From NCBI GenBank assembly GCA_026989505.1, contig JALSJF010000002.1, positions 1 through 35,634 on the forward strand: a stretch of 35,634 bases of DNA, in the 5' to 3' direction. Below are positions 1 to 35,634 of this stretch, piece after piece. The notes beneath the pieces are model-generated. The model made no database searches. It saw only the letters and a program-made list of their open reading frames with translations, and was not told the origin of the DNA. The number at the start of each line of letters is the position of its first letter. Positions within the stretch are counted from its first letter, which is position 1. Origin of the DNA: Cyclobacteriaceae bacterium (GTDB taxonomy: Bacteria > Bacteroidota > Bacteroidia > Cytophagales > Cyclobacteriaceae). The position numbers were made by a program, and so were the translations under genes.

Positions 1-28
1 GTGTTCTAAGCACAGCGCTACTTCATGG

Positions 29-102
29 CTCCTCAGGTTGGGCTCGAACCAACGACTCCCTGATTAACAGTCAGGTGCTCTAACCAACTGAGCTACTGAG
101 GA
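29..102 (-). tRNA. tRNA-Asn (anticodon GTT)
   Basis: The minus strand folds as a 74-nt tRNA cloverleaf. The 7-bp acceptor stem TCCTCAG/CTGAGGA pairs 102-96 with 36-30 and has a G discriminator. A D-arm (AGCTCAGTTGGTTAGAGC), an anticodon arm CCTGA-CTGTTAA-TCAGG with anticodon GTT, and a T-arm with GGTTCGAGCC are all present. No CCA is encoded directly after the discriminator, so it would be added after transcription. GTT reads both Asn codons. Confidence 0.97.
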
Positions 103-186
103 ATAGTATTGTCTTTTGCCGCTGCCTTCGCAAACGGGACTGCAATATTAGCAAATGCATTGATTTTCACAAAAGTTTATAAAGAA

Positions 187-230
187 TTAACCCGGAAAAT
201 TCACAAGAATTTTCCGGCCACGGGCTGATG
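187..230 (+). repeat. Interspersed palindromic repeat, family B copy 1
   Basis: An 11-bp perfect stem (192-202 with 207-217, loop ACAA) lies inside a 44-bp unit that recurs in the opposite orientation at 23535-23579. Both copies begin TTAACCCG and end GGGCTGATG. A stem base pair differs between copies in a paired way (G-C here, A-T there). It lies downstream of the minus-strand Nramp-like gene and could also act as its terminator, although no strong T-run follows. Confidence 0.7.
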
Positions 231-308
231 ATCCTGAGCCCCCCGGAACATCAGGATTAATGGCAAAAATTACCCTTCAACTACAAGCCAGCGCAAGCAT
301 AGCTACCG

Positions 309-326
309 GGCAGGCGAAGCCCTGCC
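309..326 (-). other. Small GC-rich hairpin at the 3' end of the Nramp-like gene
   Basis: On the minus strand GGCAGG and CCTGCC pair around a GCTTCG loop, starting at the stop codon of the transporter gene. No T-tract follows, so this is either a weak or processed 3' end or a REP-like hairpin. Its function is unknown. Confidence 0.4.
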
Positions 327-1609
327 TACGATAAAAATGTCTGCGCAAACCAATCCGGCATAAACCACACCATAAAGAAAATCAGCGTGAACACCGTCAG
401 GAAAACCAACCCGGCAATGGCTAACGCATTTAACCATCCCGGCATCCGGTACGCCTGTTCCACCTCTGCCGACTTAATAACAATATAATTCAACAGCCCG
501 GCCAACGGGGCTACCACAAACGATAAAATAGTGGCCAGGTCAACCAGGTTTTTTAAGTTGTTTAAAAAGTGGGAAATAACCCAGTAGGCAGCAATCGTGA
601 TCAGCAAAGTCCAGACAATGTATGCTTGCCGGCTATCAGCCGCAGCAGAGTCGTTAAACATGAGCTTAAAGGTCCGGTTCATCGAACGGCCGTAACCGTC
701 AACCACGGTAATGGTGGTGGAGAACATAGTAGAAAACGCTGCCACCGCAATAATGGTATAACTCCATTGGCCAATAGCCGTAGTAAACATCCTGATTAAC
801 TGGCTGGCAAACCCGGCCGAGCTGTTGGACAACTCGGTGCCTGTACCATAAATAATATTGGCCCCCAGGGTTAAAAAGAATAGCGATAACACCGCAGTAA
901 CCCAATAGCCAAAATTAAAATCGGCCAGGCTTTCCCGCAGGGTTGGGCGGTAACCGGTAGTCTTAGCCTTGGCTTCGGACCACAGGCTGGTCCAGGTAGA
1001 GATATCCACGGCCGTAGGCATCCAGCCCATCAGGGCAATGGCAAACATAATACCGGTAACAGAGTAAAGTTCCTTCGGTACAAAATCAGGGGCTTTGGCC
1101 ACCGGCCCGTGCACCACCGCGCTTACAAAGGCCACAAGGGTGGAGATCAGTAACACCAGCCCCACCAGTTTCAACAGGTTGTCCAGCAACCTGTACTTAC
1201 CAATTGCCAATACCGCTACGCAGATAATAAAGATGATCACCGCCCACACATCCGTAGGCAAGTAGATACCCAACAGGTTGCCCAACAGGCCTGCTGTAAC
1301 AAAGGTTACGGCAGCCGTTACAATAACCATCGAAGGGATAGACAACAAAAAATAGGCCCACACAATCCACCGGCCTTTGCGGGCGTAACCATCAATAATG
1401 CTAACGCCCGTGGCACTGGTATAACGCACGGCAAACTCAAAAAACGGGTACTTCAATACATTGGCTAAAACAATGGCCCCCAACAGGGCAAAGCCATAAT
1501 CAGCCCCCGCACGGGTAGATTGCACCAGGTGCGAAACCCCAATGCAGGTACTGGCAAATAATATGCCCGGCCCCAACACCTTAAAAAATTTCTGCATGCG
1601 TTCCCCCAT
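326..1609 (-). CDS. Nramp-family (SLC11-like) transporter lacking the DPGN motif
   Basis: This 427-aa, highly hydrophobic protein has about 11 membrane segments and the Nramp N-terminal signature (GPG at residues 13-15, then RAGADYGF). Known Nramp transporters import Mn2+ or Fe2+ with protons using a DPGN motif in TM1 and a metal-binding Met-Pro in TM6. Here the DPGN position reads GVSH (about residues 24-27). A GWMP segment remains in the TM6-like region. The fold call is firm, but classical Mn/Fe transport is doubtful, and another substrate, such as Mg2+ as reported for Nramp-related NRMT proteins, is possible. The start could be residue 1 or Met5, which has a G-rich stretch just upstream. 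The gene stands alone. Confidence 0.8.
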   Translation of the reverse strand: MGERMQKFFKVLGPGILFASTCIGVSHLVQSTRAGADYGFALLGAIVLANVLKYPFFEFAVRYTSATGVSIIDGYARKGRWIVWAYFLLSIPSMVIVTAAVTFVTAGLLGNLLGIYLPTDVWAVIIFIICVAVLAIGKYRLLDNLLKLVGLVLLISTLVAFVSAVVHGPVAKAPDFVPKELYSVTGIMFAIALMGWMPTAVDISTWTSLWSEAKAKTTGYRPTLRESLADFNFGYWVTAVLSLFFLTLGANIIYGTGTELSNSSAGFASQLIRMFTTAIGQWSYTIIAVAAFSTMFSTTITVVDGYGRSMNRTFKLMFNDSAAADSRQAYIVWTLLITIAAYWVISHFLNNLKNLVDLATILSFVVAPLAGLLNYIVIKSAEVEQAYRMPGWLNALAIAGLVFLTVFTLIFFMVWFMPDWFAQTFLS

Positions 1610-1866
1610 AGTCTTTTAAATTTTACCCGGCACCAAATATAGATAAAGATTACGAGCCACCTAAGCCCAACTATCCATGAAAATCTTCCGGGCCAATACC
1701 GGATAAACACAGAATTACGCCATATTGGCATAGTATTCTTTCTTATAGTCAAAATAAATGTCATTTTGTCTGGTTATTTGTTGAAAAATAAGCTACAAAC
1801 CCTTTTGGTACGATTTTGATTGTATGCTGGGCAGAATTGATCTTGAAAACTAAAACATTTAAAGTC

Positions 1867-2304
1867 ATGAGCATAGTAAGATACAGAAACGGAGCTACAA
1901 GTTATTTCCCTACCAACATGGGTGAATTACTTGAAAGGTTTTTTAACGATTCTTTATACGACAACACCCAGGAGCAAAAATTTGTGCCGGAGGTAGATGT
2001 ATTGGAATCGGAGAAAAGTTACGAGCTGCACTTTGCCGTACCGGGTTTTGACAAAGAAAACTTCAACCTGGAGGTAGATGACAATGTGCTGATCGTAAGT
2101 GGCGAACGCAAATTCAAGGACGAAAAATCCGAAAAGACATTTAAGTCGGTGCAAACGCGTTATGGTTCATTTACCCGCAGCTTTACGTTGCCCGAAAACG
2201 TCAACCTCAACAAAATTGAAGCCCATTACAAAAATGGCATTCTTGAGGTAGTTATCCCTAAAGATGAAACCAAACTGGTTAAAACCAACATCAAAGTAAA
2301 GTAA
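1867..2304 (+). CDS. hsp20: Small heat-shock protein, Hsp20/alpha-crystallin family
   Basis: This 145-aa cytoplasmic chaperone of the Hsp20 family would bind unfolding proteins as an oligomer without ATP. The N-terminal arm (about residues 1-45) is followed by an alpha-crystallin domain: a VPEVDVLESEKSYELHF strand region, then VPGFDKENFNLEV, and the family's C-terminal GILEVVIPK signature. The domain ends only a few residues before the C-terminus. I chose the ATG at 1867 rather than the open frame from 1816, because the upstream 17 residues do not resemble the family. The gene is monocistronic, with a strong hairpin terminator 33 bp after the stop. Confidence 0.93.
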   Translation: MSIVRYRNGATSYFPTNMGELLERFFNDSLYDNTQEQKFVPEVDVLESEKSYELHFAVPGFDKENFNLEVDDNVLIVSGERKFKDEKSEKTFKSVQTRYGSFTRSFTLPENVNLNKIEAHYKNGILEVVIPKDETKLVKTNIKVK

Positions 2305-2336
2305 CGTGCTGGGCATAGCGAGTTGTGCGTTAGGTT

Positions 2337-2368
2337 AAAAAAGGGTGGGCTTTGGTCCACCCTTTTTT
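2337..2368 (+). terminator. Rho-independent terminator after hsp20
   Basis: A 12-bp perfect inverted repeat (2337-2348 with 2357-2368) has an 8-nt loop and ends in a run of six T. The leading A-run makes it potentially bidirectional. Confidence 0.85.
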
Positions 2369-2457
2369 CGGCCCGGCCAGGGAAACATGAATTAATTCCC
2401 AAACCGCACAACAGAATGGTCTGTTTTGCGTAGTTAAGTAAAAAAACATTTCAGGTT

Positions 2458-3888
2458 ATGAACAGAAATTTCATTTTCGCCATTTTTGCAGCCGCCATCC
2501 TTGGGGGCGCCATTGCCATCGGGGGCTATAAGACCCTTGAACCGGAGGCCACTCCGGCATACAATTCAATCCAGGAGCGCCAGCAACAAATTGTACAAAC
2601 GGTGGCCTCGAAGTACAGCGAGACCGTACCGGTAAACCTTGACTTCACCGCCATTGCCAGCAAAGCGGTCAACAGTGTAGTGTATATCCAATCAAAATAC
2701 GACTCCCGCACCATCACCCAGGGGTTTTACCGGTACCAGCAAGGGCCGGCCATGGCCAGCGGCTCCGGGGTAATTGTTTCGGATGACGGTTATATTGTTA
2801 CCAATAACCATGTGGTAGAAGATGCAGCCGAAGTAAAAGTGACCCTGGAAGACAACCGCAGCTATACCGCCAAAGTAATTGGCACCGACCCCACCACCGA
2901 TCTGGCCCTGATTAAAATAGAGGAAGAGAACCTGGAGTTTTTGCCCTACGGCAACTCCGATGAGGTAGTGGTTGGCCAGTGGGTGCTGGCCGTAGGCAAC
3001 CCGTTTAATTTAACCTCTACCGTAACGGCCGGCATTGTCAGCGCCAAGGCCAGGAACATCGGCATCCTGCGCGATGAGAACAACCTGCAGATCGAATCGT
3101 TCATTCAAACCGATGCGGCCGTAAACCCCGGCAACTCGGGCGGGGCGCTGATCAACACCTCCGGCCAGTTGGTGGGCATCAACACCGCCATTGCCTCCTC
3201 TACCGGCAGCTATACCGGCTACTCTTTTGCCGTGCCGGTAAACCTGGTAAAAAAAGTGATTGACGATCTGCTGGAGTTTGGCGTAGTACAGCGCGGGTTG
3301 CTGGGCATCCAGATACGCGACCTGTCGGCTGACCTCTCCAAAGAAGAGAACCTGGATATCGTTGAAGGCGTATATGTAGTGGAGGTAAACGAAGGCAGTG
3401 GCGCGGAAGAAGCCGGAATTAAACCCCATGACGTAATTATTAAAGTTGACGGCCACCAGGTGCGCACCAGTTCACAATTGCAGGAGTTAGTCGCCATCCA
3501 CCGCCCGGGCGACAAAGTGGAGGTGGTTTTGCTGCGCGATGGCAAAGAGAAAACCGTTACCGCTACCCTGCATAATTTCAGTGGCACAACGTCTGTGGTT
3601 AAAAAAGTTACCGAAGCAACCATCGAGGGTTCGGTATTTGAAGAGATATCTCAGCAGGAGAAAAAACGCCTGAATATTGATGGCGGGGTAAAGCTTATTG
3701 AAGTTGGCGAAGGGAAATGGGCGGCAGCCGGCATTGACAAAGGCTTTATCATCACCCATGTTGATAAAATAAAGATCAATTCACTTAACGATCTGAAGCG
3801 TGTCATGGCACACAAAAAAGGGGAAAGGGTGATTTTCCTCGGGGTATTCCCCGATGGTACCAAATCGTATTATTCGGTTGACTGGTAA
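2458..3888 (+). CDS. htrA: HtrA/DegP-family periplasmic serine protease
   Basis: This 476-aa protein has an N-terminal signal or anchor segment (about residues 5-24), a trypsin-like protease domain and two PDZ domains (about 270-370 and 385-470). The catalytic triad is visible: His118 in TNNHVVED, Asp148 in TTDLALIKI and Ser227 in NPGNSGGA. HtrA proteins degrade or refold damaged envelope proteins, with PDZ domains recognising exposed C-termini. The length and architecture are normal for Bacteroidota DegP/DegQ homologues. It lies just downstream of the small heat-shock gene on the same strand, separated by a terminator, so the two may share a stress role but probably not a transcript. Confidence 0.95.
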   Translation: MNRNFIFAIFAAAILGGAIAIGGYKTLEPEATPAYNSIQERQQQIVQTVASKYSETVPVNLDFTAIASKAVNSVVYIQSKYDSRTITQGFYRYQQGPAMASGSGVIVSDDGYIVTNNHVVEDAAEVKVTLEDNRSYTAKVIGTDPTTDLALIKIEEENLEFLPYGNSDEVVVGQWVLAVGNPFNLTSTVTAGIVSAKARNIGILRDENNLQIESFIQTDAAVNPGNSGGALINTSGQLVGINTAIASSTGSYTGYSFAVPVNLVKKVIDDLLEFGVVQRGLLGIQIRDLSADLSKEENLDIVEGVYVVEVNEGSGAEEAGIKPHDVIIKVDGHQVRTSSQLQELVAIHRPGDKVEVVLLRDGKEKTVTATLHNFSGTTSVVKKVTEATIEGSVFEEISQQEKKRLNIDGGVKLIEVGEGKWAAAGIDKGFIITHVDKIKINSLNDLKRVMAHKKGERVIFLGVFPDGTKSYYSVDW

Positions 3889-3906
3889 CCGGGGCTGCCC
3901 CGTAGT

Positions 3907-3940
3907 AAAGAGGAGTCTGGCTGCAGGCTCCTCTTTTTTT
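3907..3940 (+). terminator. Rho-independent terminator after htrA
   Basis: A 9-bp stem AAAGAGGAG/CTCCTCTTT (3907-3915 with 3928-3936) with a 12-nt apical part runs into a T-tract, starting 18 bp after the htrA stop codon. Confidence 0.8.
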
Positions 3941-4023
3941 ATGCCTGAAGGATAACAAAAACTGCCGGCAAAATGAGGCCGGTTATCCGTAGCCCGAATG
4001 GTGAATTTATCGGGAAATAGACT

Positions 4024-4031
4024 TAGCTTTG
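4024..4031 (+). promoter_or_regulatory. Candidate -7 promoter box for the aldehyde dehydrogenase gene
   Basis: TAGCTTTG matches the Bacteroidota primary-sigma -7 consensus TAnnTTTG and lies 20 bp before the ATG at 4052. No good -33 TTTG is seen. Its position inside the longer open frame from 3998 argues for the ATG at 4052 as the true start. Confidence 0.5.
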
Positions 4032-4051
4032 CCAACAAAAATATCACTATC

Positions 4052-5596
<1,545 letters not shown>

Positions 5597-5616
5597 CCGT
5601 ATTCCTGAGGTAATAG

Positions 5617-5690
5617 TGAAAATATTGCGCTGAGGCTATTTATTTTAGTATTTATTGAGGATGGCCGGTTTTACCAGCGCAATATTTTCA
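5617..5690. repeat. 16-bp perfect inverted repeat around a 42-bp AT-rich centre
   Basis: Arms at 5617-5632 and 5675-5690 (TGAAAATATTGCGCTG and its complement) are perfectly complementary. They lie in the intergenic space between the aldehyde dehydrogenase and the response-regulator gene. No T-run follows either arm, so it is not a classical terminator. It could be a 3'-end hairpin, paired protein-binding sites, or a small invertible segment. Confidence 0.75.
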
Positions 5691-5747
5691 TAGATTATTG
5701 GTATTATTCTCATTTAGCCCTAAATTGGGAACTCTAAAAGATTAACA

Positions 5748-6161
5748 ATGGCCAAAGTAAAATATTATGCCGTAATGCTTATCGATGATAACGAGATCGA
5801 TAATCTTATTAACCAGAAAATGATTGAAGCCTCCGGTATCACGGAGCACATATACACCCACACCGGGGCCCGCAGTGCCATCGAGTTCCTGAAAAACATG
5901 GAAAAACTGCGCGATACAGGCAAAAACGTATTGCCGGAAATGATTTTTTTAGATATTGATATGCCCTTGATGGATGGGTTTCAGTTCCTGGATGAGTTTG
6001 AAAAACTGGAAGAAGAAACCAAAAAACATTGTAGTGTGGTAATGCTCACTTCTTCCATCAGCCCGGCTGATGTCAATAAGTCGAAAAAGTACGAGTATGT
6101 GAAAAAGTACATCAACAAGCCCCTCACCCAGGAAAACCTGGAGCGGCTGAAGCCCAGCTAA
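5748..6161 (+). CDS. Single-domain response regulator (receiver only)
   Basis: This 137-aa CheY-like protein contains one receiver domain and no output domain. Conserved residues are visible: the acidic pair Asp13-Asp14, phospho-acceptor Asp69 in FLDIDMPLMDG, Thr101 in VVMLTSS and Lys124 in YINKPLT. Such proteins pass phosphate to partners or bind them directly. No histidine kinase is adjacent, so the partner is unknown. The gene is convergent with the next one and the stop codons overlap by 4 bp. Confidence 0.9.
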   Translation: MAKVKYYAVMLIDDNEIDNLINQKMIEASGITEHIYTHTGARSAIEFLKNMEKLRDTGKNVLPEMIFLDIDMPLMDGFQFLDEFEKLEEETKKHCSVVMLTSSISPADVNKSKKYEYVKKYINKPLTQENLERLKPS

Positions 6162-7588
6162 ACGATCTCCTGCACAAACCGTTGATCTAACTGTAAGTAC
6201 AAAACCGGCTGAAACCTGAGCGGGTGAAATTGTTGCAGCCTTTCAATTTGCACCCCGATTTTTTGTGGTTTGTCCGCCTGGTTGTCGCTATTGAGGATAC
6301 TCAACAACTTAACAAACACTTGCAGATGTGGGGCATTTTCAGCCCCGATGATCCGTAAAACCCGTTGGGCCGAAGTGAGGTTCTGCTTGAACAACACCCT
6401 GTCCTGCTGCAGGTATTTCATGAAGGCCGTCAGGCATTTAACCTCTAATTGCAGATGATAGTGCTCTTTAAAGCCTACTTCATTGGTAAGTTTAAACAAC
6501 CATTTGGCCGCCTCGGCATATTCGCCAATATGATAGCAGGCAAGCGCCCGGTAAATAAAGTAAACCACTTTGGCCGGCTGGCTGCAATTGGCTACCTGAA
6601 ACCCGCCAAACAGGCGGTCTTCCCTGGCCGACAAGCCCAACGTATAATCAAAATGCTTCCACTGCAGTTTGGCAATCAGCACCTGGGCCGGAAAACCATA
6701 GTTTTCATAATGGATTAAGAACTCCGGAATCCGGCTGTTGGTTTCATCCAGTACTACCTGCGCTTTCCTTGTTATCCCGTGTTTGTGGTAATAGGCGAAG
6801 CGGATGTATTTAAACAACAGGTGCAAATGCTTATAAATACCATCCTTCGGGTAGCGCTTAAAAATATCCTCAACCCCGGCCAGTACATCTTCTACCGGTT
6901 GCAATTGGTACTTATCGTACGCTTCTTCATCCACATATAAACAATGAAAAACCTGCAAGGCAGCGAGGTAAACAAACATCCGGTGCGACTGGTACAAGGC
7001 ACAAACATTCTTCATCTCCTCAAACAGGGCTGTCAGCGCCATTTTTTTGGAGGTGTCGCCCATCACATAGTATAGCCCGTACTCAACAAAATACTTGGCC
7101 AGCAGGTCTTCCGCCTTATCTAAGGCCAGGCTATAGGCAACATGGCGGTTATACAACTTGGAGTAATGAAAATATTCGTGGGTGTTGAGGTGCAGCTTTT
7201 TCAGGTATTTGTAAACGATGGTCAGCTCATTCGACAAATCGTATTTGGTCAGCTCCCGCTCCAGCTTTTTCAACGTGGCCAGGGCCACCACCGGCTGCTC
7301 GGTAAACATGATATCCTCGATGCTGAGCAATTTGTTCAGTACATCGGCCCTGGGGCTGTCTGACTGCCGCACTAAGTAATTTTGCACTTTTGTCCTTAAC
7401 CGGGAACGCAGGGTAGTATAGGCATTGGGGCCCAGCTTCAACTCACTTTTGATGGCCTCATCAGAAGCGTTATTGAGCAGCAACTCAAAAAGCAGGGCCA
7501 CCTTATCGTTCTCCCGGTAAAACGATTTACGCACCCCTTTGATATGGTCTTTGGATAACGCCAGCACTATGTCCCTGATGCTCTTCAT
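6158..7588 (-). CDS. Conserved-looking helical protein of unknown function
   Basis: This 476-aa protein has no signal peptide or membrane segment. It is predicted by eye to be almost entirely helical, with TPR-like spacing (for example FIYRALACYHIGEYAEAAKWLFKL near residue 350). Residues 30-75 look like a small helical DNA-binding or adaptor segment (DEAIKSELKLGPNAYTTLRS), but this is weak. I do not recognise a named family. It converges on the lone response regulator with a 4-bp stop overlap. A functional link between the two is possible but not shown. Confidence 0.75.
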   Translation of the reverse strand: MKSIRDIVLALSKDHIKGVRKSFYRENDKVALLFELLLNNASDEAIKSELKLGPNAYTTLRSRLRTKVQNYLVRQSDSPRADVLNKLLSIEDIMFTEQPVVALATLKKLERELTKYDLSNELTIVYKYLKKLHLNTHEYFHYSKLYNRHVAYSLALDKAEDLLAKYFVEYGLYYVMGDTSKKMALTALFEEMKNVCALYQSHRMFVYLAALQVFHCLYVDEEAYDKYQLQPVEDVLAGVEDIFKRYPKDGIYKHLHLLFKYIRFAYYHKHGITRKAQVVLDETNSRIPEFLIHYENYGFPAQVLIAKLQWKHFDYTLGLSAREDRLFGGFQVANCSQPAKVVYFIYRALACYHIGEYAEAAKWLFKLTNEVGFKEHYHLQLEVKCLTAFMKYLQQDRVLFKQNLTSAQRVLRIIGAENAPHLQVFVKLLSILNSDNQADKPQKIGVQIERLQQFHPLRFQPVLYLQLDQRFVQEIV

Positions 7589-7650
7589 TTGCTGACATAA
7601 AACTCGGCCTAATTTTTTACCCAGCCAAAATATTAACCGGGCAATTTACT

Positions 7651-8544
7651 TTAGGGTTGCCCCCGGGTTTTACGCACACTCACCAGATATACCCCGGTAA
7701 AAATCAGCAAGGCATATAGTACCTCGGGCAGGGTAAGCTTATCCCCCCGGAAGCTGAGGGCTATAAAAGCAGAAAACAAGGGTTGCAGATAGATATAATA
7801 GCCCACAATAGAGGGGCTGACATAGTGCAGGGCCCAGGTGTTGAGCAGGTAGGCCAGAAAAGTGGTACCGATGACAATATAGGCCAACGACCACCAGGCA
7901 TCGGCCGGCAAGTCCGCCCAGGCCACCTCGCTAAACTCCCCGAACCCGAAGGGCAGGACCATCAGCATGCCAAACAAAAACACCCATTTAATAATGGTGA
8001 TGGCCTTATAGCGCATCATCAGCGGTTTCACAAAGACCAGATAAACACTAAAGGAAACAGCATTAATCAGGATAAATAAGTTACCCAAAAAAGTTTCGCT
8101 TGATAAGGTAAAGCCGTCAATGCCTATCAGCAGAATGGCCCCGGTGGCCCCCAGGGCAATGCCCACTATTTTGTTCAGTGTAATCCGTTCTTTTAAAACA
8201 AAATACGACACCACCAGTACGGTAATCGGGGACGAAGTCATAATGACCGAAGCGCTGATGGGCGTGGTCAGGCTCAGGCCTTTAAAGAACATCAATTGGT
8301 TAACCGCCACACCAAAAACCGCCAGGCCCAGCAGGCGCAGGTAGTCGCGCTTATATTTTATCTTTTCCCCGCCTTGCAGGTAGCCGATAAACCAATACAG
8401 CAAGGCACCGATTATCACCCGGATAAAAATTACCCCGAACGGGCCGACATAAGCCGGCATCACCACTTTGGCAATACTGTAATTGGCCCCGTAAATCAGG
8501 CCTACGGTAAGGAGTGCCGCATGTATTTTCAGCTTGGATGGCAT
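7651..8544 (-). CDS. EamA/DMT-superfamily transporter
   Basis: This 297-aa protein has about ten hydrophobic segments arranged as two EamA repeats. The first holds GANYSIAKVVMPAYVGPFGVIFIR, ending near residue 140. The second begins at about residue 155 (LFILINAVSFSVYLVFVKPLM). The family exports or imports small metabolites such as amino acids. The substrate cannot be told here. It is divergent from rarA, with 51 bp between the two starts, so the intergenic space must hold both promoters. Confidence 0.9.
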   Translation of the reverse strand: MPSKLKIHAALLTVGLIYGANYSIAKVVMPAYVGPFGVIFIRVIIGALLYWFIGYLQGGEKIKYKRDYLRLLGLAVFGVAVNQLMFFKGLSLTTPISASVIMTSSPITVLVVSYFVLKERITLNKIVGIALGATGAILLIGIDGFTLSSETFLGNLFILINAVSFSVYLVFVKPLMMRYKAITIIKWVFLFGMLMVLPFGFGEFSEVAWADLPADAWWSLAYIVIGTTFLAYLLNTWALHYVSPSIVGYYIYLQPLFSAFIALSFRGDKLTLPEVLYALLIFTGVYLVSVRKTRGQP

Positions 8545-8595
8545 AGAATTCTCGCGAAATTACGACATTAGGGGAATAATTATAATTGCCAGACA

Positions 8596-9864
8596 TTGTT
8601 CGATTCGAAAACACCTTTAGCCGAGCGCCTGCGGCCGGCAAGCATTGGCGACCTGGCCGGCCAGGAGCACCTGCTGGGGCCAGACGGGGTATTGAAGAAA
8701 GTAATTACCAGCGGCCATATCCCTTCCATGATTCTCTGGGGCCCGCCCGGAGTAGGTAAAACCACCATTGCCAACATTATTGCCAACGAGGTAAAATCGC
8801 CTTTTTTTACCCTCAGTGCGGTATCGGCCGGGGTAAAAGATGTACGCGAGGTAATCAACAAAGCCACCCGGCTGGCCCGGGCCATTTTATTTATTGATGA
8901 GATCCACCGGTTCAACAAATCGCAGCAGGATGCCCTGCTGGGGGCAGTAGAAAAAGGCACCATTACCCTGATAGGCGCTACCACCGAAAACCCCTCTTTC
9001 GAGGTTAACTCAGCCCTGCTCTCCCGCTGCCAGGTTTATACCCTCAAACCATTAACCCGGGCGCATCTGGAAGTGCTGCTGCAAAAAGCCCTGACCGAAG
9101 ATTTTGCCCTAAAAAAGAAGAAGGTGGTTTTTAAAGAAAAAGAAGCCTTGTTTAACCTGGCCGGGGGCGATGCCCGCAAACTGTATAATTTAATTGAGCT
9201 GGTAGCCGATGCCGCCACCGGAGACAGCCTGGAAGTAACCAACGACAAGCTTATTTCCCTGGCACAGCAACGCATTGCCCTCTACGATAAAGCCGGGGAA
9301 CAACATTATGATATTATTTCGGCCTTTATCAAATCCATCCGGGGCAGTGACCCCAATGCCGCTTTATATTACCTGGCACGGATGATTGAAGGGGGCGAAG
9401 ATGTGAAATTTATTGCCCGCAGGTTGCTGATCCTGGCGGCCGAAGACATCGGTAACGCCAACCCCACCGCCCTGGTGCTGGCCAGCAGTTGCTTTCAGGC
9501 AGTGAATGTAATTGGCTACCCCGAGGCTGAGATCATTTTATCGCAGGCCGTCACCTATCTTGCCTCTTCACCCAAAAGCAATGCCAGCTACAGGGCAATT
9601 AAGGCAGCCCGCAAAAAAGTGGCCGAAACCGGTGACCTGCCCATCCCCCTGGCCCTGCGCAATGCCCCAACCCGGCTGATGAAGGATGAGGGCTATGGCC
9701 AGGGCTATAAATATGCCCACGCCCACCCCGGCAACTTTGCCGATATGGAATTTATGCCCGCAGCCCTGGCCAATACCAAATTCTATGAGCCCGGTGATAA
9801 TGCCCGTGAAAATGAAATAAGAAAGCGGTTGCGGGCTTTGTGGAAGGAAAAGTATGGGTATTAA
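8596..9864 (+). CDS. rarA: Replication-associated recombination protein A (AAA+ ATPase)
   Basis: This 422-aa RarA/MgsA/WRNIP1-family protein acts at stalled replication forks. It begins with the family's PLAERLRP and AGQEHLLGP, has Walker A GPPGVGKTT (residues 49-57) and Walker B FIDEIHRFNKSQQDALL (about 99-115), sensor GATTENPSFE, and the C-terminal tetramerisation region with YLARMIEGGEDVKFIARRL. The start is inferred to be TTG at 8596: the frame is closed by a stop at 8569-8571, no ATG or GTG lies between, and the family N-terminus follows directly. It converges with a glycosyltransferase with a 4-bp stop overlap. Confidence 0.95.
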   Translation: MFDSKTPLAERLRPASIGDLAGQEHLLGPDGVLKKVITSGHIPSMILWGPPGVGKTTIANIIANEVKSPFFTLSAVSAGVKDVREVINKATRLARAILFIDEIHRFNKSQQDALLGAVEKGTITLIGATTENPSFEVNSALLSRCQVYTLKPLTRAHLEVLLQKALTEDFALKKKKVVFKEKEALFNLAGGDARKLYNLIELVADAATGDSLEVTNDKLISLAQQRIALYDKAGEQHYDIISAFIKSIRGSDPNAALYYLARMIEGGEDVKFIARRLLILAAEDIGNANPTALVLASSCFQAVNVIGYPEAEIILSQAVTYLASSPKSNASYRAIKAARKKVAETGDLPIPLALRNAPTRLMKDEGYGQGYKYAHAHPGNFADMEFMPAALANTKFYEPGDNARENEIRKRLRALWKEKYGY

Positions 9865-10829
9865 GCACTGCCCTTCTTTCCCCGTAAATATTCGCTGACC
9901 ATCCCCATAGCATAAGCACTTAACTGAATAGTTGCTGCCGCCACAGACAAAATCCCTACGACCAGGCTACGGTTCTTCCAGACACTGTCAATAAAAATCA
10001 GGAAATAGTACCCGGCATACAGGGCCAGCCCGAGGTAAAATAAAGGCCGGCAAACAAACCACGTACCCATTAGTGCCAACCAACCCAACAGAAAGAACAG
10101 CGGGAAAAAGTGCACCGGCTTAACCTCACCCGGGAAAAACCGCCCGACATTGATCCGTGCCCGGCCAAAAAAATGTAATTGCTTATAGAATTGCCCTAAA
10201 CTTGTCCTGCGTTTATGATAAACAAAGGCTTCCTCTATCAGCCCCACCTTAAAACCACTGTTGATAATCCGGATACTGAATTCGATATCCTCGCCCATAC
10301 GGGTAATGCAATAGCCCCCGGTTTTCTCATACACCTGCCGTGAAATGCCCATATTAAAGCTACGCGGGTGATAAGGGCCGGCATGTTGTTTGCGGCCCCG
10401 GATGCCCCCTGTGGTAAACACTGAAGTCATGGCATAGTTGATAGCTTTCTGCACCGGGGTAAAGGAGGCATCAGCCCGGTCGGGGCCGCCATAGGCATCC
10501 AGATAGTCCTTATTCAGGTGGTCTTCCACAATTTGCAGGTAATTGGCCGGGATGAGGCAATCCGAATCGAACACAATAAAATAGTCACCTTTGGCACGGG
10601 CAAAGCCATAGTTGCGGCTGAACCCCTGGCCACTGTTTTCTTTAACACAATACCGGATATCCAGCTTGCCGGCAAACCGCTCTACCTCCTTTTTACAGGT
10701 TATGGAGGAACCGTCCTCGACAATAATTACCTCAAAATTTTTCAGTGTCTGGCCGGCCAGGCTGGCCAATAATTCGGCTATTTCATCCGGGCGGTTATAT
10801 ACCGGTACAATAAGCGAATAAAAACGCAT
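9861..10829 (-). CDS. Family 2 glycosyltransferase
   Basis: This 322-aa protein has a GT-A fold N-terminus (SLIVPVYNRPDEI, VEDGSS near residue 38, and the metal/nucleotide-binding DSD at 88-90). The GEDIEFSIRI motif that usually carries the catalytic base is also present, followed by a hydrophobic C-terminal part with two to three membrane segments. It should transfer a sugar from a nucleotide donor to a lipid or polysaccharide acceptor at the inner membrane; the specificity is unknown. It is the last gene of a compact minus-strand run and overlaps the upstream glycosyltransferase gene by 1 bp. Confidence 0.9.
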   Translation of the reverse strand: MRFYSLIVPVYNRPDEIAELLASLAGQTLKNFEVIIVEDGSSITCKKEVERFAGKLDIRYCVKENSGQGFSRNYGFARAKGDYFIVFDSDCLIPANYLQIVEDHLNKDYLDAYGGPDRADASFTPVQKAINYAMTSVFTTGGIRGRKQHAGPYHPRSFNMGISRQVYEKTGGYCITRMGEDIEFSIRIINSGFKVGLIEEAFVYHKRRTSLGQFYKQLHFFGRARINVGRFFPGEVKPVHFFPLFFLLGWLALMGTWFVCRPLFYLGLALYAGYYFLIFIDSVWKNRSLVVGILSVAAATIQLSAYAMGMVSEYLRGKKGSA

Positions 10830-11794
10830 TATTCAACCCCGATGGTCTCAATTACCAGATACTCTTTCTTGCCTGCCGACTGCCGGGCCAGCAACTCGGC
10901 AATAAAGCCGGCCAAAAAAAGCTGCACCCCGATAACAATGGCCACCAGGGCAAGAAAAAACAGCGGTTGTTCCACCACCTCACGCTTTACCGGTATTTTG
11001 GCAAAATAAACAGCATCTATCTTCTGCCAGATAATCCACAAGGCCGAGACAAAGCCAAACAAAAACGACAACACCCCGAAAGTGCCGAAAAAATGCATCG
11101 GCCGCTTGCGGAACCTCGACACAAAGGTGATGGTCAGCAAATCGAGGAAGCCAAAAATAAAGCGCTCAAAGCCAAACTTGGTTTTGCCGTACTTCCGCTT
11201 TTGGTGGGTCACCACCTGTTCGGTTATTTTGGCAAACCCCTGCCATTTGGCAATTACCGGAATATAGCGGTGCATTTCGCCATAGAGGTTGATGTTTTTC
11301 ACCACCGGTTGCCGGTAGGCTTTGAGGCCACAATTAAAATCGTGTAGTTTGATGCCCGACATCCTGCGGGTAACCATATTAAAAAACCGCGAAGGGATGG
11401 TTTTGGACAGGGGGTCGTGGCGCTTTTTCTTCCATCCCGAAACAATGTCGTACCCTTCTTCTTTAACTTTCCGGTAGAGGGCCGGGATTTCATCGGGGTT
11501 GTCCTGCAAGTCGGCATCCATGGTAATTACCACCTCGCCCCGGGCGGCCTTAAAGCCGGTATCCAGCGCTGCCGATTTGCCGTAGTTGCGGTTAAAGCGG
11601 ATACCTTTAACCCGGTGGTTGGCACCGGCAAGTTGGGTGATTATTTGCCAGGAACTATCGTTGCTGCCGTCATCTATCAGGATAACCTCATAGTCCAGGC
11701 CGGCCATTTCGCTTACCCGGCCAATCCAGCTTACCAGCTCATTTAATGATTCTTCCTCATTATACAGAGGGACAACAACCGAGATATCTGTCAT
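10829..11794 (-). CDS. Family 2 glycosyltransferase, DPM1/polyprenyl-phosphate type
   Basis: This 321-aa protein carries SVVVPLYNEEESL, LIDDGSNDSS, the DADLQDNP metal-binding site (residues 93-100), and HRYIPVIAKWQG. Two long C-terminal membrane segments follow (about 230-255 and 270-295). This matches glycosyltransferases that load a sugar onto a polyprenyl phosphate carrier, such as the dolichol-phosphate-mannose-synthase-like or GtrB/ArnC group. It sits between a DUF4199 gene (7 bp upstream) and a second glycosyltransferase, so the pair may act on one envelope glycan. Confidence 0.92.
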   Translation of the reverse strand: MTDISVVVPLYNEEESLNELVSWIGRVSEMAGLDYEVILIDDGSNDSSWQIITQLAGANHRVKGIRFNRNYGKSAALDTGFKAARGEVVITMDADLQDNPDEIPALYRKVKEEGYDIVSGWKKKRHDPLSKTIPSRFFNMVTRRMSGIKLHDFNCGLKAYRQPVVKNINLYGEMHRYIPVIAKWQGFAKITEQVVTHQKRKYGKTKFGFERFIFGFLDLLTITFVSRFRKRPMHFFGTFGVLSFLFGFVSALWIIWQKIDAVYFAKIPVKREVVEQPLFFLALVAIVIGVQLFLAGFIAELLARQSAGKKEYLVIETIGVE

Positions 11795-11801
11795 TAATCT
11801 T

Positions 11802-12341
11802 TCAAATACTTAAATCGGGGTCAACCTTTTTGGTTATAGCCGCAACGATAAGACTGATTATAAAACCAAGAAATACAGCCCCTAAAACACTGAATACAAA
11901 GCCTAACTCAGGGTTTTGAAATTTAGACATTATCCCTAAAGCAGCATCAATCTGCTCCTCCGTCATTCCCTGAGATTCCCATATACCAATCATTTTGTCC
12001 ATCATTTGCTCATAAAAATCCGGAACAATAAACTTTGTATATATGTAGCTAAAAATGCCCGAAACGATAGATGAAACAAGTGCAATAAGGGTGCCAAGGG
12101 CCAACCCTTGATTGTAGCTCATAAATCCATCACCTTCTTTTTTAAATTCATTGTTCGCCAAAAATAAAATGATGATAAAGGGAAGATATCCAAGCCATCC
12201 AACGGCTGAGTTACCCACCAAATCAGCCATAACAATGACCATAAAAAAGGCTATTGATATTATCCCGGCAATAAAGCCCCACTTAAGTGCTACTTGCTTA
12301 ATCGATATTGGTTCGAGTTCTTCATTTTGCATTTCTTCCAT
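11802..12341 (-). CDS. DUF4199 membrane protein (first of two)
   Basis: This 179-aa protein has four hydrophobic segments (about residues 12-35, 43-60, 78-100 and 147-170), a charged N-terminus and a short hydrophilic linker rich in Met/Asp/Glu. This is the size and layout of DUF4199 proteins, which are frequent in Bacteroidota and of unknown function. It lies 11 bp downstream of a second gene of the same family and 7 bp upstream of a glycosyltransferase gene. It is probably co-transcribed and inner-membrane located. Confidence 0.8.
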   Translation of the reverse strand: MEEMQNEELEPISIKQVALKWGFIAGIISIAFFMVIVMADLVGNSAVGWLGYLPFIIILFLANNEFKKEGDGFMSYNQGLALGTLIALVSSIVSGIFSYIYTKFIVPDFYEQMMDKMIGIWESQGMTEEQIDAALGIMSKFQNPELGFVFSVLGAVFLGFIISLIVAAITKKVDPDLSI

Positions 12342-12352
12342 AGTTGTTTTGG

Positions 12353-12892
12353 TTAGTTTACACGTTGCTGCCTGAACAGTACAGCCAATATTATGGTTAA
12401 AAATAGACCAATTGGCATACTTTTCAAAAGATAATCAACAGCAAGATGCACCGGTCGCGTTTCCGGCAATTGCGCCAGGGTTTCGTTAAATGTCTTTTCA
12501 CTTATGGTTTCGATAAACAAGGCCTTGTTGGCTTGCAACTGGCCGGTAGCTATACGGATATATTCGGCCAGAAAATGGGTAGTCTCAATGGCGCTGAAGG
12601 TAAAGATAAACAAGGAGGCACCCAAGGCCATAATGCTATAGGCAATCATGCCCATGGTCATACCCTGCCAGAAATGCAGGATACCGCCACTGTATTGTTC
12701 TTTAAATTCTTTGAAACTAACAAAAACAAAAATGATATACAGCGGAATACGGGCATCGAGAATTGGGTTAAGCAACAAGGGATGGCGCCCCAGATAGTAT
12801 AACACCACCAGGGCCAGGATATTCATGGCTGCCCCGATAAACCCATATTTAAAGGGCACCAGAAAAAGCGGGTTTTTTGTTTTGAGTATCAA
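12353..12892 (-). CDS. DUF4199 membrane protein (second of two)
   Basis: This 179-aa membrane protein has the same length and four-segment layout as its neighbour at 11802-12341, suggesting an old tandem duplication with strong divergence. The N-terminus resembles other DUF4199 proteins (PFKYGFIGAAMNILALVVLYYLG). A hydrophilic stretch of about 45 residues separates the third and fourth segments. It overlaps the upstream dihydroorotase-like gene by 4 bp, so translational coupling is likely. The function is not known. Confidence 0.8.
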   Translation of the reverse strand: MILKTKNPLFLVPFKYGFIGAAMNILALVVLYYLGRHPLLLNPILDARIPLYIIFVFVSFKEFKEQYSGGILHFWQGMTMGMIAYSIMALGASLFIFTFSAIETTHFLAEYIRIATGQLQANKALFIETISEKTFNETLAQLPETRPVHLAVDYLLKSMPIGLFLTIILAVLFRQQRVN

Positions 12893-14148
12893 AATTGCTG
12901 AAATTGTCCGTTATTGGCTACCGCCAGCACTTTGCCGGTAACTTCCTGGCCAAACAAAGGTGAGTTAGCCGATTTAGAGAGGTTGGTGCGGGCATCATAC
13001 TGCCATTTTTCGGCCGGCCGGAAGAGGGTAAGGTTAGCCACAGCCCCTTTGTCAATCACCGGTCCGGGCAAGCCCAAAACTGCCCGTGGGCCAGTGGTTA
13101 GCCTGGTCAGCAGCAGTTCTAAGGGCACCCTGTCCTGTAACATCAGCACCATGGGCAGCGCCACCTGCATATTGTTCATACCACAGGCAGCCTGGTCAAA
13201 TTCCAGGTTTTTACTTTCTTCATCCTGCGGCTGGTGGGCCGAAACCAGGGCATCTATGGTACCATCAAGGAGCCCTTTCACCAGGGCCTTTATGTCTTTG
13301 GCGGTACGCAGGGGCGGGCTCACTTTAAAGTTGCTGTCAAACTCAAGGATATTGTCATCGGTATAAAGCAGTTGGTGGATGGCCACATCACAGGTTACCT
13401 GCAGGCCTTTCTTTTTGGCCCTTCTGATTAGCGCCACCGATTTAGCCGTAGAAATATTGGCGAGGTGCAGCTTGCCCCCGGTGTATTCCAGTAGCTGTAA
13501 ATCACGGGCCACGGCAATGTCCTCGGCCAGGGCCGGAACACCTTTCATGCCCAGCAGGGCGCTGTTAACCCCTTCGTTCATTACCCCGAAACGGCTCAGC
13601 CACTGCTCCTGCGGCCGGTCGATTACCAGGCCGTTGAATTTTTGTACATATTGCAGGCTTTTGCGCAGTAAGTCGGTATTCCACAGCGGTACCAGGCCAT
13701 CGGAAAAGGCTACCGCCCCGGCTGCCTGCAAATCAAGGATTTCTGTGAAATTTTCCCCCGCGGTATCCTTAGAGATGGCTGCCACAGGCCATAGTTGTAC
13801 CAACGAATTACGGTTGCCTCGTTTTATATACTCAATGTCATTTTTGGCCTGGATTACCGGCCGGGTATTGGGCAACACCGCTATTTCGGTAAAGCCACCG
13901 GCCATAGCTACCGCGCGGCCGGTAGTAAGGTCTTCTTTATGTTCTTCTCCCGGATCACAAAAATTGGCCTGCAAATCAAACCAGCCCGGAGTGAGGATGG
14001 CCCCCTTACCGTCAACCACCTGCCCTGCCCGGTACCTTGTGCTGCCAATGGCGGCAATTTCCCCGTCTTCTATCAGAACATTAACCTTTTTCCGGTGATG
14101 CGGAGATTGCGGGTCAAGAATTTTTACCTCGGACAGGAGTATCGTCAT
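12889..14148 (-). CDS. pyrC: Dihydroorotase homologue, apparently without the zinc site
   Basis: This 419-aa amidohydrolase-family protein is clearly of the dihydroorotase type (GWFDL..., DPGEEHKEDLTTGRAVAMAGGFTE, LPNTRPV). Active enzymes cyclise carbamoyl-aspartate to dihydroorotate in pyrimidine synthesis. They use an HxH motif, a substrate-binding Arg and a TDHAPH motif. Here HxH reads QAN (residues 60-62), the Arg position is Cys64, and TDHAPH is replaced by SAHQPQ. This predicts an inactive or repurposed protein, comparable in principle to non-catalytic PyrC' subunits that support aspartate transcarbamoylase assembly. It sits 1 bp after the BatA-like gene and overlaps the next gene by 4 bp. 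Confidence 0.9.
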   Translation of the reverse strand: MTILLSEVKILDPQSPHHRKKVNVLIEDGEIAAIGSTRYRAGQVVDGKGAILTPGWFDLQANFCDPGEEHKEDLTTGRAVAMAGGFTEIAVLPNTRPVIQAKNDIEYIKRGNRNSLVQLWPVAAISKDTAGENFTEILDLQAAGAVAFSDGLVPLWNTDLLRKSLQYVQKFNGLVIDRPQEQWLSRFGVMNEGVNSALLGMKGVPALAEDIAVARDLQLLEYTGGKLHLANISTAKSVALIRRAKKKGLQVTCDVAIHQLLYTDDNILEFDSNFKVSPPLRTAKDIKALVKGLLDGTIDALVSAHQPQDEESKNLEFDQAACGMNNMQVALPMVLMLQDRVPLELLLTRLTTGPRAVLGLPGPVIDKGAVANLTLFRPAEKWQYDARTNLSKSANSPLFGQEVTGKVLAVANNGQFQQF

Positions 14149-14149
14149 G

Positions 14150-16147
14150 CTACAGTAGTCGTATCAAAAGTGCTTCTATCAGCAAAAATAGTAAAGCCAG
14201 GGCAAGAAAGTAGCGCCAAAGGGCAATACCCTGAAATTCATGGGTAATTTTTCCGATGATTTCATCCTGGCCGGCCCCGGCAATCAGGGTATAATCAAAA
14301 CCCTTGAAGGCCTTTCGTAACCCTGTTTCCGGCAGGGGTTTAATATCCGATTCCCCGGTTTCCAGGTTCAGGGCAATGGTAGGCTGCGGGCCGGTTATAT
14401 TGCCGGTCTCTACCCGGTAATGGCCGGCCTCCATACTTTCCCCCGGCAGCATCATCACTACCTTGCCCCCCTTGATTTTCTGGTCGGGAATGAACTCCCG
14501 GCCGTCTTTCACTAACTTTATGATGGCTTTTGCCTGCAATCCGGCCACCGGCAAGGTGATTTCCTGCTCACTTAGCCGGTGGAACAGGGGCGAAAAATTT
14601 TGCCGGCTGTTAGCAGCAATACGGTACATTACCGGCACAAACAAAGCATTGACCGGAAAGCCCGCGTAATCATCTGCCAGCGGGGATGCCACAACAAACA
14701 ACCCGGCCGACACTTCCGACAAATAGGGGCGGCCATCAATAAATTTCAGCAGGGCGTTGCGGTCGCTGCCCCAACCCCAAACAGCTTTGGCGGCAGGCAT
14801 AGTAACATCGTCTTGCTTGTCTGCCAGGATATTGGCAAAAAACGGGCGGGTAAAGTCAGGGGGCTGCAAAGGCACTTTGTCAGCGGTTAAATTGGCCTCC
14901 TGTAGCCTGCCAATGAGTACCCGGTAAGCCGTTAAGGACGGGTTGGCAGCCGGCACAATCAAAATGCTGGCGCCCTGCTGGTGGTAGGTAGCCAACCGCA
15001 GGGCCAGGCCCTGGTCAAGCCGGGCCACCTGGTTTAAAACAATCAGATCAGCCTCGTCAAGCAGCCGGTAGTCGATAGTGCCTGCCGGCATACTGTGTAG
15101 CTCAAATAACGTTTCGTTACCGTACACAGCCGTGACATAAGGGCTGGGGTCATCCCCCAATACCTGGGCCACCTTCACCCTGGTAGCCGATTCAAGGGTA
15201 AAGAACAAGGTATTGTCGAAAGCAACCGGATAGTCTTCAATAACTATCCGGCCGGGCTGCCGGCTACGGGCATCATGGCCAATAGTAAACGTTAGGTCAA
15301 CCGGCTGGCGGGCCGGCACTGAAGCCGAGGTAACCGATAGCTGCCGGTCGGCCATAAACACTTTTACCGGGATATTATCAATAGCTTCATCGGCATAATT
15401 TTTCAGCCGCACGATCAGGTTGGTTTTGCTTTTATTCAATTCAAACGGGTTGCTGATAAAAGCCGTATCCACTACCAGGTTGGTATAGGTAGCAAAGGTT
15501 ACCGGTAGCAATAGCAGATGCACAGTGGAGTCAACAGCTAGCTCCCCGGGCTTCAGGGTGGCTTGCTGAAAATCGGAAATCAATAAAATTTCCCCGGGAG
15601 GCATACCTTCGTGTGTTTGCTTAAACCTGGCCAGTATTTCTGTCAGCGGCCGGGTTTGGGCGGTAAATTTTATTTCTTCGAGATAATTTTTAGCCTCCTG
15701 CTTGCCTACGTATAAATAGGCCGACTTTATATCATAGGCTGTCTGGATAATAAATTCGGTACCTCCGGGGTACAGGTCGATCATCCTGCCGGCTACGGCT
15801 TTGGCCAGTGCCAACCCTGATTCATCCTGTGCCACCCTGTTAGACATACTGTAGGAATTATCAATAAAAACACCTACCCTGCCGGCTTTTAAGCCAGAGG
15901 TATTGGGGGGGATAAGGGTAGGCTGGGCAAAGGCCAGGACCAAAAATATGATGAAAAATATACGGGCCAGTAAAATGAGCAGGTGTTTGAGGTTGTAGAA
16001 AGAACGGGTGGCCTCCTTAACCTGGTGCAGGAGCCGGGTGTTGGAATAATACACCTTTTTCGTTCTGCGGAAATCAAAAAGGTGGATAATAATCGGAATA
16101 GCTATTGCCGCCAGGCCATACAAAAAAGAAGGGTGCAAAAAGCTCAT
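14150..16147 (-). CDS. BatA-like protein: double-membrane N-terminus plus vWA-like domain
   Basis: This 665-aa protein opens with the N-terminal double-transmembrane region typical of Bacteroidota BatA-type proteins (FLHPSFLYGLAAIAIPIIIHLF and a second span near residues 55-75). A vWA-like domain follows with a MIDAS motif DNSYS at residues 96-100. The middle is a long extracytoplasmic region, and a final hydrophobic segment lies at the C-terminus. The family is tied to aerotolerance (Bat) and to MoxR-ATPase systems, but no MoxR gene is present here. It is the first gene of the compact run down to 9861. The exact role is unknown. Confidence 0.87.
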   Translation of the reverse strand: MSFLHPSFLYGLAAIAIPIIIHLFDFRRTKKVYYSNTRLLHQVKEATRSFYNLKHLLILLARIFFIIFLVLAFAQPTLIPPNTSGLKAGRVGVFIDNSYSMSNRVAQDESGLALAKAVAGRMIDLYPGGTEFIIQTAYDIKSAYLYVGKQEAKNYLEEIKFTAQTRPLTEILARFKQTHEGMPPGEILLISDFQQATLKPGELAVDSTVHLLLLPVTFATYTNLVVDTAFISNPFELNKSKTNLIVRLKNYADEAIDNIPVKVFMADRQLSVTSASVPARQPVDLTFTIGHDARSRQPGRIVIEDYPVAFDNTLFFTLESATRVKVAQVLGDDPSPYVTAVYGNETLFELHSMPAGTIDYRLLDEADLIVLNQVARLDQGLALRLATYHQQGASILIVPAANPSLTAYRVLIGRLQEANLTADKVPLQPPDFTRPFFANILADKQDDVTMPAAKAVWGWGSDRNALLKFIDGRPYLSEVSAGLFVVASPLADDYAGFPVNALFVPVMYRIAANSRQNFSPLFHRLSEQEITLPVAGLQAKAIIKLVKDGREFIPDQKIKGGKVVMMLPGESMEAGHYRVETGNITGPQPTIALNLETGESDIKPLPETGLRKAFKGFDYTLIAGAGQDEIIGKITHEFQGIALWRYFLALALLFLLIEALLIRLL

Positions 16148-16210
16148 GCCATATTATTTATGCTGCCACTAAAATACATTATGCCGGTTAAACCTGGGGC
16201 TTACCCCGGA

Positions 16211-16245
16211 TTATTCACGATTTTCGTGAAGAATGACGTAAATTA
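16211..16245 (+). repeat. Palindromic repeat, family A copy 1
   Basis: TTCACGA-TTT-TCGTGAA (16214-16230) is followed by GAATGACGTAAATTA. A copy in the same orientation lies at 23470-23504, and the two match at about 30 of 35 positions. The three central bases differ (TTT versus AAA) while both arms are unchanged. Here the repeat covers the stop codon and last codons of the membrane-protein gene at 16215. Confidence 0.7.
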
Positions 16246-17549
16246 AAAATAAATTGTTTGGCATTGCTCCAGGCAAGCACCAGTAGAATGGCATAAAATG
16301 GCATTAACGGCACCTTGTACCTGAATAGCGTGCCGAAATTATAGGTAGAAATACCTACGGCAAAAGCAAACGTGAACGAAAACACCAGGGCAAACCAGGC
16401 GGCCGGGCTCTGCAGGATGTTTATCCTGAACCTGATCATCCGGAAAAGGATAATAATGGTAATAATCAACAAGGTAAGGCCCTCCAGCGAAGCTACCAGC
16501 ATCAACGGGTTGCGCACTTCCCACAAGTAAGGCCTGAACAACGAAACATTGATAGCAGCCGGGGCCAGGCGGATCATACTGGGCAGGGAGCCATCAAAAT
16601 CGCCCAGGTCATAGCGGCTACCGGCATTGCGCCCTGTCCAGCGGCCAATATCATAAGCCGTAATGCGGGCTGTTTCGGCCAGGTTGGCGATAGAATAACG
16701 TGGGGAACTCTCCCCTACTTTGTAAACAATAAAGGCCGACAAGGCCATAATAAACACCATGGTAAACGGGGCAATAAGAATACGGGCCATTTTATTCGGC
16801 ACTTTCTTTATCATCACAAAGTAGCCCCAGATCATGGCCGCAGGAATAAAACTCAAAACAATGTATTCCTTGATGCTAAAGGCAAAAAACAAGGAACCCA
16901 ATAACACCAGCAGCCACAACCAGGGCCTGCGCTGCCAGTACAGCAAATGGATTACCGCAGCGGTACTCCACCCCAGCAAGCCAAAAGTAACCGAATCTTT
17001 AAGGATGCCCGAGCCCCAGAAGATAGTGGAAGGGATAAACAATATAGCGAGGGCCAGGCCAAAAACATGGGCCGGAAACAACCTGCAAAAAGCCATGTAC
17101 ATGGCCCAAAGACCGGAAAAAGAGAACAGGGCAAATAAAAAGGCCGTACCGGCATAGGTACCCCCGGTAAGGATGGCAAACACCCCGGCAATACGAACCA
17201 CCATATAAGCCGGAGGGTCACTGTACATCCAGATACGCGAAGCATACGCGTACACGCCTCCATCATAATTAGTATCGTTGAAGATCAGCCGGAAAGCGAT
17301 GGCGGGGTCATCATAAAAAGCCTCATAAATATGTTTTGCCCCGTGGGTGAAATAACCAAAGGTATCGCCCCCGCCATAATAAAACTGGTAGAGTGCCCCC
17401 AGGGCTACAGCCCCGGCCATCTTGAAGATCAGGGCCGGCAAATAATACTGCTTGTTTTCTTCATAGGTAACCCAGGGCCGCACCAGGTAGGCAACACCCA
17501 CAATCAGCAGGGCAATAACCGGGGCAATTAATAAATCGAGGTAGTCCAT
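16215..17549 (-). CDS. Large multipass membrane protein, possibly GT-C type
   Basis: This 444-aa protein has about ten to eleven membrane segments. An early extracytoplasmic loop carries YYGGGDTFGYFTHG (about residues 58-71), whose acidic residue after the first spans recalls GT-C glycosyltransferases that use lipid-linked sugars. I do not recognise a specific family, so this is only a suggestion. Its 3' end overlaps a palindromic repeat, so the last residues (HSSRKS) may have been set by that repeat. It ends 67 bp before the BatA-like gene on the same strand, and nearby glycosyltransferases fit an envelope-glycan role. Confidence 0.7.
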   Translation of the reverse strand: MDYLDLLIAPVIALLIVGVAYLVRPWVTYEENKQYYLPALIFKMAGAVALGALYQFYYGGGDTFGYFTHGAKHIYEAFYDDPAIAFRLIFNDTNYDGGVYAYASRIWMYSDPPAYMVVRIAGVFAILTGGTYAGTAFLFALFSFSGLWAMYMAFCRLFPAHVFGLALAILFIPSTIFWGSGILKDSVTFGLLGWSTAAVIHLLYWQRRPWLWLLVLLGSLFFAFSIKEYIVLSFIPAAMIWGYFVMIKKVPNKMARILIAPFTMVFIMALSAFIVYKVGESSPRYSIANLAETARITAYDIGRWTGRNAGSRYDLGDFDGSLPSMIRLAPAAINVSLFRPYLWEVRNPLMLVASLEGLTLLIITIIILFRMIRFRINILQSPAAWFALVFSFTFAFAVGISTYNFGTLFRYKVPLMPFYAILLVLAWSNAKQFIFNLRHSSRKS

Positions 17550-17694
17550 GAAACCGTGGCCATTGGTGGCAAATGTACAAATAAGCTGTTATTTTACTGT
17601 TGTATTACTAGCAGGCCATTAGCAACTGTAACAAAAACACGCATATATCAGAGTATTTGGTTGGCCCTGCTATCAAATACACCAATTATTACTG

Positions 17695-17709
17695 TTTACG
17701 GATAGTTAT
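17695..17709 (+). repeat. 14-bp inverted repeat, left copy
   Basis: TTACGGATAGTTAT (17696-17709) recurs in inverted orientation at 23198-23211. The two copies bracket the AT-rich segment holding the candidate peptide locus. The left copy also contains the stop codon of the small HTH gene. A 14-bp match could arise by chance in a window of this size, so the position is the main reason to note it. Confidence 0.55.
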
Positions 17710-17939
17710 TTATTTTTTTGGAACTTAATTCTCATCCTGCCCTCCGGTTCATAAACATAACTATTTCTGTTTCCATCCCATTTGATTGGTGCACCCAATT
17801 CCTTCATAAGTCCAAGAAATTCGTAAAGGGTGCTTTCAGAGATTTCGAGTTTGGCGGCTAGTTCGGAAGGTTTGCCAGTGGCTTTCATACTAATGAGCCT
17901 ATCTATCCTGGAAAAACGATAAAAGAACTTTCTTGGCAT
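17706..17939 (-). CDS. Small winged-helix/HTH DNA-binding protein
   Basis: This 77-aa protein looks like a single HTH unit: RIDRLISMKATGKPSELAAKLEISESTLYEFLGLMKELG (residues 11-49) has the pattern of HTH_11/DeoR-type N-terminal domains, followed by a short basic beta-wing (RNSYVYEPEGRMRIKF). It has no effector domain. Stand-alone HTH proteins of this size often accompany secondary-metabolite or mobile loci in Bacteroidota, but I cannot assign a target. It lies on the same strand as the peptide operon, 327 bp beyond its last gene, within the same AT-rich segment. Whether it regulates the operon is inference. Confidence 0.7.
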   Translation of the reverse strand: MPRKFFYRFSRIDRLISMKATGKPSELAAKLEISESTLYEFLGLMKELGAPIKWDGNRNSYVYEPEGRMRIKFQKNK

Positions 17940-18266
17940 AAGAACATATTAGGCACGATATATCACAAAAGTCAAATCAAACAAACAGGTGAATTGTTTT
18001 CAACAACGGTCAGATTAGAATCAATATTAATAATAACAAATGACTTAGTAAACTTATTACCGTTTTTTTTCACAACCAAGTATCCTGGCAGGCATAGAAA
18101 TAATAGCTGTACCTCACTACTGACCGACTTGATGTTTTAGCCTGTTTTTAAAGTAGCGACTAGTTACTGGCTTGATCAACAATACTCTTCAGGTTACCCA
18201 GTGCCGGATATGCATCGCACTATCCACGGAGAAAACAGTCGCATTCATTTTTATTTTTTGTTGTGC
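17940..18266. other. 327-bp gene-free AT-rich stretch
   Basis: I see no convincing coding frame, RNA or terminator here. It must hold the promoter of the HTH gene (reading leftwards from 17939) and the 3' end of the operon's last gene. A short T8 run at 18063-18070 lacks a proper stem. Confidence 0.6.
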
Positions 18267-19487
18267 TCATTTCCGCTTTTTGAAATATGTCCCAAAAGCA
18301 TTTTCTTTTTCAAATGAAGCAATAATTAAGTCTTCTTCCAATGTTCGTCTGATGATAGGATTGCCCCGCCATAATTTTGGCTTATATCTGGCATTTTCAA
18401 AATTAGATACACCTTCTAATTCCAGGCCAGGATCCCGGAGTTTGACCGGCTCATCATTTAATCGCTGATAAATAATAAACATGGAGGTAACTTTGGATGG
18501 AAAAACTTCTCCGTTTTGAATAAAATCATAGGTAAATTCTACTGTAATATATTCGATATCACCAGTTCTTTCAGAAAAATTGAACCTATACATATGCTTA
18601 GGGTTTCTCAGTTCAAGGTCTTTGTTACCTTCATACCCCTCAATTTGGTCTGCCCCTAAAGCATGTTCCACTATTGCCATGTATTGAATTAATCGGTTTT
18701 TGGTAATATTATACACAAAGGAGCCATATGTATTGACGGGGTTCAAAAGGCTATGATTGGGCTCATATTTTACCACATGATACGTATCCGTGCCATTTGA
18801 ATAGGTTCTATCAAGAGTAAAATCATAGCCAGAAAAAAAATCTTCAGCAAAAGGCCTGCCAAGCCGCGCCTCATTCGTTTTAAGGCCTGGTGAGTAAATT
18901 ATATTTCCTACGGTAAGGTAAGAAAAGTTTTTATATGACATAAATACATAAGCGGTGTCATATTTTTTCCGGGCAAATCGAGCTTGGTTAATTCTCATTT
19001 TTTTAATGCCATTAGAAGTATAAGCTACGTCATAAAAAGCCTCAATCCATTCGGTAGCTACAGTATCCCTGAAAGTTTTCTGGCGATAGAATGCTTTGCC
19101 ATACTTAATGGGGCTTTCTTTAAGCCAGTCCATCACTTTTCTAACTAAAGGCATTATATCCGTTACTATAACCTCATCAAGCACGATCACCTGAGGGTCC
19201 ATGTATAATACAATATCCTTGCCGGCAGTAATTGATGATATAGGAACATTCAGTGAAGTATAGGCAATGTGAGTCATGAGCAGTGTATCGTCCTCTGAAA
19301 AATTACCGGATAGTTCAAATTCACCATTTTCATTGCTGATTGTCCCTTCACCGGTTTTGGGGGCAAAAATGTGAACAGAGCCAACGGGCTGATTCTTACG
19401 ACTCTCCAGTACTCTTCCTGAAATAACCTGTGCCTTTCCAAAAAAGGACAGTAAAACAAAAAATTGCACTAAAAGATATATCTTCAT
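18267..19487 (-). CDS. Exported protein with CarboxypepD_reg-like N-terminal domain
   Basis: This 406-aa protein has a signal peptide (about residues 1-19, ending GKAQ). A beta-sandwich domain of the carboxypeptidase-regulatory-like type follows (VISGRVLESRKNQPVGSVHIFAPKTGEGTISNENGEFELSG..., residues 21-100). Next comes a DUF5686-like junction (VLDEVIVTDIMPLVRKVMDWLKESPIKY) and a long beta-rich region. Such proteins occur at the Bacteroidota cell surface or periplasm, often near TonB-dependent systems, but there is no TonB plug or barrel here. It overlaps the upstream gene by 4 bp, so it is part of the peptide operon. A role in export, immunity or uptake of the product is possible. Confidence 0.8.
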   Translation of the reverse strand: MKIYLLVQFFVLLSFFGKAQVISGRVLESRKNQPVGSVHIFAPKTGEGTISNENGEFELSGNFSEDDTLLMTHIAYTSLNVPISSITAGKDIVLYMDPQVIVLDEVIVTDIMPLVRKVMDWLKESPIKYGKAFYRQKTFRDTVATEWIEAFYDVAYTSNGIKKMRINQARFARKKYDTAYVFMSYKNFSYLTVGNIIYSPGLKTNEARLGRPFAEDFFSGYDFTLDRTYSNGTDTYHVVKYEPNHSLLNPVNTYGSFVYNITKNRLIQYMAIVEHALGADQIEGYEGNKDLELRNPKHMYRFNFSERTGDIEYITVEFTYDFIQNGEVFPSKVTSMFIIYQRLNDEPVKLRDPGLELEGVSNFENARYKPKLWRGNPIIRRTLEEDLIIASFEKENAFGTYFKKRK

Positions 19488-19879
19488 TTTTTCCCCTTCT
19501 GCTTTTTTTCCTTCTGCATAATTAAATACTTATCTCTAATGTAGTATGGCGGTATATAAGCACCTTCTATCGTCATAAAATGCCTCCCATTAATGTAGTA
19601 ATCCTCAAGTGGAAATACATCGAAATAAAAATTAAGATTAAGATTTGTCTGGTTATTATTAACCGGACTTTTTTTAGAAAGGCTACTCAGCTTATACCAC
19701 CTCCTTAAAGGGTCAATCCCTTTAAATACCCTAAAATCTTTATTAATCTTAGACCTTTCATATTGGTTAAGATAATAATTGAAGCCGTTGGGCTCAGTTG
19801 AAGTTGAGTCAACCTGTCCTAAACAATTGCCTGGATAAATTAAGAAAATAACTAAAACAAATGATGAGATAGGGTTCAT
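19484..19879 (-). CDS. Small secreted protein of unknown family in the peptide operon
   Basis: This 131-aa protein starts, by my choice, at the ATG at 19879, because an N-terminal signal sequence follows at once (MNPISSFVLVIFLIYPGNCLGQ). The longer frame from 19918 adds 13 unlikely residues. The mature part has many aromatic residues (FNYYLNQYERS, NFYFDVFPLEDYYINGRHF, YIPPYYIRDKY) and a very basic tail (KEKKQKGKK). A Cys near the end of the hydrophobic stretch (NCLGQ) leaves a lipoprotein possible. No family is recognised. It lies 59 bp downstream of the peptide gene and overlaps the next gene by 4 bp. It may be an immunity or transport accessory. Confidence 0.65.
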   Translation of the reverse strand: MNPISSFVLVIFLIYPGNCLGQVDSTSTEPNGFNYYLNQYERSKINKDFRVFKGIDPLRRWYKLSSLSKKSPVNNNQTNLNLNFYFDVFPLEDYYINGRHFMTIEGAYIPPYYIRDKYLIMQKEKKQKGKK

Positions 19880-19938
19880 ATTAACAAGTTTGCAAAATAA
19901 GACAAAGCTCGGGCACACAAGGTGCCCGTAACTTAAGT

Positions 19939-20127
19939 TTAGAATTTAATTTTAACCCCAACTTCAGCTTTGACCTTACAGTCTGAAAAATCTCCAGTAC
20001 AAGTCCCTCCTCCCTTTACGATTGGGGTCCATTTACCAAATTCAACCCTTTCTTCCAGTTCTTCAACTTCAAACAATTGTGCCAGTTTTACCTTGTCAGG
20101 CATTCGATTTTTAATTGTAGTTTTCAT
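19939..20127 (-). CDS. Candidate RiPP precursor peptide (62 aa)
   Basis: The peptide has a precursor-like division. Residues 1-30 are charged and helical, with a leader-like LAQLFEVEELEERVEF. Residues 31-62 contain the only Trp (Trp33), a Gly-Gly-Gly run (39-41), two Cys (43 and 50) and an alternating hydrophobic/Lys tail ending KIKF. The FEVEELE stretch recalls acidic leaders bound by RRE/PqqD-like domains, and the upstream M50 protein has such an N-terminal region. The start ATG at 20127 is 20 bp after the M50 stop. There is no signal peptide and no adjacent C39 peptidase transporter. It is too short to assign by family, so context is the main evidence. Confidence 0.7.
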   Translation of the reverse strand: MKTTIKNRMPDKVKLAQLFEVEELEERVEFGKWTPIVKGGGTCTGDFSDCKVKAEVGVKIKF

Positions 20128-20147
20128 TTGTGTTAAACGTTAATTTG

Positions 20148-21383
20148 TCAAGGGTGAGTTATTATATCCGCTTGGTCCACCCTATTTAACCCAAGCTCGG
20201 ATGCTGGTATGTTTCTTTTAAGTACTCTTACCAAACCTTTGCCGATCCATCGCCCAAAAAGCAGGTAGAAGCCTAATACTATCAGGTTCTCAAAGCTGAT
20301 GAAGTTAATGAATGGGTCAATATTATTCCGTAATAGTTCTTTGACCAAATTCAAGATTAGTAAAGGAAAACCTAGTAAAGATTGCCAATATTCAATTATC
20401 ATCCATATTACATACAGGTATAATATGGTTCCATTTGATATTCCATAGAAGATAAGAAAAAATCGACTCCTACTCCATTTCCCAACATTGGTTTGAGACC
20501 TGTTTTTGAGATCAGACCACAAGGTTCTGATAGCTCTGTTCGCTTTTGGTAGCAAATTAGGAGTATTGGTCAAGTCGGAAAGAACCCAGTACCCATCAAA
20601 GCGTATAAAAGGATTTAGCTCCGTTATTGTTTTAACCAGAATAGAAACAGAAACAATTAAATAAACCATTTCATTTGTCAATAAGTAAATGATACACCAG
20701 ATAAAAGCATAGACAATTTCAAGATAAATGCCTCCTAAATTAGCAATGGTACGTTTGTGTTTATCCATACTCCATATGCTGGTAACATCTGCGTAGAGAA
20801 CAGGAAAAATTGAATAAAAGCCAAACCCTATTTCGCCATGACTAACCCCAAATTTTCGACAGGCAGCAACATGACCCAACTCGTGAAGTATCATGGCTGG
20901 GTACACGATAGAGATATACAAAATAAAATTATCCAAACTAATCTTGGTATTATCAAGAGAAAAACAGCCCCATCCAACAGTAAGGGTGAAAACAAAACAA
21001 ATACTGATTACAAACCAAAATATGGTTGGATGGAAAAGTGGTATGAAAGGAGTTGCAAGTAACCCGGAAAAATTAGTGCTAAGCAAAGGCACTTTCAGGT
21101 TGAGGTAACTCTTTTTGCTAAACATTTTGGCATCTTCCGATAATAAAACGTTGGCATTCCCAAACTTCTGTTGTAGAAATTCTTCAAATTCTTGCCTATC
21201 CAATTTCTGCTCAAACTCCTGATTAAATTGATCTAAAACTTCTTGTTGATTTTTAGCATTTCTCAAAATGTCCAAGAGTTTTTTCGTGTAATGATTAACA
21301 AGCAAATAATTGCCATTGGGTGTATTGGCAACCCATTTATTCATGCCAAATGGTGTAATCCATATTTTTTTGATGTAGGTCAT
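20148..21383 (-). CDS. M50-type intramembrane metalloprotease with PqqD-like N-terminal region
   Basis: This 411-aa protein combines an N-terminal soluble domain (about residues 1-80) with a polytopic M50/site-2-protease core. The core has the zinc motif HELGH at 167-171 and a third-ligand segment NPFIRFDGYW (Asp263). The N-terminal domain (NYLLVNHYTKKLLDILRNAKNQQEVLDQFNQEF...) has the layout of PqqD/RRE domains that bind leader peptides. Related M50 proteins are found in peptide loci, such as the YydH type in epipeptide clusters, and are proposed to cut the precursor. The ATG overlaps the stop of the terpene-type gene by 4 bp, and the peptide gene follows 20 bp later. Leader removal is the simplest role. 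Confidence 0.85.
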   Translation of the reverse strand: MTYIKKIWITPFGMNKWVANTPNGNYLLVNHYTKKLLDILRNAKNQQEVLDQFNQEFEQKLDRQEFEEFLQQKFGNANVLLSEDAKMFSKKSYLNLKVPLLSTNFSGLLATPFIPLFHPTIFWFVISICFVFTLTVGWGCFSLDNTKISLDNFILYISIVYPAMILHELGHVAACRKFGVSHGEIGFGFYSIFPVLYADVTSIWSMDKHKRTIANLGGIYLEIVYAFIWCIIYLLTNEMVYLIVSVSILVKTITELNPFIRFDGYWVLSDLTNTPNLLPKANRAIRTLWSDLKNRSQTNVGKWSRSRFFLIFYGISNGTILYLYVIWMIIEYWQSLLGFPLLILNLVKELLRNNIDPFINFISFENLIVLGFYLLFGRWIGKGLVRVLKRNIPASELGLNRVDQADIITHP

Positions 21384-23128
21384 AAGTTGGCAATTTTTTT
21401 TAGTATCACACTTAATACTGTTAGCGTAGTAAACACGCGTTTATGATCGTCAACACAAATATTAACCCCGAAAGAGCTATTCCGCCAACTTTTTACCATG
21501 CTCTGGCTCATGACATCTGTCTGCGGAATCACTAAGATTCGATCGGATTTCCAACTACCATTTACTGTTTGCATACCTGCCAACCAGTCAACAGAACGTT
21601 GGCATTTCTCTTTCAAAAGGTCATCTTGGCTAAAAGCAATAATAAACCAAGCTGTTGCGTAAACTGGGCTCAACCACCAATAAGAACCTAGGCTTCCATT
21701 TTCATTAAGCTGTTTTGCTAAAAATTCTGCTGTTTTGAAGTAAGTTTCTTTTTCGTTGGGAAACAATGACAAAATATAGCAGGCACTTGCTGAAACACAA
21801 TTATGAGAAGTAGCCCAGCCTTTTAAACTAATACTATCATCTAGTTGGATTTGCTGCCTCAGTGCCTGCTCATCAAAATATGTTTGCCAGCCCCCTGCAG
21901 GGTCCTGGAACTTTTTCCATTCATTCAAATCGTACTCCTTGACGTTATCAAACAACAATTTTCGTGCTGCTAAACCAAAAGACATTGAGTCTGCATCTTG
22001 AACAATAGATACATTGTAAGAGTTTTGGTTATCACTTCTATAAGCTAAGGCATCGGATTTTTTAAGACGTTCGATTATATCCGCTGCTAAAGGGTAGTCT
22101 GCCAGAAGAAATGCAGCATAGCTCGAAATCCAATTTTTCCCTAATCCGGCACTCGTCATAAAATCTGATAATGAATACTGGTCTTCGAAACTATTTAGAA
22201 TAAAATTTACACTTCGGTGTATTGTATTTTCAAGCATGCCATTTGTTACATTAGATGACCTCAAAATTGTCTGCGTTGCCAAATTAGCCTTTGCTTTTGT
22301 CTTATCTATAAGTAGTTGTATTTCATCAATCTGTGAACGTGCAATTTCAATTTCGTAGTGAATAAAAGTACATAGTTCTTGGAGGCGGTAATTTATAGCA
22401 ATATGAATGGCTTGTTCGAAGTGTGTAATTGCTTTGGAAATCAGCCTCTGCGCTTGGCCTGAAACATAGAAATACCGATACAAAAATTCATTTGATGGGT
22501 TATTTTGAACTCCTGCTTCCTTCCTTAGTGATTCAAATGTCAAAGCATGTGCATAGGTATATTGTCCAACTTCAATATCGTCTAAGAAGTCATCAACATC
22601 ATCTTTACATTGAAAAGCTATATGGATTTCCTTCAGGAGAAATATTACGTCTTCATTACCTATAGCCACATGTTGGTCTGATAGATGCGAAAGAGCATTT
22701 ACAATAGAGTAGCAGACTGAAGATTTCCCAGTTGCAATTCTGTTAAAATCTTCCTCTGTTAGTTGTTTTTTTTCTGTCGAGTAGTTTTTCTCGGTTCTAA
22801 GCGTAGTAAAATATTTTTCTTTGTTTCGCTCAAAGTCAATCCAAAAAGGGTGATGCGCATCAAATAATAAAGACAACAACTTAATAGCAACTTCAATATG
22901 GTTAAGTGCCTCCTTTAGCCTATAGGTTGCTATCGACTGGTCGAATATCCCATCTATAATAATTAAAGCCTGAAAATATGCAGTTGAAGCCGAGTTCAGT
23001 ACCTCACATTCTTTTTGAGATATTTTGTATATAGGATTGAAAAAATCAATTATTCTTGGATAAAATTCAAGGTTAGTTTGTTGCACTACTACGGCACGCG
23101 AATGCTCTGTCTTTGAAGAAACGTTCAT
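21380..23128 (-). CDS. Two-domain isoprenoid enzyme: class I prenyl-synthase-like plus class II terpene-cyclase-like
   Basis: In this 582-aa protein, residues about 20-290 are helical and carry class I isoprenyl diphosphate synthase signatures: DGIFD at 59-63 (position of the first Asp-rich motif DDxxD, second Asp lost), a GKSSVCYSIVNALSHL helix at 134-149, and FQCKDDVDD at 172-180 (intact second Asp-rich motif). Residues about 300-580 resemble an alpha/alpha-barrel of class II terpene cyclases: DADS at 378-381 (DxDD position with the middle, acid-donating Asp retained), GGWQTYFD, NGSLGSYWW, NGSWKSDR and RVFTTLTVL. No signal peptide is seen. The reaction is unknown. It heads the peptide operon and is coupled to the M50 gene. 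It may prenylate or modify the peptide, or make a free terpenoid. Confidence 0.75.
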   Translation of the reverse strand: MNVSSKTEHSRAVVVQQTNLEFYPRIIDFFNPIYKISQKECEVLNSASTAYFQALIIIDGIFDQSIATYRLKEALNHIEVAIKLLSLLFDAHHPFWIDFERNKEKYFTTLRTEKNYSTEKKQLTEEDFNRIATGKSSVCYSIVNALSHLSDQHVAIGNEDVIFLLKEIHIAFQCKDDVDDFLDDIEVGQYTYAHALTFESLRKEAGVQNNPSNEFLYRYFYVSGQAQRLISKAITHFEQAIHIAINYRLQELCTFIHYEIEIARSQIDEIQLLIDKTKAKANLATQTILRSSNVTNGMLENTIHRSVNFILNSFEDQYSLSDFMTSAGLGKNWISSYAAFLLADYPLAADIIERLKKSDALAYRSDNQNSYNVSIVQDADSMSFGLAARKLLFDNVKEYDLNEWKKFQDPAGGWQTYFDEQALRQQIQLDDSISLKGWATSHNCVSASACYILSLFPNEKETYFKTAEFLAKQLNENGSLGSYWWLSPVYATAWFIIAFSQDDLLKEKCQRSVDWLAGMQTVNGSWKSDRILVIPQTDVMSQSMVKSWRNSSFGVNICVDDHKRVFTTLTVLSVILKKIANL

Positions 23129-23163
23129 GACTACTCAAAACTCTTCGATAAAGAAACAGATCA

Positions 23164-23197
23164 CTACTCCAATAAAACGGGAGTAGGCTATTTTTTT
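23164..23197 (+). other. Hairpin plus T7 run upstream of the peptide operon (antisense orientation)
   Basis: CTACTCC and GGAGTAG (23164-23170 with 23180-23186) form a 7-bp stem followed by TTTTTTT at 23191-23197. It reads as a terminator for rightward transcription, opposite to the operon, whose start codon is 36 bp to the left. It could stop antisense transcription, or be a structured 5' leader of the operon mRNA. Confidence 0.45.
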
Positions 23198-23212
23198 ATA
23201 ACTATCCGTAAT
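23198..23212 (-). repeat. 14-bp inverted repeat, right copy
   Basis: TTACGGATAGTTAT on the minus strand (23211-23198) is the partner of the copy at 17696-17709. It lies directly beside the degenerate transposase at 23223-23445, so it could be the end of that element. Confidence 0.55.
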
Positions 23213-23222
23213 CTATTATTGT

Positions 23223-23445
23223 CCTGTAGCCTCTGACACCACACATCTGAAACAGCCGTAACCGGTCAAACATTCTCGCCAAAGTATATTCAGTTCATTT
23301 TCCAGGCAATTTCATTGAGGTAGTTCTGCATATATTCCTTGCCAATCATGTGGTGGGTACCTAACTGGGTCCTTTTGGTATTTGAAATTATTGTGTGTAC
23401 TAAGGGAAGGACTATTGAAGCTTGTTTGGGTGGTGTTTTTATGAC
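23223..23445 (-). pseudogene. IS1595-type transposase remnant (C-terminal end only)
   Basis: Reading the minus strand from 23445 gives VIKTPPKQASIVLPLVHT, then ISNTKRTQLGTHH, then GKEYMQNYLNEIAWKMN. A stop codon follows, and in a shifted frame ARMFDRLRLFQ. This order (LPxVHxxISNxKR, GTHH, K-Y-x-Q-x-Y-L-x-E, K/R-x-N, FGExxFDRL) is what I know from the C-terminal end of IS1595/ISXO2-like DDE transposases. An in-frame stop sits before VIK as well. Only about 70 codons remain and no element of full length is present. Confidence 0.7.
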
Positions 23446-23469
23446 CTAGTGGCTGCCAACTAACCTGGT

Positions 23470-23504
23470 TTATTCACGAAAATCGTGAATAATGATGTAA
23501 ATTA
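23470..23504 (+). repeat. Palindromic repeat, family A copy 2
   Basis: TTCACGA-AAA-TCGTGAA (23473-23489) is followed by TAATGATGTAAATTA, matching the copy at 16211-16245. Read on the minus strand it would encode NLHHYSRFS-stop, close to the NLRHSSRKS-stop end of the membrane protein at 16215, so the match also has a coding look. Confidence 0.7.
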
Positions 23505-23534
23505 ACAGCCAAACGATTGTTTATCAGTTAATTA

Positions 23535-23579
23535 CATCAGCCCTGCGGGCGAAAAATTCATATGAATTTTTCGGGTTAA
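23535..23579 (-). repeat. Interspersed palindromic repeat, family B copy 2
   Basis: The unit contains a 24-bp perfect palindrome (23550-23573, centred on CATATG) and matches 187-230 in reverse orientation from TTAACCCG to GGGCTGATG. It lies between the transposase remnant and the mdh terminator. Confidence 0.75.
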
Positions 23580-23672
23580 ACACATGGCGGGTCACCCAAA
23601 ATTCAAGTTTTAGAACGTAACACACTGATTATCAAGGGGGATTTTAGAGCGTTCATGTCGTGCACAAAACAT

Positions 23673-23694
23673 AAAAAAAGGCCCCGCAGGGCCT
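23673..23694 (-). terminator. Rho-independent terminator of mdh
   Basis: On the minus strand AGGCCC-TGCG-GGGCCT (23694-23679) is followed by a run of T to 23673. It begins about 20 bp after the mdh stop codon. Confidence 0.88.
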
Positions 23695-23716
23695 GTGAAA
23701 AATAGGCGAAAAAATA

Positions 23717-24646
23717 TTATCCAAGCCGTTCGAGGACTTCCATCACCTCACGCACATGCTGGCGCGAAGTTTCCAACGAAGCTTTCTCTTCTTCGTTCAG
23801 GTCGATCTCGATAAACTTCTCGATGCCGTTTTTGCCCAGCACCACCGGAACGCCCAGATAACAATCATCAATACCGTACTCACCCTCTAACTTCACACAT
23901 ACGGGAAACACCCGCTTCTGGTCTTTCACAATGGCTTCCACCATTTGGGCGGCCGCAGCTCCGGGGGCATACCAGGCCGAAGTGCCCATGAGTTTAACCA
24001 GTTCCCCCCCGCCCATTTTGGTGCGTTGGATAATGGCCTCCAGGGATTCCTGGTCAATTAACTGGGTAACCGGGATACCGGCCACGGTAGTATAACGCGG
24101 TAACGGCACCATAGTATCGCCATGCCCCCCCATTAGCAGCGCCTGGATATCCTTGGGCGAAACATTCAAGGCCTCAGCCAGGAATGCCCGGTAGCGGGCG
24201 GTATCGAGAATACCCGCCATACCAAACACTTTGGTGCGCGGCAGGTTAGAAGTAAGGTGCGCCTGATAGGTCATCACATCCAGTGGGTTGGAGACAATGA
24301 TGATAATCGCCTCAGGAGAATGCTGCACTACATTTTCGGTTACCGATTTAACAATACCGGCATTGGTTTCTATCAAATCGTCCCGCGACATGCCCGGCTT
24401 CCTCGGTAGCCCGGAGGTGATTACCACCACATCCGAACCAGCGGTCTTACTGTAATCGTTGGTAGAGCCGGTAGTACGGGTATCATAAAGGTTGATCGGG
24501 GATTTTTGCCAGATATCCAAAGCCTTGCCTTCGGCCATGCCTTCTTTGATGTCAACTAAAACCACCTCATTGGCTATTTCCCTGTATGCCAATACATCGG
24601 CACATGTTGCTCCAACATTGCCTGCGCCTACTACTGTAACTTTCAT
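23717..24646 (-). CDS. mdh: Malate dehydrogenase
   Basis: This 309-aa LDH-like malate dehydrogenase interconverts malate and oxaloacetate with NAD in the TCA cycle. The dinucleotide-binding GAGNVG (residues 7-12) and Asp32 (VLVDI, NAD rather than NADP) are present. So are the substrate Arg cluster (GLPRKPGMSRDD), the VSNPLDVMTY stretch and catalytic His in MGGHGDTMVPL. The length is normal. The gene appears monocistronic, with a candidate promoter about 39 bp upstream and a strong terminator. Confidence 0.97.
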   Translation of the reverse strand: MKVTVVGAGNVGATCADVLAYREIANEVVLVDIKEGMAEGKALDIWQKSPINLYDTRTTGSTNDYSKTAGSDVVVITSGLPRKPGMSRDDLIETNAGIVKSVTENVVQHSPEAIIIIVSNPLDVMTYQAHLTSNLPRTKVFGMAGILDTARYRAFLAEALNVSPKDIQALLMGGHGDTMVPLPRYTTVAGIPVTQLIDQESLEAIIQRTKMGGGELVKLMGTSAWYAPGAAAAQMVEAIVKDQKRVFPVCVKLEGEYGIDDCYLGVPVVLGKNGIEKFIEIDLNEEEKASLETSRQHVREVMEVLERLG

Positions 24647-24684
24647 TATTTTCTTTGATTAAAATGAATACTTTTGAACAGGTG

Positions 24685-24692
24685 CAAAGCTA
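24685..24692 (-). promoter_or_regulatory. Candidate -7 promoter box for mdh
   Basis: The minus strand reads TAGCTTTG, matching TAnnTTTG, 38 bp before the mdh ATG. No clear -33 TTTG is seen at the usual distance. Confidence 0.45.
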
Positions 24693-24735
24693 CTAAATTG
24701 CACGTTGTTAAGCAGTGATATAGGTCAGTATTTCG

Positions 24736-26061
24736 CTATCCCCGGCCGGGCCGGTTTACAACCGAAACCTGCCAAACTTTTTGGGTGTCTCCGGTGATTT
24801 TATAGCGGTCGTCAATGCGGTACCCCACTACCCAGACAATATCCTTCCCGGCAAGCAAGACCAGCACCTCCTGCTTCAGGTTCACCGGCACTTTCTCATC
24901 AATCAAAAAATCGCTGAGTTTCTTTTTTCCTGTCATCCCCAGGGGCACAAAATAATCGCCTTGTTGCCAGGGCCGCAGGTGCAGGGGGAAAGATAACTTT
25001 GCCAGGTCAAGGCCGGCCACCCAGGCCTCGGTGGGCATAGTGTAACCGGCAGCCTCATGTACCTCAATCCGTAGTTCTTTGTTGCCTGCTTCCACTAGCT
25101 TATCCCCTTTGGCGATCGTGGCAGAAGGCCGCTCTACTTGCCTGCGGCTCAGGATAAGGTAATCGCGGTCGATATTCAATTGCCAGTTGCCGGCCACAAA
25201 AACAGCCCCCGACCGCCCCAGCGAGGCGAGTATTGCCGAAACTTGCGCATAATTATAGCCATACGGGCTAAGCAGATGATAGAGCACGGCCTCCCTGCCC
25301 GGCAGGTCGGCCAGTTTGGCACCGGCAAGATAAATATGGGGTGGCCGTTCCTCAACCAGGCCGAGTTGGCCAATGGCATGGGCCACAAACGCCTCTGCCG
25401 CGGCTATCCTCCTGGCCGTACGCAGGCCGGCCGCCACAAAAGCAGGGTTTATACGCTCCATTTCTGGCACTATTTGCCTGCGCACCAGGTTACGCATATA
25501 CTTTTCTGCAGTGTTGGAGACATCCTCACGCCAGGTGAGGCCTTTTTCTTCGGCATAAGCCAGAAGGGTAGCTTTGCCGGCCCATAACAAAGGCCTGATA
25601 AAAACCCCGTCTTTTTCCGCCAGGCCATGCAACCCGGCCAGTCCCGTACCTTTCGCCAGGTTAAACAACATCGTTTCCACCACATCGTTGGCATGGTGGG
25701 CTATGGCTACCCATGCCTCATAGGTGGCCGCCAGTTCCTTAAACCAGGCATAGCGTAAGTCACGGGCGGCCATTTGCAGGGAAACACCCTGGTTGCCGGC
25801 ATAGTTCTCCGTGCTGAACCTCTTCACCAATACCGGCACCCCAAGTTCTTTGCCAAGCGCTTGCACAAACCTTTCATCCGCCAGCGAATCATCCCCCCGC
25901 AACTGAAAATTACAATGGGCAATAATAAACGGCCGGCCGGCCGTTTTAAATAACTGCGCCATCACCACCGAATCCACGCCACCACTAACGGCCAGCACCG
26001 TCTGCCGGGCAGCATCATCGCCATAAAGCCTGGCTAAAACCGCGGTAAAATCTGCTTCCAC
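24736..26061 (-). CDS. tilS: tRNA(Ile)-lysidine synthetase
   Basis: This 441-aa TilS uses ATP to attach lysine to the wobble cytidine of the CAU-anticodon tRNA-Ile so that it reads AUA. The N-type ATP pyrophosphatase loop SGGVDS is at residues 26-31, followed by the family stretches CNFQLRGDDSLADE, AHHANDVVETMLFNLAKGTGLAGL and EDVSNTAEKYMRNLVRRQIVP. The C-terminal TilS domain (HLRPWQQGDYFVPLGMTGKKKLSDFLIDEKVP) is complete. It is divergent from the OstA-like gene. Confidence 0.96.
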   Translation of the reverse strand: MEADFTAVLARLYGDDAARQTVLAVSGGVDSVVMAQLFKTAGRPFIIAHCNFQLRGDDSLADERFVQALGKELGVPVLVKRFSTENYAGNQGVSLQMAARDLRYAWFKELAATYEAWVAIAHHANDVVETMLFNLAKGTGLAGLHGLAEKDGVFIRPLLWAGKATLLAYAEEKGLTWREDVSNTAEKYMRNLVRRQIVPEMERINPAFVAAGLRTARRIAAAEAFVAHAIGQLGLVEERPPHIYLAGAKLADLPGREAVLYHLLSPYGYNYAQVSAILASLGRSGAVFVAGNWQLNIDRDYLILSRRQVERPSATIAKGDKLVEAGNKELRIEVHEAAGYTMPTEAWVAGLDLAKLSFPLHLRPWQQGDYFVPLGMTGKKKLSDFLIDEKVPVNLKQEVLVLLAGKDIVWVVGYRIDDRYKITGDTQKVWQVSVVNRPGRG

Positions 26062-26162
26062 AGTTCAAAAGTAGGCCTTTTTGCCGGTATTGGGCCGGGC
26101 AGGGGGAAATGAATTTCGGCCCGCTTTCAGCGCAACCCATGGCCGGGCAGTTTTTAGAATCG

Positions 26163-26170
26163 TAGTTTTG
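26163..26170 (+). promoter_or_regulatory. Candidate -7 promoter box for the OstA-like gene
   Basis: TAGTTTTG matches TAnnTTTG and lies 17 bp before the ATG at 26188. A T-run sits just upstream. A start at 26179 (TTG) would leave almost no leader, which favours 26188. Confidence 0.5.
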
Positions 26171-26187
26171 CATGATCTTTGCAGAAG

Positions 26188-27849
26188 ATGCATATCCGGC
26201 TGCGTAGCTACCATATCGCCCTGTGGATAATTATGACCACCGTAACCACTGTGACAGCCCAGCGCAAAATCAGGCTGGAGCCGGGGGCAGGGCAATTAGT
26301 CGGCTTCAAAAAAAACGGTATTTCCTACACCAGTGTTAAAGATAATGTGCAATTCACCCACAGGGGCACCCGTTTTTTCTGTGATTCGGCCGTGATTGCC
26401 AAAAAAAGCAATTATCTGGAAGCCTATGGGCATGTGCGTATTCTTGACGGGGATTCCATCACTATCGTGGCCGATAAGTTGTTTTATGACGGCAATACCA
26501 AGATTGCCAAACTACGTTCCGGGGTGGTGCTAACCCAACTGGGGCGGATGGAATTATTTACCGATTACCTTGATTACGACCGTAACACCAACATTGCCTT
26601 TTATTTCAACAACGGTAAAATTGTGGACACCACCAATGTGCTGACCAGCAAAAAAGGATATTACAACACCACTACCAACACAGCCTCGTTTAAAACCAAT
26701 GTGGTAGGCAAAAATAAGGACTACACCATGGTTTCGGATACCCTGGTGTATAACACCAAAACCGGAGTGGTGTACTTTGTTGCCCCAACCGTATTGACCG
26801 ATGTTGACGGCAATGTTTTTCATCACGATGGCGGCCAGTATAACTCCAAACAAAAGCGCTCGGCCTATATCTCCGGCATTGTAGAAACCGAGGATTATTT
26901 TTTGAAAAGTGCCGACCTGAAGCTGGACGATATCCGCGGCCTATATTATGCCACCGGAGATGTGCTGATGGTAGCCAAAAAAGACGATATCTACATCACC
27001 GGGCAGCAGTCTGTTTACAATAAAAAAACAGCCACTACCAAAATTTTTGACAACCCCTTAATGCGGATGGTCTCGGATGGGGACACCCTCTACCTGAAAG
27101 CCGATACCCTGATCTCCATTGACAGCAAAAAAAACGAAGAAAAGCGGTTGCTGGCCTATAATAATGTGCGCATTTACAAAACCGATCTGCAAGGGGTAGC
27201 CGACTCCCTGGCCTATAGCGTAGCTGACTCGGTGATGTATTTTTATGGCAACCCCGTTTTGTGGACCGATGACAACCAGCTAACGGCCGACTCAATCCAG
27301 ATGCTCATCCGCAACAAAACCATTGATGCCCTGTACCTGAAAAACAAGGCCTTTGTTATTACGCAGGACTCAGCAAAAAATTACAACCAGATCAAGGGGC
27401 GGGAAATGGTGGCTACGTTCAAAGATAATGAGCTGAGCAAAGTGGATGTTTTTGGCAATGGCGAAAGCATCTTCTTTATGTACGATCAGGAAACCGGGGC
27501 TTTTACCGGCATGAACCGCATAATTTGCAGTAATATCACCCTGGTATTTGAAGAAAAAACGTTAAAAGAGGCTTCCTTCCTGATTAACCCGGAAGGCAAA
27601 TTTATCCCTCCGCATGAGTTGAAAGACCCTGATAAAAGGCTAAAGGATTTCTCCTGGCATGGTGATTTAAGACCGGCATTAGACGACTTCGACCGCCCGC
27701 CTATAGTAATGGAGGCTATTGATTTGGAAATTAAAGGAACCCCCATCGACCCGGAGCTGAAAAAACCTGTGCCCGTAGCACCGTTAAAAAAAACACCTCC
27801 CCAGCCCAGAGCAAATAAGCGCCTTTTAAAGAAAATAAAGCAACAATAG
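26188..27849 (+). CDS. OstA/LptA-like envelope protein
   Basis: This 553-aa secreted protein has a signal sequence (SYHIALWIIMTTVTTVTAQ) followed by a long series of OstA-type beta repeats (KNGISYTSVKDNVQFTHRG, SNYLEAYGHVRILDGDSITIVADKLFYDG, then many similar units to about residue 430). The tail is Pro- and Lys-rich. OstA/LptA domains bind lipid A and form the periplasmic bridge that carries LPS to the outer membrane. Proteins of this length labelled OstA-like are common in Bacteroidota. I chose the ATG at 26188 instead of TTG at 26179. No lpt partner lies beside it. Confidence 0.88.
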   Translation: MHIRLRSYHIALWIIMTTVTTVTAQRKIRLEPGAGQLVGFKKNGISYTSVKDNVQFTHRGTRFFCDSAVIAKKSNYLEAYGHVRILDGDSITIVADKLFYDGNTKIAKLRSGVVLTQLGRMELFTDYLDYDRNTNIAFYFNNGKIVDTTNVLTSKKGYYNTTTNTASFKTNVVGKNKDYTMVSDTLVYNTKTGVVYFVAPTVLTDVDGNVFHHDGGQYNSKQKRSAYISGIVETEDYFLKSADLKLDDIRGLYYATGDVLMVAKKDDIYITGQQSVYNKKTATTKIFDNPLMRMVSDGDTLYLKADTLISIDSKKNEEKRLLAYNNVRIYKTDLQGVADSLAYSVADSVMYFYGNPVLWTDDNQLTADSIQMLIRNKTIDALYLKNKAFVITQDSAKNYNQIKGREMVATFKDNELSKVDVFGNGESIFFMYDQETGAFTGMNRIICSNITLVFEEKTLKEASFLINPEGKFIPPHELKDPDKRLKDFSWHGDLRPALDDFDRPPIVMEAIDLEIKGTPIDPELKKPVPVAPLKKTPPQPRANKRLLKKIKQQ

Positions 27850-27892
27850 TGTAAAAATTGGCCGAAGCCTTACATTAATTTAGTGAATATTG

Positions 27893-27900
27893 TATATTTG
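27893..27900 (+). promoter_or_regulatory. Candidate -7 promoter box for the T9SS cargo gene
   Basis: TATATTTG matches TAnnTTTG exactly and lies 29 bp before the ATG at 27930. No clear -33 element is seen. Confidence 0.55.
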
Positions 27901-27929
27901 GTATAAGGGGAGTGTTATATCCTGTACAG

Positions 27930-28655
27930 ATGAAAAAACCGGCTTATTTTGTCATATCCTTATTCCTCAGTTTTGCCGCGGGTGCGCAAAGCCTGAAAAT
28001 CGTTGCTACCGAAGCCACCCAGCGCGGTCTTATCGGGCAGGAAATACGTACCCCGCTGATAATCAAAAACATTTCCGGGCAACCGGTTTATTACCGGGTT
28101 TCTATAGCCAAAGAACAAATCGGTTCCAGTCAGAAATCTTATCTGTGCATCAATAACGACTGCAGTAATGGCAATATTGCCCAAAGGGGAATAAATGTAG
28201 CCGATGTGATTCATAAATTAGCCCCGGGTGAGGTTGACAAAACTATTGTGGCCGTACTGGAAACCGGCCTGGTACAAGGTGTCAGCTCCGTAACCTATCA
28301 ACTCACCAATGCCCGCAACCCCGCTGATTATACGCGCTTCGAATTGCAGTATGAAGTAGTGGAGCCGCCAAAGGAAGGCCTGCTCTATTCTTCAATAAAC
28401 GTTGAACTAAGCGATGTTTATCCCAACCCGGCAACGGAAGTGGCTATTTTCGATTACCTGATAAAAGACGACTCCAAAGAGGCCAAAATAATCATCCATA
28501 ATGTGCTGGGGTCGGTAGCCGGGGAATATGACCTCAACCCCTTTGAACAGCAGCTCAAGATACCGGTTGATGATTTTAACCCGGGGGTATATTTTTATAG
28601 CCTTTATATCGATAACGAAGGCGTAGCGACCAAAAAACTCGTGGTCAGGAAATAA
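27930..28655 (+). CDS. Secreted protein with type IX secretion sorting domain
   Basis: This 241-aa protein has a signal peptide (MKKPAYFVISLFLSFAAGAQ) and an immunoglobulin-like middle part (residues about 20-140, LKIVATEATQRGLIGQEIRTPLIIKNISGQPVYYRVSI). The last 85 residues fit the T9SS type A C-terminal sorting domain: VYPNPATEVAIFDYLI, KIIIHNVLGSVAGEYDL, FNPGVYFYSLYIDNEGVATKKLVVRK. It should be exported through the outer membrane by the type IX system and anchored or released. The partner or ligand is unknown. Two Cys in CINNDCSN may form a disulfide. I chose the ATG at 27930 rather than GTG at 27912. Confidence 0.9.
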   Translation: MKKPAYFVISLFLSFAAGAQSLKIVATEATQRGLIGQEIRTPLIIKNISGQPVYYRVSIAKEQIGSSQKSYLCINNDCSNGNIAQRGINVADVIHKLAPGEVDKTIVAVLETGLVQGVSSVTYQLTNARNPADYTRFELQYEVVEPPKEGLLYSSINVELSDVYPNPATEVAIFDYLIKDDSKEAKIIIHNVLGSVAGEYDLNPFEQQLKIPVDDFNPGVYFYSLYIDNEGVATKKLVVRK

Positions 28656-28692
28656 TTACCGCAAATTTGTGTTAGTAATACAGGTTTGTCCG

Positions 28693-28723
28693 TTTGACTA
28701 AACCTTGAAATTGACTATATTTG
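28693..28723 (+). promoter_or_regulatory. Bacteroidota -33/-7 promoter of the bamD operon
   Basis: TTTG at 28693-28696 and TATATTTG at 28716-28723 are separated by 19 bp, which is the expected spacing for the -33/-7 pair. The bamD ATG at 28731 follows only 7 bp after the -7 box, so the transcript is leaderless or nearly so unless translation starts at the ATG at 28740. Confidence 0.8.
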
Positions 28724-28730
28724 CACGCTT

Positions 28731-29546
28731 ATGTTAAAAATGGGGGTTAGCAGGGTTATATATTCAACACTTATTATTTTGTTTTTGGCATCCTGTTCTG
28801 AGTTCCGGGAACTGCAGAAAAGTGATGACTGGAAAGCAAAATACGAGGGGGCTATGCGCTATTATGAAGAAGGCGATTACTACCGGGCCATTGCCTTATT
28901 TGAAGAGATTTTGCCGGTTACCCGGGGTAAAATCGAAGGTGAAAAATCGCAGTTCTATTATGCTTACGCGCATTATAACGACCGCCAGTTTTTACTGAGC
29001 GCCCATTATTTCAAGAATTTTTACGAAACGTATTCACGCAGTGAGTTTGCCAACGAAGCCCAGTTTATGTATGCCTACTCGTTGTACCAAAGCTCACCCA
29101 TTTATAACCTCGACCAAACCAGTACCAAAGAGGCTATTCAGGCTTTCCAGATTTTTATCAACCGAAACCCTGAAAGTAAATTCACCGTGGAAGCCAACCA
29201 GATTATCCATGAGCTACAGGTAAAACTGGAAACCAAAGCTTACCACAGCGCCAAATTGTACCATCAAATCGGTATGCTTAAAAGCGCCATTGTGGCGTTT
29301 GATAATTTTGCCATCAACTATCCTGATTCCAAGTTTAACGAAGAATTACAATTCCTGAAATTGGAATCCACTTTTCTGATGGCCAAGGAGAGCATCCCCT
29401 CCAAGCAGCGGGCACGTTATAAAAAGGTATTGGAAATTTATGTGGAATACCTTGACGACTTCCCGGGCACGGCATATAAAATCCAGGCGCAGAAATATTA
29501 CGATGATGCCCTGGCTCAATTAGAAAAATTTCAAAAACTTTTATAA
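28731..29546 (+). CDS. bamD: Outer membrane assembly lipoprotein BamD
   Basis: This 271-aa lipoprotein has a hydrophobic signal and lipobox LASC (Cys near residue 22), followed by TPR-like repeats (YEGAMRYYEEGDYYRAIALFEEIL, YAYAHYNDRQFLLSAHYFKNFYETY, EFANEAQFMYAYSLY). BamD supports BamA in folding beta-barrel proteins into the outer membrane. The position ahead of rpoZ and coaBC is the conserved Bacteroidota arrangement. The start may be at 28731 or at the in-frame ATG at 28740. It heads a five-gene run. Confidence 0.94.
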   Translation: MLKMGVSRVIYSTLIILFLASCSEFRELQKSDDWKAKYEGAMRYYEEGDYYRAIALFEEILPVTRGKIEGEKSQFYYAYAHYNDRQFLLSAHYFKNFYETYSRSEFANEAQFMYAYSLYQSSPIYNLDQTSTKEAIQAFQIFINRNPESKFTVEANQIIHELQVKLETKAYHSAKLYHQIGMLKSAIVAFDNFAINYPDSKFNEELQFLKLESTFLMAKESIPSKQRARYKKVLEIYVEYLDDFPGTAYKIQAQKYYDDALAQLEKFQKLL

Positions 29547-29553
29547 TAAAGAC

Positions 29554-29880
29554 ATGAGTGTAAATCCATCTATTCAAACCCGCAACATGGAAGAGATTGC
29601 CGACAAATCCGGCAGTGTCTATAAATCCGTAGCCATTATCGCCAAACGGTCGCGCCAGATTTCGGCCAGCTTAAAAGAAGAGCTTAACGCCAAACTGGCT
29701 GAGTTTGCTTCTACCGTTGACAACCTGGAAGAAATCTTTGAAAACAGGGAACAAATTGAAATCTCCAAATTCTACGAAAGAATGCCCAAACCCACCATTT
29801 TGGCTACCGAAGAATTTTTGAATGACGAGGTTTTAGTCCGCGAGAAGGAAGAGGAAGAAGAGGAAGAAAGCAGCCTTTAA
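29554..29880 (+). CDS. rpoZ: RNA polymerase omega/Rpb6-type subunit
   Basis: This 108-aa protein contains the omega-like core (GSVYKSVAIIAKRSRQISASLKEELNAKLAEFA), including the K/R-R-x-x-x-I-x motif shared by omega and Rpb6, and a very acidic tail (EKEEEEEEESSL). It stabilises the beta' subunit during polymerase assembly. It lies 7 bp after bamD and 14 bp before coaBC, the usual Bacteroidota context for this gene, which supports the call despite low similarity to E. coli omega. Confidence 0.88.
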   Translation: MSVNPSIQTRNMEEIADKSGSVYKSVAIIAKRSRQISASLKEELNAKLAEFASTVDNLEEIFENREQIEISKFYERMPKPTILATEEFLNDEVLVREKEEEEEEESSL

Positions 29881-29894
29881 GATAACGTCAACAC

Positions 29895-31091
29895 ATGCTC
29901 CAGGGCAAGAAAATAGTATTGGGAGTATGTGGCAGCATTGCCGCCTATAAAGCGGCCTTGTTAATCAGGTTGTTTAAAAAGGCCGGGGCCGGGGTACAGG
30001 TTATTATGACCGGCTCAGCCAAAACCTTTATTACCCCCCTTACGCTGGCCACCCTGAGCGGCCGGCCGGTTCTATCGGCCTTTGAAAAAGATGCCACCGG
30101 CCAGTGGAACAACCACGTAGAACCAGGCCTGTGGGCCGATGTTATGCTGATTGCCCCGGCTACCGCCAATACCATGGCCAAAATGGCCAGCGGCATTACC
30201 GATAACCTCTTAACTGCCGTGTACCTTTCGGCCCGCTGCCCTGTGGTCTTTGCCCCGGCCATGGACCTCGACATGTACCGCCACCCGGCCATTAAGGATG
30301 CCATGGCAAAACTGGCCGCTTTCGGCAACCACTTTATTGAGGCCGAATATGGCGAATTGGCCAGCGGCCTGGTGGGTGCCGGCCGTATGGCCGAGCCCGG
30401 GCATATCTTTGCTTATGTAGATGATTTCCTGGCCAAAAAAGGCAAATTAGAAGGTAAAAACATGCTGATTACAGCCGGGCCCACCTATGAACCCATTGAC
30501 CCGGTACGTTTTGTCGGCAATTATGCAAGCGGCAAAATGGGCCTTGCAATTGCCCGCCAGGCTAAGGCCGAAGGGGCCCGGGTGACCATGGTCCTCGGCC
30601 CCAATAGTTTGCCGGCCGATAAGCTGCAAGGCATTGAAATTATAAACGTAACCACAGCCGCAGAAATGTTAACGGCCACGGATAAGCACTTTGCCCACCA
30701 GGATATTGTGGTGCTGGCGGCTGCTGTGGCCGATTACACCCCGGCCCGGCCGGCCCGGCAAAAAATAAAAAAGTCGGCTGCCAGTTTTTCCCTGGACCTG
30801 GCAAAAACCGTTGATATTGCCAAGACCCTGGGCAACAAGAAGAAAAAACAATTGCTGGTGGGTTTTGCCCTGGAAACCGAAAACGAACTGGCCCATGCCA
30901 AAGAAAAACTAGCCAGGAAAAACCTCGATTTTATTGTGCTGAACTCGCTCAGCGAAGAAGGGGCCGGGTTCGGGCACGATACCAATAAGATTACCATCAT
31001 TGGCAAGGATAATAAAATCAAGAAATTTAAGTTGAAGAGTAAAGCCGAAGTAGCCAAAGACATTATTGATGAAATTGCTGCCTTACTTTAA
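29895..31091 (+). CDS. coaBC: Phosphopantothenoylcysteine decarboxylase / phosphopantothenate-cysteine ligase
   Basis: This 398-aa bifunctional enzyme makes 4'-phosphopantetheine for coenzyme A. The N-terminal flavin-dependent CoaC half (GVCGSIAAYKAALLIR, the active His in WNNHVEPGLW, ATANTMAKMA, APAMDLDMY) ends near residue 180. The CoaB half starts with ITAGPTYEPIDPVRFVGNYASGKMG and contains AAAVADYTP and GFALETEN. The PAMN motif of many CoaC proteins reads PAMD here, which is also seen in Bacteroidota homologues as far as I recall. The next gene starts inside its 3' end. Confidence 0.96.
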   Translation: MLQGKKIVLGVCGSIAAYKAALLIRLFKKAGAGVQVIMTGSAKTFITPLTLATLSGRPVLSAFEKDATGQWNNHVEPGLWADVMLIAPATANTMAKMASGITDNLLTAVYLSARCPVVFAPAMDLDMYRHPAIKDAMAKLAAFGNHFIEAEYGELASGLVGAGRMAEPGHIFAYVDDFLAKKGKLEGKNMLITAGPTYEPIDPVRFVGNYASGKMGLAIARQAKAEGARVTMVLGPNSLPADKLQGIEIINVTTAAEMLTATDKHFAHQDIVVLAAAVADYTPARPARQKIKKSAASFSLDLAKTVDIAKTLGNKKKKQLLVGFALETENELAHAKEKLARKNLDFIVLNSLSEEGAGFGHDTNKITIIGKDNKIKKFKLKSKAEVAKDIIDEIAALL

Positions 31092-31977
31092 CAAGCCCTT
31101 GCTCACATACCTGTTGATGGTGCCGGTGATCTCGCTGGCCCAGGATCTCAACTGTGATGTCATTGTTGACGCAGAGCAAATCCAGACCTCCGACCGCAAT
31201 GTTTTCCAGGACATGGAAAACGCCATCGAAAATTTTATGAATGGCCGCGATTGGACCACCGATGAATTCCGGCCGGAGGAAAGAATAAAATGCACTATGG
31301 CCATCACCCTGGTGGAAATGCCCTCCATCGGGGCTTTTAAGGCCACGGTGCAAATCAGGAGTTCACGGCCGGTGTATAACACCAACTATGAATCAATAGT
31401 GTTGAACTTTGCCGACCGTGACTGGACCTTCGAGTACATCGAGTCCATGCCCCTGCAATTCAACGAAAACAGTTATACTTCCAACTTAACCTCCATGCTG
31501 GCCTTTTATGCTTACATTATCCTTGGCCTCGACTATGATACTTTTGGCAACCAGGCCGGCACCCCCTACTACCAGATAGCCCAGAACATTGTAAACAATG
31601 CTGCCCAGTCAGGGTTCCCCGGCTGGAGTGGCCTGGAAAGCACCCGTAACCGTTTTGCCCTGGTAGAAGACCTGATGAATCAACGGATGGAAGGCCTGCG
31701 GACGGGCCTGTACAAATATCATCGCCTGGGGCTGGATGTTTTTGAAAGCAACCCGGAACAAACCCGCAAAGAGGTGCTGGAGGTACTCGAAGCTATTAAG
31801 CCTATCAAAGAGCGGTATCCGGGGTCTATTTTTGTTATTGCTTTCTTTGATGCCAAAACCGATGAGTTGATCAACATCTTTGACCAGGCCAGCATGCAGG
31901 AAAAAAGAAAGGCCTACAACCTGCTGGTAGAACTTAATCCCAACAAAACCGATGTTTACAGCAAAATCATCAAATAG
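31069..31977 (+). CDS. DUF4835 exported protein
   Basis: This 302-aa protein has a signal peptide (MKLLPYFNKPLLTYLLMVPVISLAQ). A mature part typical of DUF4835 follows: LNCDVIVDAEQIQTSDRNVFQDMENAIENFMNGRDWT, ADRDWTFEYIESMPLQFNENSYTSNLTSMLAFYAYIILGLDYDTF. The family is almost confined to Bacteroidota, regularly follows coaBC and precedes recN, and has no known function. I chose the ATG at 31069 over the TTG at 31066. The 23-bp overlap with coaBC suggests coupled translation. Confidence 0.92.
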   Translation: MKLLPYFNKPLLTYLLMVPVISLAQDLNCDVIVDAEQIQTSDRNVFQDMENAIENFMNGRDWTTDEFRPEERIKCTMAITLVEMPSIGAFKATVQIRSSRPVYNTNYESIVLNFADRDWTFEYIESMPLQFNENSYTSNLTSMLAFYAYIILGLDYDTFGNQAGTPYYQIAQNIVNNAAQSGFPGWSGLESTRNRFALVEDLMNQRMEGLRTGLYKYHRLGLDVFESNPEQTRKEVLEVLEAIKPIKERYPGSIFVIAFFDAKTDELINIFDQASMQEKRKAYNLLVELNPNKTDVYSKIIK

Positions 31978-32036
31978 CCGGTATAGTTTTACTGCCTTTT
32001 ACGCCTATCATTGCGGTATTTTTAATAATATCGCAT

Positions 32037-33689
32037 ATGCTTTCACGGTTATCGATAAATAACTACGCCCTGATTAAATCGCTCAACATGCAACCGCATG
32101 CGGCCATGAATGTAATTACCGGGGAAACCGGGGCCGGGAAATCGATTATGCTGGGGGCGGTAGGCCTGCTGCTGGGCAACCGGGCCGACACGAAGGTGCT
32201 GTATGACCAGGGGAAGAAATGTATTATCGAGGGTGAATTCGGCATCAAAAACTATAGCCTCCACAAGCTTTTTGCAACCTATGACCTTGATTACGAAGAC
32301 GAAACGGTTATCCGCAGGGAAATAACCCCGGCCGGAAAATCACGGGCCTTTGTTAACGACACCCCGGTTACGCTCGAGGTATTGAAAGAACTGGGCGGCA
32401 GGTTAATGGACATCCATTCGCAACACCAAACATTATTGGTGGGCAAGGTTGATTACCAATTGCAACTAATTGATGCCTATGCCCAAACCCAGGCGTTGCT
32501 CATTAACTACCAACGCCAGTTTCAAGCTTTTAAAGAAGCCGACCGCCATCTGCAAGCCTTAGTTAACAATGCCGAAAAAATAGCCCGGGAATCAGATTAT
32601 AATGAGTTCCTGCTACGGGAACTGGAAGAGGCCAGGCTGCAGGAAGATGAACAGGAAGCACTGGAAGAAGAGCAGCAATTGCTGGAGCATGCCGAAGAAA
32701 TAAAAAGTAACCTGAACAACATACTGGCCTTGCTGGAGCAAAATGAGCCAAATAGCCTGGCCATGCTACGCGAGGCCAAAGGACTGGCCAGCCAGATAAG
32801 TTCCTACAGCGAGGCATTGCAAACCCTTGACCAGCGCCTTGGCGAAACCTTTATAGAACTCACCGACCTGGTACGTGAAATTGAGGCCCAGGAGCAAATG
32901 GTAGAGGTTGACTTTGGGCGGGCTGAAGAAGTACGCGAGCGGTTAAGCATGATTTACCATCTGCAAAACAAGCATCATGTGGCGGATATCAGCAGCCTGC
33001 TGGCTATTCAGGAAAAGCTTACCGAAGAAACTTTCCTGGCCAATAACTTAGATGAACAGATTGTAAAGGCCAGGGAAGAGGCGGCCCGTTGTGAAAAAGA
33101 AATGCAGCAACTTGCCCGGCAGTTAAGCCGCCAACGGCAGAAGTTCAGCCAGGCTTTTGCTGAGGAAATAATGGGGTTGCTGCAACAACTGGGCATGCCG
33201 GACGCCAGGCTGCAGTTAGACTGGCAGGAGAAACCACCCTCCACTACCGGCACCGATGACCTTACCATTAATTTCTCGGCCAATAAGGGTGTTTTGCCGG
33301 CACCGCTTACCAAGGTGGCTTCCGGGGGCGAACTTTCGCGCCTGATGTTTTGCTTCAAGTACGTAATGGCCGACAAAACAGCCCTGCCCACCATGGTTTT
33401 TGATGAAATAGATGCCGGCATCTCCGGGGAGATTGCCTTGCAAATGGGTAATATGATGCAAAAAATGGCCGCCAACCACCAGGTGATTACCATTAGCCAC
33501 CTGCCACAAATTGCGGCCCGTGGCCAGGCCCATTATTTTGTCTATAAAACTACCGATGCCGGTAAATCAGTCAGCAAAGTACGCCAGCTTAGTGAAGAAG
33601 AGCGGGTAGCGGAAATTGCCAAAATGATTGGTGGCGACAGGCCCTCGGTAAATGCCCTGAAAAGTGCCGAGGAGTTGCTGGCCTCATAG
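32037..33689 (+). CDS. recN: DNA repair protein RecN
   Basis: This 550-aa SMC-like ATPase acts in double-strand-break repair. Walker A GETGAGKSI (residues 29-37), an N-terminal globular half, a long coiled coil (about residues 155-350), the ABC signature SGGELSRLMFC, and Walker B MVFDEIDAGISGE are all visible. ISHLPQIAARGQAHYFVYK also marks the family. Its last 30 bases and the following 13 are duplicated 1.15 kb downstream, beyond the REP/transposase unit. The protein itself looks complete. Confidence 0.96.
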   Translation: MLSRLSINNYALIKSLNMQPHAAMNVITGETGAGKSIMLGAVGLLLGNRADTKVLYDQGKKCIIEGEFGIKNYSLHKLFATYDLDYEDETVIRREITPAGKSRAFVNDTPVTLEVLKELGGRLMDIHSQHQTLLVGKVDYQLQLIDAYAQTQALLINYQRQFQAFKEADRHLQALVNNAEKIARESDYNEFLLRELEEARLQEDEQEALEEEQQLLEHAEEIKSNLNNILALLEQNEPNSLAMLREAKGLASQISSYSEALQTLDQRLGETFIELTDLVREIEAQEQMVEVDFGRAEEVRERLSMIYHLQNKHHVADISSLLAIQEKLTEETFLANNLDEQIVKAREEAARCEKEMQQLARQLSRQRQKFSQAFAEEIMGLLQQLGMPDARLQLDWQEKPPSTTGTDDLTINFSANKGVLPAPLTKVASGGELSRLMFCFKYVMADKTALPTMVFDEIDAGISGEIALQMGNMMQKMAANHQVITISHLPQIAARGQAHYFVYKTTDAGKSVSKVRQLSEEERVAEIAKMIGGDRPSVNALKSAEELLAS

Positions 33690-33702
33690 AAAAATCCTCC
33701 GG
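33660..33702 (+). repeat. 43-bp direct repeat, copy 1 (end of recN plus left terminator arm)
   Basis: 41 of 43 positions match 34809-34851. This copy contains the genuine recN 3' end and the left arm TCCTCCGG of a hairpin whose right arm is only found after the second copy. Confidence 0.88.
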
Positions 33703-33742
33703 CCCCGGGTTCCCGCCTTAGCCAACCCATACCGCTTAGCTA

Positions 33743-33916
33743 AGTTATCGTTCCTACGGAACTCGCCAACATTTAACCCTGTATGCCCGGGGCACGGGCC
33801 CCGGGCTAAAATGTAAACTGCCCCCGGCAGTTTTATCAACACCGGGCCCAACAGCCAACCTGCTATAGGCCTGGCCTGCCTGTTTCTCCAAAAAGCAAGG
33901 CCCCCACCGCCAAACA
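33743..33916 (+). repeat. REP-like 174-bp direct repeat, copy 1
   Basis: It carries two hairpins: GTTCC-TAC-GGAAC (33750-33762) and GCCCGGGGC-ACGG-GCCCCGGGC (33785-33806). From the second hairpin on, about 130 bp is almost identical to copy 2 at 34595-34767. In the first hairpin the arms differ by paired changes between copies (T-A here, C-G there). Confidence 0.88.
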
Positions 33917-34008
33917 GGCGATAAACTGTGCTTGTTGCCATACACTTTGCTTAAGCTGGAATTGGGGAATACTTCGGCTACTGCCCGCAACATGAATAGG
34001 GCACTGTG

Positions 34009-34088
34009 AATCCCGTAGGGATTAAATGTTTTTGCCGCGGGTGTAAGCCCCCGGAATGGATGGCCCGCAATAGAAGTTCCATAGGAAC
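34009..34088 (+). repeat. REP hairpins directly upstream of the transposase gene
   Basis: AATCCC-GTA-GGGATT (34009-34023) and GTTCC-ATA-GGAAC (34076-34088) are small perfect hairpins with a three-base loop. They have the same form as those at 33750 and 34602. The stretch between contains the GC-rich GCCGCGGGTGTAAGCCCCCGG. This is the usual surroundings of a REP-associated transposase. Confidence 0.75.
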
Positions 34089-34137
34089 GGCATATAAAAT
34101 TGTTTTTACTATCTTTCTGCAAACAAATCCTGCCAAA

Positions 34138-34596
34138 ATGCCCAATACCTATTCCCAGATTTATCTGCACTATATCTTTTCGCCCAAGAACAGAAAGGCC
34201 CTCATCCTGCCCCGGTTTGAAGAAGACTTGTTAAAGTATATTACCGGCATTATTAAAAACCTTGGCCAAAAATTAATTCGGATTAATGCTATGCCTGACC
34301 ATTGCCACCTTTTGGTACGTCTAAAACCGGCTATCGCACCAGCAACATTCATCCAGGCGGTAAAATCAAATTCCTCACGCTGGATTAATGAAGGGCGTTT
34401 TTTAAACCATCCATTCAACTGGCAAACAGGTGGCGGTGTTTTCTCGGTCAGCTATAGAAATGTTCCTGCCTTGATCCAGTACATTGATAAGCAAAAAGAA
34501 CACCATAAGAAGACAAGTTTTAAAGAGGAGTATGTCATGCTATTGAAACACTACAACATAGAATTCAAAGAAGAATATTTACTGGATTTCTTATAG
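34138..34596 (+). CDS. IS200-like HUH transposase, REP-associated type (RAYT)
   Basis: This 152-aa Y1 transposase has the metal-binding HUH motif HCH (residues 55-57 in MPDHCHLLVRL) and catalytic Tyr115 in QYIDKQKEHH. The start MPNTYSQIYLHYIFSPKNRK is the typical N-terminus, so I use the ATG at 34138 rather than the longer frame from 34006, which runs through REP hairpins. The gene is intact and is bordered on both sides by hairpin repeats, as expected for RAYT proteins, which cut single-stranded REP DNA. No TnpB-like gene accompanies it. Confidence 0.93.
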   Translation: MPNTYSQIYLHYIFSPKNRKALILPRFEEDLLKYITGIIKNLGQKLIRINAMPDHCHLLVRLKPAIAPATFIQAVKSNSSRWINEGRFLNHPFNWQTGGGVFSVSYRNVPALIQYIDKQKEHHKKTSFKEEYVMLLKHYNIEFKEEYLLDFL

Positions 34597-34767
34597 TTAT
34601 CGCTCCTACGGAGCTTAACCACGTCTAACCCTGCATGCCCGGGGCACGCGCCCCGGGCTAAAATGTAAACTGCCCCCGGCAGTTTTATCAACACCGGGCC
34701 CAACAGCCAACCTGCTATAGGCCTGGCCTGCCTGTTTCTCCAAAAAGCAAGGCCCCACCGCCAAACA
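34595..34767 (+). repeat. REP-like direct repeat, copy 2
   Basis: It carries GCTCC-TAC-GGAGC (34602-34614) and GCCCGGGGC-ACGC-GCCCCGGGC (34637-34658) and runs with copy 1 (33743-33916) to CCAAACA. It starts within the last bases of the transposase gene. Confidence 0.88.
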
Positions 34768-34808
34768 CACAATATGGGACAGTACCTTTTAGAAGCGTAG
34801 AGGATAAT

Positions 34809-34851
34809 AAAAGTGCCGGGGAGTTGCTGGCCGCATAGAAAAATCCTCCGG
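34809..34851 (+). repeat. 43-bp direct repeat, copy 2 (duplicate of the recN 3' end)
   Basis: It repeats 33660-33702 with two substitutions and would still encode the recN C-terminus in one frame (AGELLAA-stop). No recN body precedes it. Confidence 0.88.
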
Positions 34852-34887
34852 ACTGATAGCAATTATTATCTATCGCCCGAAGGATTT
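34841..34887 (-). terminator. Terminator hairpin between recN and rodA
   Basis: AAATCCT-C-CGG pairs with CCG-A-AGGATTT, with an inner GATAG/CTATC stem (34855-34859 with 34870-34874). On the minus strand the stem is followed by a short T-run, suiting the end of rodA. It probably also served recN before the REP unit came between. Confidence 0.7.
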
Positions 34888-35003
34888 ACTTTCTACTAGT
34901 TGGCTTATGGTCAAAGGTATAAGGGCCGGCCGGTAAATAAAAACATAAACCGACCAACCACACCTTCTCCCGATATAACGTAATATTTGCCGATAAGTTA
35001 CCA

Positions 35004-35634
35004 TTAGTGGTGCAAATGCTGCATCCTGTTCGCATCCAACGACAAAAAGATGAACAGCAAAATACTAAACGACAGCAGGGATGACCCGCCATAGCTGAAA
35101 AAGGGTAACGGAATGCCAATAACCGGAAATAAACCAATGGTCATGCCAATATTTACGGCAAAGTGAAAAAACAGAATACTGGCCACAGCATAGCCGTATA
35201 TACGTACAAAAGCCCATTTCTGCCGCTCCGCCAGGTAAATTATCCGTAAAAACAAGGTCATAAACAACAAGATGAGAACAAAACTCCCCAGCCAGCCATG
35301 CTCTTCACCTACGGTACAAAAAATAAAGTCTGTGCTTTGTTCGGGTACAAAATCGAAAGTGGTTTGGGTGCCGTTCAGGTAGCCCTTGCCGGTAAAGCCC
35401 CCGGAACCAATAGCTATTTTAGACTGGGTAACATTCCAGCCTACCCCAAGGGGATCTATGTTGGGGTTAAGCAACACCAGGATACGATTCTGCTGGTGTG
35501 GTTTTAAAAAGTTATCAAAGGCAAACTCAACCCCTTCAAACATTCCCGACACAACCAGGCCCAGCAATACGGCAAAGGCTATACGCCTAGGTGATTTGCG
35601 GTTGAACAAAATGAAGAGGGCAACAAAAATTGCT
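35004..35634 (-). CDS. rodA: Rod-shape-determining protein RodA, partial (3' part)
   Basis: The frame is open to the window edge, so the 5' part is missing; about 209 codons are present. The visible part has the SEDS-family signatures: LNPNIDPLGVGWNVTQSKIAIGSGG, GYLNGTQTTFDFVPEQSTDFIFCTVGEEHG and the final GIPLPFFSYGGSSL. RodA is the peptidoglycan polymerase of the elongation machinery, working with a class B penicillin-binding protein. At the C-terminus there are three to four membrane segments. It is convergent with recN and the REP unit. Confidence 0.95.
   Translation of the reverse strand, partial: AIFVALFILFNRKSPRRIAFAVLLGLVVSGMFEGVEFAFDNFLKPHQQNRILVLLNPNIDPLGVGWNVTQSKIAIGSGGFTGKGYLNGTQTTFDFVPEQSTDFIFCTVGEEHGWLGSFVLILLFMTLFLRIIYLAERQKWAFVRIYGYAVASILFFHFAVNIGMTIGLFPVIGIPLPFFSYGGSSLLSFSILLFIFLSLDANRMQHLHH

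What the first reader, a model, noticed from the sequence alone, without database searches (positions are those of the whole stretch)
19939..23128. Candidate terpenoid-modified RiPP locus: prenyl-synthase/terpene-cyclase fusion, M50 protease and a 62-aa peptide
Three genes on one strand are joined by a 4-bp overlap and a 20-bp gap: a two-domain isoprenoid-type enzyme, an HELGH protease with a leader-binding-like N-terminus, and a short precursor-like peptide. M50 plus small peptide is a known RiPP arrangement. A class I isoprenoid enzyme acting on a peptide has precedent in ComQ, which prenylates a Trp of ComX, and this peptide has exactly one Trp (Trp33). A class II cyclase-like half in the same protein suggests the prenyl chain could be cyclised on or for the peptide. 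I know of no described pathway with this combination. The motifs are seen; the product is inference.
Basis: partly seen in the sequence, partly recalled or inferred. Interest (0 to 1): 0.92.

Follow-up and report, generated by a model that had tools for sequence, protein, structure and literature searches.

The report
Terpene-decorated ribosomal peptide gene cluster
A bacterium carries genes to make a small peptide, attach a terpene chain to its single tryptophan (and perhaps curl the chain into rings) and trim it with a membrane protease; this kind of pathway was first described in 2024, so this is a clear new example rather than a new kind.

Summary
The reading as a terpenoid RiPP is strongly supported. 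Of 29 distinct fusion loci collected from Bacteroidota, 28 have the same M50 within 1.4 kb and 27 a small peptide with the leader F-x-V-E-E-L-E-x-R-x-E (consensus); the two without a peptide lie on short contigs. All 42 cores counted carry Trp; no other residue does so. Models place the N-half with GGPP synthase and Ord1, the C-half with the cyclase MstE, and the protease N-terminus with RiPP leader-binding domains. The novelty claim fails: Hubrich et al. 2024 characterised ChrPC, a fused trans-IDS-like prenyltransferase and cyclase acting on an internal Trp (seen only through a 2026 review). Special to this window: its cyclase half is the only one of 29 lacking about 49 residues, so prenylation is more secure than ring formation. 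Against: one prenyltransferase-only locus has precursors without Trp. The shared RRE-M50 protease, leader and CarbopepD_reg neighbour are not in the texts I could open.

The parts
21380..23128 (-). prenyltransferase-cyclase (PC) fusion maturase, 582 aa
22337..23083 (-). P domain, trans-IDS fold (residues 16-264)
   Evidence: model vs human GGPP synthase 2q80 Z 23.1, rmsd 2.3, 238 aligned; vs Ord1 9v4g Z 20.0
22940..22954 (-). first Asp-rich motif DGIFD (D59, D63); first and last Asp kept in 32 of 32 P domains compared
22589..22603 (-). second Asp-rich motif DDVDD (D176, D177, D180); DDxxD kept in 32 of 32
21380..22258 (-). C domain, class II terpene cyclase fold (residues 291-582)
   Evidence: MstE 6sbb Z 27.2, rmsd 3.0, 277 aligned; profile of 19 fusions vs MstE 3.4e-55
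21983..21997 (-). DADS motif (D378, D380); D-x-D in 29 of 29; D380 aligns with the second Asp of MstE's DADT
21563..21600 (-). junction where about 49 residues (probably one helical hairpin) are absent relative to the other 28 fusions
   Evidence: DNA of the junction
20148..21383 (-). M50 (site-2-type) membrane protease, 411 aa
21132..21383 (-). N-terminal RiPP recognition element-like winged helix (residues 1-84)
   Evidence: TbiB1 with leader peptide 5v1v Z 7.8, rmsd 3.0, 82 aligned; PqqD 5sxy Z 5.3
20871..20885 (-). HELGH zinc-site motif; H167, E168, G170 and H171 invariant in 23 of 23 aligned
19939..20127 (-). precursor peptide, 62 aa
20041..20127 (-). leader (residues 1-29) ending in FEVEELEERVE
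   Evidence: the leader/core border is inferred
19942..20040 (-). core FGKWTPIVKGGGTCTGDFSDCKVKAEVGVKIKF
20029..20031 (-). Trp33, inferred prenylation site
   Evidence: Trp in 42 of 42 cores counted
19484..19918 (-). 144-aa ORF of unknown role, 20 bp after the peptide
   Evidence: no relative among the ORFs held
18267..19487 (-). CarbopepD_reg_2 protein, 406 aa; relatives at 15 of 29 fusion loci and at 4 of 4 precursor loci without maturase (model built from 11 of these proteins)
17706..17939 (-). 77-aa HTH protein, possible regulator; relatives in the stretches of L053, L058, L009, L051, L052

Best explanation
A terpenoid-RiPP gene cluster of the ChrPC kind. The 62-aa precursor is recognised through its FEVEELEERVE leader by the winged-helix (RRE-like) N-terminus of the M50 protein. 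The trans-IDS-like P domain transfers a prenyl chain (length unknown; C10-C20 by analogy with ChrPC) from its diphosphate to Trp33, four residues into the core. In the family the MstE-like C domain then protonates and cyclises the chain on the peptide; in this window the C domain lacks one stretch of about 49 residues, so the product may be linear or differently cyclised. The M50 protease removes the leader at or in the membrane, near E29-F30. Shown: gene order, homology, predicted fold, motif and Trp conservation, co-occurrence. Inferred: prenylation at Trp33, chain length, cyclisation, cleavage site, the RRE's ligand, and the role of the CarbopepD_reg partner.
For: 29 distinct fusion loci: M50 in 28, overlapping or within 11 bp in 25 and within 0.83-1.35 kb in 3; leader peptide in 27. 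In the window's family of genomes: full-length fusion in 12 of 390, credible precursors in 13 of 390 with 11 shared, M50 at E up to 1e-30 in 14 of 356 including those 12. Trp in 42 of 42 cores counted, 0 Trp in 1158 leader residues, no other residue in all cores; log10 P about -17 over 31 loci at an assumed 1.25% Trp background and taking loci as independent. The leader model used to find the peptides stops before the Trp. Folds: GGPP synthase, Ord1, MstE; site-2 proteases and RRE domains. DxxxD 32/32, DDxxD 32/32, D-x-D 29/29. Characterised analogue ChrPC: review PMC13290415.
Against: No product is known. One P-only locus (L098) has two Cys-rich precursor-like ORFs without Trp. The window's cyclase half lacks about 49 residues found in 28 of 28 others. 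The M50-leader module also occurs without a detected P domain, beside an ATP-grasp maturase and with a peptide lacking Trp (L127), so the M50 alone does not prove terpenoid chemistry. L090 shows no M50 on its 12-kb contig. Foldseek alone gave the M50 model no match at E up to 0.001, and only 1 of 23 M50 members hits Pfam PqqD. Q three residues before the second Asp motif is usual in ordinary IDS too (recalled), so it is not diagnostic.
Confidence: 0.8

Rival explanations
1. Prenylation only (a narrower form of the best explanation): the P domain prenylates Trp33, but the C domain of this window is inactive because part of its alpha-alpha barrel is gone, so the peptide carries a linear chain (with, at most, the ComX-type ring of the Trp itself).
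For: Window is the only 1 of 29 fusions without this segment; MstE has it too. P-only loci with the same M50 exist (L085, L087, L098), so the system tolerates absence of a C domain.
Against: The rest of the C domain is well kept: D378, D380, the YWW motif, no stop inside; the model keeps the MstE fold at Z 27.2 over 277 residues. It could also be an assembly collapse in a 273-contig draft.
Confidence: 0.35
2. A free-terpene synthase: the fusion makes and cyclises a small isoprenoid, and the peptide and protease belong to a separate RiPP pathway that happens to lie beside it.
For: Chimeric prenyltransferase-cyclases that make free terpenes exist (fungal enzymes among the hits). Lone MstE-like C domains occur with neither leader peptide nor M50 in the fetched stretch (L084, L086, L088, L092).
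Against: M50 in 28 of 29 and leader peptide in 27 of 29 fusion loci; Trp invariant in otherwise variable cores; ChrPC precedent.
Confidence: 0.06
3. Another residue is the target (Cys or Tyr), and Trp is kept for another reason such as protease recognition.
For: L098 has a P domain and M50 but Cys-rich precursor-like ORFs without Trp.
Against: Cys in 26 of 42 and Tyr in 17 of 42 cores, against Trp in 42 of 42; the first Trp sits at core positions 3-8 in 37 of 42 and at 18-37 in 5 of 42, which argues against a fixed protease signal; all characterised trans-IDS-like peptide enzymes target Trp (review section 2.4).
Confidence: 0.07

Closest known systems
ChrPC (Hubrich et al. 2024, Chem 10:3224, doi 10.1016/j.chempr.2024.07.026; not held, seen only through review PMC13290415, sections 2.3 and 2.4, passages and the first part of its reference list)
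   Same: Fusion of a trans-IDS-like prenyltransferase domain and a cyclase domain, acting on an internal Trp of a ribosomal peptide
   Different: Window C domain lacks about 49 residues; whether the ChrPC cluster has an RRE-M50 and the VEELE leader I could not read
NctPC (same paper, same review)
   Same: Prenyltransferase fused to an MstE-like cyclase; Trp target; C20 chain
   Different: P domain is of the ABBA barrel fold, not trans-IDS
ComQ/ComX and PalQ/PalX
   Same: trans-IDS-like enzymes that prenylate peptide Trp
   Different: No cyclase domain reported; ComQ is said to lack the second Asp-rich motif (PMC10853753, passages), which is kept here in 32 of 32
MstE (PDB 6sbb-6sbg)
   Same: C-domain fold and D-A-D-[ST] motif
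   Different: MstE is a single-domain cyclase; its structures carry prenylated dihydroxybenzoate
Daptide and YydH/LiaK M50 proteases (NCBIfam NF041824, NF058609)
   Same: RiPP-associated intramembrane metalloprotease, E 2.1e-28 and 5.6e-13
   Different: Far below both cut-offs (99.5 of 300 and 49.1 of 225 bits)

Membership tests
ChrPC-type prenyltransferase-cyclase RiPP maturases | trans-IDS-like P domain | tested here: met
   model Z 23.1 to GGPP synthase, Z 20.0 to Ord1; Asp-rich motifs
ChrPC-type prenyltransferase-cyclase RiPP maturases | MstE-like C domain fused in the same protein | tested here: met
   Z 27.2 to MstE; sequence E 4e-17 alone, 3.4e-55 as a profile of 19
ChrPC-type prenyltransferase-cyclase RiPP maturases | C domain intact and competent for cyclisation | tested here: inconclusive
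   D-x-D kept, but about 49 residues present in 28 of 28 others are absent
ChrPC-type prenyltransferase-cyclase RiPP maturases | precursor peptide with internal Trp near the maturase | tested here: met
ChrPC-type prenyltransferase-cyclase RiPP maturases | Trp prenylation (C10-C20) followed by ring formation | not testable with these tools
   needs expression and mass spectrometry
ChrPC-type prenyltransferase-cyclase RiPP maturases | sequence relationship to ChrPC itself | not tested
   the paper is not held and I had no ChrPC sequence
ComQ family (IPR033965) | first Asp-rich motif kept, second absent, no fused cyclase (as described in PMC10853753 and PMC13290415) | tested here: not met
   second motif DDVDD present and a cyclase fused
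MstE-type single-domain cyclase | single domain | tested here: not met
   fused to a P domain
Daptide metalloprotease NF041824 | score above 300 bits | tested here: not met
   99.5 bits
YydH/LiaK epipeptide metalloprotease NF058609 | score above 225 bits | tested here: not met
   49.1 bits
Site-2 (M50) intramembrane proteases | HExxH, a later Asp, and the site-2 protease fold | tested here: met
   HELGH and D263 in 23 of 23; Z 8.2-9.6 to RseP, SpoIVFB, M. jannaschii site-2 protease; Pfam Peptidase_M50 below its cut-off for the window protein, matched by 21 of 23 members at E up to 0.01
RiPP recognition element (PqqD-like) domains | winged-helix fold of three strands and three helices | tested here: met
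   strands 8-13, 16-20, 26-30 and helices 31-42, 46-57, 63-77; TbiB1 Z 7.8, PqqD Z 5.3
RiPP recognition element (PqqD-like) domains | binding of a leader peptide | not testable with these tools
   needs a binding assay

The most novel reading that the evidence does not exclude
Membrane-coupled maturation: the terpene put on Trp, usually 3-8 residues after the leader, anchors the precursor in the bilayer exactly where the RRE-bearing site-2-type protease cuts, so that prenylation licenses intramembrane release of the peptide; a CarbopepD_reg partner then handles it outside. The leader plus RRE-M50 would be a plug-in module shared by prenyl-only, prenyl plus MstE-like and prenyl plus second-type cyclase maturases, and by an ATP-grasp system. 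In the window a cyclase that has lost one barrel hairpin would give a linear or new ring type.
Probability: 0.3. Interest if true: 0.62.

Novelty: new member of a known kind. Interest (0 to 1): 0.42.

Why it matters
Peptides carrying cyclised terpenes are a very recent class with, as far as I could read, two characterised maturases. The set assembled here (29 loci, 42 precursor cores, several enzyme layouts, among them Pedobacter, Mucilaginibacter, Hymenobacter, Flavobacterium, Chryseobacterium and Cytophagales draft genomes) gives a panel of natural enzyme-substrate pairs, shows which peptide residue is under selection, and points to an RRE-bearing membrane protease as the probable leader-removal step. 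The window's shortened cyclase is a natural test of whether the whole C domain is needed.

Tried and rejected
A single-protein scan of genome contigs with the window fusion found nothing; the three-row alignment found 12 loci. Pfam and NCBIfam give the fusion only sub-cut-off matches; PHROGs gives nothing useful for the two small proteins. NCBIfam has no match for the four precursors of this kind that were scanned. The 144-aa ORF has no relative among the ORFs held. Plasmid records hold partial matches in two Hymenobacter plasmids only. Not followed up: of the 26 of 390 genomes with any match, 14 are partial or weak; I looked at six of these places (L010, L011, L059-L062) and left the others. 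L062 (a C-like protein of 463 aa, with a doubtful P-like neighbour, E 0.009) is in none of the counts. Considered and rejected: the free-terpene reading, because of the co-occurrence; and use of the Gln before the second Asp motif as a Trp-enzyme signature, because five fusions lack it at that position (L022, L023, L056, L083, L089) and ordinary IDS have it too (recalled). Those five are also the five whose first Trp lies far into the core after a Cys; they may be one clade (no tree was built), so I count this as a lead, not a test. Ten paper searches gave the review PMC13290415 as the only held text on ChrPC that I recognised; that the M50 or leader is unreported cannot be claimed, since the primary paper was not readable.
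Full report
Observation. The gene row runs on into a 144-aa ORF, a CarbopepD_reg_2 protein of 406 aa and a 77-aa HTH protein. The five 1-kb steps from 18001 to 23000 have a G+C of 0.36-0.38 against 0.42-0.57 in the other steps shown, so the cluster is probably acquired.

Relatives. A scan of 59 genomes (own included) gave two further full-length fusions; reading them showed the same set of genes, including a small peptide whose leader matches that of the window while its core does not. With an alignment of the three fusions, 12 loci came from named genomes and 12 full-length fusions, own included, from 390 genomes of the window's family (14 more genomes had only partial or weak matches). Searches of 390 genomes of the order and 395 of the phylum, which share some genomes with the family set, added more. 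After removing duplicates I hold 29 distinct loci in which a P domain and a C domain share one protein (closest pairs 87% and 71% identical), three with a P domain alone beside the M50 (L085, L087, L098), four with a lone C domain (L084, L086, L088, L092) and five with a more distant lone P-like protein (L010, L011, L059-L061).

Association. In the 29 fusion loci the M50 is present in 28: overlapping the fusion or within 11 bp in 25, and 0.83-1.35 kb away in three (L057, L093, L095). In L091 it is split over two frames and in L052 it lies in a longer frame. The exception, L090, is a 12-kb contig whose fusion holds a TAG. A leader peptide is present in 27; the exceptions, L012 and L055, are contigs of 4.6 and 3.7 kb, and the genome of L055 (G371) has a matching precursor on another contig, L122. 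A CarbopepD_reg relative is in 15 of 29 fusion stretches and in 4 of 4 stretches that have precursors without a maturase (L119-L122); that model was built from 11 of these proteins. Seen from genomes: precursor profile in 14 of 390 family genomes, one of which (E 0.008, inside a 1088-aa frame) I discount; 11 of the 12 fusion genomes are among the remaining 13, and the two others carry precursors plus CarbopepD_reg without a fusion, G237 with a 108-aa piece of M50 and G239 with none found. The M50 profile matches 14 of 356 family genomes at E up to 1e-30: all 12 fusion genomes, and two weaker ones, G169 and G071, with no P or C domain in the stretch fetched. In the fetched stretches none of the five distant lone P-like proteins or four lone C domains has the M50 or a hit to the leader model.

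Precursors. The leader consensus is F-x-V-E-E-L-E-x-R-x-E; F19, E23, L24, E25, R27 and E29 are invariant in 26 aligned precursors, with looser forms in the loci with the second cyclase type. Behind it the cores differ freely, yet 42 of 42 cores counted hold Trp (45 found by the leader model, three second copies dropped, which also hold Trp; 41 different sequences; 27 fusion loci and 4 loci without maturase); no other residue is in all; leaders have 0 Trp in 1158 residues; 35 of 42 have exactly one Trp. In 37 of 42 the first Trp is at core positions 3-8; in five (L022, L023, L056, L083, L089) it is at positions 18-37, one or two residues after a Cys. The leader model ends before the Trp. Against this: two precursor-like ORFs of the P-only locus L098 have no Trp, while those of L085 (one) and L087 (two) have it; these were found by eye and are not in the 42.

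Enzyme. The model of the window fusion has mean pLDDT 86.1. Residues 16-264 match human GGPP synthase (2q80, Z 23.1, rmsd 2.3, 238 aligned) and Ord1 (9v4g, Z 20.0), which the review calls a farnesyltransferase of free tryptophan; residues 291-582 match MstE (6sbb, Z 27.2, rmsd 3.0, 277 aligned), tied with the Actinoplanes prenylcyclase 6ij1. The first Asp-rich motif keeps its first and last Asp in 32 of 32 P domains, though only 4 of 32 keep the second Asp of the textbook DDxxD (counted by eye; textbook form recalled); the second motif DDxxD is kept in 32 of 32. The C domain keeps D-x-D in 29 of 29: 24 have D-x-D-[ST], as in MstE's DADT, and five (L093-L097) have D-x-D-D with a W-Y-[YW] segment where the others have YWW, a second kind of cyclase half.

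A caveat special to the window. Its C domain is the only 1 of 29 without about 49 residues (counted against L012) between the helix at residues 506-517 and the NGSW segment; MstE has this stretch as well. The reading frame is intact. It may be a true deletion between two similar repeat ends, or an assembly collapse; I cannot tell without reads. P-only loci show that absence of a cyclase is tolerated in this system. I therefore put prenylation of Trp33 near 0.8, of which ring formation in this organism is about 0.45 and a linear chain about 0.35.

Protease. The M50 model has mean pLDDT 87.1. Foldseek alone gave it no match at E up to 0.001; its best rows were SpoIVFB and TbiB1. In the second look its membrane part matches RseP, SpoIVFB and the M. 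jannaschii site-2 protease (Z 8.2-9.6), and residues 1-84 match the leader-binding protein TbiB1 (Z 7.8, rmsd 3.0, 82 aligned), a chain of the microcin synthetase McbBCD (Z 6.5) and PqqD (Z 5.3). These Z values are modest, but the rows shown for that stretch at Z 3.5 or more are all RiPP enzymes or leader-binding proteins. It is related to, but far below the cut-offs of, the daptide and YydH/LiaK proteases.

What is known. The review PMC13290415 (abstract, sections 2.3 and 2.4, passages, and part 1 of 4 of the reference list seen) reports from Hubrich et al. 2024 that the P domain of ChrPC, a trans-IDS-like enzyme, prenylates an internal Trp with C10-C20 donors and its C domain cyclises the chain, and that NctPC does the like with another P fold and an MstE-like C domain. 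The primary paper is not held. The window is thus a new member of a kind described in 2024. What I did not find described, in the texts that I could open, is the RRE-M50 protease, the shared leader and the CarbopepD_reg partner; the primary paper may contain them.

Verdict. Known in kind, good in evidence. The finding was right on the biology and wrong on precedence.

Noticed in passing
window 18001-23000: Low G+C island (0.36-0.38) where the other 1-kb steps have 0.42-0.57; the whole cluster is probably acquired.
   Followed up: no
L093-L097 (fusion genes): Second kind of fusion: same P domain, M50 and Trp-bearing precursors, but the C half has D-x-D-D and a W-Y-[YW] motif, unlike MstE.
   Followed up: partly
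L085, L087, L098: P domain alone beside the same M50; L085 and L087 precursor-like ORFs have Trp with a drifted leader, L098 ones are Cys-rich without Trp. The contig of L087 has the length of the Hymenobacter sp. BRD128 plasmid NZ_CP053909.1, which matched at the same place.
   Followed up: partly
L119 8590-10283, L120 1883-3961, L121 7388-8800: Precursor genes beside a CarbopepD_reg protein without any maturase; in L120 only a 108-aa piece of the M50 is left. They may use an enzyme encoded elsewhere or be remnants.
   Followed up: partly
L127 6418-9861: A related M50 and an ELEERLEM leader-like peptide without Trp stand beside an ATP-grasp maturase (GRASP_w_spasm model, 214.8 of 230 bits): the leader-protease module seems shared with another RiPP class.
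   Followed up: partly
window 18267-19487; L053 13399-14619: CarbopepD_reg partner with a C-terminal block around FW-x-x-NPI; only the N-terminus of the L053 one matches an NCBIfam model (BamP, 26.5 of 230 bits). Role unknown.
   Followed up: partly
L094 7319-8364: Six precursor genes in a row before the maturase, each with its own short core carrying Trp.
   Followed up: no
L059-L061, L010, L011: Lone P-like proteins (302-318 aa) without M50 or leader hit in the fetched stretch; in L059 and L060 they stand next to a membrane-like protein of about 180 aa. Perhaps another pathway.
   Followed up: no
L062 2-2385: A C-like protein (463 aa, E 5.8e-18) with a doubtful P-like neighbour (331 aa, E 0.009), no M50 or leader hit; possibly a split relative.
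   Followed up: no
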